64,000 nucleotides of DNA from an uncultured Bacteroidota bacterium (GTDB lineage Bacteria; Bacteroidota; Bacteroidia; Chitinophagales; LD1): NCBI GenBank assembly GCA_903861145.1, contig CAIOTH010000065.1, positions 1 through 64,000 on the forward strand. The letters run 5' to 3'. Below the pieces are notes generated by a model. That model searched no databases. It saw nothing but the letters and a program-made list of their open reading frames with translations, and was not told the DNA's origin. Position numbers and translations under genes: made by a program. Below are positions 1-64,000 of the stretch, piece after piece. Each line of letters opens with the position of its first letter. Position 1 is the first letter of the stretch.

Positions 1-1007
1 GGCGCTATTGCCAATTCAATTCTGCCATTCGAGCCTGCAGGATATCCAACATTAGCAGTACTGCCTTGTGCAGCCCAGGTAGTTCCCCCGTTATTAGAAT
101 AGATGACCGCATTCGTTCCCACATTACTGCCAATGGCAGCAAAAATATTTTTTCCGTCTTTCGACCATTTTATGTCGTCAACCAACTGCGTTTTATATGC
201 AACCAGCGTATTAGGCAATGCTACCGACGCCCATGTAGCACCTGCATCGTTAGACTGATACATACCCGACATAGTGCCGGCAATAATTTGATTAGGATTG
301 GTTTGATTAACCGCAATACGATTTACCAGATACCATGGCGAATTGCCGCTTTGTGGGTCATACAACACACCGTTAAATACTGTAGGGGTTACTAAAACAG
401 GACTATCAATTGCGTTTAACTTAAAAACACCATTGCCAAAAGCACCCGAATTATACGAAGTACCACTAGGTTGCGATAAACCTTCGCCGGTTCCAACATA
501 TATAGAGTAATCAGGGGCAGGAGCCTGGGCAATACATGAAATAGCAAGCCATTGGTTCCATGCCGTTAATCGGTTCCAGGTAACTGCACCATCCGTAGAT
601 TTCCACATGCCTCCGCCAACGCCGCCTGCATAAATGGTATTATTTGTTGTATCACGCTTATCAATCAAAATGGCCCTGGTTCTTCCACCAACATTGTCTG
701 GTCCAAGTTCCTGCCATTGTAATCCCAAACCATTTGAGCGGCTTAGCGAGTGTATATTATCAGCCTGTTGCAACGCATTCGAAACATAACCAGGATAAAA
801 GTTGCCATTCTCATCCTTCAAACGGTCAAACCTCCATTGCGCAGCATATGCAGCTGTTTGCGCCTTTGTCAAGTGCGCTTCCGAATTTCCCTTTTCGGTT
901 TCAAGGGCAAATCTTCCCAACGTAGGGTCAGCCTGCCTCGATAACATTAAAGCTGAACTCCCTGCAAAAAGAATAACTATTAAAGAAAGTAAACCTCTAT
1001 TTTTCAT
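1..1007 (-). CDS. BNR-repeat T9SS surface protein, partial copy 1 (3' end outside window)
   Basis: This open frame runs without a stop from an ATG at 1007 to the window edge, about 335 codons. The start MKNRGLLSLIVILFAGSSA is a signal peptide. The product then follows the full-length neighbour (1181-4129, minus) almost residue for residue, with shared blocks such as WRFDRLKDENGN, LGLQWQELGPDNVGGRTRA and STDGAVTW. Asp-box/BNR turns (SxDxGxTW type) are visible, so the visible part is probably a sialidase/VPS10-like beta-propeller. By analogy with the neighbour it should end in a T9SS sorting domain and be surface-exposed or secreted, but that end is not visible. It is the downstream member of a same-strand tandem duplication and has its own promoter. 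Confidence 0.9.
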   Translation of the reverse strand, partial: MKNRGLLSLIVILFAGSSALMLSRQADPTLGRFALETEKGNSEAHLTKAQTAAYAAQWRFDRLKDENGNFYPGYVSNALQQADNIHSLSRSNGLGLQWQELGPDNVGGRTRAILIDKRDTTNNTIYAGGVGGGMWKSTDGAVTWNRLTAWNQWLAISCIAQAPAPDYSIYVGTGEGLSQPSGTSYNSGAFGNGVFKLNAIDSPVLVTPTVFNGVLYDPQSGNSPWYLVNRIAVNQTNPNQIIAGTMSGMYQSNDAGATWASVALPNTLVAYKTQLVDDIKWSKDGKNIFAAIGSNVGTNAVIYSNNGGTTWAAQGSTANVGYPAGSNGRIELAIA

Positions 1008-1039
1008 GATAATGACTTATTATGGTAACAATTGGATAG

Positions 1040-1047
1040 CAAATATA
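1040..1047 (-). promoter_or_regulatory. -7 element of the copy 1 BNR protein promoter
   Basis: On the minus strand this reads TATATTTG, an exact match to the Bacteroidota -7 consensus TAnnTTTG, 32 bp before the ATG at 1007. The same octamer stands before the paralogue at 4129. No clear TTG -33 element was found. Confidence 0.55.
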
Positions 1048-1117
1048 GCCCTAAATCTCTAAAACCCACACCAGTGGATTGGCGCTTTTTGCATTTAACA
1101 GCATTTGTTGTGTCCTA

Positions 1118-1157
1118 AGCAACAAACAAAAACGCCTGCCGGTAACGGGCAGGCGTT
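1118..1157 (-). terminator. Rho-independent terminator of the full-length BNR gene
   Basis: A perfect 10-bp stem (AACGCCTGCC at 1131-1140 and GGCAGGCGTT at 1148-1157) with a 7-nt loop is followed on the minus strand by a T-rich run. It lies just after the stop at 1181 and separates the two tandem paralogues into independent transcripts. Confidence 0.85.
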
Positions 1158-1180
1158 AAAAGTTAATTACCAGTCTGCTT

Positions 1181-4129
1181 CTACTTGGTTACAACAAATA
1201 GCTTGCTTAAAGTGCGGGTATCAGCCACAGTTGCCGCAAGTACATAAGTTCCACTGCTTAAGTCCGAGGCATCAAGGTCGTAAAGATTTTGCCCTGCAGG
1301 CGCATTGTGGTAAGTCATTTCGTGATGCAATTTACCGGTCATATCAAATACACGCAAAGTCACATTAGCACTGTTATCTAAATTGAGCGAAATCTTTGCC
1401 GCGTTCTTCACCGGGTTAGGGAACACACTTAGGCCGGTAATGGCATTGGGTTTAACATTGTTAACCGCTGTTCCAACATCTGTTTGGCAAGTGCCATTTG
1501 TAAGTGTTGTCGACCTCCACATACCTCTTCCATGCGAACCTACATATAAAACTTTGCACCCATCTTCATACAGGTTCCGTTCAATAACCTTGTATACCGG
1601 CACCCTTTCAAAATTACCGTTATCCTCATGCCATTTACTTCCGTCCCATGTCCAAATACCAAATTCAGTCCCAATAATAAAGGTATGCGAGTCATGAATA
1701 ACTACCGAATAAACCGGCATGTTCGGCAAACCTGCAGTATCTGCCACCCAGGTTAATCCTCCGTCATGCGATTCATAAACGTGTGGTTGTGTTGCTGAGC
1801 TCGAAAATCCGGCAACAGTACAAACCACGTGGTTGTTGTCAGCAGGGTCAACATCAATACCCTCAATGCGCCTGTTAGGCGCCACTGATACTTTTTGAAT
1901 ATCTGCGGATGCAGCCGGATAAAGAACACCAACCGATGTTCCCGCCGGGTAATGGCAGGTATCAGCGTGCATATTCAAATTCGAAAATCTGTATACGTAT
2001 CCCTGATCCGTGCATAAATAAAGGTTATTGGCATCGGGGGTTGAGGCAAACCATTCGGCATTACCGCTAATGCTTGTGGTTAACTTAAACCACCTTGGAA
2101 TAATGGCAATATTTAACGCATCCGAGGTTAAAAACACGCCGCAAAAAGTCGACATAAAAAGCCTTGAGCGTATTGGATCATCAACCAGCTCCGTACTATC
2201 CCAAGCAACATTTTGGGCTAAGGTAGCGCTATACTGGTATTTTCCCGTTAAGCTGGTAACCTGCACTACCTCACCGGCCGAGTAGGCTCTGTCAGTAGCA
2301 ACAAACGGCGCCTTTAATACACCCCCAACTGCATTTTTGGTTTCGCCCAGGGCATAAGGTGTGCAGAATTGGGCATCGCCCGAAACTGCGTTTCCACCGC
2401 ATACGCTTGCACCACCCTGGCCTGATGGGTCAACTTTTACATCAAAAAAACCACCGAAAGTAGCAGCGTGATCCGACGAACGATACAAAGCGGCATAATA
2501 AATTGCGCCGTAATAAAAATTAGGGTTAATCTGCGAAACTGCGTTCTCAAAACCGTCTCCGCCTAATACCTGGCTACCAGCACCAAACGAGCTTCCGTAA
2601 TAATTAACATAGTTGGTTCCGTTATCCTGGGTCCCACCAATTACGGTACCATCAAGGCCGGCACCAATGCCATAGTTTTGGGTTACATTATAACCCCTGT
2701 TTCTCACAGTATAAGTAGGATTAGGGAAGGCCGCCAACGCATCAACCGATTTAAAAATCCCGCCATCACAGCCTACAAACATCAAATCAGGGTTATTATC
2801 TGCTATAACAATAGTATGCTTATCAGGATGCATGTAATAAGGATTCGACTCATTAGAATATCCATAATCAGCCGGTTTTACACCCGAGATGGACGACCCG
2901 GTATAAAAGTTAACGCCACCCATGTAGAATTTGTCCGGATCGGTAGGCGAAATTGCCAGTGCCATATCATAATCACCCTGGCCCCCACCGCCGGTGGCGC
3001 CTTCTTCAAATAATAAAAACAGTGGGCCGCCAACCGCAACCGATGTCCACGTATGCCCGGCGTCTGAAGATTTGTAAATACCTTTCGTTCCTCCGGTATT
3101 GGTAGCCATTAAAGCGTACACGATGCTTGAGTTGGAAGGCGCAATAGCCAATTCAGTTCTTGATGACGCACCGGTAGGGTAGCCAACGTTTGTGCTACCT
3201 TCCTGGGCCCATGTTGTACCTCCGTTATTCGAGTAAATAACCGTTCCTCCAAATGCAACAAAAATATTGTTTCCGTCATTCGACCACTTAACGTCGTTAG
3301 CCATAGTATTGTTAAGCGAAAGTAAGGTGCCGGCCAAAGGAACTTTCGTCCAGGTAGAACCCGAATTGTTGGACCGGTATATTCCCACCATAGTACCAGC
3401 TATAATTTGAGCCGGATTTGTAGGGTTAACTGCAATGCGGTTAACTTCAAACCAAGGCAAGCTGCTATTCGGGTTAAAGAAATTACCCTGCATTACATCC
3501 GGTGTAATTAATACCGGGCTATCAACCGCATTGATTTTAAAAATTCCATTACCATATCTAAAAGAGCCAAAAGAAGTCCCCTGAGAGTAAGACCCATCAA
3601 GGCCAACTCCGGTACCAACGTAAATTGAGTAATCAGGAGCCGGAGCTTGCGTTATACAAGCAATTCCCACCCAATTATCAAAACCGGATAGCCTCGTCCA
3701 GGTAACAGCCCCATCAGTCGATTTCCACATGCCGCCGCTAACTCCGCCGGCATATATAGTGTTGTTGGTTGTATCGCGCTTGTCAATCAAAATAGCGCGC
3801 GTCCTTCCTCCCACGTTATCCGGGCCAAGCTCCTGCCACTGCAAACCCAATCCATTTCCACGGCTCAACGAACGGTTATTATCAGCCTGATGTAACGCAT
3901 TAACCACATAAGATGGATAGTAGTTGCCATTTTCATCCTTCAACCTGTCAAAACGCCATTGTGCCGCATCCCTATAGCTCTGGGCTCTTGAATGAGTAGC
4001 ATCACCATTATTTTGGGTTGCCTCCAGGCTAAATGTCCCCAGTGTTGGGTCGGCCTTTCTTAATAACAACATTGCCGAACTGCCGGCAAAAAGTATAAAC
4101 GCGGTTACGAGTAAAACTTGGTTCTTCAT
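1181..4129 (-). CDS. BNR-repeat T9SS surface protein, full-length copy 2
   Basis: About 982 residues. I prefer the ATG at 4129 (MKNQVLLVTAFILFAGSSA) over an upstream in-frame start at 4153, because the paralogue begins at the same point and the signal peptide follows directly. Several Asp-box turns (for example SNNSGSTW, SNNGGTTW, SSDAGHTW, SHDGGLTW) point to a sortilin/sialidase-type beta-propeller. The last ~80 residues (SVFPNPVKN...LSSGTYVLAATV...KLFVVTK) are a type A T9SS C-terminal sorting domain, so export through the outer membrane is expected. The ligand or substrate is unknown: the propeller fold does not prove sialidase activity and no catalytic set is evident. Confidence 0.93.
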   Translation of the reverse strand: MKNQVLLVTAFILFAGSSAMLLLRKADPTLGTFSLEATQNNGDATHSRAQSYRDAAQWRFDRLKDENGNYYPSYVVNALHQADNNRSLSRGNGLGLQWQELGPDNVGGRTRAILIDKRDTTNNTIYAGGVSGGMWKSTDGAVTWTRLSGFDNWVGIACITQAPAPDYSIYVGTGVGLDGSYSQGTSFGSFRYGNGIFKINAVDSPVLITPDVMQGNFFNPNSSLPWFEVNRIAVNPTNPAQIIAGTMVGIYRSNNSGSTWTKVPLAGTLLSLNNTMANDVKWSNDGNNIFVAFGGTVIYSNNGGTTWAQEGSTNVGYPTGASSRTELAIAPSNSSIVYALMATNTGGTKGIYKSSDAGHTWTSVAVGGPLFLLFEEGATGGGGQGDYDMALAISPTDPDKFYMGGVNFYTGSSISGVKPADYGYSNESNPYYMHPDKHTIVIADNNPDLMFVGCDGGIFKSVDALAAFPNPTYTVRNRGYNVTQNYGIGAGLDGTVIGGTQDNGTNYVNYYGSSFGAGSQVLGGDGFENAVSQINPNFYYGAIYYAALYRSSDHAATFGGFFDVKVDPSGQGGASVCGGNAVSGDAQFCTPYALGETKNAVGGVLKAPFVATDRAYSAGEVVQVTSLTGKYQYSATLAQNVAWDSTELVDDPIRSRLFMSTFCGVFLTSDALNIAIIPRWFKLTTSISGNAEWFASTPDANNLYLCTDQGYVYRFSNLNMHADTCHYPAGTSVGVLYPAASADIQKVSVAPNRRIEGIDVDPADNNHVVCTVAGFSSSATQPHVYESHDGGLTWVADTAGLPNMPVYSVVIHDSHTFIIGTEFGIWTWDGSKWHEDNGNFERVPVYKVIERNLYEDGCKVLYVGSHGRGMWRSTTLTNGTCQTDVGTAVNNVKPNAITGLSVFPNPVKNAAKISLNLDNSANVTLRVFDMTGKLHHEMTYHNAPAGQNLYDLDASDLSSGTYVLAATVADTRTLSKLFVVTK

Positions 4130-4167
4130 TTTATAATTTAAATTATTGAACACTCTTTATTATCAAA

Positions 4168-4175
4168 CAAATATA
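4168..4175 (-). promoter_or_regulatory. -7 element of the full-length BNR gene promoter
   Basis: The minus strand reads TATATTTG (consensus TAnnTTTG), 38 bp before the ATG at 4129. The paralogue's promoter at 1040-1047 has the same octamer, so the promoter appears to have been copied with the gene. Confidence 0.55.
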
Positions 4176-4259
4176 GGTTTAAAAGATTCTAAATTAGCGC
4201 AGGCCGTGTCATAGTATTGTCACAATTTTACCAACACTAAAAGGTTCAAACAAACGTAT

Positions 4260-5093
4260 TTAAATCCATTTTTCAAATCTGGCCAGCAGTTTTTGGAATA
4301 AAAAGCCTATTTCCAACCTTGGCTCGGCCAGGACGCCAGTATAGTTTTGCCCCCGTTTAAGGTAATATTTATGAAAAGTTGACTGCTTCAAGCCCCATTT
4401 GTTAAAAAACTGCTTGCGCCCATCATTCTTAATAATGCGCCCTGTTGACTTCGAAATAAAGTGGTACACCCTACTAATACCAACTCCTTTAAACGTTCTA
4501 CACCCAGCCGCCCACATTTTCATGGCAAAATCATCATCGCTACCCATGCCCGGCGAAAACTCTTCACTATATCCTCCAACCTCAATCCACCACTTTTTAT
4601 GCACAACCGAAGGTGGCCATGTTGAACCACTCCAATCGGCTTTGTTAAACAAGGCATAATCCTTCAATAATTGCTCCTTTTTAAAGCCTTCCACGGTCCT
4701 TCCGTAGTCTCCTACCATAACACATTTATTCCCCGTATCGTACGGCTCAATCATAGTGCCCGAAAGCATAAAACAATCGGTTTTCAACTTCGCTATTTCA
4801 TTGGCCAACGTTGTATCCCATCCCGGCAAAACAAACATATCGTCATTCATAAATACGATGTAATCAAACCTGGCAAGTTTCGATGCCATGTTAAGGGCCA
4901 CACAAACCCCGGCATTGATTTCAGTATGAGTATAATCTAACCCTTGCTGCTTAACCCATTCAAGAGTGCCATCAATGCCTTCGTTAACATGCACAATAAT
5001 CTGGGCTTCAACAACAGTATATGCCTTGATACTTTCAACACATAATTGCAAAAAGGCTTTATTGTTCCACGAAGGAATAAGTATTGAAAACAT
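4260..5093 (-). CDS. Family 2 glycosyltransferase
   Basis: 277 residues. The start FSILIPSWNNKAFLQLCVESI is a classical GT-A family 2 N-terminus, with a nucleotide-binding strand and loop. The motif FMNDDMF near residue 89 is the DxD-like metal/nucleotide-sugar site, and the W/GMGSDDDFAMK segment later on resembles the acceptor-side acidic motif. No membrane segment follows, so a cytosolic enzyme acting on surface polysaccharide or glycoprotein precursors is likely. Donor and acceptor cannot be read. It is divergent from the lipoprotein gene at 5194 with only 100 bp between, so the two probably share a bidirectional promoter region. Confidence 0.85.
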   Translation of the reverse strand: MFSILIPSWNNKAFLQLCVESIKAYTVVEAQIIVHVNEGIDGTLEWVKQQGLDYTHTEINAGVCVALNMASKLARFDYIVFMNDDMFVLPGWDTTLANEIAKLKTDCFMLSGTMIEPYDTGNKCVMVGDYGRTVEGFKKEQLLKDYALFNKADWSGSTWPPSVVHKKWWIEVGGYSEEFSPGMGSDDDFAMKMWAAGCRTFKGVGISRVYHFISKSTGRIIKNDGRKQFFNKWGLKQSTFHKYYLKRGQNYTGVLAEPRLEIGFLFQKLLARFEKWI

Positions 5094-5193
5094 TTTACTT
5101 TTTAACTATGAACCTGTGCAACAAGTAAGGCGCTATATTACGTCTTAACATTAAGTTTTCTATTTTAGAACCGAAATTAAAAGATTCAGCCGA

Positions 5194-7293
5194 ATGAAAT
5201 TCACTAAAACCTCTTGCGCTGCGTGTTTGCTCGTGCTGCTTATTTTCTTTGCCGGCTCGTGTAGAAAAAATCAAAATGGTGGCTGGACCACACAATTACT
5301 TGTTCCCATTGCAACTACCAATCTTTCACTTCAAAATCTTGTAACCGATTCGACTATTAGAATGAATAAAGACAGCTCCCTAACGCTGGCATACCAATCA
5401 ACCTTGTACCAATTCACGCTTGCCGATAAAATAGTTCAAATACCCGATACTTCTATCGGCCAGAAATTCAACGTCGATAGTCTTACCCTTCCTAATATCA
5501 GGCTCAACTTTATTACCTCGTTGGGTACAATGGCCCATCAAATTGGAGGTGTTATTGGCCAGTACATTGTTTCTTTGGATAGTACAGTTAATACCGTTCC
5601 GGGATTTACCATCCCAACTGCATTTCAGTATTCGTTCGACGCTTCTAACTGGTTTGATAGTGCAAGGCTAACTTCAGGGCAGGCGCAAATTTGGGCCATA
5701 AACAACTTACCGGTTGCCATTGCGGCAGGTACCAAGTGCATACTAACCGATAGTGTAACACATGATACCCTACAGGTAAAATATTTCCCCGAAATACCTG
5801 CCAACGATTCTGAGTATGTTTCGTTTAATCTTAACCCCGGACTTATAACCAGCCACTTATTATTTACCATTAGTAACCTAACTACCGAGGCCAGTAACGG
5901 GCCGGTTTTTGTTGATACTGCCGATAAAATAACCCTGCGTATTTTCATTGGGTTCCTACACGTGTCTGAGGCCTGGGCCAAATTCCCCGGCCAAACCGTA
6001 ACCGACCAAACAAACGATGTAACCGTTAACATTGGCGATAGAAAGTTTACTTATGTTGATGCCCGCTCAGGTTTTTTACACATTCAAATTACCAACGCGG
6101 TACCTCAGCCTTTGTATCTGCAATACACCATGGTTGGGGCATACAATAAACTAGGCAAACCACTAACCGAATATACAACGGTAGGCCAGGCAACCAACGC
6201 CGGCCCGGCCGTTATTGACACCACCATTGATATAACAGGCTACTCAATCAACCTTACCGGTAAAAATGGTTCAGGCTTTAATACTTATACGCAGCGGGTA
6301 ATTTGTCACCTGGACTCAACAGGCCAAACCCAACACATTACGCTTCAGGATTCTCTTAACGTTAGATACGAATTAATCAATATAAAGCCAAACTATCTTA
6401 AGGGTTATATAGGCAGAGACACCATAACAAACATCGATAGCTCCGCCTTTAATTTTCTAAGTATTTTCAAGAGCGGGAGCATCAATTTGCAAAGCGTGAA
6501 CATGAATTTTAGTGTTGAAAATGCAATCGGCGTCGACGGTCAGGTTAAAATAAACAGCCTTAAGGCATTTAGCCCTAATAATGGTAGCGTAGCGCTTAAC
6601 AGCAATTTATTAGGTCAACCATTATCTATTAAACGCGCCACCGATTTCCCTCTAACACCTGCGGTAAGCAATTTCGTACTGAACAACGGCAATTCTAACA
6701 TTAAAGATTTGCTTGGCATTTTGCCTAACAAGCTTAGCTACAACGTATCAGTGCAAACCAACATTCACGGCAATAACCAGCAGTATCGCGATTTTGCCTA
6801 CCTGCAAAGCGGTATAAAAATCAATTTAAATGCCGAGGTTCCTCTTTCACTTATAGCCAATAACCTGGTACTGAAAGATACAATCGGGTTTAACCTGGCC
6901 AACACCAATACCAACGTAAATGGAATAAGCGATGGCATTATTAATATTATAGCCGAAAATAAATATCCCATCCAGTCGGTGCTAACCATCATTGTTTACG
7001 ATGCCAACTGGAACCCGCTCGATACACTTGCACTTAATAAAATGATTTCAGCAGCCAATACGGACGCTACCTGTAGGGCATTTCAACCTGCACAATCGGT
7101 AATTCAAGAGTACGTGGACAATGCACGTATGACCAGGTTAAAGCAAGGAGTAAACGCAATAATAACAGCCGATTTCTCTACAACTGCTCACAACACTTCA
7201 TGCAATGGTCAGTACTTTAAAATTTATAGCGATTATACCATTGGCATAACCTTATCGGCCAAGTTTAACTATAAGGTAAATACCAAATTTTGA
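5194..7293 (+). CDS. Large hypothetical lipoprotein
   Basis: 699 residues. The N-terminus has a hydrophobic stretch ending in FAGSC, a lipobox with Cys23 as the lipidated residue, so the mature protein should be membrane-anchored. The rest is rich in Ser/Thr/Asn and alternates like beta-sandwich repeats; I recognise no named domain or catalytic motif. It is followed 25 bp later by an outer-membrane barrel gene and then an FAD enzyme in one direction, so it is probably translated from a shared mRNA with the barrel. A surface partner of that barrel is an inference from position only. Confidence 0.8.
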   Translation: MKFTKTSCAACLLVLLIFFAGSCRKNQNGGWTTQLLVPIATTNLSLQNLVTDSTIRMNKDSSLTLAYQSTLYQFTLADKIVQIPDTSIGQKFNVDSLTLPNIRLNFITSLGTMAHQIGGVIGQYIVSLDSTVNTVPGFTIPTAFQYSFDASNWFDSARLTSGQAQIWAINNLPVAIAAGTKCILTDSVTHDTLQVKYFPEIPANDSEYVSFNLNPGLITSHLLFTISNLTTEASNGPVFVDTADKITLRIFIGFLHVSEAWAKFPGQTVTDQTNDVTVNIGDRKFTYVDARSGFLHIQITNAVPQPLYLQYTMVGAYNKLGKPLTEYTTVGQATNAGPAVIDTTIDITGYSINLTGKNGSGFNTYTQRVICHLDSTGQTQHITLQDSLNVRYELINIKPNYLKGYIGRDTITNIDSSAFNFLSIFKSGSINLQSVNMNFSVENAIGVDGQVKINSLKAFSPNNGSVALNSNLLGQPLSIKRATDFPLTPAVSNFVLNNGNSNIKDLLGILPNKLSYNVSVQTNIHGNNQQYRDFAYLQSGIKINLNAEVPLSLIANNLVLKDTIGFNLANTNTNVNGISDGIINIIAENKYPIQSVLTIIVYDANWNPLDTLALNKMISAANTDATCRAFQPAQSVIQEYVDNARMTRLKQGVNAIITADFSTTAHNTSCNGQYFKIYSDYTIGITLSAKFNYKVNTKF

Positions 7294-7318
7294 TTGAGCG
7301 AAACAAGCATAATTATAC

Positions 7319-8677
7319 ATGAAGAAGACTTTACTGGCTTTTACAATTATCTTCAGCTACATAGTACACCTTTCTGCACAAGATACCACTGCTATTAAAA
7401 ATATTACTGATTCGTTGCAGGCTATTGCACATAAGCACAAACCGTTTATTGCAAAAGATTACCTGTTGTATAATTATACAGCGCAGGGCATTAATAATGT
7501 TTTCAACCAGCAGTTTAGGGGTGATGCCGATAATAGAGTAATTGTTGATGGTAACTATTATTCCAATTCGGTAGGTGTACCGGCAAACCTGGGATACAAT
7601 TTGCTTTTTAATCTACCAATAACTACAGCGCTGTTAGATAGGGCCGATAAGCACTTGGGTAAGGATCTGAAGTTTGAAGAAAATCTAAGCACCGGTTTAA
7701 CGTATGAACATTATTTTAAAAAGGCCGATTTGACCTTAGTAGTGGGCTACAATTACCGGCAAATGTTAAACCTGAATGGCCCCAAGCAAGCATTTGAAAC
7801 CATTTTTTACGGCAACTCGCGCTTTGAGGGCGACACTGCAAACCTAAGCAACATTCACTTCGATTATTACAATTACAATCAATACTCCCTCGGTATTATT
7901 AAAAGGATTGATTACGGCACCTACCAAATGCAGGTAGGGCTGGTGGGGTCCTTTCTACAGGTAATTAACAATGTAGATATCTCAACCGGAAATACCTCAA
8001 TTTACACGGCTCCCTATGGCGAATATGTAGATCTTGATTATAACCTTACCTTCAACCAGGCTACCAGCGGTGCCTCCAAATTTTCCTCTTTAAATGGTGT
8101 AGGTGCATCAGGAGATTTTAATCTTTCATTTTCTAACAGGAATAAATGGAAGGTCAGTTTCGATTTAAAAGATATTGGCATCATGACCTTTCGCAAAACC
8201 GAGGTAAATTACTCGGGTGTGAATAATGTGCACTTTCAGGGCATAGTAATACCGAACCTGCTCAACTTTACCAGCCAAACATTTGATACGCTTAATTTAG
8301 ATAGCGCTGTTTTTTCCAAGCTGCCGTCTAAAACAAATAATCAGTACTCTCTCTTTTTACCATTTACCGCTAACCTCGCTTTTTCAAAACCATTGTTGAA
8401 CGATAGGATGGTTTTAACGGTTGGGATTCAATATCGTTTTCTACCTAAATATTATGCCTACGGATACATTAAGGCGAACTACTTTTTGCAACCCGATATG
8501 GTTATTTCGGCCAGTGCCGGTGCCGGTGGTTACAGTTTATTCGATTTAGGTTTTGAGTTTGCCAAAAGCTGGAAATATTTTGATTTGGCAGTAGGCACCT
8601 CTAATTTGATAGGGTTAGTTGCCCCAAGCGTATATTCCGGTAGTGGCCTTTATCTCAAACTGGGAACAACATTTTAA
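7319..8677 (+). CDS. Outer-membrane beta-barrel protein (DUF5723-like)
   Basis: 452 residues. A signal peptide (MKKTLLAFTIIFSYIVHLSAQ) is followed by many short amphipathic strands and a C-terminal Phe (LKLGTTF), as expected for an outer-membrane barrel. The segment GVPANLGYNLLFNLPITTALL resembles the start of DUF5723 proteins, which are Bacteroidota-specific barrels of unknown role. It sits 25 bp after the lipoprotein and its TAA is directly followed by the TTG start of the next gene, in the same frame. This suggests tight translational coupling. Confidence 0.8.
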   Translation: MKKTLLAFTIIFSYIVHLSAQDTTAIKNITDSLQAIAHKHKPFIAKDYLLYNYTAQGINNVFNQQFRGDADNRVIVDGNYYSNSVGVPANLGYNLLFNLPITTALLDRADKHLGKDLKFEENLSTGLTYEHYFKKADLTLVVGYNYRQMLNLNGPKQAFETIFYGNSRFEGDTANLSNIHFDYYNYNQYSLGIIKRIDYGTYQMQVGLVGSFLQVINNVDISTGNTSIYTAPYGEYVDLDYNLTFNQATSGASKFSSLNGVGASGDFNLSFSNRNKWKVSFDLKDIGIMTFRKTEVNYSGVNNVHFQGIVIPNLLNFTSQTFDTLNLDSAVFSKLPSKTNNQYSLFLPFTANLAFSKPLLNDRMVLTVGIQYRFLPKYYAYGYIKANYFLQPDMVISASAGAGGYSLFDLGFEFAKSWKYFDLAVGTSNLIGLVAPSVYSGSGLYLKLGTTF

Positions 8678-9910
8678 TTGTCTAATCAATCTGTCGACAT
8701 ATTAATTATTGGCGCGGGTCCTGCGGGTGCCAGCGCGGCGCTTTTTCTTGCCAAACATGGCATCAGTTCAACCATCGTAGATAAACACTCCTTTCCGCGA
8801 GATAAAGTTTGCGGCGATGCTTTAAGCGGTAAGGTAGTTGAAGTTTTAAAAAAGCTGGATAAGGAATTGGTTACTGAAATTGCCGCTAACGATAAACTAC
8901 TTGGCTCATGGGGAGTAACTTTTGTGGCGCCCAATGGAAAATCGTTAAGGGTTCCGTTTAGCGTAAAAAAAGAAAAGAAAACAGCCCCAGGTTTCATAGC
9001 CAAACGCATTGATTTTGATAATTGGTTGGTCCAGAAAATTCGAGATAACAAGGGAATAGAGCTACTTGAGGGAACCGAGATTAGGCAATATACCCGGGTT
9101 GATGGCGCAATACAATGCCAAACAAAAGAGGGCAAAACAATTACGGCTAAACTAGTAATAGCCGCCGATGGGGCCTATTCTACCTTTACAAAAGATGTGG
9201 CCAAAATAAAAGTTGAGCCCGAGCACAATTGCTTTGGTCTGAGGGCTTATTACAAAAACGTAAGTGGGTTAGACTCTGAAAATTTTATTGAATTGCATTT
9301 CCTAAAAGAAATGTTGCCGGGCTATTTCTGGATTTTCCCCTTACCCGGTGGATATGCAAACGTAGGGGTTGGAATGCGGGCAGATAAAGTAAGTGACCAA
9401 AAAATTAACCTCAAAAAGGCGTTCGAATCGGTTTTAGAAAATAATCCTGCCATAAGTGCTCGATTTAAGAACGCCGAAAAAATTGGAGAAGTTAAGCTTC
9501 ATGGCCTGCCCTTGGGCTCAAAAAAAAGACCCATCTCAGGCGACAATTATATTCTTTGCGGGGATGCTGCCCTATTAATTGATCCCTTTACAGGCGAAGG
9601 CATAGGCAACGCTATGCTGAGTGGCATGTACGCCGCCAATCAGGCAGCACAATGTTTATCGGCTCACAATTTTAATGCTTCATTCACAAAAAATTATGAT
9701 GCCGAATTGTATAAGCGGCTTTGGCCGGAGCTGCTACTCTCCTATCGCATGCAGCAAATGGTAAACTTTCCATCGCTTTTTAATTTTGTTGTTAACAAGG
9801 CTAATTCAAATAAAATGCTGCGCGAAACCATCTCGTGTATGTTCGAAGACCTCGATATGCGCGCCAGGTTAAGGAGCCCAACATTCTATTTCAAATTACT
9901 GTTTTCATAA
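8678..9910 (+). CDS. NAD(P)/FAD-dependent oxidoreductase, geranylgeranyl-reductase family
   Basis: 410 residues. The Rossmann motif GAGPAGASAALFLAKHG begins near residue 12, followed by the family motif KVCGDALSG and the second FAD motif LCGDAALLIDPFTGEGIGNA. These are typical of the geranylgeranyl reductase/FixC-like flavoproteins, which reduce isoprenoid or quinone-type substrates; the real substrate is not evident. The start is TTG at 8678: the preceding in-frame codon is the TAA of the barrel gene, and the FAD motif leaves no room for a later start. No membrane segment is evident. Confidence 0.85.
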   Translation: MSNQSVDILIIGAGPAGASAALFLAKHGISSTIVDKHSFPRDKVCGDALSGKVVEVLKKLDKELVTEIAANDKLLGSWGVTFVAPNGKSLRVPFSVKKEKKTAPGFIAKRIDFDNWLVQKIRDNKGIELLEGTEIRQYTRVDGAIQCQTKEGKTITAKLVIAADGAYSTFTKDVAKIKVEPEHNCFGLRAYYKNVSGLDSENFIELHFLKEMLPGYFWIFPLPGGYANVGVGMRADKVSDQKINLKKAFESVLENNPAISARFKNAEKIGEVKLHGLPLGSKKRPISGDNYILCGDAALLIDPFTGEGIGNAMLSGMYAANQAAQCLSAHNFNASFTKNYDAELYKRLWPELLLSYRMQQMVNFPSLFNFVVNKANSNKMLRETISCMFEDLDMRARLRSPTFYFKLLFS

Positions 9911-10006
9911 GTTATCTACATTTTGCCAAAAAAAAGATGGATTACATCACGCTGTTTTCACCAAAGAATATATATTTGCGTCCGCTTTAAAAAACAAAGC
10001 AGGTTC

Positions 10007-10082
10007 GATTCCGTAGCTCAGCTGGTAGAGCAATACACTTTTAATGTATGGGTCATGGGTTCGAATCCCATCGGGATCACCA
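10007..10082 (+). tRNA. tRNA-Lys (anticodon TTT)
   Basis: A complete 76-nt cloverleaf: 7-bp acceptor stem GATTCCG/CGGGATC with one G-T pair, D-stem GCTC/GAGC, anticodon stem ATACA/TGTAT with loop CTTTTAA (anticodon 10040-10042), and T-arm ATGGG-TTCGAAT-CCCAT. The 3' CCA is encoded. A strong terminator follows at once, so this looks like a single-gene transcript. Confidence 0.98.
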
Positions 10083-10085
10083 CCA

Positions 10086-10117
10086 AGGGCTTTCAGTAGT
10101 AACTGAAAGCCCTTTTT
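10086..10117 (+). terminator. Rho-independent terminator of tRNA-Lys
   Basis: A perfect 11-bp stem (GGGCTTTCAGT at 10087-10097 and its complement at 10102-10112) with a 4-nt loop is followed by TTTTT, four bases after the tRNA end. Confidence 0.93.
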
Positions 10118-10246
10118 CATTGATAAAAAGGTATTTCGGGGTATTTCAATTAGCTTTACTGGCTTCCGAAAAAGGGCAAGTAAAAAACGGGGCTATTTTC
10201 CTCATTCGCTGCTCAAAACTCGCTTCTACCGATTTGAGGGTCCGGT

Positions 10247-11965
10247 TCAAACACAGTTTTCTTCTCCAAATGTTATAAGGTCCTGTTTTTTTACCAGATC
10301 AACTATTTTGTTGTATAACACTCTTTCGTCAACAGGTTTTGCAATATAATCACTCATGCCTGCGGCTTTGCATTTAGCCAAATCAACGGTGGTTATATCA
10401 GCAGTTAAAGCAATGATGGGGATTTTGGAATTCATGGTATTGCGGACGTATTCGGTAGTTTCAAACCCATCCATTTCGGGCATCTGCAAATCCATCAAAA
10501 TAATATCGTAAGATTTAGTTTGTAGTTTTTCAATGGCTATTTTCCCATTACCGGCAATATCGCATTCAAACCCGAAATCAATCAATATTGTTTTCATCAG
10601 TAATTGATTGAGTGCAATGTCTTCCACCACCAATACCTTTACGTTTTTAACTTCTCTATGCAATTCAACTATTCCCTGGTCCAAGTCAACTTCAACTTTT
10701 GTTTTTTGAAAACTTAATACGAAACTAAAAGTTGACCCCTCATCAATTTTGCTTTTTACATTAATACTTCCCCCCTGTTGTTCTACTAATTGTTTAACAA
10801 TAGCAAGTCCTAATCCAGTTCCCCCATACAACCTCGCAGTGCCGCTGGTCGCCTGGTGAAAATTTTCAAAAATATTTTCTATTTCATTTTCAGGTATTCC
10901 AATTCCGCTATCGGTAACTGCAAATTCAATTGCTGCTGTCGCTTCATCCTCACTCAGCAAGCGAACACTTACCGTAATTTCTCCATTTGTTGTAAACTTT
11001 ACGGCATTGCCAACAAGATTTAAAATAATCTGGTTCAACCGCACCGAATCGCCCATCAATACTTCTGGAATTAAATGATCAAATTCTTTAACCAACACTA
11101 AATTTTTATCCCGGATTTTTGTTTCAAGCAAATGAAGCGTTGCGGAAATGGAAGACATTAACTTAAACGGCACCTGCTCAAATGCCATCTTTCCCGCATC
11201 TACCTTCGCAAGATCAAGTATGTCATTAATTAAAACAATCAAAGCATCTCCCGATATTTTAATAGCATTTAAGTATTCTTTTTGTTTTGCATCTAATTTT
11301 GTATTTAACACAACATTGGTAAACCCGATAATCGCGTTCATTGGTGTTCTTATTTCGTGGCTCATATTAGACAAAAACTGCTGCTTTGATTTCACTGCAG
11401 CCTCTGCTATTCGCGCGGCACTTTCAGCTTTAATTCTCGCCTCTTCTGCAAGCCTTGCGGCCACCTCAGCAAACATTCTTGCCTCTGTCAATTCTTTTTC
11501 AAACCTTATTCGCTCAGTAATATCAATGTTAAGCGCTTTCATTTGTTCCTTTTGAACCAATAATTCCTGGGTCTTCTTATACAGATCCACAAAAACAGCC
11601 ACCTTTGCTTTTAATATTACCGGGGAAAACGGTTTAATCATATAATCAACTGCACCCGCCAGATACCCCTTGAAAATTTGTATGGCACTATCCATGCTCG
11701 CAGTTAAAAAGATAATAGGAATATGTTTAAGCTTTTCTATTTGGCGAATCCGTTCTACTGTTTCATACCCATCCATTTTAGGCATTTGCACGTCCATTAA
11801 TATAATTGCAAACCCTTCCTCGTCGTTAAGAATTTCCAATGCATCCATTCCTGAACATGCTTTGACGCATAAATAATTCTCATGAGCAAGAATTACTTCT
11901 AGTGCGAACAAATTTTCGGCCCGATCATCCACCAATAAAATTTTAACAGGGCAATTTGCTTTCAT
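10247..11965 (-). CDS. Hybrid histidine kinase, REC-coil-HisKA-HATPase-REC
   Basis: About 572 residues from ATG 11965; an in-frame TTG two codons upstream is less likely. It begins with a receiver domain (LLVDD, phospho-acceptor Asp58 in LMDVQMP, Lys111). A helical Ala/Glu-rich linker (about 155-195) follows, then HisKA with SNMSHEIRTP (His203), an HATPase domain (TDSGIGIPENEIENIFENF, GGTGLGLAI) and a second receiver (LMDLQMPEMDG). There is no membrane segment, so it is a soluble relay protein. It is the last gene of the cheR-cheB-kinase-kinase operon and starts 29 bp after the CHASE3 kinase, so it probably receives signal from that protein. Confidence 0.93.
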   Translation of the reverse strand: MKANCPVKILLVDDRAENLFALEVILAHENYLCVKACSGMDALEILNDEEGFAIILMDVQMPKMDGYETVERIRQIEKLKHIPIIFLTASMDSAIQIFKGYLAGAVDYMIKPFSPVILKAKVAVFVDLYKKTQELLVQKEQMKALNIDITERIRFEKELTEARMFAEVAARLAEEARIKAESAARIAEAAVKSKQQFLSNMSHEIRTPMNAIIGFTNVVLNTKLDAKQKEYLNAIKISGDALIVLINDILDLAKVDAGKMAFEQVPFKLMSSISATLHLLETKIRDKNLVLVKEFDHLIPEVLMGDSVRLNQIILNLVGNAVKFTTNGEITVSVRLLSEDEATAAIEFAVTDSGIGIPENEIENIFENFHQATSGTARLYGGTGLGLAIVKQLVEQQGGSINVKSKIDEGSTFSFVLSFQKTKVEVDLDQGIVELHREVKNVKVLVVEDIALNQLLMKTILIDFGFECDIAGNGKIAIEKLQTKSYDIILMDLQMPEMDGFETTEYVRNTMNSKIPIIALTADITTVDLAKCKAAGMSDYIAKPVDERVLYNKIVDLVKKQDLITFGEENCV

Positions 11966-11994
11966 TTTCAATAAAAATTATTCGGCTATTTCAT

Positions 11995-14900
11995 TTATTT
12001 ACTTAACCATACACGCATCAATGATAGCAAGCGTTCCACATCAATTGGTTTAGAGATGTAATCATTAGCACCTGCATCCATGCACTTTTGTTTATCGTCT
12101 TTCATGGCTTTTGCCGTGAGTGCAAGTACAGGCAAGTTTCTGAACTTTCCCTGGGCTCGCATTCGTTTCATTGCTTCGTAACCGTCCATTTCCGGCATCA
12201 TAATATCCATTAAAACCAAATCAATATCAGCATGCGTGCCTAACATTTGCAACGCAATTTTTCCATTTTCCGCCTTTATTATTTCCATTCCGCGTTCTTT
12301 TAAAATTTGGGATAATGCAAACACATTTCGCGTATCGTCGTCCACCAATAATATCTTTTTCGCACTAAATACAGCCTCTTTATCCTGTAGATTATTTATA
12401 GTAAACTGTTTTGATTTCGGTAAGTTACTGATGGTTCGGTGAAGGAAAAGAGAGGTTTCATCTAATAAACGTTCTTCCGATTTTACGCCTTTTATAATAA
12501 TGCTCTCCGCATACTTCTGAAGCTCACTGTTTTCTTCTTTTGTAAGCTCCTTACCCGTGTAAATAATAATGGGCGGAATATTATGCCCTTGTACATCCTC
12601 TAATTTATGGATAAGGTCAAACCCGCTTATGTCCGGCAATCCAATATCCAGTATAATGCAATCAATTTGATTCTGCGCATAAATATCCAGGGCATCTTTG
12701 CCGGTACCGGCTTCAAAACATTTTACATCACCATTTCCAATAAGTACGCGCATTGCCTTCCTGGAATTCTCACTGTCCTCTATGATAAGCAGGTTCCTAA
12801 TTTTTCTGCTGATAAAATTTTCGATTCTGGTAAATGTTTCCTCTAACTCTTTTTTACCTACCGGTTTCATCAAATATTCGATGGCTCCCTCTTTGATAGG
12901 TTGCAGCGAACGATCATCGGCCGAAATAATATGCACTGGTATATGCCTTATCGACAGAGTTGCTTTTAATTCATGCAATACCTGGTGGCCGTTCATACCC
13001 GGCAGGCCCATATCCAGTATAATGGCCTGTGGCTTGTATTTTGCGGCAAGCAATAACCCATCTTCTCCGGTTGCCGCCGATAAACATTTAAAACCCTTTT
13101 GGTTGGCTTGTTTTAAAAATATAGAGGCGAATTTTAAATCGTCTTCAATAATGAGTACTACTTTATCATCACTGATTAGTGAATCTCTGTCATCTTCTAT
13201 CGAAGGATAATTCAGATATTCGGTATCGCTTGCAGAACGGGGTTTGTATAAGATTGGGTTAAAAGTAGCTGTGCTACCAGGTTCAAATTCCTGGTGTATT
13301 TTCAAGGGAATAATAAGCGAGAAGGTCGAGCCCTCATTCAATTTACTGCTCAGCTTAATTTCGGCGCCTAATAATTTTGCGAGTTCGCGCGAGATGGAAA
13401 GCCCTAAACCCGTACCGCCATACTTTCTAGAAGTTCCTCCTTCAGCCTGTTGAAAAGCCTCAAATATTGCCATCTGTTTGTCTTCTGCTATGCCAATACC
13501 TGTATCGGTAACAGAAATCATTATTGTGCTCTCTGTATATCGCCCAATATTTAAACTTACACTGCCTTTTTCGGTAAATTTTAGCGCGTTGGATAAAAGG
13601 TTTTTCAATATCTGATTCAATCTTTGTGGATCAGTGTGGATAGATTCTGGCAATCCTTTATCTAATGTGCAGGTTAGCTTCAATCCTTTTTGTTCGGCAT
13701 GGTGTTTAAAATCCCGAAGGAGTTCATCTGTAAAATTTATCAGTGGTACGCGTTCAATATTGATTGACATTTTTCCCGCTTCAATCTTGGAGAGGTCAAG
13801 CACTTCATTGATTAATACCAGCAGATCATGACCGCTTTTATAGATTATTTCAGCACTTTCAACCTGGATAGAATCCAGATTTTTCTTTCTGTTTTCCGAT
13901 AAATCTTTCGATAGAATAAGTAAACTATTGAGCGGTGTTCTTAACTCATGCGACATGTTTGCCAGGAATTCAGATTTATACTTGCTGCTTATTTCCAATT
14001 GTTTTGTTTTCTGTTCAATGTCGTATTTTGCAGTTTCAACCTCTTTGTTTTTTTCTTCTAATGACTGGGTTTGTTCTTCCAATTCTTCATTCGACATTTG
14101 CAACTCCTCCTGTTGCTGTTTCAGGTTTTGTGTCTGTTCTTCCAGTTCTTCATTCAATTGTTTCAACTCTTCCTGTTGTGACTGAAGTTCCTCCGTTTGT
14201 TGTTGCGTTTCTTCAAATAGCGCTTTCAGTTTGGTTCTTGATTGCGAAGAGTTAAAGGCAGTGCCAATGTTCTCGGCAACTATGTTTAGAAATTGTATAT
14301 CAAGTTCCGAAAATTCGTGAACGGCACCGATTTCAATAACACCCTTTAGTTGTCCGGCATACTGGAAGGGGAAAACAATAATGTGCTTTGGTGATAAATT
14401 TCCAAGCCCTGAATTAATTTTAATATAGTCTGCCGGAACTTCGCTAAAGATGATGGTCTTTTTTTCCAATGCAGCTTGTCCAACTAATCCTTGCCCTAGT
14501 TTTACAACATAGGTGCTATCTTTCCCGTTGTCAAATGCATAACTACTAACCAGGTTTAACTGGTCATTTTCAGCAAGATAAATTGCGCCAATCTGAGCTT
14601 TTAAATAGGCTGTAAGTTGAGTAATTACCTCCTGTGCAAGCGCAGTTATTTCCTTTTCGCCTTGAATTTTGTTGTTGAGTTCGGTGTTACCTGTAAGCAG
14701 CCAGTTTTTATTGGTGGCTTCTGCTTCTGCTTTTTTAAGTGCCCTCAAATTGGTAGTAACTATGTTGAATACAACAACAAGAACGATAATAATGAGTAGC
14801 AACAAGAGGCCAAAAACAAGATTAAAAGTGAAAGCATCCTCAGCGCTTGTTTGTTTTCTTTCTGCAAGTAATGCATGTTCTATTCCCTGCGCTCCCTCAA

Positions 14901-15360
14901 TTGTTTTTCTTATACCGTCTTCTATTCGTTTTCCTTCTCCTGAAGCAATTGATTCCTTTGCTTTTTCAAAACCCTTTCTGCGTAGTTCTATAGTTCTGAT
15001 AAAATAATCATTATGACTCTTTATTTCCTTCTGCAATTCCTCAATGTTCTTTTGCTGATTAGGATTATCCTTTGTTAATTCCTTTACTTTATCAAGGTGT
15101 TCAATAGCTTTTGTATTGGCATTTGAAAAAGGTTCCAGGTAGGTCTCATCACCTGTAATAACAAAACCCCGTGTGCCTGTTTCGGCATCAATCGAACAAA
15201 CTAATATTTGTTCGAATTCGTACAATACCTGGTTGGTATGGTCTACCCAGGCATTTGAAGCAATAAGTTTTTCACTGTTTTTAAAAGAGAAAACTGCGAC
15301 CCCAATTAATATCAGCGCGCAGGCAATAAATCCGGTTAATATTTTTCTGGCAAGGGTCAT
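11995..15360 (-). CDS. Membrane hybrid kinase, CHASE3-GAF-coiled coil-HisKA-HATPase-3xREC
   Basis: 1121 residues. TM1 (about 7-26) and TM2 (about 180-202) bracket a CHASE3 sensor with the signature DAETGTRGFVITGDETYL. A GAF domain (about 240-370) and a long Glu/Gln coiled coil (about 380-460, repeating EELxxxxEELEEQTQ) lead to HisKA (LANMSHELRTP, His471) and HATPase (DTGIGIAEDK, GGTGLGLSIS). Three receiver domains follow, from about residue 738 to the end, the last with VLMDIMMPEMDGYE. CHASE3 kinases sense unknown periplasmic stimuli. Gaps of 10 and 29 bp to its neighbours show operon structure. Confidence 0.94.
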   Translation of the reverse strand: MTLARKILTGFIACALILIGVAVFSFKNSEKLIASNAWVDHTNQVLYEFEQILVCSIDAETGTRGFVITGDETYLEPFSNANTKAIEHLDKVKELTKDNPNQQKNIEELQKEIKSHNDYFIRTIELRRKGFEKAKESIASGEGKRIEDGIRKTIEGAQGIEHALLAERKQTSAEDAFTFNLVFGLLLLLIIIVLVVVFNIVTTNLRALKKAEAEATNKNWLLTGNTELNNKIQGEKEITALAQEVITQLTAYLKAQIGAIYLAENDQLNLVSSYAFDNGKDSTYVVKLGQGLVGQAALEKKTIIFSEVPADYIKINSGLGNLSPKHIIVFPFQYAGQLKGVIEIGAVHEFSELDIQFLNIVAENIGTAFNSSQSRTKLKALFEETQQQTEELQSQQEELKQLNEELEEQTQNLKQQQEELQMSNEELEEQTQSLEEKNKEVETAKYDIEQKTKQLEISSKYKSEFLANMSHELRTPLNSLLILSKDLSENRKKNLDSIQVESAEIIYKSGHDLLVLINEVLDLSKIEAGKMSINIERVPLINFTDELLRDFKHHAEQKGLKLTCTLDKGLPESIHTDPQRLNQILKNLLSNALKFTEKGSVSLNIGRYTESTIMISVTDTGIGIAEDKQMAIFEAFQQAEGGTSRKYGGTGLGLSISRELAKLLGAEIKLSSKLNEGSTFSLIIPLKIHQEFEPGSTATFNPILYKPRSASDTEYLNYPSIEDDRDSLISDDKVVLIIEDDLKFASIFLKQANQKGFKCLSAATGEDGLLLAAKYKPQAIILDMGLPGMNGHQVLHELKATLSIRHIPVHIISADDRSLQPIKEGAIEYLMKPVGKKELEETFTRIENFISRKIRNLLIIEDSENSRKAMRVLIGNGDVKCFEAGTGKDALDIYAQNQIDCIILDIGLPDISGFDLIHKLEDVQGHNIPPIIIYTGKELTKEENSELQKYAESIIIKGVKSEERLLDETSLFLHRTISNLPKSKQFTINNLQDKEAVFSAKKILLVDDDTRNVFALSQILKERGMEIIKAENGKIALQMLGTHADIDLVLMDIMMPEMDGYEAMKRMRAQGKFRNLPVLALTAKAMKDDKQKCMDAGANDYISKPIDVERLLSLMRVWLSK

Positions 15361-15370
15361 TTTTGTTTTA

Positions 15371-15949
15371 TTATTTGTGAGCTTGGGGTTGAGTTATTTC
15401 TATTAGTAAAGCAATTATGTCATTCAACGGCAAAACATAATCAACCTGCATTGCAGCAATTACTGAAGCGGGCATATACCTAGATTCTGCGGTAGCGGGG
15501 TCCTGCGCGATGGTTAATCCCCCGCATTCTTGTATTCGTTTCATGCCTTTGGTTCCGTCATTATTAGAACCGGTGAGTATTATGCCAATTAATTTGTTTT
15601 TATAGGCTTCGGCAGCCGATTCAAACAGTACGTCAATGGAAGGCCTTGCATAATTTACCCGTTCATCTATGGTAAGGGAAAATGTTTTATCCTTTTCAAT
15701 CAGCAAATGATAATTGGGTGGAGCGATGTAAACATTTCCTTTTTCAATTTTTTCCTTTTCATCGGCTTCTTTTATTGAGAGATTGCTTTCGTCATTTAAA
15801 AGTTTTATCCATTGTGTATCTGAATGCGCGCTGATATGCTGCACTATGATAATGGGCGTGCTGAAGTTCTTCGGCAAAAGAGAAAACATGATTTTCATCG
15901 CCTTCATTCCTCCGGAGGAAACTCCTATTACAATTGCTTCGTAATGCAT
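15371..15949 (-). CDS. cheB: Stand-alone CheB methylesterase/glutamine deamidase domain
   Basis: 192 residues that correspond only to the catalytic domain of CheB. The catalytic triad is visible as Ser11 (IGVSSGG), His38 (IIVQHIS) and Asp131 (LTGSNNDGTKG). There is no N-terminal receiver domain, so activity is probably not controlled by direct phosphorylation as in enteric CheB. It sits 6 bp after cheR and 10 bp before the CHASE3 kinase. No methyl-accepting chemotaxis protein is in the window, so the kinase coiled coil is a plausible alternative target. That target is an inference. Confidence 0.92.
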   Translation of the reverse strand: MHYEAIVIGVSSGGMKAMKIMFSLLPKNFSTPIIIVQHISAHSDTQWIKLLNDESNLSIKEADEKEKIEKGNVYIAPPNYHLLIEKDKTFSLTIDERVNYARPSIDVLFESAAEAYKNKLIGIILTGSNNDGTKGMKRIQECGGLTIAQDPATAESRYMPASVIAAMQVDYVLPLNDIIALLIEITQPQAHK

Positions 15950-15955
15950 TTCTAT

Positions 15956-16780
15956 TTAGTAATCCTTTTTATAGATCCGTTGCTTTTTATCTACCTCCGT
16001 GTAATCTTCATTCAAATCAGTAAAGCGTAAACTTTCTTTTGAGCCTAAGCATAAAATGCCTCCGTTAACCAGGCTATCATAAAAAAGCCGTTGTACTTTG
16101 TTCTGCAAATTCCTGTTAAAATAGATAAGTACGTTTCTGCATAATATCAGTTGCACTTCTGCAAATACACTATCGGTTACCAAATTATGATTAGCCCATA
16201 CAATATTTTTTTTCAAGGATTGATTCATGATTACGTTATCATAACTGGAAGTGTAATAGCCCGAAAAAGATTCTTTTCCACCTGACAATTGATAATTGGT
16301 GGTATATTCCTTCATCATCGAATTAGAAAAAATCCCCTCTTTTGCGTGGCTCAAGGCCAGTTGGTTAAAATCAGTAGCATAAATGGTTGTTCTATCATAC
16401 AAGCCTTCTTCCTGCATAATGATGGCCATTGAGTATGCTTCCTGGCCCGTTGAACAACCAGCGTGCCATATTTTTATAAAAGGATAAGTTTTTAAAACTG
16501 GTATAACATTTTCCCTTATTGACCTATAAAAGGCCGGGTCACGAAACATTTCGGTTACTGTTATTGATAGGTCCTGCAAAAGTTTGGAAGCAAATGCTTC
16601 ATCATTCAGCACCTTAGATTGCATTTGAGAAATATTTTCTAATCCCGACATCGCTCTACTGTTCATGATCCTGCGCTTGATGTGTGCTTCGGAATACTGC
16701 CTGAAATCATAACCATATTTCTGATAAACGGCTTCCAGTAATAATGAAATTTCCAATTCCGTCGTGTCTATATCTCTCAT
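15956..16780 (-). CDS. cheR: CheR-type protein-glutamate methyltransferase
   Basis: 274 residues, normal for CheR. The N-terminal helical domain (YGYDFRQYSEAHIKRRI) is followed by the SAM site IWHAGCSTGQEAYSMA and the ATDFNQLALSHA segment that contacts SAM; LILCRNVLIYFN matches the conserved CheR C-terminal strand. It would transfer methyl groups from SAM to glutamates of a signalling protein. It is the first gene of the operon with cheB and two hybrid kinases, without CheA, CheW or receptors, so a non-flagellar signalling role is likely. Confidence 0.93.
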   Translation of the reverse strand: MRDIDTTELEISLLLEAVYQKYGYDFRQYSEAHIKRRIMNSRAMSGLENISQMQSKVLNDEAFASKLLQDLSITVTEMFRDPAFYRSIRENVIPVLKTYPFIKIWHAGCSTGQEAYSMAIIMQEEGLYDRTTIYATDFNQLALSHAKEGIFSNSMMKEYTTNYQLSGGKESFSGYYTSSYDNVIMNQSLKKNIVWANHNLVTDSVFAEVQLILCRNVLIYFNRNLQNKVQRLFYDSLVNGGILCLGSKESLRFTDLNEDYTEVDKKQRIYKKDY

Positions 16781-17175
16781 TTTAACGGGTAAATTTTCCC
16801 TTTGATAGGTTGCTTAATTCTTCGCCGCTATTTTACAGCGGGTATTCACATTGTAGTTGATAGATAATCCGGGATTAGATTCTCATTAAAATGAACGCTA
16901 CGAAGTTGCGTAGCTACAGGTATGTAATTGTTACATAATCTTGGAAATAAGTTGCATAATTCACGCTATTTGTATTGGCATGTGATTATAGGTGCAAAAC
17001 GCTAAGCGCAATACTTTGAGCAATCACGCTGTCTTAAGCAACCGTTAAGAAACGTGTGGTCGTTGTGCCAAAGCTTTTGCCTGAGGCTTGCTTTGCTCGG
17101 CCGTTGGCAATCTAATAAAGCTCTGTGCTGACGGTAGGGATTGTTCCCGGCATTTTAAGACAATTTCAAATACAG
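16781..17175. other. Intergenic region upstream of cheR
   Basis: 395 bp between the 3' end of the GT83/39-like gene and cheR, both on the minus strand. I find no credible ORF. A 6-bp stem-loop (GCTACG/CGTAGC, 16897-16914) lacks a good T-run in either direction. The cheR promoter must lie here but no convincing TAnnTTTG was found near 16780. Confidence 0.5.
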
Positions 17176-18840
17176 CTATTTTACCTTCACCATTATGCGC
17201 TCGCTGTTAGTTGCAAGTATCATCGCATCTTGCTTATTAAAGCAAAAATAAAGCGCGTAGTTACCTGGTGTTGGCGGGGCAGTTATTGTAAGGGTTAATG
17301 TGTCGCTTACATTAGTTGCTGTCAATGTCTCATTGGCGTCCATAGCCCCCATAAAGGTTTCGGGTTTATCAAAAATGTAGCAAATGTTGGGCTCCATACC
17401 AGTCAGCTTTTTAAGAGGGCCTACCCCGGGAAACCGATTTTTGGCAACCACCTTTACCTGGCATCTTTCATTAACTTTCATTTCAGTTGGTTTATTAAGA
17501 ATGTGGATTCTTACTTTCCCAAAGCCCCAATAATCATCTATCCATTTATAGGGTATTGTGTCATGGCCGGCAACAATGTTGCTATCGGCTTTTATATACC
17601 AACCGGGAGAGACCAGCATTACCTTTTTACCCAGCATGTCATCCTCATAATGCCAAAAATCGAACTGGTTGCCCCTGCCCCAGGGAATATTATGTGAGAA
17701 GCCTGTATTATGGGCATAAAACATATATTCCGACGCCTGTTGGTACGAATTAAGAAAAATAACCGGCTTCCCTTTAGCCTCTTGCTTAATTGCAGTAGCC
17801 CATTTACGCCATCTATGAAATTGGTTATAGACGGGCCAGCTCGAATCTTCCACCGGAAAGGTTAGTAATACTTTCGTACCAACAATTCCAATAATTGAAA
17901 TCGCTGAAATTGGCTTCAGCCATTTCCACAAGCCTTTGTTTTCAACCAGGTATTTATATGATAAAGTAACTAGCGGAATCCAGCAGGTAACCGTCCAGTT
18001 TGGTTCAATATGCCCTCGGTACGACATAACTAAAAAGAACAGAAGAAAACCGCCAAGGTTAAATAACAATACCCTTTGCCATACGTTTTGCGTTTTATAT
18101 TTAAAGGCACAGTACAATAATGGAATAGAGGCTAAAGGTCCCAAAATCACCAGTTGGCCGGTCAAATAATCAATACTGTTTTGAAAAGAAAACGAACTTT
18201 CGTTGCGCTCAGCCAAATGATATTTAATGGATCTCAAATCATGATTAAACTGCCAAACAATGTGGGGCATATAGCAAACCACCGCAGCTACCAGAATGAA
18301 ATAAAACGAGCGATATTTAAAAATACGCGGAGCTGCCAGCAAGGTGAAAACAATAATGAGTACCGCATGGTATTTGCTGTACAGCATTCCACTAATGGCT
18401 ATTAGAAGTAAAAGCGCCGATGCTTCCCCCTCAGTTTGCAGATATTGCTTAAGCGCAAAAAAGAAAAGGGCAGCAAAAAACAACAGAGGCACATCGGGCA
18501 CAGCAAAGTTTACCAGTAAATGAAGCGGTACTATTGAAATGATGATTCCAATAAAAAGCCACTCATTTTCGGGCTCAACAATTTTATACATCAACCAAAG
18601 CGTACCGGTAGAAAACAGCAAAACAAAAAAACGCACCCCCAGCTCATTGGCAAACAACATGGTGCCCGCTTTAATCATTAAGGCAATCATAGGCGGGTGG
18701 TCAAAATAACCCCAGGCAAGGTTTTGGGCATAAAGCCAGTAGTAGGCTTCATCAGGAATAAGCTGGGTAAAGCAGGCCTGCCACAAAGCAAACAGCAACC
18801 ATAGCGGAAGAAAAATATTAATAAAGGGGTGTGACTTCAT
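17176..18840 (-). CDS. ArnT/PMT-like membrane glycosyltransferase (GT39/GT83 superfamily)
   Basis: 554 residues with about ten or more hydrophobic segments in the first 330 residues and a soluble C-terminal region. The first periplasmic loop carries LIPDEAYYW and, a little later, YFDHPPM, the Asp-Glu and acidic-Pro motifs typical of polyprenyl-phosphate-sugar-dependent GT-C enzymes such as ArnT and PMT. It should move a sugar from a lipid carrier onto a lipid or protein in the periplasm; the acceptor is unknown. The next gene on the same strand is a GT11 enzyme, so the two may serve one surface glycan. Confidence 0.87.
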   Translation of the reverse strand: MKSHPFINIFLPLWLLFALWQACFTQLIPDEAYYWLYAQNLAWGYFDHPPMIALMIKAGTMLFANELGVRFFVLLFSTGTLWLMYKIVEPENEWLFIGIIISIVPLHLLVNFAVPDVPLLFFAALFFFALKQYLQTEGEASALLLLIAISGMLYSKYHAVLIIVFTLLAAPRIFKYRSFYFILVAAVVCYMPHIVWQFNHDLRSIKYHLAERNESSFSFQNSIDYLTGQLVILGPLASIPLLYCAFKYKTQNVWQRVLLFNLGGFLLFFLVMSYRGHIEPNWTVTCWIPLVTLSYKYLVENKGLWKWLKPISAISIIGIVGTKVLLTFPVEDSSWPVYNQFHRWRKWATAIKQEAKGKPVIFLNSYQQASEYMFYAHNTGFSHNIPWGRGNQFDFWHYEDDMLGKKVMLVSPGWYIKADSNIVAGHDTIPYKWIDDYWGFGKVRIHILNKPTEMKVNERCQVKVVAKNRFPGVGPLKKLTGMEPNICYIFDKPETFMGAMDANETLTATNVSDTLTLTITAPPTPGNYALYFCFNKQDAMILATNSERIMVKVK

Positions 18841-18916
18841 GAAGTGCCAACTACGCTTAGTTATTACCGAATATAAGCTTTTACACTAACCCGAAATTGC
18901 AACAAACCAACCTACA

Positions 18917-19855
18917 TTACGCAATGTAAGTATCGCCTTCAACCATGTTAGGTATCTTTATCCAATCGTTAGGCACCACGTGGCTAAAATCTACAACCTT
19001 ACCATCAAAAGCATCTTTCTGAACATGCTCGTCAGGATTCAACCAGTATTGAGGCGCCAAAACAATTTTGTCTTTATTATCCGCAAGCTCAGCTCCCCAC
19101 CACGAAAATGTGCTGTTAGGAATAATATGAAATTTGAAATGCGTTAAAAGCCTCAAATCCTCCATGTAGTCCGGTGCGTTAAAATCCATATAAACGGTAG
19201 GCAATGTGGTTTTAAAATTCGTTTTCACCCAATTTAAATCGTCGCTAAAAATGTAAAGCTTCAAATTATTATAACGGGCGGTTAAATATTCAATACACCG
19301 TTCGTAATATTGTAATGAACAGATGTTATGTAAAGGATAAGCTAAAAAATCACCCAGCCTGAAGGAAACGGCCACCGCGTTTTCCGAACGAATTTGCTCA
19401 ATCATCTTTTTGTTTATATCCGATGGAGCATCTTTAAAAGTTAGTTGCTGTTTTGCAAAATTTTCGTGCCTTTCAAAAAATTCGCGCGATGCAAAATAGC
19501 CTTCAACATAAGTGTTGTCTAAAATTTTTGTGTAATTCAAATCAAACCGGTCAACCGGCTCAATAACCTGGGGCCTTTGGTAATAAGGCCTCAGGTGCAT
19601 CCTGTTCAAACGGTTCCATTGATATGTAATGAAATTTGAAGCGTTACAGGTAACTATGTCGTATATCTCTTTCTCGGTGGCAACCTGTAAGTTGAGGTTA
19701 AACTTATTGAGTATAAACTGGCGGTGATGCGAGTATTCGTCATACCACGATAAATCCAACTTCAATTCGGTATTCAGGCTTTTGGCTACTGACAACCCGT
19801 AAGCAACCTGGAACATTTGATTTCCCGGCCCCTGAAAAATCTTAACCACTATCAT
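18917..19855 (-). CDS. GT11 alpha-1,2-fucosyltransferase-like protein
   Basis: 312 residues. The N-terminal motif GPGNQMFQVAYG is the GT11 nucleotide-sugar loop (usually G-x-GNQ-x-FQYA). VAVSFRLGDFLAY stands where family members have HxRRGDY, keeping Arg, Gly and Asp but lacking the usual His. The C-terminal IPNSTFSWWGAEL is a diagnostic GT11 block. The expected reaction is transfer of fucose from GDP-fucose to a galactose-type acceptor in the cytosol. No GDP-fucose synthesis genes are in the window. The altered HxRRGDY motif could mean a different donor or acceptor. Confidence 0.88.
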   Translation of the reverse strand: MIVVKIFQGPGNQMFQVAYGLSVAKSLNTELKLDLSWYDEYSHHRQFILNKFNLNLQVATEKEIYDIVTCNASNFITYQWNRLNRMHLRPYYQRPQVIEPVDRFDLNYTKILDNTYVEGYFASREFFERHENFAKQQLTFKDAPSDINKKMIEQIRSENAVAVSFRLGDFLAYPLHNICSLQYYERCIEYLTARYNNLKLYIFSDDLNWVKTNFKTTLPTVYMDFNAPDYMEDLRLLTHFKFHIIPNSTFSWWGAELADNKDKIVLAPQYWLNPDEHVQKDAFDGKVVDFSHVVPNDWIKIPNMVEGDTYIA

Positions 19856-19953
19856 GCCTTACTCATTTATCAACCCAAAATCGTACCAGTCAAAACTATA
19901 TAAAATTGGCAACTGCCAAACCTTAAACTAGTATACCATGTTCAATATGGTGC

Positions 19954-19989
19954 AAAAAAAGGCCCGCTACGTTATTAGCAGGCCTTTTT
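19954..19989 (-). terminator. Terminator of the modular T9SS protein gene
   Basis: An inverted repeat (AAAAAGGCC and GGCCTTTTT around a GC/AGC-containing loop, 19955-19989) ends in a T-run on the minus strand, just downstream of the stop at 20011. Confidence 0.8.
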
Positions 19990-20010
19990 AATTAACCGGG
20001 GAAATTGAAC

Positions 20011-23010
20011 TTACTTTTTAGCCGTTTTACCGGTAAAGCTTTGCTGCCCGTCAACAATATTGAAAACATAAACGCCTTCAGGCAATTGCGTTGCAAAACG
20101 GTTGTTGCTATTTACAGCTAATGGTGCGTTTAACACTACCTGTCCGGCTATATTCATTAGTTGCAACACAGGTGCGTTTAACTTAGCATCACTAAGGTCA
20201 ACAACAAAACTATTGTTATCCCAATAAGCTTTAACAGTGCTTTCAGCAATCCCTGTAATGGCATTTGTTAAAGTAACCACTATCACTACTTCCGGTGTGT
20301 ATAAAGCCGCATTATCGGCATTCTTAATATTACAAACAACATAGTAGGTGTTAACGTTAGAGAAAACCGGAACTAAAGTATTCGCCGTTTGCGCCGGGAT
20401 AAACGATTGATACCCCGTGCCCGAAATTGCAGAAACCTGCCAGTTGTAACTTGCCGGCTGGCTTGAAGTTGCGGTAAGTAAATTACCGTTTTGATGCCTG
20501 ATTAAATGTTGTGTATCCGTAGGGCTTACTGCAACTGCAAATGGAATAACAGTAATATCAGTACTATCAGGTGTACCGTTAATTGCAGGGTTCGACGAAA
20601 CTACCCTGATACGATAGTGCGTACTACCTGCTGTTGAATTAGGAATAACCGACGCAACAGTGCCCATTGAGGATGTTGATGTTAATGTGCCAATAATAAC
20701 CGGATTACTAAAACCGCCTGCGTTATCCGAAAGCTGGGCCTGGAAAGTATTGCCGCCGTTAAACTGAACATCCGAAGTATAATTCACACTAACTGCGGCA
20801 TGAGAACTATCGGAAACCAGGAACGGTGAGCCGCTTACATTCAACGTAGTTAATGTAGTTCCGTTTGTTACTATTATTTGCACCTCGTTGCTGGTAACTG
20901 CATCGGTATATGAGTTGGTCGAAACGCAAACAACATAATAAGTACCAGGGGTAGCAAAATTAGGTGTATAGGTGTTGCCGGTTTGTGTTGGCGCAAAGTC
21001 TACATATCCACTGCCGCTAACTATGGAGTATTGCCAGTTTTGCGCACCAGTCTGCGATGGCGTAACGGTTAAAGCACTTCCATTAGTACCATACATAATG
21101 GTTTGGGTGGTGGTTGGTGCAATCGAATTATGAAATTGGTCAACCACCAGGTCGGTACCATTATCGCTGCCTAACAAAACAGGGGCAGATGATACTACCC
21201 TGATGCGGTAACCGGTACCCGCAGGTGTATTAGAAGGAATACTTGCCGTAATTGTTCCGCTATTACTAGCTGTAACGTTGCCAATATTCGTTGCGCTGGC
21301 AAATGAACCAGAGGCATCGCTCAATTGCGCGGTAAATACGTTGCCGCCGTTAAGTGCCGAGCTTACAGTATAAGGAACGGATACGCTTGCTGCCGGTGCC
21401 GTAGGACTAAACAAAAATGGTGAGCCGGTAATTGTTCCTGTTGCAAGAGTTGATGTTCCAACCGAAACCAAAACCTCATTACTTGTTGCAGTTATGCCGC
21501 TAATAACGCTTTTGCAAACCACGTAATAGCTACCAGCCGAAGCAAAGTTAGGTGTATAAGTCATTCCGGTTTGGCCGCCGATAGAAGTGTAAGGGCCGCC
21601 ACTGGTGGTACCCGAAGCCCATTGGCGCGATGCACCGTTAGGTGTTTCTGTAACGGTCAAAACATTTCCATTAACCCCTACCAAAAGGCTTTGTGCAGTT
21701 GTAGGTGCAATGCTATTGGCAACTACATTTATTTGAACCTGGTTACTGGTTGCCGACAAATTACCCGGGTAAGCCGATACACATACTACATAATAAGTAC
21801 CAGCAGTGCTAAAATTAGGTGTGTAAGTAGTAGCGGTTTGGCCACTTATTGCCGTGTAAGGGCCGCCACTTGTTGTGCTTGACTGCCATTGGCGACTGGT
21901 AGCTGTTGGGTTTTCGGTTACAGTTAATAAGGTGCCATTTGTGTTAGCCGCAATATTTTGAGTAGTTGAAGGAGCAATTGAATTACCTACTAAATCAATA
22001 GTAATGTTCGAACCATTATCGGCCGCAGTAAGCGAAGGGTGGTTTGAAACCACTCTTACTCTGTAGCCCGTTCCGGTAGCCGTTCCTGCAGGTATGGTGC
22101 CGCTAATGGTGCCCGAAGTAAGCGTGGCTAAAGTGCCAAGTGTAACAGGAGAAGTGAACGACCCGTTAGCATCGCTAAGCTGTGCAGTAACAACATTGGT
22201 TGAATCAACGGTACCGGTAAGCGTAAACGGAACACTTATGCTGGCCGAATTACCGGCGCTAACATAATAAGGGCCCGTTGCAACGTTGGTGCTTGTTGTA
22301 AGTACTGGGATATAGTATGCTAAAAAGTCATCCAGGTAAAGCGTACTGTTGGCAGAACCTCCGTTTTGATTACCGCTGGATGTGGTGGTTATTAAAATAT
22401 ACCCTGGAGTTCTACCGTCAACATAAACAAAAGGCACAGCAACTCTATTCCAACCACCAGTACTACTTGATGCGGCCCCTTGCCATAAGGCCCGAGAAAC
22501 AATGTTTGCAGTACAAACAGGGTGGTTTGTATTATAAGGAGTTTCAGGAGCATACGCGTTATTAACATGCAAACGAGCTTCAACAGTTGGGTAATCGTTG
22601 CTTACCGAAGTATATTGATACCAAAATATCAAACTATCCGGCCGACCAGTAAAAGAAGAGATAAAGCCTGTTTGCGCTACGGAATCACTTATGTAACCAT
22701 CAAGCTTATTAGTTGCTGGGGCATTTACCCGTCCTGTTGTTAGAGACCCGTTAACAACTGTACCGAAATAGGTACTCGATACCACTTTGGCCGAATAATT
22801 ACCACTATGTGCCGTGGTACTCTGAAAACAGGTTTGCGGCCCTAAATTAGCGAAACCAGTACCTGACTTGTTCGAGTTCCAGCTAACGGGTTCTATATTA
22901 GCGCCGGAGTTTTCCCAGCTTTCAAAACTAGCATTAGGAATAGCCGTTTGAGCGAATGAAGAAGCGACCAGCGTTAAAAGAAATAGGGTTGTTGTAAATA
23001 TTCTGTTCAT
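20011..23010 (-). CDS. T9SS-exported modular adhesin-like protein with alternating Ig-like repeats
   Basis: 999 residues from ATG 23010. The longer frame to 23079 is rejected because the signal peptide MNRIFTTTLFLLTLVASSFAQ begins here. The first ~240 residues (IPNASFESWENSG...) resemble PCMD-type putative carbohydrate-binding domains. Two kinds of ~90-100-residue module then alternate in the order A-B-B-A-B-A-B. A modules carry TAQLSDAxGSF and GYRIRVVSS; B modules carry NSIAPTTTQ and TPNFxxxGTYYVVC. A T9SS sorting domain closes the protein (LMNIAGQVVLNAPL...LPEGVYVFNIV). It should be a surface or secreted filament-like binding protein; the ligand is unknown. Confidence 0.9.
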   Translation of the reverse strand: MNRIFTTTLFLLTLVASSFAQTAIPNASFESWENSGANIEPVSWNSNKSGTGFANLGPQTCFQSTTAHSGNYSAKVVSSTYFGTVVNGSLTTGRVNAPATNKLDGYISDSVAQTGFISSFTGRPDSLIFWYQYTSVSNDYPTVEARLHVNNAYAPETPYNTNHPVCTANIVSRALWQGAASSSTGGWNRVAVPFVYVDGRTPGYILITTTSSGNQNGGSANSTLYLDDFLAYYIPVLTTSTNVATGPYYVSAGNSASISVPFTLTGTVDSTNVVTAQLSDANGSFTSPVTLGTLATLTSGTISGTIPAGTATGTGYRVRVVSNHPSLTAADNGSNITIDLVGNSIAPSTTQNIAANTNGTLLTVTENPTATSRQWQSSTTSGGPYTAISGQTATTYTPNFSTAGTYYVVCVSAYPGNLSATSNQVQINVVANSIAPTTAQSLLVGVNGNVLTVTETPNGASRQWASGTTSGGPYTSIGGQTGMTYTPNFASAGSYYVVCKSVISGITATSNEVLVSVGTSTLATGTITGSPFLFSPTAPAASVSVPYTVSSALNGGNVFTAQLSDASGSFASATNIGNVTASNSGTITASIPSNTPAGTGYRIRVVSSAPVLLGSDNGTDLVVDQFHNSIAPTTTQTIMYGTNGSALTVTPSQTGAQNWQYSIVSGSGYVDFAPTQTGNTYTPNFATPGTYYVVCVSTNSYTDAVTSNEVQIIVTNGTTLTTLNVSGSPFLVSDSSHAAVSVNYTSDVQFNGGNTFQAQLSDNAGGFSNPVIIGTLTSTSSMGTVASVIPNSTAGSTHYRIRVVSSNPAINGTPDSTDITVIPFAVAVSPTDTQHLIRHQNGNLLTATSSQPASYNWQVSAISGTGYQSFIPAQTANTLVPVFSNVNTYYVVCNIKNADNAALYTPEVVIVVTLTNAITGIAESTVKAYWDNNSFVVDLSDAKLNAPVLQLMNIAGQVVLNAPLAVNSNNRFATQLPEGVYVFNIVDGQQSFTGKTAKK

Positions 23011-23050
23011 AGGGGTTTTGAATTTGTAAAAGCCTTTAAAATTTCGGAGC

Positions 23051-23079
23051 GAAAAATACGCAAGTATTTTTAAATGCAA
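23051..23079 (-). promoter_or_regulatory. Promoter of the modular T9SS protein
   Basis: On the minus strand: TTG (23077-23079), 18-bp spacer, then TATTTTTC (23051-23058), one mismatch from TAnnTTTG, about 40 bp before the ATG at 23010. Confidence 0.6.
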
Positions 23080-23280
23080 AATCCGTTATGCACAAACGGG
23101 CATGGCCACCGCTATTTACAATAATGTTTTCCACAAAGCTTCAAATTTCCCGTTCAATATAAGTTTTCATCTAATAACAACAATAAATTGATAATCAAGT
23201 AATTAAATGCATTTCAACAAAAATAAATCAATGTGGTTTCCAACACATTCAAATCAGGCATTATCTAACCACTCATTCTC

Positions 23281-23314
23281 TTAACCTTAGCTTAACACAG
23301 AGGTAATATATTAG
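23281..23314 (+). promoter_or_regulatory. Candidate Pho box and promoter of the DUF47-PiT operon
   Basis: Two hexamers, TTAACC (23281-23286) and TTAACA (23292-23297), are 11 bp apart. TATATTAG at 23307-23314 is one mismatch from the -7 consensus. The decamer CTTAACACAG and its distance to the start codon are identical at the pst operon (37.77 kb). Direct repeats with 11-bp period are the design of the B. subtilis PhoP box; here the reading is an inference. Confidence 0.65.
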
Positions 23315-23337
23315 CGCCCTTAAATAACCCTACCCTT

Positions 23338-23982
23338 ATGCCGCTCAGCAAGATATTTAGCTTCCTCATTCCACAAGACAAGAATTTTTTCCGACTATTT
23401 GCCTTATCCTCCAACAACCTGGTTGATATTTCGAAAGTATTCAGCGAAATGGTAAATGCCCCACTCGAGCGCCGTCCCGAGCTGCTAAAAAAGATATCAG
23501 ACCTGGAGCACGTGGGCGACGATTATACCCACCAGATATTTACCGAACTAAGCTCAAACTTCATTACCCCCTTCGACCGCGAGGATATATCGTACCTGGC
23601 CTCTTCGCTCGATGACATTGTTGATTACATACACGGCTCGGCCAAAAGGCTTGATACCTATAAACTAGGCGAGGCTTCGCAAGCCATGAAGAAGTTGAGC
23701 GAGATAATTGAAAACTCGGCCAAAGAAATTCACGTTGCGGTTGCCCACCTTAAGGATATGAATAACGTAGTGCGCCTGCGCGAAGCCATCGTTCGCATTA
23801 ACAGCCTCGAAAACCACGCCGACGACATTTTTGATAACGCCATCGCCGATTTGTTCGAAACTGAAAAGGACGCCATAAAGCTGATGAAGATAAAAGAGGT
23901 GCTTTCGAACATGGAAACAGCCACCGATAAGTGCGAAGACGTTGCCAATGTAATTGAAACCATCATTGTAAAAAACACCTAA
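23338..23982 (+). CDS. DUF47 family PhoU-like phosphate transport regulator
   Basis: 214 residues, all helical, with the DUF47/PhoU-like pattern of paired acidic helices (LEHVGDDYTHQIF, NSLENHADDIFDNA, METATDKCEDVANVIE). Such proteins are usually encoded next to PiT phosphate permeases and are thought to modulate them, with the acidic clusters binding metal. The PiT gene follows 44 bp downstream, which fits this pairing. The promoter carries the candidate Pho box shared with the pst operon, so expression under phosphate limitation is likely. Confidence 0.92.
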   Translation: MPLSKIFSFLIPQDKNFFRLFALSSNNLVDISKVFSEMVNAPLERRPELLKKISDLEHVGDDYTHQIFTELSSNFITPFDREDISYLASSLDDIVDYIHGSAKRLDTYKLGEASQAMKKLSEIIENSAKEIHVAVAHLKDMNNVVRLREAIVRINSLENHADDIFDNAIADLFETEKDAIKLMKIKEVLSNMETATDKCEDVANVIETIIVKNT

Positions 23983-24026
23983 GCTCAAAGGCATTTTTAC
24001 CCGAGTAATCGAACCAAAAACAATTT

Positions 24027-25022
24027 ATGTCTGAATTTTTAATTGCCGTAATAGCGCTTGCCATTCTTTTCGATTTTATCAATGGCTTTCACGATTCAGC
24101 CAACTCAATAGCTACCGTGGTTTCAACCCGGGTGCTTACGCCTTTCCAGGCCGTTGTTTGGGCCGCATTCTTCAACTTTGTGGCGTTTAAATTAATGCCG
24201 GCGCATAAGGTAGCTGCAACAGTAGGTGGTATTGGCAAAACCGAAATTGTAACCCTTACCGTGCTTGCCGGTGGTATTAGCGGTGCCATTATATGGAACC
24301 TGTTTACCTGGTGGAAAGGTATACCTACAAGTTCATCGCACGCCCTTTTGGGGGGCTTTGCCGGTGCGACTATTGCCAAGGCGGGTTTCGGGGCAATTAA
24401 TATGGATAAAATTTCGAGCACACTTTTATTTATACCCCTGGCCCCTATTATTGGTATGGCGGTAGCGTTTACCATATCCGTTATAGTCATTAACCTCTGT
24501 AAAAACTTCTCGTACTCCAAAGTCGATAAACACTTTAGAAGTTTGCAGCTGGTTTCCAGCGCTCTTTACTCGGTAGGCCACGGCTCGAACGATGCTCAAA
24601 AATCAATGGGCCTTATTTGGGTGGCACTTATTATAACAGGCCATGTAGATAAAAACGGAACCCTACCATCGTGGGTGGCACTATCATGCTTTTCGGCTAT
24701 GGGTTTAGGTACCCTGCTTGGCGGCTGGAGGATTGTAAAAACCATGGGCCAAAAAATTACCAAACTAAAACCATTTGAAGGCTTTTGTGCTGAAACAGCA
24801 GGTGCGGTTACGCTATTTGGTACCGCAGCCTTGGGCATTCCGGTTTCAACCACCCACACAATCACAGGCTCTATTATGGGTGCCGGTATGACCAAGGGCC
24901 TAAACGCCGTTAAATGGGGCGTAGCCGGCAATATCATCATTGCCTGGATAGTTACTATACCGGCGTCTGCACTAATGGGGGCTGCATTTTACTTTGTGTT
25001 GAAACAGTTTGTCGGGGCCTAA
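24027..25022 (+). CDS. PiT family inorganic phosphate transporter
   Basis: 331 residues with about eight to ten membrane helices. Both halves carry the inverted PiT signature: INGFHDSANSIATVVSTR near residue 20 and VGHGSNDAQKSMGLIW near residue 190. PiT proteins take up phosphate, often as a metal-phosphate complex, driven by a proton or sodium gradient across the inner membrane. It is cotranscribed with the DUF47 gene and ended by a terminator. A separate high-affinity Pst operon lies 13 kb downstream. Confidence 0.94.
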   Translation: MSEFLIAVIALAILFDFINGFHDSANSIATVVSTRVLTPFQAVVWAAFFNFVAFKLMPAHKVAATVGGIGKTEIVTLTVLAGGISGAIIWNLFTWWKGIPTSSSHALLGGFAGATIAKAGFGAINMDKISSTLLFIPLAPIIGMAVAFTISVIVINLCKNFSYSKVDKHFRSLQLVSSALYSVGHGSNDAQKSMGLIWVALIITGHVDKNGTLPSWVALSCFSAMGLGTLLGGWRIVKTMGQKITKLKPFEGFCAETAGAVTLFGTAALGIPVSTTHTITGSIMGAGMTKGLNAVKWGVAGNIIIAWIVTIPASALMGAAFYFVLKQFVGA

Positions 25023-25042
25023 CCACAAACGCGTACAAACAA

Positions 25043-25071
25043 AAAAGTGTAACCCACGGGATTACACTTTT
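25043..25071. terminator. Terminator after the PiT gene, probably bidirectional
   Basis: Stem AAAAGTGTAA (25043-25052) with TTACACTTTT (25062-25071) around a 9-nt loop. The T-run is present on both strands. It lies between the convergent PiT gene and the XRE gene ending at 25105. Confidence 0.85.
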
Positions 25072-25104
25072 CATTCAATACCATATTAAATGGCCTATAA
25101 TACT

Positions 25105-25428
25105 TTAGCTGGCCTGTTTTAGAGTCAAATCCTCATATTTCTGCAGGCGGTTGCGCAGTCTTTTATAATCCTCAAATATTACGGAGTAATTAAGTTGTTG
25201 GAATATTTCCATATTCTCGGCATTAACCGGTATATCTTCAGCCATCAAAAAAGTAAGCTGAATTTTCATAACGCTGCAAAATCTTTCCAGCGTTTCAAGC
25301 TTAATATTACACGATTTGGTTTCGAGCCAGCTATAAGCTTGTTGGGTTATGCCCATTTCGTGGGCCACCGATAGCTGTTTAAGGCCTCTAAACTCTCTTA
25401 TTTTACGAATACGTTCATGTAATAGCAT
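25105..25428 (-). CDS. XRE-family helix-turn-helix regulator, paralogue A
   Basis: 107 residues. An HTH of the Cro/CI type occupies residues 6-60 (IRKIREFRGLKQLSVAHEMGITQQAYSWLET). The C-terminal ~45 residues (about 63-107) have no known domain and are shared with the neighbour at 25669-25992. The two proteins align end to end without gaps, for example QQAYSWLETKS and the C-terminal ENMExFxxLNYSVxFExYKxLxN. It probably binds DNA as a dimer. Its target is not evident; the hairpin array at 26.3-26.8 kb is the nearest unusual DNA. Confidence 0.9.
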   Translation of the reverse strand: MLLHERIRKIREFRGLKQLSVAHEMGITQQAYSWLETKSCNIKLETLERFCSVMKIQLTFLMAEDIPVNAENMEIFQQLNYSVIFEDYKRLRNRLQKYEDLTLKQAS

Positions 25429-25616
25429 ATGGTCAGGGTTTTGATTAATTCAAAATTTAAGAGTTGTAAAAAGATTTCGCTGCTTTAACCATTGCAAGGT
25501 ACAACCAAATCAAAAATCCTGTTTAAAACATGTATACAAAATACAAAGCCTAATATGTTGGCTGTCTTATTAATTGTACTTTAGGCAAATAACCGGCGCA
25601 TGAGGCAAGGGCATAA

Positions 25617-25649
25617 AAAATCCCGAACCGGCAACCGGAACGGGATTTT
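25617..25649 (-). terminator. Terminator of XRE paralogue B
   Basis: Stem AAAATCCCG (25617-25625) and CGGGATTTT (25641-25649), with a further CCGG-containing loop pairing, directly after the stop at 25669 on the minus strand. Confidence 0.85.
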
Positions 25650-25668
25650 GGGATTATTAGTTGACTGT

Positions 25669-25992
25669 TTAAACAGCTTTTCTAAGTATCAGTTCTTCGT
25701 AAGTTTCTATTTTGTTTTTGAGTTTTTTGTATTCCTCAAAAACTACCGAGTAGTTCAGTTTTTCAAACATCTCCATATTCTCATTGTTAACCGGAATATC
25801 CGTTGCCATTAAAAAGGGGAGATCAACTTTCATTACGTCGCAAAACCGTTTAAGTGTTTCCACCTTTATATTACCCGACTTTGTTTCAAGCCAGCTGTAA
25901 GCCTGCTGAGTAATGTTCATCTCGGAAGCAACAGCCACTTGCTTAAGCCCACGGTATTCACGAATTTTTCTAATGCGTTCAGATAGTGACAT
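25669..25992 (-). CDS. XRE-family helix-turn-helix regulator, paralogue B
   Basis: 107 residues, the same length and layout as the gene at 25105-25428: HTH in residues 6-60 (IREYRGLKQVAVASEMNITQQAYSWLET) and a shared C-terminal extension of unknown fold. The pair looks like a local duplication in which each copy kept its own terminator. It is the first gene downstream, in the minus direction, of the hairpin array. Whether it controls that array or is read through from it cannot be told from sequence. Confidence 0.9.
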   Translation of the reverse strand: MSLSERIRKIREYRGLKQVAVASEMNITQQAYSWLETKSGNIKVETLKRFCDVMKVDLPFLMATDIPVNNENMEMFEKLNYSVVFEEYKKLKNKIETYEELILRKAV

Positions 25993-26277
25993 AGATTTTC
26001 ATTTAGTTGTTAACGCTTCATTTAAGCCTACATTTCAATTTATAATGTATAGAGGGATATACGGTGCTGTTAGGTATATGTTTCACTTTTTCAGCAGATA
26101 TTCCATTTTTTCTGCTTCAATCCGCCAATCACTACAAAAGAAACTTGTAGAAGTGCTCTAAACATCAACACTTTACGCAATTATTAAAACAAGCTTGTGG
26201 CAAAAGCGAAGGTTAGTGTCGGCAATTCAACCTGGCAATAAAGACAGGTTGAAAAATTTACACCCCCTTACATAAAA

Positions 26278-26357
26278 AAAGCGGCAAAGAAACCAGCAAG
26301 CTGACCCTGCTCTTTCTATGCCGCACATTTAATTAATAACCCAAAAAAGATTCAAAG
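26278..26357 (-). repeat. Diverged unit 0 of the hairpin array, possible small RNA
   Basis: On the minus strand a T-rich start followed by GGGTTATTAATTAA resembles the 5' half of the other units. It runs into a long interrupted hairpin (GCGGCA...TGCCGC with inner AGAAA/TTTCT pairing) and seven Ts, a strong terminator. The similarity to the other units is weak, so membership is tentative. Confidence 0.45.
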
Positions 26358-26407
26358 CCGAATCTTTTATCTTAATGCCCCTGAGGCCTGAATTTTAAAA
26401 AGAGGCA

Positions 26408-26467
26408 GGTGGCGTTGCCACCACCCACCTTCCGACTTGTTCACCCATGAACAACCCATAAAAAATT
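26408..26467 (-). repeat. Unit 1 of the hairpin array, possible small RNA
   Basis: The 5' half on the minus strand (T-run, ATGGG, then the palindrome TTGTTCATGGGTGAACAA) matches units 2 and 3. The 3' half has a different terminator: stem GGTGGC/GCCACC (26408-26422) followed by TCTTTTT. A conserved head with an unrelated terminator argues that the head is the part under selection. Confidence 0.6.
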
Positions 26468-26532
26468 TAACCCTGATTACCTGCTCTATATTCTATTCAA
26501 TAATCTATTAAACCTTAATCCAACTCTACACT

Positions 26533-26612
26533 AAAAACAACAGAGGGGCGGCAACAGATACATTGCCGCCCTTGTTGTTTTGTTCACCCATGAACAACCC
26601 ATAAAAAGTTTG
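26533..26612 (-). repeat. Unit 2 of the hairpin array, 80-bp element
   Basis: This segment matches unit 3 at 78 of 80 positions, and both differences lie in the hairpin loop. On the minus strand it begins CAAACTTTTTATGGG, contains the 7-bp palindrome TTGTTCA/TGAACAA and a GC-rich hairpin (GGGCGGCAA/TTGCCGCCC), and ends exactly in TTTTT. Identity stops at both ends, as if the transcript itself were conserved. Confidence 0.75.
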
Positions 26613-26677
26613 TAGCCGATATCAATGATTTATATTTTGTTCTACTACTATTCAACTTTACTTATTACTTTCTATTG

Positions 26678-26757
26678 AAAAACAACAGAGGGGCGGCAAC
26701 GGACACATTGCCGCCCTTGTTGTTTTGTTCACCCATGAACAACCCATAAAAAGTTTG
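26678..26757 (-). repeat. Unit 3 of the hairpin array, 80-bp element
   Basis: Direct copy of unit 2, starting 145 bp further on. The spacers between units are AT-rich and not conserved. An overlapping mini-ORF on the minus strand starts MGCSWVNK in units 1, 2 and 3 and then diverges over the hairpin, so a leader peptide cannot be excluded. No clear TAnnTTTG element was found before the units. Confidence 0.75.
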
Positions 26758-26861
26758 AATTCTGAATTTGCATCACCTTAAATTTTTAAACTGAAAGGTT
26801 ATAAGCGCGCGTAAACACACACGTGTGGAATGCAAAAGTCCACATCAATAAATTTGGGGTA

Positions 26862-27278
26862 TCAGATAAGGAAAACCTGGATTAAGCGATAAAGCTTAAA
26901 AAGGGCATCAGCCACATGTAACCGGCAGAAGCCGGTACCAAAAAGATGAAATACGGTTGTTACTTCTGAAAAGGAATAAGCCGAAACCGTTTCGGTTTCG
27001 TTGATTGCCGGAGCTGTAACAGCACAAACCCTACCTAAATCTTTACCTTGCTTAATAAGCATTGTATAATAAGTAACCGCCGGATGATTAGGTGGCTGGG
27101 GGTTTTGCTTTTTTTGATGATGGGTAAATAACGGCTTAAAGGTGTTGTCGACATTATGCGCCGGCGTAGCCTGCATTAAAGCCTGGAAGAAAACCAGGTG
27201 CAGCGCATACACTCCCAAAAGCGCAATGGCCTTGCGAATGGATTTTGCAGATAATGGGATGATTCGAGACAGGTTCAT
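26862..27278 (-). CDS. Small membrane protein, FKLYRL-VFLI family, member 1
   Basis: 138 residues, no known domain. One hydrophobic segment near residues 15-37 (AIALLGVYALHLVFFQALMQA) is followed by a polar stretch and the C-terminus FKLYRLIQVFLI. The gene at 34062-34424 has the same plan (VLHVTFFDALMA and FKLYRLYRVFLI at the very end), so the two are paralogues. They flank the RND efflux operon on either side in the same orientation. Function is unknown; a role linked to envelope stress or to the pump is only positional inference. Confidence 0.72.
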   Translation of the reverse strand: MNLSRIIPLSAKSIRKAIALLGVYALHLVFFQALMQATPAHNVDNTFKPLFTHHQKKQNPQPPNHPAVTYYTMLIKQGKDLGRVCAVTAPAINETETVSAYSFSEVTTVFHLFGTGFCRLHVADALFKLYRLIQVFLI

Positions 27279-27480
27279 TTTGTTTTTACTACAACAAGGT
27301 AAAAATAAAAAATGTTTGAATTAACAAAACAAGATTCTGCATTTTTTTTTGGTTTTTAAACTAAACAAAAGCCAATAGTCGTTAAAGCCAATTTAGAAAA
27401 TGGTATATAGCCTGATTTTAAACCAGTTGCAACATAATTTTAAAATTTCTATTTCTAAAATTAGTCACTTATTATTACAG

Positions 27481-27969
27481 CTAGTGGTCATTTAACTCAA
27501 CATGATCCCCATGACTTTCCAAAATCTTCTTTCCAAAATCAATTTCCTTCAGGTTTCCCTGGATTATAACCATAAACTTTCCTTCGTTAAGATGTTGCTC
27601 ATATCGCGCAGCACCTGATAGGTCAATACCAATGGCAGTAAGTACCGCCATAACTCCGCCACCCAACAGGCCCGCTTCAAATCCGGTAAAAGCTCCAAAC
27701 AACGCACCAGCACCAAATAAAAAACCCATACCGGGTATGGCGAATACCCCCACTCCGGTAAGCACACCTAAAATAGAGCCCACCACTGCACCTACGCCAA
27801 TTTCTTTCGCCGCAAGGTTCGAAACCGATTTTACACGTGCCTCACCTCTTATTATCTCCCCCTGGCCAAGGATACTAATTTGATGAACCGGATAGCCCCC
27901 ACCCTGTAATTGTTTAATAGCGCTTACCGCCCTATCGTGCGAATCGTAAACTCCTACAACTGATTTCAT
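27481..27969 (-). CDS. General-stress-protein-like membrane protein with glycine zipper
   Basis: 162 residues. The N-terminus MKSVVGVYDSHDRAVSAIKQLQGGGYP is the fold start seen in general stress protein 17M/YflT-type domains. The middle (about 55-115) is Gly/Ala-rich hydrophobic (GVGAVVGSILGVLTGVGVF, GAGALFGAFTG), like glycine-zipper proteins that insert in membranes. A C-terminal strand-helix (GKFMVIIQGN) mirrors the N-terminal part. It ends the efflux operon, 21 bp after the MFP gene, suggesting expression with the pump under stress. Confidence 0.8.
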   Translation of the reverse strand: MKSVVGVYDSHDRAVSAIKQLQGGGYPVHQISILGQGEIIRGEARVKSVSNLAAKEIGVGAVVGSILGVLTGVGVFAIPGMGFLFGAGALFGAFTGFEAGLLGGGVMAVLTAIGIDLSGAARYEQHLNEGKFMVIIQGNLKEIDFGKKILESHGDHVELNDH

Positions 27970-27990
27970 GTACCTGGATTTTAGATTAAA

Positions 27991-29070
27991 TCAATAAGCA
28001 TCCCCTTCTTTCATTTCTCCATTAGGCTTTTTCACCAACACTTCATTGCCCGTAAAATCGCCATAAATTTCAGTTATACCATTGCTTGACACACCTTCTT
28101 TTACCTTCATGAATTGGGTTTTACCATTAATCACTGCTATAACATATTTATTCTCGGTTGAAGTTACTATGGCCGATGCAGGTACTAAGTAAGAGCTAAT
28201 TTGCGAAGTTACTTTCAAACTGGCCTCAACATACATACCGGGTTTAAATGTATTATCGCTATTAGGAACATCGGCCTCAATTGCTTCCGAACGGAAGTTA
28301 TCGTACAAAGAATTGGATGAACGCGAAATATTGGCCGTAAACGTTTTACCAGGCCAGGCAGCGGTAGTAAAAGCAATTTGCTTATCGTTTTTATCAATCT
28401 TCTCAGTAAACTCTTCCGGAATAAATACTTCCAGGCGCAGCTTTTTGTTCTCTTCTAAAACCAGTAAGGGCTTATTATCCAGTTTAAAGTTAGGGCCGGT
28501 TAAAGTACCGGGGTGAATGTTGCGCTCGGTTATAACACCTTCAAACGGTGCTTTAACTACCAGGTAATTCCTCATGGTTTGCACTGCGCTTACATTAGCC
28601 TCTTCCGATCGTTCAAAAGCGCTGTCAGCCTGAAACTTAGAACGTGCATTAATAATATCCAGATCGGAAACCGCACCAGGTGTTTTACCAGCAGCTGATA
28701 AACGCAAATACCTATCCTTACTCGCATTTAAAGATTCTTGTGCCTGCAGCAATTTGCTCTGCGCTGCTTGAAATTGTTGGTCCAACTCTGGTGCTTCCAG
28801 GGTCATTAGCAGCTGCCCCTCATGCACGATGCTACCACGATCAACATTCATCTCCTTTACAAATCCATTTACCTTAGGATAGATATCTACCTTTTGAAAA
28901 GGTTTTAATTCACCAGGCAATTTTATAACTGTGCCAAGTGTACCCTTTTCTATCTTAACAGTCTCGTTCGGAACATTTTTTTCTGAGTTCTTTTCACTTA
29001 AATCTACGGGCTTATGGCTTCCGCAACCTGCAAGAACGAGAACCACCATTATAACTACTATATTTTTCAT
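27991..29070 (-). CDS. RND efflux periplasmic adaptor (membrane fusion) lipoprotein
   Basis: 359 residues. The lipoprotein signal MKNIVVIMVVLVLAGC gives an inner-membrane anchor. Typical MFP order follows: a lipoyl half (VDIYPKVNGFVKEMNVDRGSIVHEGQLL), a helical hairpin (EAPELDQQFQAAQSKLLQAQESL...), the second lipoyl half (VVKAPFEGVITERNIHPG), then beta-barrel and membrane-proximal domains. It links the RND pump to the TolC-like channel. It lies 9 bp after the RND gene in the tolC-RND-MFP operon. Substrate is not indicated; the His/Met-rich metal motifs of CusB-type adaptors are absent. Confidence 0.94.
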   Translation of the reverse strand: MKNIVVIMVVLVLAGCGSHKPVDLSEKNSEKNVPNETVKIEKGTLGTVIKLPGELKPFQKVDIYPKVNGFVKEMNVDRGSIVHEGQLLMTLEAPELDQQFQAAQSKLLQAQESLNASKDRYLRLSAAGKTPGAVSDLDIINARSKFQADSAFERSEEANVSAVQTMRNYLVVKAPFEGVITERNIHPGTLTGPNFKLDNKPLLVLEENKKLRLEVFIPEEFTEKIDKNDKQIAFTTAAWPGKTFTANISRSSNSLYDNFRSEAIEADVPNSDNTFKPGMYVEASLKVTSQISSYLVPASAIVTSTENKYVIAVINGKTQFMKVKEGVSSNGITEIYGDFTGNEVLVKKPNGEMKEGDAY

Positions 29071-29079
29071 GTTTTTAGT

Positions 29080-32000
29080 TTAAACTTTTTCAGGTAATAA
29101 AGAAGAACTCTCAACCGAGGCATTGGCACGCACCCATGCGTATAACTGGGGTAGAATAAACAACGAGGCAAATGTTGATGCAATAAGCCCACCAACTACC
29201 GCGCGCCCAAGGGGTGCCGATTGTGCGCCGGCATCGCCTAAACCCGAGGCCATGGGTACCATACCCACCACCATGGCCATGCTGGTCATTAATATAGGCC
29301 GCAATCTTATAGATGCACTTATCTTCGAGGCCATTTCAGCGTCACCAGTTTCAAGCCGTATTCGCTCAGCATTGGTAACAATAAGCAACGCGTTAGCAAC
29401 AGACACCCCCGTACTCATAATCATGCCCATGTACGATTGCAGATTTAAGGTAGAGCCCGTTAGAAATAGCATGGCAATTGAACCAAAAATTACCGCCGGC
29501 ACAGTACTTATTACGGTTAGCGCCACCGGAAAGGATTCATAATTAGCTGTTAGTAAAAGTAGAATGACTATTACAGCAAACATTAAACCGCTCTGCAGGC
29601 TGCTCAATGTTTCAGTTAATAGTGACGACATTCCCTTTATTTCAACCTTAACGCCTTTGGGCGGCTGGCCCATGCTATTCACAGCCTTCTCAACAGCTTT
29701 AGTAGCGGTCTCCAAATCTTTCCCATTAATGTTGGCACCAATGGTTAAATAACGTCGCGGACCCGCGCGGTCATACTCCGCGGGTTGGGTGGTAATTTTA
29801 AACTCTGCTACATCACCCAGCACCGGTCGGTTTTGGCCTTTTGTAAGCGGAACCTCCTTCAATTCGTTAATCGTTGCCATTGAATACTCCGGCACCTGCA
29901 CCTGCACCTGGTAGGTATAGGCAGTTTTATTATCGAGCCACATATTTTTTTCAATAAACCTACTTGATGAGGTGGCTGATGTTATTGAGTTACTTACCTT
30001 ATCAATATTAAGGCCAAACTGCGAAATTTTATACCGGTCGAGAGTCATTTCAATCGTAGGATAATTCAACGGTTGTTGTATTCGAACATCGCGCAGGTAA
30101 GATATTTGCTTTATTCGGTCCTCAAGCGAATCGGCAAAACCACCAATTTGTTCCATATCTTTTCCCGCAACACGCACTTCAATAGGATTTGTGGCACCCT
30201 GGCTCATTACCTTTTCAGTTAAGTCAATAGGCTCAAAAGTTATTCGCACATCAGGAACCAGGTGATGAATATTTTTGCGCAACGCCTCCTTTAGTTCATC
30301 CGACTTTACTTTGTAATCTTCATCTACTTCAACCTGTATTACCGCCTCATGTGTACCGGTGTTAAACACGTATAAATTACTGGTAGCGTAATTGGTTGAA
30401 ACCGGTCCAACAAACGCCGAGGATATTTTTATGTGCCCTTTTACCGTGCTATCAATAACGGCAAGTACCTTTTGGACTTTTTCTTCTGTGCGCTCCAGTC
30501 GCGTACCTTCAGGGGCGTCCATCCTTATTTGAAATTGTCCATTATCGCTTTGTGGCAATAGGTCCTTTCCAATAAAAACAAAGCCCAGTCCGGCCAGCAA
30601 TAACATTAAACACAGGTAGAGAATTGAATTCCTTTTTTTATGAGGCATCATCAACCTTATGCGGTGGTTAAACTTTGTCTTGATTTTTGCAAAAAATCCT
30701 TTTTCGTCTGTATGCACAACTTCCTCGCCATGATGACTTATAATTTCTTTCACCTCTTCTTCACCTGAAGGTTCACCTGGTTCCGCATGCATACCCGGTT
30801 TCCGCATACTCTCAGCTATTTTATCGCTAAGCATCCAATTACAAAGCACCGGCACCATCGTCATCGAAAGCAGATATGAGGCTATCATAGTAAAACCTAT
30901 CGCCAACGATAATGGCAAAAACATGGCTTTAGGTACTCCCTTCATCATAAAAGAAGGAACGAAAACAGCTAAGACGCAAAAAAGAATGAGCAACTTGGGG
31001 AACGCAATTTCAACACAGGCATCGTAAATAGCCTGCCGCTTGTTTTTGCCCATTTCGAAATGTTGAAACACATTTTCGATGGTAACGGTTGATTCATCCA
31101 CCAACACTCCTACTGCCAGCGCCAGCCCGCTCAACGTCATAATATTAATGGTTTGCCCGGCAAGGCTTAAAAACAAAATACCAATTGATATCGAAACAGG
31201 AATGGTAATAATAACGATGAGCGAACTGCGTAAATCGCCCAAAAACAACAATACCATTAAACCGGTAAGTATAGCCCCTAAAACACCTTCACTCATCAGG
31301 CTTTTTACCGCATTCATTACAAAAACCGATTGGTCGAATTCATATTGCACGTGCACATCTTCGGGCAACAGGCTTTGCATTTCGGGCAAGCGTTCTTTTA
31401 ATCCCTTTATTACATCCATGGTAGAGGCATCCGCAGTTTTAACAACCGGTATATAAATTGACCGTTTACCGTTAACCAATGCGTAATCCATAGTTACATC
31501 TGCTGCATCGCTAACCCTTCCCACATCTCCCACAAAAATGGTTCTGTCATCCGATGTTTTAATGGGTATCTGGCTAAACTGTTCCACCGTTTGCTCGAGT
31601 GCATTTGTTGTGGTAACATACATGGTATTATTAATCCGTATGTTGCCCGAAGGTGCCATTACATTGCCTTTGGCGATAGCCTCTACTACCTCATCGGGAG
31701 TTATATTTTGCGAGCGCAGTTTTGCAGGGTCAACATTTATTATTACGCTTCGCGCTGTACCTCCCATGGCTGGTGTTGCGGTAAGGCCTGGCACCGTAGC
31801 AAACATAGGCCTGGTGCGGGTCATAGCCAGGTCATATATCTCATCCAACGACCTATTGGGGCTTGAAAAAACTAACTCACCAACGGGCAACGACGAGGCA
31901 TCGAAACGCACCACCAAAGGCGGCAGCGCCCCGGCAGGAAAAAACTTAAGCGTTCGGCCCACGTAGGTTGCCACTTCCGATGTAGCCTGTGCCATATCTG

Positions 32001-32295
32001 TTCCCTCGTAAAAATTAAGCTTCAAAAAGGTAAGCCCCTGGATGTTTTTACTTTCTATATTCTTTATACCGGTAACGTACAAAAAGTAATCCTGCATACC
32101 GGTACTGAAATAGCCTTCCATTTGGGATGCCGACATACCACCATACGGTTCAATAACATATATAGATGGCAGATTTAGTTTGGGGAAAATGTCAATGGGT
32201 ATTTTCGAAAGGCCGATTACAGAGAAAATAAGTAATCCCGCACAAATAACCAATATCGTAATGGGCCTGCTTAGGGCCATTTTTACTAAGTTCAT
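29080..32295 (-). CDS. RND efflux pump inner-membrane transporter (AcrB/HAE1-like)
   Basis: 1071 residues, the usual RND size. TM1 (ITILVICAGLLIFSVIGL) and the two large periplasmic loops are present. TM4 carries the LAVGVLVDESTVTIENV motif; only one Asp is retained where AcrB has the DD pair (Asp407/408). About residues 500-560 a charged cytosolic insert (GEEEVKEIISHHGEEVVHTDEKG) precedes TM7. Energy is expected from the proton gradient. The preceding gene is TolC-like (3 bp gap) and the following is the adaptor (9 bp gap), giving a complete tripartite pump. Confidence 0.94.
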   Translation of the reverse strand: MNLVKMALSRPITILVICAGLLIFSVIGLSKIPIDIFPKLNLPSIYVIEPYGGMSASQMEGYFSTGMQDYFLYVTGIKNIESKNIQGLTFLKLNFYEGTDMAQATSEVATYVGRTLKFFPAGALPPLVVRFDASSLPVGELVFSSPNRSLDEIYDLAMTRTRPMFATVPGLTATPAMGGTARSVIINVDPAKLRSQNITPDEVVEAIAKGNVMAPSGNIRINNTMYVTTTNALEQTVEQFSQIPIKTSDDRTIFVGDVGRVSDAADVTMDYALVNGKRSIYIPVVKTADASTMDVIKGLKERLPEMQSLLPEDVHVQYEFDQSVFVMNAVKSLMSEGVLGAILTGLMVLLFLGDLRSSLIVIITIPVSISIGILFLSLAGQTINIMTLSGLALAVGVLVDESTVTIENVFQHFEMGKNKRQAIYDACVEIAFPKLLILFCVLAVFVPSFMMKGVPKAMFLPLSLAIGFTMIASYLLSMTMVPVLCNWMLSDKIAESMRKPGMHAEPGEPSGEEEVKEIISHHGEEVVHTDEKGFFAKIKTKFNHRIRLMMPHKKRNSILYLCLMLLLAGLGFVFIGKDLLPQSDNGQFQIRMDAPEGTRLERTEEKVQKVLAVIDSTVKGHIKISSAFVGPVSTNYATSNLYVFNTGTHEAVIQVEVDEDYKVKSDELKEALRKNIHHLVPDVRITFEPIDLTEKVMSQGATNPIEVRVAGKDMEQIGGFADSLEDRIKQISYLRDVRIQQPLNYPTIEMTLDRYKISQFGLNIDKVSNSITSATSSSRFIEKNMWLDNKTAYTYQVQVQVPEYSMATINELKEVPLTKGQNRPVLGDVAEFKITTQPAEYDRAGPRRYLTIGANINGKDLETATKAVEKAVNSMGQPPKGVKVEIKGMSSLLTETLSSLQSGLMFAVIVILLLLTANYESFPVALTVISTVPAVIFGSIAMLFLTGSTLNLQSYMGMIMSTGVSVANALLIVTNAERIRLETGDAEMASKISASIRLRPILMTSMAMVVGMVPMASGLGDAGAQSAPLGRAVVGGLIASTFASLFILPQLYAWVRANASVESSSLLPEKV

Positions 32296-32298
32296 GAC

Positions 32299-33699
32299 TT
32301 ATAATTTAATGGTTTGCAGCAGGGCGGCAAACGTATTAGTTACCAATGAATAATTAATTACACTCTTCATTAAGCCCACTTTAGCTTCAACATAATCGCG
32401 CTGCGCTTGTATAAAATAATCCTGCGCGGTATTTAACTCAATAATGGATGAAAGCCCGTTTGTATAGAGGCTTAACTGTTGGCTATATGCCGATGCTGCC
32501 GCATCTAATTGATGCCTGGTTTCGACTAAGCGGTTATGCTGAAAATCCTTTTCGAGCAGTGCCTGCTGAACATCGCTACTTAAATTAGCTTTTTCGTTTT
32601 GAAGTTGGTGATAAGCGGCTTCGCTTTGAAAGCGATAAATGTTCGAGTTCAACTTTTTATGCGCAATGTTGAGGATGTTGTAGGTCATGGTTAACCCTAC
32701 CAGGTAATTAAACCTGCTGGGTTGATACCCTTGCAACAATTCGCTATTATACTGGTCGGTATTGCTCAAGCTTGAACCCCTGCCCCACGCATCAGCATCT
32801 AAAAATATTTTGGGGTAGTAACTTTTCTTTTCCAATAGCAAACGGGCGCGGCTTTGATCGTAAACCGATGAATAGAGGTTGATGTATGGATGATGAATAG
32901 TATCGGCTGTAATTGAAAAAACAAATGCCGCCCCATCCACATTCACCTTATTCTCCGAGGCTGTATCAGGATTAAGTTGCCCTGCAGCCAAACCGGTCAG
33001 GTTTGACAATTGCACCTTGGTTTGAGCCAGATTTTTTTGTGCCTGGTAAAGTGCAATAATAGATTTTGACAGTTCGGCTGAAGCCACTGAACTGTCAACC
33101 CCGGGCCTCACCCCATTTCTAACCAAAGCATCTATGGTGGTTTTTAGTTGCTGCAACCGTACCACATTGTTTTGCTGTACGTTTTGCAATTCAAATTGCC
33201 TTATCAACTCAAGGTAATAAGCCGATGCATAGCCCTGCAAATTATATTGGGTGGTAGCAAGCGTATTCATTTGCACTTGTAAATCCGATTTAGACAGGTC
33301 CTCTCGGGCTTTATAAGCACCAAAATTTACTGCCTCCCAGTTAAGATCAAGTATGGCGGCATCACCCGCCACCGGGCTTAAATTGCTTTGTGCACGCACC
33401 CCACTTACCACCGAGGGTATCATTCCATAAGATTGGTATGACCCTTCGAGGTTATTATCTGAATTTATGGTAGCCTGCAACATTCCGGTTAACTGTGGTA
33501 ACCGGTCATATTTTGTAGCTTTTACAGCCGCCTGTCTTGCTTGCACTAAACTGCCCTCCCGTTTAAGCAACTCGTAATTATCGCTCATCGCATTTAATAA
33601 TTGCTGCAACGATAGGGGCTGCTCCGCCTTTATACCAGTCGCTCCCCCTACACAAGTACAACAAAACACAAGGCAAACAACTTTCTTAATACAATTCAT
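32299..33699 (-). CDS. TolC family outer-membrane efflux protein
   Basis: 466 residues with a signal peptide (KKVVCLVFCCTCVGGATG). Two OEP repeats are visible: N-terminal LSLQQLLNAMSDNYELLKREGSLVQARQAA and C-terminal LETRHQLDAAASAYSQQLSLYTNGLSSIIELNTAQ, each with the long Gln/Ala-rich helices that form the periplasmic tunnel. It provides the outer-membrane exit of the RND pump and is the first gene of that operon. Its leader (33700-34061) contains a strong hairpin. Confidence 0.93.
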   Translation of the reverse strand: MNCIKKVVCLVFCCTCVGGATGIKAEQPLSLQQLLNAMSDNYELLKREGSLVQARQAAVKATKYDRLPQLTGMLQATINSDNNLEGSYQSYGMIPSVVSGVRAQSNLSPVAGDAAILDLNWEAVNFGAYKAREDLSKSDLQVQMNTLATTQYNLQGYASAYYLELIRQFELQNVQQNNVVRLQQLKTTIDALVRNGVRPGVDSSVASAELSKSIIALYQAQKNLAQTKVQLSNLTGLAAGQLNPDTASENKVNVDGAAFVFSITADTIHHPYINLYSSVYDQSRARLLLEKKSYYPKIFLDADAWGRGSSLSNTDQYNSELLQGYQPSRFNYLVGLTMTYNILNIAHKKLNSNIYRFQSEAAYHQLQNEKANLSSDVQQALLEKDFQHNRLVETRHQLDAAASAYSQQLSLYTNGLSSIIELNTAQDYFIQAQRDYVEAKVGLMKSVINYSLVTNTFAALLQTIKL

Positions 33700-34061
33700 G
33701 GGTGGAAATTTTAACTATATCTATCAAAAACGGCTGAGTAGCGAAAAACCAGCCTGCTGACACGACCGGCCTCCGCCACGTATTCACCCAAAATAAAATG
33801 CACAGTTCCAAAAATCTTTTCTCAGTCATAACGCCTTTATATTTTATGGACAGGTAGCGAAGTTTAAGGCCTGGGAGGCCCTCCTCGCTACCCTTTACCC
33901 ATAAAACCTTATACAATATTTATTACAGCTTAAATGATTTTGAACTAACCATACATTACAACTATTCATAGGCCATTAAATGCTTTCTAAGCAAAAAATA
34001 ATGCCACGGCACATCGTTTATGTTCAATACAAAAACGAGTGATCAATAAAAGCCGGTAAAA
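33700..34061. other. Leader/intergenic region before the efflux operon, with a large hairpin
   Basis: 362 bp. GGTAGCGA (33853-33860) pairs with TCGCTACC (33885-33892), enclosing an inner GGCC/GGCC pairing. The element is in the likely 5' leader of the minus-strand tolC-RND-MFP operon. No T-run follows, so a terminator is unlikely; a regulatory RNA fold or operator is possible. No credible ORF. Confidence 0.55.
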
Positions 34062-34424
34062 TCAAATAAGAAATACCCGGTAAAGCCGGTATAATTTGAA
34101 TGTAGCCGCATTCAATTGCGCGAAAGCGCCAAACTGCGGTTTATTGTTTTGTTCGTCAATAAAACCAGTAAAAGCTACAGATACAAAATCCAAAGCATCA
34201 GGAATATTTACTCCTATCTGTTTGGCTTGTTCATGCTTGGTTAATAAGCGATAAGAAGACTCGCCGGTTGAATTGCTTTTAGAGGAAGATTGATGACTAT
34301 CAAAAGAGATAGAGCATGCATGTAAATCATGTACACCATTAGCCATCAGTGCATCAAAAAAGGTAACATGCAGCACGTAAATTACTGCTAAGGCTACCAA
34401 TTTTATTTTTGCTGAAAAAGCCAT
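34062..34424 (-). CDS. Small membrane protein, FKLYRL-VFLI family, member 2
   Basis: 120 residues from ATG 34424; an in-frame TTG at 34445 is possible but unlikely. The hydrophobic N-terminus (IKLVALAVIYVLHVTFFDALMANG) could be a signal anchor or an uncleaved signal peptide. The polar middle has two short blocks, and the protein ends FKLYRLYRVFLI. It is a paralogue of the protein at 26862-27278. It is divergent from the Crp/Fnr gene at 34535 (110 bp between), so both could share control. Function is unknown. Confidence 0.7.
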   Translation of the reverse strand: MAFSAKIKLVALAVIYVLHVTFFDALMANGVHDLHACSISFDSHQSSSKSNSTGESSYRLLTKHEQAKQIGVNIPDALDFVSVAFTGFIDEQNNKPQFGAFAQLNAATFKLYRLYRVFLI

Positions 34425-34497
34425 AATGTTTTTAATGCCATGCAAAACTATAAAAAGAAAACCGAATAAAGCTTTAATGCCTAAACTTTAATGGTTT

Positions 34498-34529
34498 TTG
34501 ACATTTTGCAACAGCTAATATTACCTTCG
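34498..34529 (+). promoter_or_regulatory. Promoter of the Crp/Fnr regulator gene
   Basis: TTG (34498-34500), a 21-bp spacer, then TACCTTCG (34522-34529), one mismatch from TAnnTTTG. The ATG is at 34535, so the mRNA would have almost no leader. Confidence 0.55.
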
Positions 34530-34534
34530 CGTTA

Positions 34535-35149
34535 ATGAAGGAGTTTTCATTTGTAGATAAGAACCTGCAACAAGAATTTACTGCAGTAGCCGTTCGCAAA
34601 AGCCTTGCCACCAACGATATTTTAATGAATCCCGGTGATACAATTCGATATATACCTATTGTTTTGAAAGGGAGCATACGCATAGTGCTACAAAATCAGA
34701 ACGGCGATGAATATTTTTTATATCACTTGTTTCCGGGTGAGAGTTGTGCGCTATCATTATCATGTTGCCAATCGCGCAAAATAAGCGAAGTAAAAGCAGT
34801 TGCCGAAGATGCTACCGATTTGTTGATGTTACCTGTTAGATACGTGGATGAATGGATGAAGTACTCTGAATGGAAAAAATTTGTAAGCGATACTCAATCG
34901 CAGCGCTTTACTGAATTGCTGGAGACCATTGAATCGGTTGCCTTTACAAAACTAGATGAACAACTTTGGCATTACCTTGTAAAACGAGTGCAGGCAACCG
35001 GTAACGATACCTTACACATTACACACCAAGAAATAGCCACCGAGCTTAATTCGCCCCGCGAAGTAATTACCAGATTATTAAACCAACTACAACGGCTTAA
35101 TAAGATCAGCTTAGGTCGCAACACCGTCAAAGTTCATAGTGCTATGTGA
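34535..35149 (+). CDS. Crp/Fnr-family transcription regulator with a Cys cluster
   Basis: 204 residues. The N-terminal cyclic-nucleotide-binding-type barrel (ILMNPGDTIRYIPIVLKGSIRIVL) has GESCALSLSCCQS where CAP proteins place the phosphate-binding cassette, so cAMP binding is doubtful and the three Cys may act as a redox or sulfur sensor. The C-terminal HTH (ITHQEIATELNSPREVITRLLNQL) has RExxxR in the recognition helix, the CRP pattern that reads GTGA. A matching palindrome overlaps its own stop codon and precedes the OsmC/rhodanese/thioredoxin operon, its probable target. Confidence 0.92.
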   Translation: MKEFSFVDKNLQQEFTAVAVRKSLATNDILMNPGDTIRYIPIVLKGSIRIVLQNQNGDEYFLYHLFPGESCALSLSCCQSRKISEVKAVAEDATDLLMLPVRYVDEWMKYSEWKKFVSDTQSQRFTELLETIESVAFTKLDEQLWHYLVKRVQATGNDTLHITHQEIATELNSPREVITRLLNQLQRLNKISLGRNTVKVHSAM

Positions 35150-35189
35150 CAAATATCACGCCCGGAGCATCTTGCGCATCCTATTTTTG
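35145..35189 (+). promoter_or_regulatory. CRP-type operator and promoter of the thiol/persulfide operon
   Basis: TGTGACAAATATCACG (35145-35160) matches the CRP consensus TGTGA-N6-TCACA at 9 of 10 defined positions. TATTTTTG (35182-35189) is an exact -7 match, with no good -33. If the start point is near 35195, the operator is centred at about -42, the class II activator position. The site overlaps the stop codon of the Crp/Fnr gene. Confidence 0.72.
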
Positions 35190-35212
35190 CATAGTAATTA
35201 AAACATAATGCT

Positions 35213-35413
35213 ATGGAAAAGAATATGGGAGGCACGGATAGATTAATCAGAGCTGTAATTGCCATTGTAATTTTCACCCTCTATTACCTCAATGTTATTA
35301 GCGGCTGGTGGGGTATAACGCTTGTTGTATTAGCAGTAATTTTTCTGATAACAAGTTTCATCAGCTTTTGCCCTTTATATCTCCCCTTTGGCATAAAAAC
35401 AAACAAAAATTAA
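35213..35413 (+). CDS. DUF2892/YgaP-like small membrane protein
   Basis: 66 residues with the DUF2892 pattern: N-terminal NMGGTDRLIRAVIA, two membrane helices, then the CPLYLPFGIKTNK tail (usually CPxYxxxGxxT). In YgaP this region anchors a rhodanese to the membrane. Here a soluble rhodanese is encoded two genes later, so the parts may form a complex. It is the first gene of a five-gene operon, with 10 bp to the OsmC gene. Confidence 0.88.
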   Translation: MEKNMGGTDRLIRAVIAIVIFTLYYLNVISGWWGITLVVLAVIFLITSFISFCPLYLPFGIKTNKN

Positions 35414-35423
35414 ACGGCTATTT

Positions 35424-35888
35424 ATGGCACACCAAATAGAAACCCAATGGATGGGTAAGATGAAATTTAATGCGCTGGTAAACGGCCACACAATTACAAT
35501 GGATGCCCCTGAAAAAGTGGGGGGCGAGGATCAAGGGCCAATACCGAAGCCATTTATTCTTACAGCGCTTTCAGGCTGCACCGGTATGGATGTAGTTTCT
35601 ATATTAAACAAATCGCATAAGCCGGTTGTAGACTTCAGCATTACTGTTACCGGCGAACTAAGCGCTCAGCAACCAATAGAATATACAGCAATACACCTGG
35701 TTTACAATTTTACGGGTGATGAAACGAGTAAGGATGCGGCATTAAAGGCCGTTACCCTATCGCAGGAAAAATATTGCGGCGTAAGCCATATGCTTAAAAA
35801 GATTATGCCCGTTACCTGGGATGTTAATTATAATGGCAAACAGGTTTTCAGCAACAAATCAGTAGGAGTTGATTCAGCATTAAACTAA
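35424..35888 (+). CDS. OsmC-family thiol peroxidase-like protein
   Basis: 154 residues. The two conserved redox cysteines are seen in LSGCTGMDVVSIL (about residue 53) and EKYCGVSHML (about 118). OsmC/Ohr proteins reduce organic hydroperoxides; related members act on persulfides or bind acyl-CoA. The neighbours (rhodanese, YgaP-like proteins, thioredoxin) favour a role in thiol or persulfide stress, with thioredoxin as a possible reductant. That assignment is inferred from context. Confidence 0.9.
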   Translation: MAHQIETQWMGKMKFNALVNGHTITMDAPEKVGGEDQGPIPKPFILTALSGCTGMDVVSILNKSHKPVVDFSITVTGELSAQQPIEYTAIHLVYNFTGDETSKDAALKAVTLSQEKYCGVSHMLKKIMPVTWDVNYNGKQVFSNKSVGVDSALN

Positions 35889-35908
35889 AAACAAACAGTA
35901 ATTGTCTG

Positions 35909-36217
35909 ATGAATACTATTAAATCTATGTTGGGCATGGGGCCCAAAATTGACTATGCGCAACTAGTAGCAAAAGGTGCTTTAATTGTTGACGTGCGCAC
36001 AAAGGGCGAATTTCAAGGAGGGCACATTAAGGATTCGATAAATATACCTTTGCAAAACCTGGAAGAGAATTTAAAACGACTGCCCAAAAGCAAGGTAATT
36101 ATTACCTGTTGCGCCAGCGGAGGACGCAGTGGGAGCGCAGCAAGTATACTAAAATCACTTGGTTACGGAGAAGTTTATAATGGCGGTGGCTGGCACAGCT
36201 TGCAAAGCAAATTGTAA
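35909..36217 (+). CDS. Single-domain rhodanese sulfurtransferase
   Basis: 102 residues, a one-domain rhodanese. DVRTKGEFQGGHIKDSINIPL is the conserved first part, and the active-site loop is CCASGGRSG; the second Cys is the expected persulfide carrier. Sulfur transfer to a thiol acceptor such as the downstream thioredoxin is likely. It starts 20 bp after OsmC, and one base separates it from the next gene. Confidence 0.92.
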   Translation: MNTIKSMLGMGPKIDYAQLVAKGALIVDVRTKGEFQGGHIKDSINIPLQNLEENLKRLPKSKVIITCCASGGRSGSAASILKSLGYGEVYNGGGWHSLQSKL

Positions 36218-36218
36218 T

Positions 36219-36473
36219 ATGGCCAGCATTATAATCGGACTAAAAAGTAACTGGCATTTTATGCGTGTTGTGCGACTATTGTTTGCCCTTGTAATGCTAA
36301 CCACGTATTTTACTGCTGGTGATAAGATTGCTTTGCTCGGCGCCCTGTTTTTTGGCTACCAGGCCATTTTCAATGTAGGTTGTTGTGGTGCTGAAGCGTG
36401 TTATAATACCGTTAATCAAACTGAAAAACAGGCTTCGGAAATCAGTTATGAGGAAATTAAAAAGCCGGAATAA
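36219..36473 (+). CDS. YgaP-type membrane protein with NVGCCG motif
   Basis: 84 residues from ATG 36219, one base after the rhodanese stop; the longer frame from 36159 would overlap that gene. Two hydrophobic helices (MRVVRLLFALVMLTTYFTAG and ALLGALFFGYQAIFNVGCCG) end in the GCCG motif and a later Cys, as in YgaP-like membrane domains. It may be the membrane partner of the rhodanese, as the two are fused in YgaP. Its TAA overlaps the ATG of the thioredoxin gene. Confidence 0.82.
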   Translation: MASIIIGLKSNWHFMRVVRLLFALVMLTTYFTAGDKIALLGALFFGYQAIFNVGCCGAEACYNTVNQTEKQASEISYEEIKKPE

Positions 36474-36781
36474 TGGAAGACAAGAAAAAGTCGTTCAGCG
36501 AATTAATAAACAGCGAAAAGGCGGTAATGGTAGATTTTTCGGCTGAATGGTGTGGCCCGTGTAAAATGATGAAACCTATTTTGGCCGAATTGAAAACAAG
36601 ACTGGGTGATAAGGTGACAATAATTAAGGTAGATGTAGATAGTAATCCATCTCTGTCCACCCTGTATAACATACGTAGTGTGCCAACCCTGGCAGTTTTT
36701 AAAAATGGGAATATTATTTGGCGCAATAGCGGGGTAATGAGTGCCGACCAGCTGGCTAAAGTATTATCGCAACTAAATTAA
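36473..36781 (+). CDS. trxA: Thioredoxin
   Basis: 102 residues with the classical active site EWCGPCKMMKP near residue 26 and the cis-Pro loop VRSVPTLAVF near 71. It lacks a signal peptide, so it is cytosolic. It reduces disulfides and persulfides on partner proteins. It starts inside the TAATG overlap with the YgaP-like gene, so translation is coupled. As the last gene of the operon it probably recycles the OsmC and rhodanese proteins. Confidence 0.94.
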   Translation: MEDKKKSFSELINSEKAVMVDFSAEWCGPCKMMKPILAELKTRLGDKVTIIKVDVDSNPSLSTLYNIRSVPTLAVFKNGNIIWRNSGVMSADQLAKVLSQLN

Positions 36782-36846
36782 AAACCACGCTAATCGCATA
36801 AACAATTCACACCTTTTGTCGTTTTATATTACAAAGGGAATTGGTT

Positions 36847-37560
36847 ATGAAGGTAGCTCTACTTTTATTACCGGCAGTTATGTTTTTTTCCAGCGCCTTA
36901 ATTGCACAGGATGATGTGCAACCTGCGCCTTCAAGTCACCCGACTCCTCAAAGTTCCGAAAATAATTTAGCCGAGCCACGCCATGAAGATTCCCCGTTTT
37001 TAAGTCGTTATGGAAAGGCCAATCAATTGAAATTTATAATTGAGCCCGATTTGGATTTTGGCTCAGTAAATCAGCAACTAACCGTGGGTGTTGCGCCAAC
37101 CGTAGGACATAAATTATGGAAGGGGCTGTATGCCGGTGCCGGTATGATTTATACGTACTCGGTCGTCAAAAATTTGCCAATTACCGAGTTGAATGGACAA
37201 GTGTACTTTGCAAGTGCTTACAGGCAAACTTACGGCGGGGGTGTCTATCTGCATTACAATATCTGGAAGGGGTTATATGTACGGGTAAGGTTTGACGTGC
37301 TCCATCGCTATATTGAGGATTTGGCAAATGCTACTGTAATTGCTAATATCACAACTGGCAAAACGGAAGTTAAAATACCAGTGATAAAAATGAATATACC
37401 AGATATGCCCGTTGGCATTGGTTATAATATTTTAATCAAGAAAAAGCTGTTTTTACCCATCAAGCTATCTTACAACATTCTATATCCCTTTCTAAATAAA
37501 CAGTACACAGTTTACCCTGACGGATGGATTATAAAGCTAGGCATATTCAATATTTTTTAG
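36847..37560 (+). CDS. Hypothetical outer-membrane beta-barrel protein
   Basis: 237 residues from ATG 36847; a TTG two codons earlier is in frame but the signal peptide MKVALLLLPAVMFFSSALIAQ begins here. A Pro/Ser-rich linker (about 22-50) precedes amphipathic strands and a C-terminal Phe (KLGIFNIF), as in small outer-membrane barrels. I recognise no family. It stands alone between the thioredoxin operon and the pst operon with a 65-bp gap upstream, so its own promoter is likely. Confidence 0.72.
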   Translation: MKVALLLLPAVMFFSSALIAQDDVQPAPSSHPTPQSSENNLAEPRHEDSPFLSRYGKANQLKFIIEPDLDFGSVNQQLTVGVAPTVGHKLWKGLYAGAGMIYTYSVVKNLPITELNGQVYFASAYRQTYGGGVYLHYNIWKGLYVRVRFDVLHRYIEDLANATVIANITTGKTEVKIPVIKMNIPDMPVGIGYNILIKKKLFLPIKLSYNILYPFLNKQYTVYPDGWIIKLGIFNIF

Positions 37561-37734
37561 CCTCTTGCTCAAAAAATAACCAATACCCTAAGATAACATT
37601 GCAATTTTGGCGAAGTTGAATTGGCGCAAATTACAATGCTGCCCAAAACTACTCTCATCGGCGCATAATAAATTGATTATCAGTGTATTTTACATCTTAC
37701 CAACACCCCATTAGGTTTATAACTTATAGCTTCA

Positions 37735-37790
37735 TTAACCATAGAATGAAGGTTAGATAACATTGACTTAACACAGCGCACTCATTTTTG
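37735..37790 (+). promoter_or_regulatory. Candidate four-repeat Pho box and promoter of the pst operon
   Basis: Hexamers start at 37735 (TTAACC), 37746 (ATGAAG, weak), 37757 (ATAACA) and 37768 (TTAACA), a strict 11-bp period. TTG (37763-37765), 17 bp, and CATTTTTG (37783-37790) form the promoter, so the last repeats overlap the -33 region. The last hexamer ends 41 nt before the start codon, exactly as at the PiT operon. Confidence 0.75.
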
Positions 37791-37813
37791 CGGTCATAAA
37801 AACTAACCCAAAA

Positions 37814-39346
37814 ATGAAAAAATTACTACCCCTAGTATTTATCCTTTGCGCCCTGGTTGGCAAGGCCCAAACTTATACCGTTGATTCAGCCCGTTTGGAG
37901 GAGCGTTTCAAAAAAACTGACCATATCCTTAACATTCTACGCGAATTTAGGATTCAGATTTACCTTCAACCCGAATGGCAACGTGCTGATACTGCCGGTG
38001 CACCGGGTGTACAAGGTGGCAATTTGCCTGCAGCTGCAAATAACCGATTTATTCTACGTCGCGGACGTTTTAAATTAGCCTGGCAACATGAAATGGTGAA
38101 TAAGCATGGCGATACCATTAAAGTAGGTGAAGCGGCTTTCCAATTTGACGCATCGGAAAAAGGTTTTAATGCATTGAAGGATTTTTATGGCCGTATTATT
38201 GATCCATGGACAGGTTGGTTCAGCTTCCAGGCAGGTATAACAGTTCGTCCTTTTGGATTTGAGTCCCCTGCTTCTCCTGCTACCTACGAATCTCCTGAGT
38301 TTTCGAGAATGAACCAAACTATAATGCCTAACGAATGCGAATTGGGCGAAACCTTTATCATCGAATCGCCCCGCAAATTCAAACCGGTTTACTTGCGGTT
38401 TGATGCAGCGGTAGTAAACGGCGAAGGCATTGGCAATACAGGAACCAATCAATCGGGAGTTAGCACAGGTGCCTATCAAAGTGCAAAAGACTTTGTAGGT
38501 CGCTTATTTATTGGTAAAACGTTTGACCTAGGCGGAGGAACAAAAATTGGCCTTAACGCCAGTGGTTCAGTATACTATGGTAATGTGCTGCAAAGCACCA
38601 ACAACGTTTTTGAAGTTGTGAAGAACGCAGAAACCGGCCTTGACACATTTAAAAATGTAGGAGTTGCATCGGGCAAAGGTGCTACTAACTTCCATCGCGA
38701 ATATTACGGCGCACACTTACAGGTTAATTTTGATTACAAAATGGGGGCAAATGCCTCGGCAACTACTGCTATACGCGGCGAATTTATTACAGGTCAGCAA
38801 CCTGGCCAGGCCGGTTCTTCAACAGCACCTATAGGCACTGGTACTTCATTACCAACCACTACGACTACAGTAACCGACACTTTCGTTACACCAGGCGGTA
38901 GCAAAGTCCTTGTTCCTATTAGCACAACTTCGAATGGTGTTGACCTTTACGTTCGTAAATTTCAAGGCTACATGATAACCTTTACGCAAGGTTTCCACTT
39001 TAAAGCCGGCAACCAAATGATGCACGCCGACTTAACCTTTAAGATGGATAATTACGACCCCAATACTCAAATTAGCGGAACCCATATTACAAAAGGTGCA
39101 GCTTTTTCAACTACCGATTTAGCATACAATACTTACAGCGGAGGCTTCACTTTTACTCCGGTTCCTTATTTCAAATTAATGTTGTGGTATGACCATGTAG
39201 TTAACGAAAGTTCTGGCATATCCGGCTGGTCATCAGACTACAAAAAAGATAACGTATTTACACTTCGCACCCAATTTATGCTTGATAGCTGGTGGTTTGA
39301 CAAGAAGAGCACTAGTAACAGTAATTTAATAAGCCGGTCATACTAG
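37814..39346 (+). CDS. Phosphate-selective porin-like outer-membrane protein (OprO/P type)
   Basis: 510 residues. Signal peptide MKKLLPLVFILCALVGKAQ, then a short helical region and a barrel with the porin O/P pattern (FILRRGRFKLAWQHE, DFYGRIIDPWTGWFSFQAGI, VRPFGFE). The Arg-rich strand fits an anion-selective channel. It opens the pst operon, 42 bp before pstS, behind the candidate Pho box, so passage of phosphate over the outer membrane is the likely role. The central 300-370 region is Thr/Gly-rich and probably an external loop. Confidence 0.85.
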   Translation: MKKLLPLVFILCALVGKAQTYTVDSARLEERFKKTDHILNILREFRIQIYLQPEWQRADTAGAPGVQGGNLPAAANNRFILRRGRFKLAWQHEMVNKHGDTIKVGEAAFQFDASEKGFNALKDFYGRIIDPWTGWFSFQAGITVRPFGFESPASPATYESPEFSRMNQTIMPNECELGETFIIESPRKFKPVYLRFDAAVVNGEGIGNTGTNQSGVSTGAYQSAKDFVGRLFIGKTFDLGGGTKIGLNASGSVYYGNVLQSTNNVFEVVKNAETGLDTFKNVGVASGKGATNFHREYYGAHLQVNFDYKMGANASATTAIRGEFITGQQPGQAGSSTAPIGTGTSLPTTTTTVTDTFVTPGGSKVLVPISTTSNGVDLYVRKFQGYMITFTQGFHFKAGNQMMHADLTFKMDNYDPNTQISGTHITKGAAFSTTDLAYNTYSGGFTFTPVPYFKLMLWYDHVVNESSGISGWSSDYKKDNVFTLRTQFMLDSWWFDKKSTSNSNLISRSY

Positions 39347-39388
39347 AAGTTGAAGTTTGCATTGTTTAAAAATTAAAACAGGTATAAA

Positions 39389-40426
39389 ATGAAAAAAATA
39401 ATCATCGCAATGTTCGCAATTGTAGCTCTTGCAAGCTGCGGAAACAAGCAACAACAAACTGACGGTAAGCAGGCTAGTGGAACCAAACCACAAATAAAAG
39501 TTGACGGTTCAAGTACTGTAGAACCAATTTCGGAAGCCGTAGCTGAAGACTACAAAAAGAAAAGTGACAGTGTTGATATTACCGTAGGTACCTCGGGCAC
39601 CGGTGGTGGCTTCAAAAAATTTGGCAGAAATGAAACCGATATCAGCGATGCATCACGCCCTATTTCGCACACTGAAGATTCTATTTGTAAAGCCGCAAGC
39701 ATTGATTACATAGAATTACCAATTGCTTATGATGGCCTTGCAGTTGTAATAAACAAAGACAACGATTGGTTAACCAAAATAACCGTTAAAGAATTGAAGA
39801 AGATGTGGGAAGCTGCTGCACAGGATAAAGTAAAAAAATGGAGCGACATCAATCCTAAATGGCCTAACCAGGAAATTCACCTGTTTGGCCCTGGTACTGC
39901 ATCTGGTACTTATGATTACTTTACTGAAGCCATAAATGGTAAAGCGAAATCAAGCCGTGGTGATTATACCGCCAGCGAAGATGACAACGTTTTAGTACAA
40001 GGTATTGCCGGCGATAAATATGCATTAGGCTACTTTGGATTAGCCTACTACGAACAGAATAAAGATAAACTGAAAGTAGTTGCTATTGACGATGAGAAAA
40101 AAGAAAACGGCGATGGCGGAATTATTCCTAGCCAGGAAACTGTAAAAAACGGCACCTACCAGCCGCTTTCTCGTCCACTGTTTATCTATGTAAACAAAAA
40201 GTCGTCAGCTAAACCTGAAGTAAAAGCCTTTGTAGATTATTACCTGGCTAATGTTAGCAAACTTGCTACCGAAGTTGGCTACGTTTCTTTACCAGACGAA
40301 GCAAATAAACTAGTTAATCAACGTTGGTTAGCCGGAACAGTTGGCTCACTGTTTTTAGGACACAATAACGTTGGCATGAAAATGGAAGACTTGCTTAAAA
40401 CCGAGCAGGCTACCACAGCCAAATAG
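39389..40426 (+). CDS. pstS: Phosphate ABC transporter substrate-binding lipoprotein PstS
   Basis: 345 residues. The lipobox ALASC (Cys17) anchors the protein. The phosphate-binding loop KVDGSSTVEPISEAVAEDY and the central VGTSGTGGGFKKF, with FGPGTASGTYDYF later, are diagnostic of PstS. It binds phosphate in the periplasm and delivers it to PstCA. It is 77 bp before pstC, the largest gap in the operon; no clear stem-loop was seen there. Confidence 0.96.
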   Translation: MKKIIIAMFAIVALASCGNKQQQTDGKQASGTKPQIKVDGSSTVEPISEAVAEDYKKKSDSVDITVGTSGTGGGFKKFGRNETDISDASRPISHTEDSICKAASIDYIELPIAYDGLAVVINKDNDWLTKITVKELKKMWEAAAQDKVKKWSDINPKWPNQEIHLFGPGTASGTYDYFTEAINGKAKSSRGDYTASEDDNVLVQGIAGDKYALGYFGLAYYEQNKDKLKVVAIDDEKKENGDGGIIPSQETVKNGTYQPLSRPLFIYVNKKSSAKPEVKAFVDYYLANVSKLATEVGYVSLPDEANKLVNQRWLAGTVGSLFLGHNNVGMKMEDLLKTEQATTAK

Positions 40427-40503
40427 CGTTAGGGATTTGGTTATTAATTGACAATAGCAGGGGCTTGTAACAATAGCTCCTGCTTTTTATATTAAAAGGT
40501 AAT

Positions 40504-41379
40504 ATGAATTTAAAGGAGCGGATAATTGAAATTGCTTTGTTTTTGTGCAGTGCTATATGTGTGCTTACAACCTTTGGCATAATTACGGTGCTATTAATAC
40601 AAACGGTGCAATTCTTTAGCGAAGTATCTATTAGTGAGTTTTTGACAGATACCCAATGGACTCCTCTTTTCGCCGATAAACATTTTGGCATTCTTCCGCT
40701 TCTAACAGGAACTTTACTAACCACAATGGTCGCGTTGATAATTGCCCTGCCACTGGGTTTGTCAATTGCCATTTACCTTAGTGAGTATGCTTCTAAAGAA
40801 TTAAGGGCATACGTTAAACCTTTACTCGAAATCCTGGCATCGGTTCCCACAGTAGTATATGGTTTTTTTGCCTTAACCGTTGTAACACCTTTGCTTCAAC
40901 ATATAATACCGGGCCTTGCCGGATTCAACGCTATTTCTCCGGGCATTGTAATGGGCATTATGATTGTTCCGTTCATTTCATCTTTAAGCGAAGATGCCAT
41001 GTATGCCGTTCCAAACGCAATGCGCGAAGCGTCTTACGCACTAGGGGCTTCAAAATTTCAAACTGCATTTAAGGTAATAGTACCTGCGGCATCATCGGGC
41101 ATATTGGTTTCAGTTGTGCTGGGCTTTTCAAGGGCCGTGGGTGAAACAATGATTGTTGCTTTAGCAGCAGGGCAGCAACCCCGCTTAACGTTGGACCCCA
41201 GAGTACCTATTGAAACAATTACAACATATATAGTACAAGTTAGTATGGGTGATGTGCCGCGCGCTTCGCTGGAATACAAAACCATTTTCTCAGCAGGCTT
41301 AACGCTATTCGTCATCACCTTCATATTAAACAACATCAGTTTTTTTATCAGAAAAAAATACCGTGCGCAGTATGAATAA
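40504..41379 (+). CDS. pstC: Phosphate ABC transporter permease PstC
   Basis: 291 residues with six membrane helices. The ABC permease coupling motif is [27 protein letters not shown] near residue 178. The order after pstS and before pstA identifies it as PstC. Its last codons overlap the ATG of pstA, so translation of the two permease subunits is coupled. Confidence 0.95.
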   Translation: MNLKERIIEIALFLCSAICVLTTFGIITVLLIQTVQFFSEVSISEFLTDTQWTPLFADKHFGILPLLTGTLLTTMVALIIALPLGLSIAIYLSEYASKELRAYVKPLLEILASVPTVVYGFFALTVVTPLLQHIIPGLAGFNAISPGIVMGIMIVPFISSLSEDAMYAVPNAMREASYALGASKFQTAFKVIVPAASSGILVSVVLGFSRAVGETMIVALAAGQQPRLTLDPRVPIETITTYIVQVSMGDVPRASLEYKTIFSAGLTLFVITFILNNISFFIRKKYRAQYE

Positions 41380-42229
41380 TGAGAGTGTAAAAACGCTGAA
41401 GGACAACGTTTTCAAAGGGTGGGCCATATTTGCAACATCGGTGGGGATGATTATGCTTGCGGTTTTGCTTATTAAAATAGGCATGGATGGATTGCACCGA
41501 ATATCTCTTAGTTTCTTTACATCGCTCCCATCTCGCAGATTTGCTGAAGCAGGCATACTTACCGCTTGGACCGGAACTTTGTGGATTATGATTACCACAG
41601 CAATCTTTGCAATACCAATTGGTGTAGGCGCGGGCCTTTATCTTGAGGAATATTCAAAAAAAGGACTATGGTCATCTTTTCTTGAAATAAATATTTCAAA
41701 TCTTGCCGGCGTCCCATCTATTATTTACGGCCTGCTGGGTCTTGAAGTATTTGTTCGCTATCTTAATTTAGGCGAAAGCATTTTATCGGGCAGCTTAACC
41801 CTGGCCCTGTTAGTTTTGCCTATAGTAATTGTTTCAACCCGGGAGGCAATTAAAACCGTGCCTAACACATTACGCGAAGCATCGTATGCACTTGGTGCAA
41901 GCAAATGGCAAACCGTTTGGTTCCAGGTGCTTCCTGCAGCATCAGGTGGTATCATGACCGGTATTATCCTTGCGCTGTCACGCGCTATAGGCGAAACCGC
42001 TCCACTGATTGTAGTTGGTGCTCTAACCTACGTTCCCTTTGTTCCGAAATCGGTTTTCAGTTCATTTACTGTTTTACCCATACAAATTTACAACTGGGCA
42101 TCGCGCCCTGAGGCGGGTTTTGCAGTAAATGCCGCGGCTGCAATTATTGTTTTAATGCTGATTACTTTTTTGATGAATGGCACCGCAGTGTATTTACGAA
42201 ACCGCTGGCAGAAAAACGTTAGGTGGTAA
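41372..42229 (+). CDS. pstA: Phosphate ABC transporter permease PstA
   Basis: 285 residues from ATG 41372, which overlaps pstC by 8 bp; a GTG at 41363 is in frame but less likely. It has six membrane helices with the coupling motif [27 protein letters not shown], the same as in PstC. It pairs with PstC to form the inner-membrane channel. The next start (pstB) is 43 bp after its stop. Confidence 0.95.
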
Positions 42230-42272
42230 AAAGCAGGTTAACGAGGTTTGGAACAATATACAAGAAAGCGAA

Positions 42273-43154
42273 ATGACAATAACACTAAATAAAATGGAAG
42301 AAGAAAAGAAAATAGTTTCCATTTCAACCGACATAGGAATTGAGAAGTCGGATGAATTGAGCACTGAGTTCCCGAAATCTATTCCGAATAAAGAGACACG
42401 TATGAACAAAATCGAATCGAAAAATGTAAATTGTTGGTATGGCGACTTCCATGTGCTTCGCGACATAAACATGGAAATAAAGCACAACACCGTTACTGCA
42501 CTTATCGGCCCTTCGGGATGTGGTAAATCTACTTACCTCCGTATATTCAATCGCATGAACGATTTGATAGAGGGCTTTAGGCTTGAAGGCGAAATTTTAA
42601 TTGATAACAAGAATGTTTTTGCTAAAGATGTAGCCATTAACGAGCTTCGAAAAAAAGTGGGTATGGTTTTTCAAAAGCCAAATCCATTTCCAAAAAGTAT
42701 TTTCGAAAATGTTGCTTACGGCTTAAGGGTAAATGGAGTAACTCACAAAAAATTTATTGAAGAAACTGTTGAGCGCTCATTAAAGCAAGCGGCTTTATGG
42801 GATGAGGTAAAAGATAAGCTGACTAAAAATGCACTAAGTTTATCAGGAGGCCAGCAGCAGCGTTTGTGTATTGCGCGTGCAATTGCTATTGAGCCATCGG
42901 TGGTATTGATGGATGAGCCTTCATCGGCGTTAGATCCGATTTCAAGTGCAAAAATCGAAGAATTGATTTGGGAGTTAAAGGCAAAATATACCATACTTAT
43001 AGTAACCCATAATATGCAACAGGCGTCACGGGTAAGCGATAGAACTGCCTTTTTCTATTTGGGAGAATTAGTTGAGTATGACGATACAAAAACAATATTT
43101 ACCAACCCTAAAAAAGAAAGAACACAAAATTATATAACAGGAAGATTTGGATAG
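42273..43154 (+). CDS. pstB: Phosphate ABC transporter ATP-binding protein PstB
   Basis: 293 residues from ATG 42273. Starting at ATG 42402 ([17 protein letters not shown]) would give 250 residues, the normal PstB length; the extra 43 residues are low-complexity Glu/Ser-rich and may not be translated. Walker A is GPSGCGKST, the signature LSGGQQQRL, and Walker [14 protein letters not shown]. It powers phosphate uptake through PstCA. A third in-frame start at 42177 overlaps pstA and is rejected. Confidence 0.93.
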
Positions 43155-43233
43155 TAGAATTGAGCAATAGGCTCTTATTCCTATCTTCCGTAATTCAACT
43201 TACTATAAAATACCTAATACTGAACTTAACAAA

Positions 43234-43899
43234 ATGGGACATTTAGATAACGAAATAACATCGCTTAAAAATAATTTGATAGAAATGTTTTTGCTGGTGC
43301 AAAAGCAATTGCGCAAGAGCGTACACGCTTTGCATACGCTCGATAAAAACCTTGCGCGCGAGGTGTTAGTTAACGAAAGAAGAGTAAATGCTGAAGAGCT
43401 TAAAATTGACAAGGATTGCGAAAACTTTGTTGCCCTGTTTAATCCGGTTGCCATTGACCTTAGGTTTGTATTTGCGGCCTTTAAAATAAACTCGCACCTG
43501 GAAAGTATTGGCGATAGCGCCAAAGGAATTTCGAAGTTTGTTTTGGAAATGGACACACAGTTTGACGAGCAATTGTTGAAGGAGATCCAGATAGAAAGGA
43601 TGTATGAATTGGTTAACAACATGATTGAAGACAACATAAACTCTTTAAGAAATGACGACACTACACAAGCCAGGCTGGTGTTTAGTACCGATGTTGAAGT
43701 TGATTTAATAAACCGGAAAGCCACTTCTGTGGTGGCGAATCATTTAGCTAAAGGCAATACAAATGCAACACCATTACTTAATCTCATTTCAATCATTAGA
43801 AGAATTGAGCGCGTGGGTGACCTTAGTTCTAATATTGCCGAAGAAATAATTTTTTACATGGAGGCAAAAGTGCTTAAGCACGAGAAAGAAAAAGGATAA
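43234..43899 (+). CDS. phoU: Phosphate signalling protein PhoU
   Basis: 221 residues made of two PhoU three-helix repeats. Metal-binding acidic motifs appear in both halves, for example SHLESIGDSAKGI and RRIERVGDLSSNIAEE. PhoU represses the Pho response when phosphate is plentiful by linking PstB to PhoR. It lies between pstB and phoR, 61 bp before the latter, the expected order for this signalling unit. Confidence 0.95.
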   Translation: MGHLDNEITSLKNNLIEMFLLVQKQLRKSVHALHTLDKNLAREVLVNERRVNAEELKIDKDCENFVALFNPVAIDLRFVFAAFKINSHLESIGDSAKGISKFVLEMDTQFDEQLLKEIQIERMYELVNNMIEDNINSLRNDDTTQARLVFSTDVEVDLINRKATSVVANHLAKGNTNATPLLNLISIIRRIERVGDLSSNIAEEIIFYMEAKVLKHEKEKG

Positions 43900-43960
43900 A
43901 CAACAGGTACCGGCCTTTATTCATTTTTATGAATAAATTTACCCGATAACCATACCGACC

Positions 43961-45001
43961 TTGGATAAATATTCACCACGAACGCTTACCATTTTATTTT
44001 CTGTATTGTTGGCAACTTTTGTCAGCCTGATAGATTTGTATTTCGAAGCTTCATTGTTACACTTCATCACAATATTCGTTCTTGTAACGGCTGCGGCTTC
44101 ATACTTATTATATTATGTGGTTGATGTTTACCTGCGTAACCGTATAAAGCTGGTTTACAAAATCATTCACCAGTTTAAGCTGAACAAAAACTTAAAGGAT
44201 TCGATAGGCGACAACGTAAGTGATGACCCGCTAAGCGAAATGGAAACGCAGGTTAAGGATTGGGTTACTGATAAGAGCAAGGAAATTGAAGACCTGAAAA
44301 AGCTGGAGCAATTCCGTAAAGAGTTTTTGGCCAATTTATCGCACGAACTTAAAACACCGATATTCAATATCCAGGGTTACGTTCACACTTTATTGGATGG
44401 CGCTATGGATGAACCCGAAGTGATGAAACACTTTTTAGAGCGTACCGCTAAAAGTATTGATAGGTTAAATAACCTGGTTGACGATTTGGATGAGATTTCG
44501 AAAATAGAGCGGGGCGAGGTGGCCATGGTAAAAGAGATTTTTGATATTACCCAACTGGTTAAGGAAGTATTTGAATCGATGGAATTGAAGGCCGTTAAGC
44601 AGGGTATTGCGGTAAGTATTAGTAAGGGTTTTGAAAAGCCGTTTTTTGTTAATGCAGATAAGGAGAAGATACGCCAGGTAATTACAAACCTTATTGATAA
44701 TTCGATTAAGTACGGCCGTTTGAATGGTGAAACCAGCGCCAGCTTTTTTGATATGGACGATAATATTTTGATTGAAATTACCGACAACGGCATTGGTATT
44801 AGCGAAGAGCATTTACCGCGGTTGTTTGAGCGATTTTACAGGATTGATAAGCACCGTTCGCGCGAGCAGGGAGGTACCGGTTTAGGGCTTGCTATTGTTA
44901 AACACATTATTGAAGCGCACGAGCAAACTATTAATGTGCGAAGCACTGTAGGGGTGGGCACTACTTTTGCGTTCACTTTGCAGAAGGCGAAGGAGAAATA
45001 A
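43961..45001 (+). CDS. phoR: PhoR-like phosphate sensor histidine kinase
   Basis: 346 residues. Two N-terminal membrane helices (about 9-29 and 32-54) are joined by a very short loop, so there is no periplasmic sensor domain. A linker leads to HisKA (FLANLSHELKTP, His128) and HATPase (EITDNGIGISEEH, GGTGLGLAIV). No PAS domain is evident. The start is TTG at 43961; no ATG fits. It probably phosphorylates a PhoB that is encoded outside this window, because no OmpR-type response regulator is nearby. Confidence 0.9.
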   Translation: MDKYSPRTLTILFSVLLATFVSLIDLYFEASLLHFITIFVLVTAAASYLLYYVVDVYLRNRIKLVYKIIHQFKLNKNLKDSIGDNVSDDPLSEMETQVKDWVTDKSKEIEDLKKLEQFRKEFLANLSHELKTPIFNIQGYVHTLLDGAMDEPEVMKHFLERTAKSIDRLNNLVDDLDEISKIERGEVAMVKEIFDITQLVKEVFESMELKAVKQGIAVSISKGFEKPFFVNADKEKIRQVITNLIDNSIKYGRLNGETSASFFDMDDNILIEITDNGIGISEEHLPRLFERFYRIDKHRSREQGGTGLGLAIVKHIIEAHEQTINVRSTVGVGTTFAFTLQKAKEK

Positions 45002-45004
45002 ATA

Positions 45005-45451
45005 TTAATGTTGGGTGGTTACCTGATAATAATATTGCAGTTGAAGAGCCCTACTTCTGGCAAGGTACAGATCAAAATATGCGTCGACATACCGCCACAT
45101 TGTTCCATCCCTATCAAATAGGCTTTTTTGGTAAAGCAGTTTTTCATTACTTCGAAATTCTTCCCAACTGGTTTGAGATTTCAATAGTAATTGCGAGTCC
45201 TTAGCTGTGGCACATTGCTCGGACAAAAGTTTGTAATACATTTCCATCCGATCATTCCATGCTTTCTCTCCGTTAAGTGAACAGCCTATGAGCCCCAAAG
45301 TGGAACCGTCGGCTTTAACACAAGCCAGGAACGTACTATCAATGGCTTTATAAGTGGTATCATCAAGCATAGGATCAATATCACTGTTGTTCTGGGCAGA
45401 ACCACGAACGCTACTCACGAACAACAATAGTGCAATAATATATTTCGCCAT
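45005..45451 (-). CDS. Secreted LprI-like (DUF1311) protein
   Basis: 148 residues from ATG 45451, chosen because the signal peptide MAKYIIALLLFVSSVRGSAQ starts there; the longer TTG frame to 45481 would overlap the neighbour. The mature part has the Cys-spaced LACVKADGSTLGLIGCSLNGEKAWNDRM, followed by a helical region, as in LprI/DUF1311 proteins, some of which inhibit lysozyme. Convergent with phoR, only 3 bp apart. Confidence 0.82.
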   Translation of the reverse strand: MAKYIIALLLFVSSVRGSAQNNSDIDPMLDDTTYKAIDSTFLACVKADGSTLGLIGCSLNGEKAWNDRMEMYYKLLSEQCATAKDSQLLLKSQTSWEEFRSNEKLLYQKSLFDRDGTMWRYVDAYFDLYLARSRALQLQYYYQVTTQH

Positions 45452-45477
45452 GCCTATAAAAGTGTCTGCTCTAAATT

Positions 45478-45930
45478 TCAATTCAATTTCTCTTTCAATT
45501 TACCGATAGCCTTTTCCATTCTGCTAATACGGGTTTCTTCTTTCTTAGCATCGTTTATCCAAAGCACCCATTCCTTCTTGTGCGTGTAGCTCATTTTCTC
45601 AAACTGCTTTTCGAGTTTGTGTTTCTTCAATAACTTTTTAAAAGCTTCGGGCACATCAACAACGCGCTCTTCTTTGTCTTCAACCAGCCAAATGTTTACG
45701 GTATCGCCAACGTCTTTCTTTATCTTTACCCTAATGGCTTTTAGCACCAGTATAAAGTGGAATGGCGTGCCATATTTAACCATGGTACCACGGTAAGGCT
45801 CTCCATCAATGGTGGCTTTTATGGGTACTCGGCCTTTGCCGAATTCGTGTTGCACATCGTAAGGAAAAACCACATAGGCTCCTCCCCCATCACCGGCTTC
45901 CATCTTCCCTTTAAACTTATATTCCTTCAT
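45478..45930 (-). CDS. DUF1905/YdeI-type protein
   Basis: 150 residues. The N-terminal DUF1905 barrel (GGAYVVFPYDVQHEFGKGRVPIKATIDGEPYRGT) is followed by the YdeI/OmpD-associated helical tail (VPEAFKKLLKKH, MSYTHKKEWVLWINDAKKEETR). Such proteins are often annotated as bacteriocin-protection proteins, though the molecular role is not settled. No signal peptide. Its stop lies 27 bp before the LprI-like ATG, and it follows the repeat protein by 11 bp. Confidence 0.87.
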   Translation of the reverse strand: MKEYKFKGKMEAGDGGGAYVVFPYDVQHEFGKGRVPIKATIDGEPYRGTMVKYGTPFHFILVLKAIRVKIKKDVGDTVNIWLVEDKEERVVDVPEAFKKLLKKHKLEKQFEKMSYTHKKEWVLWINDAKKEETRISRMEKAIGKLKEKLN

Positions 45931-45941
45931 AGGTAAATTGT

Positions 45942-47030
45942 TTACTTAAAAGTATACGTTTTTTTGTTGCACCAAATCTTGGTTTCGTATGGCATTAGCG
46001 AATAGGTAACGGCTTCGTTGGTTAAGGTGTAGTTGCTTACTATCTGGTCGCTTACCTCAACTTGTTCGCCGTAATAAAAGGCTTTTAAACGGCCATCTAA
46101 ATCCTGGTACACAACAACATCGTTATCAACCTTAAAGCTTAGCGGAATAAACCTTTCCAGCCAGTATTTCTTCCCCTTATACCAGGCCCAGAAGTTGTTT
46201 CCCTTATCGGTATACACTAATAAATTTCGGCGCACCTGCCATCGGGCGGGCCGGTCATCCATCAAAACAGTTTCCTCGCCTTTATAATAAACTACCAACT
46301 GCTTTAAAGAGGATATGTAAGCAAAAAAATCTTTGCCAACCCGATACTCTGTTGGCGCGGGGGTTGATGTTTCATCCAGCACCCCATCGTGATAAATTTT
46401 AAGGTTGTTATACTGATCAAAATACACCAACATGTTTTCTCCAACCTGGTAACTGGTGGGCTCATACGATTCCAAAACCTGCAATGAGCCCCCGTAAAAC
46501 ACTTTAAAATTGTTAGCCTGGTCCATATAGGCAAAAACGTTAGGCCCTATTTTAGGGTTTCGGATGGTAGCACCGCGCTCAATCATTTGAGTTTGCCCTT
46601 CGAAAAAGGCATTCAATTCGCCCAAATCATTTTGCCAAACAATCAGGCTATCTGAATAATATAACCCATCAGTGCCTGGGGTAAACAGGGTTTCAAGCGT
46701 TTTAAATTCGCCATTGAACATCACCTTAATGAGGTTAAAATTTTGGTACAAAAACCAATTGTCGGTCATGTAATAGCTAGGGGTGTTATCGGTAACCGCG
46801 TAGGTTTTGCCCCTGTAATACACCTTTAAACGCCCGTTTTGACCCACGTAGGCCAAAATATTAGCGCGACCTATTTTGTACGAAAGAAGAGGCATGGCCT
46901 CCAGGTATTTTGATTCGCCCCCATCAAAAACATAAACATAATTATTGATGTCCTGAAACACGGTCATGCATTGGCTAAAAGCCGAGGAAGAAAAAAAAAC
47001 ACATAAAAGGCTATAAAAAATGCGTTTCAT
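45942..47030 (-). CDS. Secreted protein built of about nine 35-residue repeats
   Basis: 362 residues. Signal peptide MKRIFYSLLCVFFSSSAFS, then a repeat with period close to 35 residues runs to the end. Each unit has the core NxΦxYxDxxNxΦKΦYYxG, then a short turn and P-x-x-Y-x-Φ-G. Clear copies start near NVFAYMDQANNFKVFYGG, NMLVYFDQYNNLKIYHDG and DVVVYQDLDGRLKAFYYG. A beta-propeller or beta-solenoid is likely. I know no named family with this repeat. No sorting domain is seen, so a periplasmic location is possible. Confidence 0.8.
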   Translation of the reverse strand: MKRIFYSLLCVFFSSSAFSQCMTVFQDINNYVYVFDGGESKYLEAMPLLSYKIGRANILAYVGQNGRLKVYYRGKTYAVTDNTPSYYMTDNWFLYQNFNLIKVMFNGEFKTLETLFTPGTDGLYYSDSLIVWQNDLGELNAFFEGQTQMIERGATIRNPKIGPNVFAYMDQANNFKVFYGGSLQVLESYEPTSYQVGENMLVYFDQYNNLKIYHDGVLDETSTPAPTEYRVGKDFFAYISSLKQLVVYYKGEETVLMDDRPARWQVRRNLLVYTDKGNNFWAWYKGKKYWLERFIPLSFKVDNDVVVYQDLDGRLKAFYYGEQVEVSDQIVSNYTLTNEAVTYSLMPYETKIWCNKKTYTFK

Positions 47031-47128
47031 AAATCTCTATATTTTATTGAAATTCAAGTTAATAGATCGAACACCCGTTCGAATTACGGTTTAAACAGCG
47101 TTTTTTGAAAAAAATTGTTCCATTTATA

Positions 47129-47169
47129 TGCAACCAATGCAACCCTTTGTAATATGAACCTGTCTATAG
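47129..47169 (+). promoter_or_regulatory. ECF-sigma-like promoter
   Basis: TGCAACC occurs twice (47129-47135 and 47138-47144). The second copy is followed by 17 bp and GTCTATAG (47162-47169). TGCAACC with a 16-17-bp gap and GTCTA is a layout I recall from ECF sigma promoters in Bacteroidota. The assignment is by pattern only. Confidence 0.5.
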
Positions 47170-47175
47170 AATAAA

Positions 47176-47250
47176 GAACGCAACAAAATACCAACTTTTT
47201 GATAGTTTCCCCAAACGCAAAATCCCTGCAGTAACATGTGGGGATTTTTG
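47176..47250 (+). ncRNA. Candidate small RNA between ECF-like promoter and terminator
   Basis: Transcription from the promoter at 47129-47169 would meet, about 75 nt later, an intrinsic terminator: AAAATCCCTGCA pairs with TGTGGGGATTTT (12 bp with two G-T pairs), followed by TTGTTTTC. No ATG lies between. This could be a short ECF-controlled RNA. Alternatively the hairpin insulates the next gene. Confidence 0.4.
47219..47250 (+). terminator. Intrinsic terminator
   Basis: 12-bp stem (with two G-T pairs) around the loop GTAACA, ending in a T-run on the plus strand. Confidence 0.75.
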
Positions 47251-47399
47251 TTTTCAATCAAATAAATACAGTTTAACGCAAAGCACGCAAAGGTTAAATA
47301 CAAAGAACACAAAGAATACATTTTTTATGGGGCTTTGTGTTTTTGCGTTAAACTCCATTAATAATGTAATTTTCAGCGGTGTATTAATTTTAGCTTGCT

Positions 47400-48701
47400 T
47401 TGAAATCAACCCAAAACTATCGCTTTTTTAATTGGGCCCGTAACGAAAGTTGCTCGCCCAAAAACTACTTTCAGCCCGAAACCGAGGAGGAATTGATTGA
47501 GATTATAAGGAGTCATCCCCAAATAAGGGTTACCGGCACAGGGCACTCATGGAATAAGATTTGCTTAACCGATGGTGCTCTTTTAAACTTCGATAACTTT
47601 AACAAAGTGCTGGACCTCGAAATACCCAAGTTGCAGGTAAAGGTGCAGCCCGGTATTAAACTTTGGCAATTAAACGAGTTTTTAGATAAACGAGGCCTAG
47701 CCTTAAAAAACCTGGGGTCAATATCAGATCAATCGGCTGCCGGGGCTATTAGCACCGGAACTCACGGCACAGGCATTAATTATCAAATTTTGGGGTCGCA
47801 GATTGAGGAGTTTTGGATGATAAAAGCCGATGGTGAAAAGCTATTAATACACAAAGACCAGGATAAAGAATTGTTTGAGTTGGCCATGGTAAATTTGGGT
47901 TGCCTTGGCATTATTTCATCTGTCACCTTAAATGTAGTGCCAGCCTTTAACCTACATGACGTAACTACCATTAGAAATTTTGACGAAGTAATTGATAATC
48001 TGGACGAGTTAGTGGCCAAGAGTGACCATTTTAAATTATGGTGGTTTCCGCATACCGAAAATGTAGTTGTGTACCAATACCGGCGCACACAAGAGGCAAT
48101 AAACGATTCGAGGTTAAGGCAATGGTTTATGGAGGAACTGGTATCGGTAAATGCTTACCGGTTGATGTTGAAGATTGGGACACTCAACCGCGACTGGAGA
48201 AGAAACATTAATAAAACCCTGGTGCAAAAATTCATTACACCACTTAACCGGATTGAAAAAAGCTTTAAGGTTTTTAATGTGCCCGAGCCACCCCTACATC
48301 GCGAAGCAGAATGGGCGTTCGATATATGCATCGCGAAAGACCTTTTACGCGACTATAAGAAGAGGATAAATGCATCAAAACACCGTATTAACTTTTTGCA
48401 GGAGATACGCTTTACTAAGGCCGATGACTTTGCATTAAGCCCTTGTTATAAAAGAGATACCATTTGGCTGGGGGCTTATAACGCCGATAACTTTGGCTGG
48501 GAAGATTTGCTGGCCGACTTTGAACTGATAGCAAAACAATATAAAGGCAGGCCGCATTGGGGCAAGGAATTTAGAAGTGTAGGCCATGACTACCTACAAT
48601 CGGTTTACCCCAGGTTAAATGAGTTTAATGAGCTTAGGCAAAAACTAGATCCGGATAAAAAGTTTAGCAACGATTTTATAAATAAGGTATTTGAAAATTA
48701 G
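47400..48701 (+). CDS. FAD-linked oxidase of the D-arabinono-1,4-lactone oxidase family
   Basis: 433 residues. The N-terminal FAD-binding domain has VTGTGHSWNKI near residue 45; the His in GHS is the usual site of covalent FAD in aldonolactone oxidases. AAGAISTGTHGTG is the second FAD loop. The C-terminal half matches the ALO domain (NWARN..., FLQEIRFTKADDFALSPCYKRD, WGKEF). It should oxidise a sugar lactone or related alcohol with oxygen or another acceptor. The TTG start at 47400 is the only fitting one: the conserved FNWARN block begins ten residues later. Confidence 0.87.
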   Translation: MKSTQNYRFFNWARNESCSPKNYFQPETEEELIEIIRSHPQIRVTGTGHSWNKICLTDGALLNFDNFNKVLDLEIPKLQVKVQPGIKLWQLNEFLDKRGLALKNLGSISDQSAAGAISTGTHGTGINYQILGSQIEEFWMIKADGEKLLIHKDQDKELFELAMVNLGCLGIISSVTLNVVPAFNLHDVTTIRNFDEVIDNLDELVAKSDHFKLWWFPHTENVVVYQYRRTQEAINDSRLRQWFMEELVSVNAYRLMLKIGTLNRDWRRNINKTLVQKFITPLNRIEKSFKVFNVPEPPLHREAEWAFDICIAKDLLRDYKKRINASKHRINFLQEIRFTKADDFALSPCYKRDTIWLGAYNADNFGWEDLLADFELIAKQYKGRPHWGKEFRSVGHDYLQSVYPRLNEFNELRQKLDPDKKFSNDFINKVFEN

Positions 48702-48721
48702 TATCAACTAACAAAGAAGTG

Positions 48722-49198
48722 ATGAGCATTAAAATTGAATTTCGTTTCGCGGTACTAACTGCGCTGGTAATGCTTTTATGGCTGGTTATTGAATACGCCG
48801 TTGGCCTACAGGATACCTACGTATTTTTTCATCCCTATGTATCGATAGTGATGGCCACGCTTATCCCTTTAGGAACTTACCGGTTAGCCTTAATAGATAA
48901 GCTTGAACAAAAATTTGGTAAGCTGACTTTTACCCAGGCATTTATGAGTTGCCTTTTAATAACAGTATTTACCTGCATACTGACCATACCCGTTCAACTG
49001 GCTTTTCTTAAATTCATAAATCCCGATTTTATTGAAACAATGATTTTGTATACCAGCAAAAACAGCAGGCACGGCGCTGAGCAGGCGGCCATGTTTTTTA
49101 ACTTTAAAAGCTACATCGGCGAGTCGGTTCTTTTCACCCTTTTTATCGGGGTTATTGTAAGTATAATTTTAGCATTCAGAATGCGTACCATAAAATAA
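48722..49198 (+). CDS. DUF4199 family membrane protein
   Basis: 158 residues from ATG 48722; a GTG one codon earlier is in frame. Four hydrophobic segments (about 8-28, 36-56, 68-92, 134-153) and the pattern ALIDKLEQKFGKLTFTQAFMSC match the Bacteroidota-specific DUF4199 proteins, of unknown role. It lies 20 bp after the FAD oxidase and 6 bp before the next gene, so it may be cotranscribed with them. Confidence 0.85.
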   Translation: MSIKIEFRFAVLTALVMLLWLVIEYAVGLQDTYVFFHPYVSIVMATLIPLGTYRLALIDKLEQKFGKLTFTQAFMSCLLITVFTCILTIPVQLAFLKFINPDFIETMILYTSKNSRHGAEQAAMFFNFKSYIGESVLFTLFIGVIVSIILAFRMRTIK

Positions 49199-49204
49199 AT
49201 AACC

Positions 49205-49603
49205 ATGAAGCACACAAAAAACCTGCCCCTGGTCATCGTATTGTTGCTTTGTTTTATAGCGCAAAGTGCGCTGGCGCAGAACAATAAATCTGCCGGCGAT
49301 AACCTTAAGCCCTATTTTTTTGTGCTACTAAAAAAGGGCCCGCACCGCGACCAGGATTCGACCACCGCAGCTAAAATTCAAAAAGCGCATATGGATAATA
49401 TTAACCGCATGGCAGCCTCGGGGAAACTAAATGTAGCCGGCCCCTTTTTAGATGAAGGCGATATGCGCGGCATCTTTATTTTCGATTCGGGCAACGAAGA
49501 TGAGGTTAGAAAGCTGGTTGAAAACGACCCCGCCGTTAAAGCCGGTAGACTGACATACGAAATCCATCCCTGGATGACCGAGAAAGGCACTTGTTTTAAA
49601 TAG
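49205..49603 (+). CDS. Secreted YCII-domain protein
   Basis: 132 residues. A signal peptide (LPLVIVLLLCFIAQSALAQ) precedes a YciI-like domain: FFVLLKKGPHR, AHMDNINRMAASGKLNVAGPFLDEGDMRGIFIFD, with the conserved His and Asp. YCII domains have a ferredoxin-like fold with a putative active-site His-Asp pair. Export is unusual for the family but common in Bacteroidota. The real substrate is unknown. Confidence 0.86.
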   Translation: MKHTKNLPLVIVLLLCFIAQSALAQNNKSAGDNLKPYFFVLLKKGPHRDQDSTTAAKIQKAHMDNINRMAASGKLNVAGPFLDEGDMRGIFIFDSGNEDEVRKLVENDPAVKAGRLTYEIHPWMTEKGTCFK

Positions 49604-49709
49604 CGCCTTGCATTCTTAAGCCAGCCACTAACCAAAAATAAAAGCTTAAGTGTTACAGGCCAATACGAGTTACAATATTATTGCCATAAAAAACGTTTTA
49701 GCTAAAAAA

Positions 49710-50546
49710 GTGAAACAAATTTTTACCCTACTCATTTTTTGCTCGACCCTGATTTCTGCAACTACCAACAAGTTTAAATCTGAAAACAAGGAATTAACCA
49801 AGTTTTATGTTTATGTGCCACCTAAGGAATGGGGACATAAAGGGTTTTATATTTCTTCTATTGAAGTAACCAATAAACAGTATAAAGATTTTTTGAACGA
49901 CTTAAAGGCCAAAGGAGAAGTGGATAAATTAAAATTGGCGAAAGTAGACACCTCAAACTGGCTTAGCATTATTAGATATAATGAGCCGGCAGCTTTTGAA
50001 GAGGACTACTTTCAACACCCCGCATACAGCGGCTATCCAGTAGTAAATATTTCAAAAAAAGGGGCTCTGCTATATTGCGAATGGCTTACACAAAAGTACA
50101 ATGCCACAGCAAAAATTAAAGTGCGATTTGACTTGCCAACCGAAGAACAGTGGGTGCAAGCAGCCAAGGGTGGAGATTCCACTGCCAGATATCCCTGGAA
50201 AGGCGATTCAATAACTTATCAAAAAAGGGGCAAATGGTATAAACAGGATTTGGCTAATTACAGGCACAAAATGAACTTCCCCACAACTATGACACTTCCT
50301 CACAACGACTTTGCCGATATCACTACTCCATCGTTTTCATACATGCCCAATGCCTATGGCATATACAACATGGCTGGCAACGTTGCCGAATTGCTAGCCG
50401 ATAAAGACTATACCAAGGGCGGGAGTTGGTACTCAACTTCCGATATGATCTCAATTACCTCCATTGAGGAATACGCAGCCCAAGCCGGAAATAAGCCTTA
50501 TATCGGTTTCAGGCCTGTAATGACTGTAATAAACCAGGATAATTAA
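49710..50546 (+). CDS. Formylglycine-generating-enzyme-like (SUMF1/GldJ-type) exported protein
   Basis: About 278 residues from GTG 49710, where a signal peptide (KQIFTLLIFCSTLISA) begins; a GTG at 49650 gives 298 residues with an unusually long n-region. The SUMF1 fold is seen in FYISSIEVTNKQYKDFL, YPVVNISKKGALLYCEWL, RFDLPTEEQWVQAAKGG, NAYGIYNMAGNVAEL and IGFRPVM. The paired Cys residues of true formylglycine enzymes are not evident, so it is more likely a structural relative such as the gliding proteins GldJ/GldK. Confidence 0.82.
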   Translation: MKQIFTLLIFCSTLISATTNKFKSENKELTKFYVYVPPKEWGHKGFYISSIEVTNKQYKDFLNDLKAKGEVDKLKLAKVDTSNWLSIIRYNEPAAFEEDYFQHPAYSGYPVVNISKKGALLYCEWLTQKYNATAKIKVRFDLPTEEQWVQAAKGGDSTARYPWKGDSITYQKRGKWYKQDLANYRHKMNFPTTMTLPHNDFADITTPSFSYMPNAYGIYNMAGNVAELLADKDYTKGGSWYSTSDMISITSIEEYAAQAGNKPYIGFRPVMTVINQDN

Positions 50547-50645
50547 CCTTTCTTGCTGCCCAGGTTACTAACTCCGGCGCCCTCATATTCACGGAACTTC
50601 TTAGAAATTACGCCTGATAGCTTCTGGTATTGAATGACTATTTAG
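50543..50645 (-). pseudogene. Possible 3' remnant of a lost gene
   Basis: A minus-strand frame of about 32 codons reads IQYQKLSGVISKKFREYEGAG and VSNLGSKKG, then TAA. The composition is protein-like and highly charged, but a stop in the frame immediately upstream leaves no start. The TAA overlaps the stop of the SUMF1-like gene on the other strand. It may be the tail of a deleted gene, or chance. Confidence 0.3.
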
Positions 50646-51229
50646 GCCATAAATGCAGTAACACGTTAATTTATTATGATGATTATGATAAAATAAAATG
50701 AATATATTTTATCCGATATATACGCATAGTCCCCCAGTCGGCAAAGCCGGAAAGGGGAGACTTGCTGAGAAGAAACAACCAGTTATACCCACCCTGCCTA
50801 TATCTTTTTGCATACTTTATTGGGCTTATGTTTAGTTTTGTATTGAGTTTTATGCGATTTGAGTGACCGGTGGGAGTTCTTCGTAGTTTCGGGTTGAAAT
50901 ACGGAAAGGTTTGTGTGTTAGGGTTGTTTGACCTGAATGTAATTTGATTTTTGATTGAAGGCGGAGGTTTTAGGGGCCATGGGCGAAGCCAAATCAAAAA
51001 AAGGTTACAAAAGGTTACATTTTTTTGAAAGTTTCGATTTGCTGCGGGAAGCCTTTACAGCAATGACGAATGAGTAAAAAAGTTGACAAAACTTGACAAA
51101 ACCCGACAAATTCTATTTCGTGTGATGCCCTCGTAGTTTTTTGGCTTCAATTGAAACTACCGCTTTCATTATTTGCATATATTAGCGACCGGTAAAAATG
51201 TTGGGTAAGTTAAAAACCCTTAGAATAAG
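50547..51229. other. Long intergenic region with short direct repeats and a hairpin
   Basis: 683 bp. Apart from the possible remnant at 50543-50645, it has a hairpin with arms AGTCCCCC and GGGGAGACT (50728-50762), a 10-bp direct repeat AAAAGGTTAC (50999-51018) and a three-fold 10-bp repeat built on TTGACAAA (51081-51110). A GTAGTTT/AAACTAC stem lies near 51130-51160. No convincing gene: the frame at 50683-50997 looks non-coding. Confidence 0.65.
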
Positions 51230-52378
51230 ATGCAGACGTTAATCAGGGCATTGGGGAGAATGGTACATGGTACTACGTGGTTATATACAACGTGGTGGAA
51301 GTGGTTTTGCGCAACGCTTTTATTGTATGTGGTTATAGGTAGTTTTATGGTGCCTTTAAGCCCGGGGATTTCAAAAATTGAGCCCCTCTCATTTTCGCCC
51401 GATACAATTTATACATTCAAGGTTTCAACTTATCACACGCATTTTAATAGCGCAGCAGCCGGTAAAACTCAATTTTGGTTTAAGGTGGGCAACGATTACT
51501 TTAAAGCTAAATCGATAGAAGTAATTGGAGCCGATAAATTAGAGGTGAAGTTCGGGGTTGGTTCCTTGCAGCAGGATAGTTTAAAATCGACCAGTTTTGA
51601 TGTTGTTTGTAACGATGATATAGACGGAACTTTTGCATTACGCGAAGGGACAACATTATTAAAGACAGCCAAAGCGGATTCTACCTCGAATATTGTGGCG
51701 ATTAGTGAAACGCCACAAGTGACGCACAATAAACACCAGTTTTTGGCCTTCCCTTACCGCGAAATTTTATACGAAACAATACGCAATACCTTTTTCCATG
51801 TGCCTATGTGGTTTGCTATGACCATGCTAGTTATGTTTTCACTACTTGCAAGTATCTTGTTTTTGATAAAAGGAGATTTTAGATTTGATACTTATGCACA
51901 CCAGGCTATTATAGTGGCGCTGCTTTTTGGTGTTTGCGGATATACAACCGGTATGGTATGGTCTAAATATACCTGGTTTATTGGCTTAAGCTGGTGGAAG
52001 GCGATAGAGATTATGGTTTTTCAGGAGACAAAGCTTAGAGGTGCGCTTATTAGTATAATAGCTTACCTGATATATCTTGTTTTACGTTGGATATTATCTT
52101 TGAAGGCCATGAACATTCAGAAAAGGGACCGGGCTATTATATCGGCAGCTTACAACATTTTTGCCATCATTATTTTTATGTGGTACATATTTATAATGCC
52201 GCGGTTGCATGATTCGCTGCATCCGGGCAACGGGGGGAACCCTGCGTTTAGTAAATATGATTTGGATAGTACCCTGCGGATGTTCTTCTATCCGGCTTGT
52301 ATTGGTTGGATAATGCTGGGCTTTTGGATTTATTCGATACTTGTGCGCATGCAGTTAATTAAACAAAAACAAGAGTGA
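51230..52378 (+). CDS. CcmC-like cytochrome c assembly protein with altered tryptophan motif
   Basis: 382 residues. TM1 (WFCATLLLYVVIGSFMVPL) is followed by a ~130-residue periplasmic beta domain (SPDTIYTFKVSTYHTHF...) and then five helices. RNTFFHVPMWFAM and the end PRLHDSLHPGNGGNP...FFYPACIGW are what I recall from Bacteroidota CcmC heme-handling proteins. The tryptophan-rich WGxxWxWD segment expected after KYTW is not recognisable (IGLSWWKAIEIMVFQET), and the region is about 10 residues longer. A CcmD-like gene overlaps its stop. Heme handling may be altered. Confidence 0.78.
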   Translation: MQTLIRALGRMVHGTTWLYTTWWKWFCATLLLYVVIGSFMVPLSPGISKIEPLSFSPDTIYTFKVSTYHTHFNSAAAGKTQFWFKVGNDYFKAKSIEVIGADKLEVKFGVGSLQQDSLKSTSFDVVCNDDIDGTFALREGTTLLKTAKADSTSNIVAISETPQVTHNKHQFLAFPYREILYETIRNTFFHVPMWFAMTMLVMFSLLASILFLIKGDFRFDTYAHQAIIVALLFGVCGYTTGMVWSKYTWFIGLSWWKAIEIMVFQETKLRGALISIIAYLIYLVLRWILSLKAMNIQKRDRAIISAAYNIFAIIIFMWYIFIMPRLHDSLHPGNGGNPAFSKYDLDSTLRMFFYPACIGWIMLGFWIYSILVRMQLIKQKQE

Positions 52379-52593
52379 TGGCTAAATATTTTTTGACATT
52401 TATTTCGTTGTTCCTATCAACATTTATTTTTGCGCAGGCAGAAACAGCCGAGAACAGCAACAATTTTATGGTAAGCAATCATAAAGTTTTTGTTGCAGTA
52501 GCTGTGCTGACTATTATACTCGTTCTGATCTTCACTTTTCTATTTTCAATAGAAAGAAGATTAAAACAACTCGAAAGCCGCCAAAAGAGTTAA
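52378..52593 (+). CDS. CcmD-like small membrane protein
   Basis: 71 residues from ATG 52378, which overlaps the TGA of the CcmC-like gene. A signal-like N-terminus (FLTFISLFLSTFIFAQ) is followed by one helix (VFVAVAVLTIILVLIFTFLF) and a basic tail (SIERRLKQLESRQ), the plan of CcmD-family proteins encoded after ccmC in this phylum. CcmD helps release heme-loaded CcmE in the Ccm system. No other ccm gene is in the window. Confidence 0.75.
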   Translation: MAKYFLTFISLFLSTFIFAQAETAENSNNFMVSNHKVFVAVAVLTIILVLIFTFLFSIERRLKQLESRQKS

Positions 52594-52698
52594 ATAATTG
52601 CTCCTCTTTTTTGAAAAAAACAAAAAAATCTGTTCCATTTACCTGTGTAATTATCAATTATTCATCGGGGATTGACATATAATACCAAAATGGAAAAT

Positions 52699-52728
52699 TT
52701 GCTTACACCGGTTTTTCGTTTAGGTTTG
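52699..52728 (+). promoter_or_regulatory. Promoter of the glutamate dehydrogenase gene
   Basis: TTG (52699-52701), exactly 19 bp, then TAGGTTTG (52721-52728): a perfect match to the Bacteroidota housekeeping consensus, 41 bp before the ATG at 52769. Confidence 0.8.
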
Positions 52729-52768
52729 CCCCCTCTAAAGCATAATATTATTCACCAAAACAAAATTT

Positions 52769-54205
52769 ATGGCCAACAAGAGTGGTAAGGTTGATCTTAA
52801 AACCTTAAGTTTCTCAGAAAGCGTTTCGCATTATTTTGATAAGGCTTCAAAGTTTACCGGAGCCCCGCAGGGATTGCTTGATCAAATTAAAGTTTGCAAC
52901 AGTATTTATAAAATGAATTTCCCGGTTAAGTGGGGCAACGAAGTAAAAGTTGTTGAAGCTTACCGTGTGCAGCATTCACATCACCGCATGCCAACTAAGG
53001 GTGGTATTCGTTACTCAACTTTTGTTGACCAGGATGAAGTTATGGCCCTTGCTGCACTTATGACTTACAAATGTGCCATTGTTGACGTTCCTTTTGGCGG
53101 TGCTAAAGGTGGCATCAACATATCTCCGCGCCAAACACCTCCAGAGGTTCTTGAAGCGGTTACCCGTCGTTACACGGCCGAGTTGATAAAGAAAAATTTC
53201 ATAGGCCCAGGTATTGATGTGCCTGCACCAGATTACGGCACAGGCGAAAGAGAAATGGCCTGGATATTAGATACGTATATGACTTTGCGCCCGGGAGATG
53301 TTGATGGATACGGATGTGTTACCGGTAAACCGGTTTCGCAAGGCGGTGTGCATGGAAGAACTGAAGCTACCGGCCGTGGAGTTGTATATGCGCTGAATGA
53401 AATTTGCAGTAAGGCTGAAGATATGAAGGCGATAGGATTAACTACCGGCCTTGAAGGCAAAAAGGTGGTTATTCAGGGTTTAGGTAATGTAGGTTATAAC
53501 ACAGCAACCATTATTCGCGAGTACGGCGCAATCATTATTGCCATTTGCGAAAACGACGGTGCCATTTATAACGAAAAAGGCCTCGACCCGGTTGATGTTC
53601 TTAAATATCGTACCGAGAATAAAGGTGTATCGGGTTACCTGGGTGCAAAGACATTAAAGAAGAGCGCCGACGGTTTGGAAATTGAGTGCGACATTTTAAT
53701 ACCTGCCGCATTAGAAAAGCAGATTACCGACCAAAATGCCAACCGCATTAAAGCCAAAATAATTGCTGAAGCAGCTAACGGGCCAATAACCCCTGCTGCC
53801 GAAGATATCCTCCTAAAAAAGGGCATTATGATTGTGCCCGATATTTACGTAAACGCCGGCGGCGTAACAGTTAGTTACTTCGAATGGTTGAAGAACTTAT
53901 CGCACGTTCGCTTTGGTAGAATGGAGAAGAGATTTGACGAGCAAAACCAGCGCAACCTCATTAAACTAGTGGAAGATTTGACCGGCAAAACTGTTTCGAA
54001 AGATATAGTTAAAACCATCATTCACGGCGCCGATGAAATCGACCTGGTAAACTCGGGCCTTGAAGATACCATGATTAAATCTTACAACGATATAAGGGAA
54101 TTTAAAAAAGCCCATCGCGGAGTTAAAGATTTAAGAACCGCTGCCTTTGCGGTTTCCATCAATAAAATCAGAGACAGCTACTATGCCATGGGCATTTTTC
54201 CATAG
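52769..54205 (+). CDS. gdhA: Glutamate (Glu/Leu/Phe/Val) dehydrogenase
   Basis: 478 residues. The substrate motif RMPTKGGIRYS contains the first catalytic-site Lys, and CAIVDVPFGGAKGGI the catalytic Lys. The nucleotide loop is VIQGLGNVGYNTA, with NAGGVTVSYFEW near the C-terminus. It interconverts 2-oxoglutarate, ammonium and glutamate; NAD or NADP preference cannot be set by eye. The longer-than-usual insert near residue 170-200 (TLRPGDVDGYGCVTGKP) is seen in related Bacteroidota enzymes. A perfect promoter and terminator show a monocistronic unit. Confidence 0.95.
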   Translation: MANKSGKVDLKTLSFSESVSHYFDKASKFTGAPQGLLDQIKVCNSIYKMNFPVKWGNEVKVVEAYRVQHSHHRMPTKGGIRYSTFVDQDEVMALAALMTYKCAIVDVPFGGAKGGINISPRQTPPEVLEAVTRRYTAELIKKNFIGPGIDVPAPDYGTGEREMAWILDTYMTLRPGDVDGYGCVTGKPVSQGGVHGRTEATGRGVVYALNEICSKAEDMKAIGLTTGLEGKKVVIQGLGNVGYNTATIIREYGAIIIAICENDGAIYNEKGLDPVDVLKYRTENKGVSGYLGAKTLKKSADGLEIECDILIPAALEKQITDQNANRIKAKIIAEAANGPITPAAEDILLKKGIMIVPDIYVNAGGVTVSYFEWLKNLSHVRFGRMEKRFDEQNQRNLIKLVEDLTGKTVSKDIVKTIIHGADEIDLVNSGLEDTMIKSYNDIREFKKAHRGVKDLRTAAFAVSINKIRDSYYAMGIFP

Positions 54206-54219
54206 GCAATTGCTTATTC

Positions 54220-54262
54220 CAAAACAGAAAGCCCACGATGCATACCGTGGGCTTTCTGTTTT
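54220..54262 (+). terminator. Terminator of the glutamate dehydrogenase gene
   Basis: A perfect 17-bp inverted repeat (54221-54237 with 54246-54262) around an 8-nt loop, with AAAA before and TTTT after it. It is one of the strongest terminators in the window. Confidence 0.93.
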
Positions 54263-54344
54263 ATATAGTTAAGCCCTCCACATTTGTAAATCCGTCCAAT
54301 ATTTAAGCGCTTTTGCTTTATACTTGCACGTCAAAAATTAGAGC

Positions 54345-55493
54345 ATGGAAAGAAATATATACAACGACGAGCAAAAGCTGTTTGCCCAATCAGTTAAGGA
54401 CTTTATCATAAAGGAAATTCAACCCCATAACGCCAAATGGGAGAAGGAGCAAATGGTTTCGCGCGAAAGCTGGCTTAAATTTGGTGAGGCCGGTTACCTG
54501 TGCATGCAAATTGACGAGCAATACGGTGGGCTTGGCATAAAAGACTTTCGTTACAACGCTATTATTGCCGAGGAACTAGGCCGTGCCGGGCTGGCAGGTC
54601 CGGCAGTGGGTTATCCTTTGCATTCTGATATTGTAGCTCCATACATTGATCATTATGGAACCGAAGCCGCCAAAATGAAATGGCTGCCCAAAATGATAAG
54701 CGGCGAAGCCGTAGGCGCTATTGCCATGACTGAGCCCGGAGCAGGCAGCGATTTGCAAAATATAAAAGCTACCGCTGTCGATAAAGGCGATTATTACCTT
54801 GTTAACGGCTCAAAAACATTTATCACCAACGGTTACCTCAGCAACATTGTAGTAACCGCCGTTAAAACTGACCCAACCAAAGGCGCGAAGGGCACTTCAC
54901 TTGTGCTGATTGATTCGGGCATGAAAGGTTTCTCAAAAGGAAGGCCTTTTGAGAAAATAGGCCTGCATGCACAAGATACATGCGAGCTGTTTTTTGAAAA
55001 TGTAGAAGTACCAAAAGAGAATTTGATTGGCAAAGAAGGCGAAGGTTTTAAATACATGATGACCGAACTTTCACAAGAGAGATTGCTGGTTTCTATTTCA
55101 GCTATTGCCGCTGCCGAAGGTTCATTGGCAAGAACAGTTCAATATACTAAAGAGAGGAATGCTTTCGGAAAGTCAATTTCCGAATTTCAAAACACTCGTT
55201 TTAAATTGGCCGAACTTGCTACCGAAGTAGCCATTGGCCGAACTTTTTGCGATAGATGCGTAGAATTGCACAGCGAAAAGAAGCTTGACCAGGCAACTGC
55301 CTCAATGGCCAAATACTGGCTAACCGATTTACAAGGCAAGGTAGCAGATGAATGCCTTCAATTACACGGTGGTTACGGTTATATATGGGAGTACGCCATT
55401 GCACGTGCCTGGGCCGATGCCAGGGTACAAAGAATTTATGCCGGCACCAACGAAATTATGAAAGAACTGATTGCAAGAAATGTGCTGAAGTAA
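54345..55493 (+). CDS. Acyl-CoA dehydrogenase, long-chain (LCAD) type
   Basis: 382 residues, the usual size. AMTEPGAGSDL binds FAD and substrate; KERNAFGKSISEFQ and LQLHGGYGYIWEY...RIYAGTNEIMKELIAR follow the mitochondrial LCAD C-terminus closely. The position of the medium-chain catalytic Glu (YEGT) is Ala (YAGT), while Glu258 in AIAAAEGSL aligns with the LCAD-type catalytic base. It should start beta-oxidation of longer acyl-CoAs, passing electrons to ETF. No other beta-oxidation gene is nearby. Confidence 0.92.
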   Translation: MERNIYNDEQKLFAQSVKDFIIKEIQPHNAKWEKEQMVSRESWLKFGEAGYLCMQIDEQYGGLGIKDFRYNAIIAEELGRAGLAGPAVGYPLHSDIVAPYIDHYGTEAAKMKWLPKMISGEAVGAIAMTEPGAGSDLQNIKATAVDKGDYYLVNGSKTFITNGYLSNIVVTAVKTDPTKGAKGTSLVLIDSGMKGFSKGRPFEKIGLHAQDTCELFFENVEVPKENLIGKEGEGFKYMMTELSQERLLVSISAIAAAEGSLARTVQYTKERNAFGKSISEFQNTRFKLAELATEVAIGRTFCDRCVELHSEKKLDQATASMAKYWLTDLQGKVADECLQLHGGYGYIWEYAIARAWADARVQRIYAGTNEIMKELIARNVLK

Positions 55494-55503
55494 ACCGGTT
55501 CAG

Positions 55504-56148
55504 CTAGGCCCTAATTCGTTCCAATATAAATACAAACTCGCTCATTATAATAGCTGTTGCACCCCAAATAATATGCTGCCCGAAAATATAAGCAGGCACA
55601 TGAACCACGGTGCCATTAAACAGCTTTATCTCGGTCTTTAAATTCACATTGGCCTTGTCTAAAAAGAACGAAACAGGTATTTCAACTATCTTTTCCACTT
55701 CATTCTTTTGGGGGTAAAAGCTTTCAATACTATCAGCAAAGCCCACCACAGGGTAAACCAAAAAATTACTGGGCGGAATGTATAACTGACTTAATTTCCC
55801 TAATACTTTTATCTGTTCCTTATCAATCCCGATCTCCTCCTTCGTTTCTCTTAAGGCGGTTGCCACCATGTCATTATCGCTACTATCTTTTTTTCCGCCC
55901 GGAAAACTCATTTGCCCACTATGCACACCATCATATTGCTTCCGTTGGGTAAAAACAATATTCAACTCCCCCTGTTTTTCATACAAAAGCAACATTACTC
56001 CGCCAAGGCGTGGTTCGTGCTTAAGTATTTCCCCCATATCCAAATGAGGGCGGTACGAAGGCGCCATGCGGTATTGAGCAGCTTCGCCGGGCAACTCTTT
56101 CTTTAGTTCCTCGCTAAGTTGTTCAACAAACTTAATATCGAATTTCAT
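55504..56148 (-). CDS. Nudix hydrolase, CoA-pyrophosphatase (NudL) type
   Basis: 214 residues from ATG 56148; an upstream TTG frame to 56172 is less likely. VFTQRKQYDGVHSGQMSFPGG is the family-specific block before the Nudix helix, and TALRETKEEIGI carries the REx2EExG core with the metal-binding glutamates. The family cleaves CoA or acyl-CoA to 4'-phosphopantetheine and 3',5'-ADP. Convergent with the acyl-CoA dehydrogenase, 10 bp apart. Exact substrate not provable here. Confidence 0.9.
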   Translation of the reverse strand: MKFDIKFVEQLSEELKKELPGEAAQYRMAPSYRPHLDMGEILKHEPRLGGVMLLLYEKQGELNIVFTQRKQYDGVHSGQMSFPGGKKDSSDNDMVATALRETKEEIGIDKEQIKVLGKLSQLYIPPSNFLVYPVVGFADSIESFYPQKNEVEKIVEIPVSFFLDKANVNLKTEIKLFNGTVVHVPAYIFGQHIIWGATAIIMSEFVFILERIRA

Positions 56149-56266
56149 ATCTGTTTCAAGGTCAAAAAGCAATGTTTTCTGTTATCCTCAAATGCAAATA
56201 AAGCGAATCGTAGATTAACCTTTTTGCCCATTTCGCAATTCAGGCTTATCAGGATAAGTATTTTTT

Positions 56267-56295
56267 GACGAGAACAATTATCTTTGGTGTCCCTT
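56267..56295 (+). promoter_or_regulatory. Promoter region of the coiled-coil protein gene
   Basis: TATCTTTG near 56279-56286 is an exact -7 match about 42 bp before the ATG at 56328. The -33 region is only TTT-rich. A CCCTTT/AAAGGG inverted repeat sits in the leader. Confidence 0.5.
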
Positions 56296-56327
56296 TAAAA
56301 AAAGGGAACACAAAAATTTAGTAGCAC

Positions 56328-57449
56328 ATGCAATCCAGATTTACGGCCAAAGGAGTTAACGCTGACGACAAAGAAGTAGTACTTGCTTACGAATTAAAGG
56401 AGGAAGAATTTAAGGTAGACCTGTACATTATCCCCAGAAAATCTTTAAAAGCAGATGACCTGGAAAAACTTGAAAAAGGATGGGTAGATGGCGAAGCTTA
56501 TGAATTCCCCGAAGGCACTACACTCATTAACCCTAACCTGAATGACGAATCGGTTTTGCCTGAAAACATCCGTTCTGATGAAGCCGGTAAAATACGCGCT
56601 AAACAAAACGAATGGGCGTACCAGCTACTTACCACTAAATTATGGGAGAGTTACTTGCATGAATTGGATGGATTAAAAACCAAAGCCGCTGCATTGGCTC
56701 AGTACGACCGCCAGTTATTTGACGATGCCAAATCGTTTTGGGAACGTGTGCTTGAGCACAGAAAAGAGCGCGATATAAGTCAGCAAAGCCTTGATAAGAT
56801 TAAGGATGATGTAAATTCTATTTTCGAAAAGCTCAAAACTTTCCGCAAAACCGAAAGTGCAGAGTTTGAAGGAGCATCTGCTAAGTTACGCGATGAATTT
56901 ATAGCCAAACTTGAAGAACTTAAAAAGAAGGCTGATGCCAAAGCTAATTTTAAGGCCCTGTTGGATGAGTTGAAAAACATTCAGAACGAGAGCCGCAAAA
57001 ACCGCTATACCAAAGCCGACGACCACAATTTACGCAAAGCAATGGATGCTGCTTTTCAATACATCAACGAGCAGCGCAATCATTTCTTTAACGACAAAAC
57101 CGAGATACGCATTAAGGACTTAACCGAGATAGTTGAAAAAATGACCTCGTCTTTAGATCGCGATAAGCGCGACCTTGAATATATGGCCAAAAAGACAAAC
57201 AGCAACAGCATCAAGTCGCTCGAGCTGCAACTAATCAAGGTAAAAACCAACATGCTAAACGAAACCATCGCTTCTAAAGAAGAGAAGTTAAAAGATGTTC
57301 GTTTAACCCTGGAAAAGCTTTTAAAGCAATCTCAACGCACCAACAAGAGCGAAAAAGGTAAGGATAAAGAAGCTGCTAAACCAGAAGTTGAAACCAAAAC
57401 CGAAGAGCCTGCTGCAACTGATAGCGTTGAGGGCGCTGAGGGGAAATAG
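56328..57449 (+). CDS. Cytoplasmic coiled-coil protein of unknown function
   Basis: 373 residues, no signal peptide or membrane segment. Residues 1-90 look like a small folded domain (VVLAYELKEEEFKVDLYIIPRKSL). From about 95 to 340 the sequence is nearly continuous charged coiled coil, with repeating KxxLxEL and EKL heptads. The tail (about 340-373) is Lys/Glu/Ala/Pro-rich and disordered. It resembles DUF349-type helical proteins only in general character. It stands alone, so no function can be drawn from neighbours. Confidence 0.8.
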   Translation: MQSRFTAKGVNADDKEVVLAYELKEEEFKVDLYIIPRKSLKADDLEKLEKGWVDGEAYEFPEGTTLINPNLNDESVLPENIRSDEAGKIRAKQNEWAYQLLTTKLWESYLHELDGLKTKAAALAQYDRQLFDDAKSFWERVLEHRKERDISQQSLDKIKDDVNSIFEKLKTFRKTESAEFEGASAKLRDEFIAKLEELKKKADAKANFKALLDELKNIQNESRKNRYTKADDHNLRKAMDAAFQYINEQRNHFFNDKTEIRIKDLTEIVEKMTSSLDRDKRDLEYMAKKTNSNSIKSLELQLIKVKTNMLNETIASKEEKLKDVRLTLEKLLKQSQRTNKSEKGKDKEAAKPEVETKTEEPAATDSVEGAEGK

Positions 57450-57467
57450 GGCAAAGAACTGCCTCTT

Positions 57468-58958
57468 TTATTTTTGGTAAATATATACTTTACCACCCAT
57501 GACTATATTACTATCAACAAGAATAACGTTTCTACGGAAGGCCAATTGTTGCGCCTCGATTTTAGGCGCTTCCTCCCAGCTGTACATGATAGCAAACCGT
57601 TTGGGTAGCGACTTAACTAACTCCTCTATATTTACCCCCCCAACAAAAGTGGAAGCACCTAATAACGAAGTCCACTTCTCTTTTTGAGGATGTATTTGCG
57701 TGTAATATATATAAGCGGGTGACGCGAAGTTATGCATACAAAGCCCAGTCCCCTTTATATCTCTTTTCTTTAAAAAATCAAGGCTCAACTTTATTTCTTC
57801 AGTTTGCAACGGGCGTACAAAATTCCTTAACGCATTAAAGTCTACAACGCAAATTATGGCTATCACAATAGCGGCTAAACGTATGATAGGAAATCGCCAA
57901 TGCAATATCTGTTGTAGCCCAACCGCAATTAATATCAATAAAAGAGGCATGGCAAAAAGTGAAACCCGTTGTATCAATGAATATTGATGAAGGGCAGCTG
58001 CAAAGAAAACCGCAAATACCGGCACTATCAGAAGTACGAGCTTAGCGATATCCCGACGGCCTAAATAAGCAATCCCTATAGTGATACAAATTATGTGAAA
58101 CACCAATGGCAATCCCAAATAACCGCCAGCGGTTGATATAAAATATAAAACCAGATTAATATCCTTAAGTAACACATTCAAACTTATTGGCGGGTAAAAG
58201 AAAAACTCTTTATGGTAATTAACCAAGCCTTGCAAACCAGTTTGTGGTTTTAATATGATAATATAATATCCCGCAAACTGTATCAGCCAGATAATTCCTA
58301 CAACAAGCAAAAACCAAACTTTGAAATAATCTCTTTTCTGTAAAGCCCCTACCAAATAATAACAACCTATACCTGCTAAAATAAACGCTGAGGGCATTGA
58401 GCTCCAAATGGCAATACTTCCGACAATCGACCAAAGCAGAAAAAGCCTAATTGCTGGTGTAGATTCGAATGTATTTTTAAGAGCAAGCCAAAGCAAAATA
58501 AGAGTAATGAATATATCAGGTGAATATTGCTTGGTAGCTTGGGTGTAGCGAACATAAATGGGGCCGAAAGCAAATAGCAACAGGACGTACCATATCCCGG
58601 TGTTGTCGGTGTAATACCTTAGCACTAGCAACAATATCCATAATGAAAGAATCCCGCAAACAAAAGGGTACAAACGATAAGAGTATTCGCTATATCCAAA
58701 TAATGTGGTACAAAGTTTAACCACCCACAAAAACACAGGCGGAGCAAATTGATCATAACTAAGAGGATGAATAAGGCCGGAAAAGGTTCTCTCATAAATA
58801 TTGCGAGCTATATTAGCTTCATCAATGTACATGCTATTGCATTGCAGAAACACTGCTAAGCGCAACAAAATCCCCACAGCTATTATAACAAAAACGAGAT
58901 ATTTAAGCGATTTAGCGAGTTCACCCGACTTACTATGGTTCCATTTGCTAAAAGTCAT
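57468..58958 (-). CDS. GT39/PMT_2-type membrane glycosyltransferase
   Basis: 496 residues with about ten or eleven membrane helices. The first periplasmic loop holds YIDEANIARNI (Asp-Glu motif) and QFAPPVFLWVVKL, as in the PMT_2 domain. A C-terminal soluble tail is short. It should use a polyprenyl-phosphate sugar to glycosylate a lipid or protein. It starts 18 bp after the Calx-beta T9SS gene on the same strand, so the secreted protein might be its acceptor or the two share a promoter. Confidence 0.86.
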   Translation of the reverse strand: MTFSKWNHSKSGELAKSLKYLVFVIIAVGILLRLAVFLQCNSMYIDEANIARNIYERTFSGLIHPLSYDQFAPPVFLWVVKLCTTLFGYSEYSYRLYPFVCGILSLWILLLVLRYYTDNTGIWYVLLLFAFGPIYVRYTQATKQYSPDIFITLILLWLALKNTFESTPAIRLFLLWSIVGSIAIWSSMPSAFILAGIGCYYLVGALQKRDYFKVWFLLVVGIIWLIQFAGYYIIILKPQTGLQGLVNYHKEFFFYPPISLNVLLKDINLVLYFISTAGGYLGLPLVFHIICITIGIAYLGRRDIAKLVLLIVPVFAVFFAAALHQYSLIQRVSLFAMPLLLILIAVGLQQILHWRFPIIRLAAIVIAIICVVDFNALRNFVRPLQTEEIKLSLDFLKKRDIKGTGLCMHNFASPAYIYYTQIHPQKEKWTSLLGASTFVGGVNIEELVKSLPKRFAIMYSWEEAPKIEAQQLAFRRNVILVDSNIVMGGKVYIYQK

Positions 58959-58976
58959 TTCAATTCAGGTGTATCG

Positions 58977-61199
58977 TTATTCTATTTTTACAAACCGCTT
59001 ATAAAGTCCTTCTCCGCGAATAGTCTTCAGAAAATACACTCCTGAAGACAAAGATGAAACGTTAATGCTATTTGTCCCAGCTTGCAAATCTCCAATATTA
59101 CCAATTTCGTTTCCAAGCATATCCATAATAACAACTCCAGTCAAATCAATATCAGATCGTACAACAAGACTCCCATGAACAGGATTGGGATAGATTGCTA
59201 TATCTCTTACAGAATTGCTATTGAAGATTCCACCAGCAAGCGAATCATTGTTGATAATAGTGAGTGTAAACGCCGAAATGCCATAGGCTGCCTGGTTAGT
59301 TACATTTGACAAATTAAAATTGGCTTGTTTATTGGATTGATAAATATTGTTATCCAAAATAGTAACCCAAACACCTTGGGTATCTATGCTAAACGCCGGA
59401 AAGGTTACTGTTGTATCATTAAACAAAAAGTCAACACCGGTTATTGCGTTGCCGGTTGAAAGAGAAACATCAACAGTCGTAGGTTGACTTGAATATGTCG
59501 TTGTCACAAGAGGTATTTCAATAAGTCCTGAACCTTTAGGATAGCTGTAACCCGCCCCCAAAAACGAAACGGTAAATTTGCTGTTATTGAAAATGTATAA
59601 AGTATAAATAGAGTCCGAAAGAACTGTCATGTTATTAGGAACGTTGATAAACCTCAGAGTTACTGTTTTAATAGGTGTAACCTCGGGTCTTGCAAATATC
59701 TCAATCCAAAAAGTATCCCGCGTAATTCCGGGAGGGCTATTAAAATCGTTGTTAGTATATAAAATGTCATGACCATAACCATCAACGGCTGTGGTCAAGT
59801 TTGGATCCATAGCTACAGTAAATCGGATATTTGATGACGTGGGATTATTTACCTCTATTACCACATAGTCAAAAGATGGCACTTGTGGCATCGTATCACT
59901 CTGCGTAATAAACCTCACCGTCGCCACTGGCCCATTCAACCCACAAGCCTGCGTATGATGAAACCCTAATGAGTCAATCATATCAACCGGAAAAGCGTTC
60001 CATGATGATGCGGCATTCGTCCAACTACTATCACCGGCATGGTCATAGTAATTACGGATAAGCGTATGCTGAACGGTCGAGCCACCCGTCACTGCCCATC
60101 CGCTACCCCCGGGATTGGTATGCAACTGGCCAATCACATCAATAGTATCGGTAAGGTGCAATAAGGCCACGGCATCTGTGCCGTCAAAACTTAGGAAGGA
60201 CCAGGTTGCGTTAGCAAGGCTTGTAATACCGGCGTTAGCCCCGGGGTTGGCCAGTATATAAACGCCAAGCGGCGCAATAGTTCCGCTCAAATTATACTGC
60301 GCCATACTGCTGCCCCCGGCAAACGAAATCAAAACGCTATAAACACTCAGGTCAATAGGCACTGAGGTAGGGTTATATACCTGTATAGCCCTGTTATTTC
60401 CTGTACCCTCAACATATTGGCCAAAGAAAAGATCGGAGCAACCCGGTATAGTATCGCTGCTATTGGCCCTAATAGTTAGTACAAAGGTACTATCAGTTAC
60501 TAGTATCGCGCCATTAGTCGGGCTATCTAAAGTTAGTTCAACGGTACGATCTCGCTCATAAAAAGCGTTATTAATAACCGGTATAACGGCATTCAAAATA
60601 CCTGCAGAGTCTGGTGGCCAAACAAGCGTAGTATCACCAAACGTAAAGTCTACGCCATTAACCGCCGTCGTTCCCGTCGGCACAAGTTTAACCCGTACTT
60701 TGGTTGTATCGCGCACTCCTCGGTTTAACGCGATACTCACGTTAACCGACCCTGCATTTTCAGCCACCAAAGCACCTCCAGCCGACATGCTTATTTTAGG
60801 GGTATCTACATCCGTCATAGTAAGTGTAGTTTGCCCGTTAGCCCCTATGGTTGCATTGTTAGTAGCGTTTGCCAATCCAAAAGTTACGGTCTTATCTCCA
60901 TCAATTGTCGAATCATCAATTACGTTAACGGTAAAAAGTTGATCGAACGGCGAAGAAGCCGGAAAAGTAACGGTAACGGGCCCGTATGTAAAGTTGGTTC
61001 CGTAAACCGCATTACCGCCCACAACATTAATATCAACCGAAGTCGCGTTGGCATCAGCGTTAACTATTGAAACTGCAAACTGATATGTGCCAATACCCTC
61101 ACTGCATGTAAATGAAGTTATCACAAATTGAACCGAGGGCTGGGCACCTGCAAACGTTAAGGCAAACAAACTAAAAAACAACAGCATCAAATTCCGCAT
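58977..61199 (-). CDS. T9SS-exported protein with Calx-beta domains and a lamin-tail-like domain
   Basis: 740 residues from ATG 61199; a GTG two codons earlier is unlikely. Signal peptide MRNLMLLFFSLFALTFAGAQ. Two Calx-beta modules (about 22-245, with VTFPASSPFDQLFTVNVIDDSTIDGDKTV-like Ca-binding turns) precede a lamin-tail domain (about 255-425: RAIQVYNPTSVPIDLSVY). Two further Calx-beta-like modules follow, then a type A T9SS sorting domain (IAIYPNPVHGSLVV...LSSGVYFLKTI). A calcium-stabilised surface protein is likely; no enzyme motif is seen. Confidence 0.9.
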   Translation of the reverse strand: MRNLMLLFFSLFALTFAGAQPSVQFVITSFTCSEGIGTYQFAVSIVNADANATSVDINVVGGNAVYGTNFTYGPVTVTFPASSPFDQLFTVNVIDDSTIDGDKTVTFGLANATNNATIGANGQTTLTMTDVDTPKISMSAGGALVAENAGSVNVSIALNRGVRDTTKVRVKLVPTGTTAVNGVDFTFGDTTLVWPPDSAGILNAVIPVINNAFYERDRTVELTLDSPTNGAILVTDSTFVLTIRANSSDTIPGCSDLFFGQYVEGTGNNRAIQVYNPTSVPIDLSVYSVLISFAGGSSMAQYNLSGTIAPLGVYILANPGANAGITSLANATWSFLSFDGTDAVALLHLTDTIDVIGQLHTNPGGSGWAVTGGSTVQHTLIRNYYDHAGDSSWTNAASSWNAFPVDMIDSLGFHHTQACGLNGPVATVRFITQSDTMPQVPSFDYVVIEVNNPTSSNIRFTVAMDPNLTTAVDGYGHDILYTNNDFNSPPGITRDTFWIEIFARPEVTPIKTVTLRFINVPNNMTVLSDSIYTLYIFNNSKFTVSFLGAGYSYPKGSGLIEIPLVTTTYSSQPTTVDVSLSTGNAITGVDFLFNDTTVTFPAFSIDTQGVWVTILDNNIYQSNKQANFNLSNVTNQAAYGISAFTLTIINNDSLAGGIFNSNSVRDIAIYPNPVHGSLVVRSDIDLTGVVIMDMLGNEIGNIGDLQAGTNSINVSSLSSGVYFLKTIRGEGLYKRFVKIE

Positions 61200-61359
61200 G
61201 GGCACTACTTTATTTTATAGAAGCAGTAAATTTCGTAAAATAAGTTCAAACCGTTACTGCCGTATTTGCGTAAGTGTTAAAGAAAGGTGTATAAATTTAT
61301 TTAAGCATGGTTTTTGCAACTATACTTTTTGATTATTATCGCTTTTGAAGAAGGTAGTT

Positions 61360-61956
61360 ATGGTAGAGAATGAGAACATATGGAGTTATGAATTTGAGCG
61401 CAATAAAGGGCTAAAGGCAGGCCAGTTACTGCTGTCAGAACCTTTTATGCCCGACGAAAACTTCCGCCGTACGGTAGTGCTTGTTTGCGAACACAACCGT
61501 CAAAATGGCACGGTAGGCCTTATTGTTAATAAGCCGATCAACTTAAAGCTAAATGACGTAGTTGAAGACTTCCCTCCCTTTAAAAGCAAAGTGTTTTTAG
61601 GCGGCCCTGTTGGTACTGATACGTTACAATTCCTGCATTGCTTAGGCGACCAGATTGAAGGTAGCGTCCAACTATCCGACAACCTTTTCTGGGGCGGCAA
61701 CTTCGAGCAGATAAAGCTATTGCTACGTGACGAAAAGATACTACCCAACCAAATCAGGTTTTACCTCGGTTACTCGGGCTGGGAAGTAGGCCAGTTAGAT
61801 AACGAGTTAAGAGAGAATTCATGGATAATTACCGAAGCCACACATGACCACCTCTTTAAAACACCACACGAAATACTTTGGCGCGAGGTAATGAAAGGCA
61901 TGGGTGGTATATATAGCACCATGGCCGGCTACCCCGAAAACCCGAACTTTAATTAG
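61360..61956 (+). CDS. YqgE/AlgH family (UPF0301) protein
   Basis: 198 residues from ATG 61360; the in-frame TTG at 61345 gives five more residues. GQLLLSEPFMPDENFRRTVVLVCEHNRQNGTVGLIVNKP is the family signature (usually FxRTVVLLxEHxxxGxxGLIxN), with VFLGGPV and LGYSGWEVGQLDNEL further on. In Pseudomonas AlgH affects alginate production, but the molecular role is unsettled. It sits 51 bp before galT, in the same direction. Confidence 0.92.
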   Translation: MVENENIWSYEFERNKGLKAGQLLLSEPFMPDENFRRTVVLVCEHNRQNGTVGLIVNKPINLKLNDVVEDFPPFKSKVFLGGPVGTDTLQFLHCLGDQIEGSVQLSDNLFWGGNFEQIKLLLRDEKILPNQIRFYLGYSGWEVGQLDNELRENSWIITEATHDHLFKTPHEILWREVMKGMGGIYSTMAGYPENPNFN

Positions 61957-62007
61957 TCCACACTTTCCCGTTATCAGCAATTGCCATTTAGTGTGCATAT
62001 TTGCCCC

Positions 62008-62979
62008 ATGCCCGAATTTAGATGGAATCCATTGCTTGATACCTGGACGATGGTAGCTACCAATCGTCAAAATCGTCCCCATTTACCTAAAGACCATTGC
62101 CCTTTTTGCCCAGGCAGTCCAAACATGCCTTCAAACTACGACGTACTGGCCTATCCCAACGATTTTCCGGCCATGTCATTAGATCCGCCTTCATCAAAAA
62201 CCGAAAAACCCTCTAAAGGTATTTTCCGCCGTAAAGATGCAGTGGGCAAATGCGAGGTAATCCTATACTCGCCACAGCATAATAAAAAATTTTACGAGCT
62301 AAGCGATGCCCACCTTCTAAAGATAGTAGAACTATGGAGCAACCGGTTCCACGAAATCTCAAAAGACGAGCGCGTTAAATACATCTTCGAATTCGAAAAC
62401 AAAGGCGAAGAAGTAGGCGTAACCATACATCATCCGCATGGGCAACTATACGCCTATTCATTCATACCGGTTAAAATCCGCGAAGAACTCGACAACTGTA
62501 AAAAGTACTACCGCCAAACCGGCAACAACCTCTTCAGCGATTTAAACAAGGCTGAGAAGAAACATAAGCATCGCATCGTTTTCGAGAACAAAAGCTTTAT
62601 TGCCTATATCCCCTACTTTACCGATTATCCCTTCGGCGTTTTCATAGTAAACAAAAGGCTAAAAGGCAACATCACTCAATTTACGCTTCAAGAGAAAAAA
62701 GACCTTGCCGAAACTCTCAAAAAAATTACCGCCGGCTTCGATAAAATATACGACCGCCCCTTTCCATACATCATGTCGCTACACCAAACACCGGTTAACG
62801 AAAAGAAATACGCCGATGCCCAAAACTACTATGCCTTTCACATTGAGTTCTATCCACCGCTAAGAGCAAAAGACAAAATAAAGTGGTACTCAGGCAGCGA
62901 AATGGGCGCCGGTGCTGCTGCTAATCCGTTAGATGTTGATGAATGTGCCACCCTGTTACGAAGCAAAATTAAAGCCTGA
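62008..62979 (+). CDS. galT: Galactose-1-phosphate uridylyltransferase
   Basis: 323 residues from ATG 62008; the longer TTG frame to 61981 has no matching family residues. The catalytic HPH is His142-Pro143-His144 (IHHPHGQLYAY); the second His is uridylylated. CPFCPGS (Cys31, Cys34) is the zinc site. GVFIVNKR and EFYPPLRAK complete the fold. It converts galactose-1-P and UDP-glucose to glucose-1-P and UDP-galactose in the Leloir pathway. galK follows after 5 bp, so the two form an operon. Confidence 0.95.
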   Translation: MPEFRWNPLLDTWTMVATNRQNRPHLPKDHCPFCPGSPNMPSNYDVLAYPNDFPAMSLDPPSSKTEKPSKGIFRRKDAVGKCEVILYSPQHNKKFYELSDAHLLKIVELWSNRFHEISKDERVKYIFEFENKGEEVGVTIHHPHGQLYAYSFIPVKIREELDNCKKYYRQTGNNLFSDLNKAEKKHKHRIVFENKSFIAYIPYFTDYPFGVFIVNKRLKGNITQFTLQEKKDLAETLKKITAGFDKIYDRPFPYIMSLHQTPVNEKKYADAQNYYAFHIEFYPPLRAKDKIKWYSGSEMGAGAAANPLDVDECATLLRSKIKA

Positions 62980-62984
62980 ACAAA

Positions 62985-64000
62985 ATGACCAAAACATACT
63001 TTGCACCGGGCCGCGTAAATTTAATTGGCGAGCATCTCGATTACAACGGCGGGCTGGTTTTACCTGCAGCGCTAACTATAGGTGTAACCGCTACGTTTAC
63101 AAAAAGGGCCGATAACAAAATCGTCCTCCGTTCTGCTACTCACTCATTCCACAATCAAATTGACCTAAGTGACCCCATTACATTTAATTCAAAGAACGAC
63201 TGGACCAATTATCCTTTAGGCATCATCCACCAACTTATAAAAGAAGGTCACGCGGTGCCCGCTTGCGAAATAATATTTAACAGTAATCTGCCCGAAGGCT
63301 CCGGTCTATCATCCTCCGCGGCAGTCGAAGTATTGACTGCATTCATGCTACTCAGTCAAACCGAATCAAACATCAACCTGCCCTGGCTGGCCAATTTTTG
63401 CAAGCAGGTCGAAAACGAATTCATCGGCGTTCAATGTGGCATTATGGACCAATTTGCCGTGGCCATGGGTAAAGCCGATCATGCCATTCTGTTGAACTGT
63501 TCAACCTTAGAACATTCCTATGTTCATTTTGAATTGAACAACTATCGCCTGCTAATATTAAACACCAAAAAGCCCCGCAGCCTCATTCACTCCAAATACA
63601 ACGAGCGTAAAGCCGAGTGCGATGAAGCATTAAGAATTTTGCAGACCACATCATCCATTCAACACCTCGCCGAGGCCTCTATGTCGCAAATTGATGTAAT
63701 TCAGGATGCCACCATTAAAAAGCGCGCCCGCCACGTAGTTACCGAATCGCTACGGGTTAAGGAGAGTGTAAAAGCCCTGCGCTTCAACGACCTCTCCACC
63801 TTCGGCCGCTTAATGAATGCCTCACACGCGTCACTCAAAAACGATTACGAAGTAACCGGTAAAGAGCTCGACGCTTTAGCCGAAGAAGCCCAGCAACTAA
63901 AAGGCTGCCTCGGTGCGCGCATGACCGGTGCCGGTTTTGGTGGTTGCGCAATTGCCTTAGTGCATCATGATGCTATACCCGAGTTTAAACACATGCTTAC
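62985..64000 (+). CDS. galK: Galactokinase, 3' end outside window
   Basis: 338 codons are visible from ATG 62985 and the frame is open to the window end. GRVNLIGEHLDYNGG is the galactokinase signature, LPEGSGLSSSAAVEV the ATP loop of the GHMP family, and ARMTGAGFGGCAIAL the third GHMP motif. It phosphorylates galactose at C1, giving the substrate of GalT. GalK proteins are about 380 residues, so roughly 40 are missing. Coupled to galT by a 5-bp gap. Confidence 0.95.
   Translation, partial: MTKTYFAPGRVNLIGEHLDYNGGLVLPAALTIGVTATFTKRADNKIVLRSATHSFHNQIDLSDPITFNSKNDWTNYPLGIIHQLIKEGHAVPACEIIFNSNLPEGSGLSSSAAVEVLTAFMLLSQTESNINLPWLANFCKQVENEFIGVQCGIMDQFAVAMGKADHAILLNCSTLEHSYVHFELNNYRLLILNTKKPRSLIHSKYNERKAECDEALRILQTTSSIQHLAEASMSQIDVIQDATIKKRARHVVTESLRVKESVKALRFNDLSTFGRLMNASHASLKNDYEVTGKELDALAEEAQQLKGCLGARMTGAGFGGCAIALVHHDAIPEFKHML

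Follow-up and report, generated by a model that had tools for sequence, protein, structure and literature searches.

A lineage-restricted tandem array of structured RNA elements behind a small-protein gene in an uncultured Bacteroidota bacterium

The window analyzed here, a stretch of 64,000 nucleotides from an uncultured Bacteroidota bacterium (source genome G000), carries on its minus strand three copies of one element, spaced 143-145 bp apart between positions 26393 and 26757. The array lies behind a gene for a small protein, a paralogue of which is encoded elsewhere in the window next to tolC (Table 1). Two tandem, paralogous Cro/C1-type HTH proteins are encoded on the other side of the array, and the first of these reaches 96-98% conservation across four related genomes, much more than its neighbours.

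Table 1. Features of the array and of the tolC locus in the window
Feature	Position	Strand	Remarks
Unit 3	26678..26757	-	head CAAACTTTTTATGGGTTG; H1 26725-26742, loop UGGG; H2 about 26680-26725; model R1 103 bits
Unit 2	26533..26612	-	layout as unit 3; H1 26580-26597; H2 about 26535-26580; model R1 104.8 bits
Unit 1	26393..26469 (about)	-	head and H1 (26437-26454) as in other units; H2 differs (about 26403-26433), good U-run; model R1 73.9 bits
Unit 0 of the original prediction	26278..26330	-	canonical intrinsic terminator behind array; not convincing as member
Stretch before first unit only	26758..26784	-	70% of columns invariant in three species
Small protein, 138 aa	26862..27278	-	N-terminus hydrophobic; block FKLYRLIQVFLI at C-terminus; array always downstream
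Cro/C1-type HTH protein, 107 aa	25669..25992	-	first of two tandem paralogues
Cro/C1-type HTH protein, 107 aa	25105..25428	-	second of two tandem paralogues
Small-protein paralogue, 120 aa	34062..34424	-	upstream of tolC, TolC/RND efflux operon
TTTTATGGGTAA and long hairpin behind paralogue	33826..33908	-	second, weaker class
Leader between paralogue and tolC	33699..34061	-	L077 in G011
CACCCATGAA at tolC start codon	33695..33704	-	fully complementary to UUCAUGGGUG of H1; no more than a candidate target

The original prediction had described near-identical 80-bp hairpin units, and on re-checking the same figures were obtained: units 2 and 3 match at 78 of 80 bases (98% identity), and both differences fall within a hairpin loop, namely the apical loop of the second hairpin (H2), where one of them adds a pair in unit 3. 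The conserved minus-strand block begins CAAACTTTTTATGGG and contains the 7-bp palindrome that had been noted, TTGTTCA-TGGG-TGAACAA, which in the units of G000 forms the first hairpin (H1) with a UGGG loop. Unit 1 indeed combines the same head with a different hairpin, and the spacers are unrelated as claimed, with 14-17% of their columns invariant across three species. Other parts of the description needed revision. The block was said to end exactly at the T-run of a terminator; it ends in a paired 3' arm, UGUUGUUU, and the U-run is not dependable, with tails reading UGUUGUUUCCC, UGUUGUUUCAAGG or UGUUGUUAUUUAUU in relatives and a weak U-tract in several copies. Unit 0, proposed as a weaker relative, scored 25.8 bits in a 21-kb search, went unreported genome-wide and lacks the AUGGGU hairpin. 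We rejected it as a fourth member: it is a terminator (GCGGC...GCCGC followed by U7), and the related loci have unrelated terminators at about the same place.

The fold of each of the three units beats all 200 dinucleotide-preserving shuffles (z from -4.6 to -4.8), and a search for the 21-base head at up to 3 mismatches found these units as its sole copies in the 4.7-Mb genome. Each copy has AUGGGU in the H1 loop, and a second AUGGGU stands just before H1 in most copies; the UGGG of H1 is predicted to be unpaired, and when units are folded in isolation the first AUGGGU is mostly paired.

Orthologous arrays were found in 5 of the 18 genomes of the genus, G000 included, using BLAST and covariance searches. 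The covariance-model search had been named as a check in the original prediction, and it recovered further copies, with covariation, in four related genomes: 3 copies in G006, 3 in G011 (the last cut by the contig end), 1 in G012 and 2 diverged copies in G017. In a 12-copy alignment fitted to the model, 94.9% of the cells pair, both sides change in 11 of the 23 base pairs, and 27 further pair types are seen; because the structure guided the fitting of this alignment and its copies share ancestry, the covariation count is not a probability. None of 500 shuffles reached any of five covariation measures of this alignment, and sliding the partners by 1-3 columns lowered the pairing to 38-59%. The cleanest single compensatory case comes from G017, the most diverged of the array genomes, in which H1 reads TCTCA-TGGGT-TGAGA as compared to GTTCA-TGGG-TGAAC, so that two arm pairs have changed together with CAUGGGU left intact. 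Covarying pairs, the mark of a structured RNA, are thus present across homologues.

In pairwise comparisons of G000, G006 and G011, identity is 94-100% for the heads of units 3 and 1, 76-82% for that of unit 2, 55-71% for the adjacent open reading frame and 23-46% for the spacers. Judging from these identities, it is the element that is conserved, not the region surrounding it. The stretch directly before the first unit (Table 1) may hold a promoter or a site of processing. Units 2 and 3 are near-identical in G000, and the copies of G006 and G011 resemble each other by position across species, a pattern that suggests homogenization of the two G000 copies, limited to the element.

A search of the remainder of the 398 genomes of the order with model R2, which was built including all array copies of the five genomes, retrieved no true member outside these five; searches over more than 40 genomes ran with stricter filters, by which diverged members may be missed. 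Weak matches in two genomes of the order (G056 and G362), as well as five weak matches within the genus, turned out on inspection to be generic terminators without the head, and the string GGTTCATGGGTGAACRA is confined to one G011 copy. A dispersed mobile (REP-like) repeat was also rejected, as there is one locus per genome and the exact head is absent from viral contigs. At gathering thresholds, Rfam reported only a tRNA in the whole window. The family is a structured RNA without an Rfam match, so far confined to five genomes of one genus.

The array has a fixed genomic partner. In all five array genomes it lies 100-170 nt behind the small-protein gene, on the same strand, and the element is likewise missing from those genomes of the genus that yielded no small-protein gene in a direct protein search. 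In G013 the gene sits at a contig end, so that this genome is uninformative, and the distant homologue in G001 is not accompanied by the element. The gene downstream of the array varies, being a Cro/C1-type regulator in G000, G006 and G012 and a convergent gene in G017, and G013 has such a regulator without an array; it is the small protein, and not the regulator, that goes with the array. Homologues of the small protein were seen in G006, G011, G012, G013 and G017, with more distant ones in another genus (G020, G023 and G025), and genes of the family often stand immediately before a TolC/RND efflux operon. The homologues beside arrays have 117-138 aa, a hydrophobic N-terminal YxLHLxFFQxLM, a variable middle and a C-terminal block resembling FKLYRxxRVFLI that ends at the stop codon. 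The protein looks exported and has no match in Pfam or NCBIfam; its layout recalls that of the secretion-monitoring arrest peptides (SecM, VemP).

Behind the paralogue upstream of tolC we found an element of a second, weaker class, with a model score of 16.8 bits (E = 0.03). The string TTTTATGGGT occurs at 33 sites in the genome, compared with 32 for the reversed control; when 29 distinct sites were examined, z fell below -3.5 in four of them, namely the three array units and this element. Common descent of the element and the array units is suggested. In G011, similar elements go with another two paralogues; the copies on G006:C223 and G017:C1 are without them. In the leader between the paralogue and tolC, UGGGU pairs in cis with the tolC start in two minimum-energy folds, those of G000 and G011.

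At the level of sequence, the analysis establishes for the array a two-hairpin RNA structure, covariation, confinement to the units and a fixed place behind one small-protein gene, and the array appears to represent a new regulatory RNA family of narrow distribution. As the best explanation we tentatively propose a lineage-restricted, tandem structured RNA of about 75-80 nt, expressed from the minus strand and working as a base-pairing small RNA. Such an RNA could be a free transcript or could arise by release from the 3' part of the transcript that encodes the small protein, and H2 could end transcription in some copies. The AUGGGU of H1 would pair with ACCCAU at the start codons of some mRNAs, and the tandem copies would raise the dose of the small RNA. 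In this respect the original prediction of duplicated sRNA genes holds in part: covariation, orthologous arrays and unit-confined conservation point to a duplicated noncoding RNA on the minus strand, but independent genes of about 80 nt are not established, with no recurring promoter and weak U-tracts in several copies.

Within the window, the best candidate target would be the tolC mRNA, 7 kb upstream, whose start carries CACCCAUGAA, an exact complement of UUCAUGGGUG in H1. The duplex with tolC was the best among 50 window genes (-22.4 kcal/mol), a match noticed before the duplex test was run, and 16 of 200 shuffled heads equalled that best duplex over the same 50 genes. Counts of CACCCATGAA, the one string compared in the 18 genomes, were no higher in array-bearing than in array-free genomes. 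The tolC start of G006 does not pair with the motif, and no close tolC homologue was found in G012 and G017. Three paralogous exported proteins of G000 (MKPxLFxLIFWGC...; L143, L148 and L153, on contigs C29 and C33) share UCACCCAUGAA at their start codons and otherwise have different leaders.

The units might instead be cis elements of the small-protein mRNA, that is, 3'-region hairpins that stabilize, process or terminate this mRNA, or bind a protein via UGGG, with no free RNA being made. This is a serious possibility, and fits the array's strict same-strand link with the small-protein gene and the changing identity of the next gene, as well as the elements behind the paralogues, which are not terminators. 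It also fits a promoter-like TATTTTTA, found at similar distances ahead of the small-protein gene in G000, G006 and G011; a search for a promoter-like site recurring before the units found none. However, the head is conserved far better than the protein that it would serve, and tandem duplication with unrelated spacers is unusual among 3'-UTR elements. We consider it slightly more likely that the units are small RNAs acting via the exposed AUGGGU than that they are cis elements; the two readings stay close in view of the weak U-tracts and of the finding that the units share no promoter in front of them. It is improbable that the array is nothing more than a chance duplication of intrinsic terminators: terminator-like sites were called on the minus strand at all three units, and unit 1 has a good U-run, but the head, which is the most conserved part, would be superfluous in a terminator, the weak model matches elsewhere are generic terminators lacking it, and a separate strong terminator stands behind the array.

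It is very unlikely that TTGTTCA-N4-TGAACAA serves as a DNA operator, a palindromic site for the neighbouring Cro/C1-type regulator. The palindrome does occur in several copies and an HTH gene is nearby in three genomes, but in G017 it is the arms that change and the centre that stays, whereas a dimer operator would keep its arms; H2 covaries too, and neither the G017 array, which has no adjoining regulator, nor the array-free regulator of G013 agrees with such a role. As for the leader peptides starting MGCSWVNK that the original prediction had offered as another option, their frame opens in some form in 9 of 11 complete copies, but start, frame and C-terminus are not kept among copies: unit b of G006 has no start, in G017 both copies meet a stop codon directly after MG, the frame is shifted by indels of 1-2 nt in the loops, and the C-termini bear no relation to one another. 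We rejected this option as highly implausible. A second ATG frame (MGEQ...) fails in the same way, though both substitutions that separate units 2 and 3 happen to be silent in it.

The preferred reading, a base-pairing small RNA, can be set beside known systems. FopS sRNAs of Bacteroides bind near the start codons of outer-membrane protein mRNAs by proposed pairing (PMC11697453). The array resembles FopS/GibS in belonging to the same phylum and in comprising paralogous, multicopy short RNAs with a 3'-side hairpin. FopS, however, has a single-stranded 5' seed and 14 copies, while the array holds its motif partly in a hairpin loop and has 1-3 copies at one locus; the units thus do not follow the FopS-type order of a single-stranded 5' seed and then a terminator hairpin, as the extra H1 loop holds the motif. 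The Rfam GibS model (RF04182) gave 20.4 bits (E = 2.4) against the array, with a cut-off of 115. A further mark of the FopS/GibS family is that the RRM protein RbpB binds its members. LhrC of Listeria and Qrr of Vibrio have been named as multicopy sRNAs (PMC11697453). They share with the array several near-identical copies, a common motif and divergent surroundings, but belong to other phyla with no known sequence relation. Small RNAs derived from 3' regions in bacteria follow a coding gene whose strand they share, end in a hairpin and are usually single. The array has the same placement and hairpin, but is tandem with unrelated spacers.

A more far-reaching scheme, which we regard as rather unlikely, joins the small exported protein and the AUGGGU hairpins into one cassette, partly tied to the RND efflux operon. 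The tolC start codon would be masked by AUGGGU, in trans where the motif comes from the array and in cis where it lies behind one of the protein copies; this masking would be set or relieved as the small protein is translated, perhaps through stalling.

With the array, a Bacteroidota lineage whose regulatory RNAs are hardly mapped gains an RNA family that is supported by covariation and has no Rfam entry. The array also ties this RNA family to an unnamed family of small proteins, which is found at RND efflux operons as well, and since the linkage to the gene is tight, the function of the RNA is directly testable.
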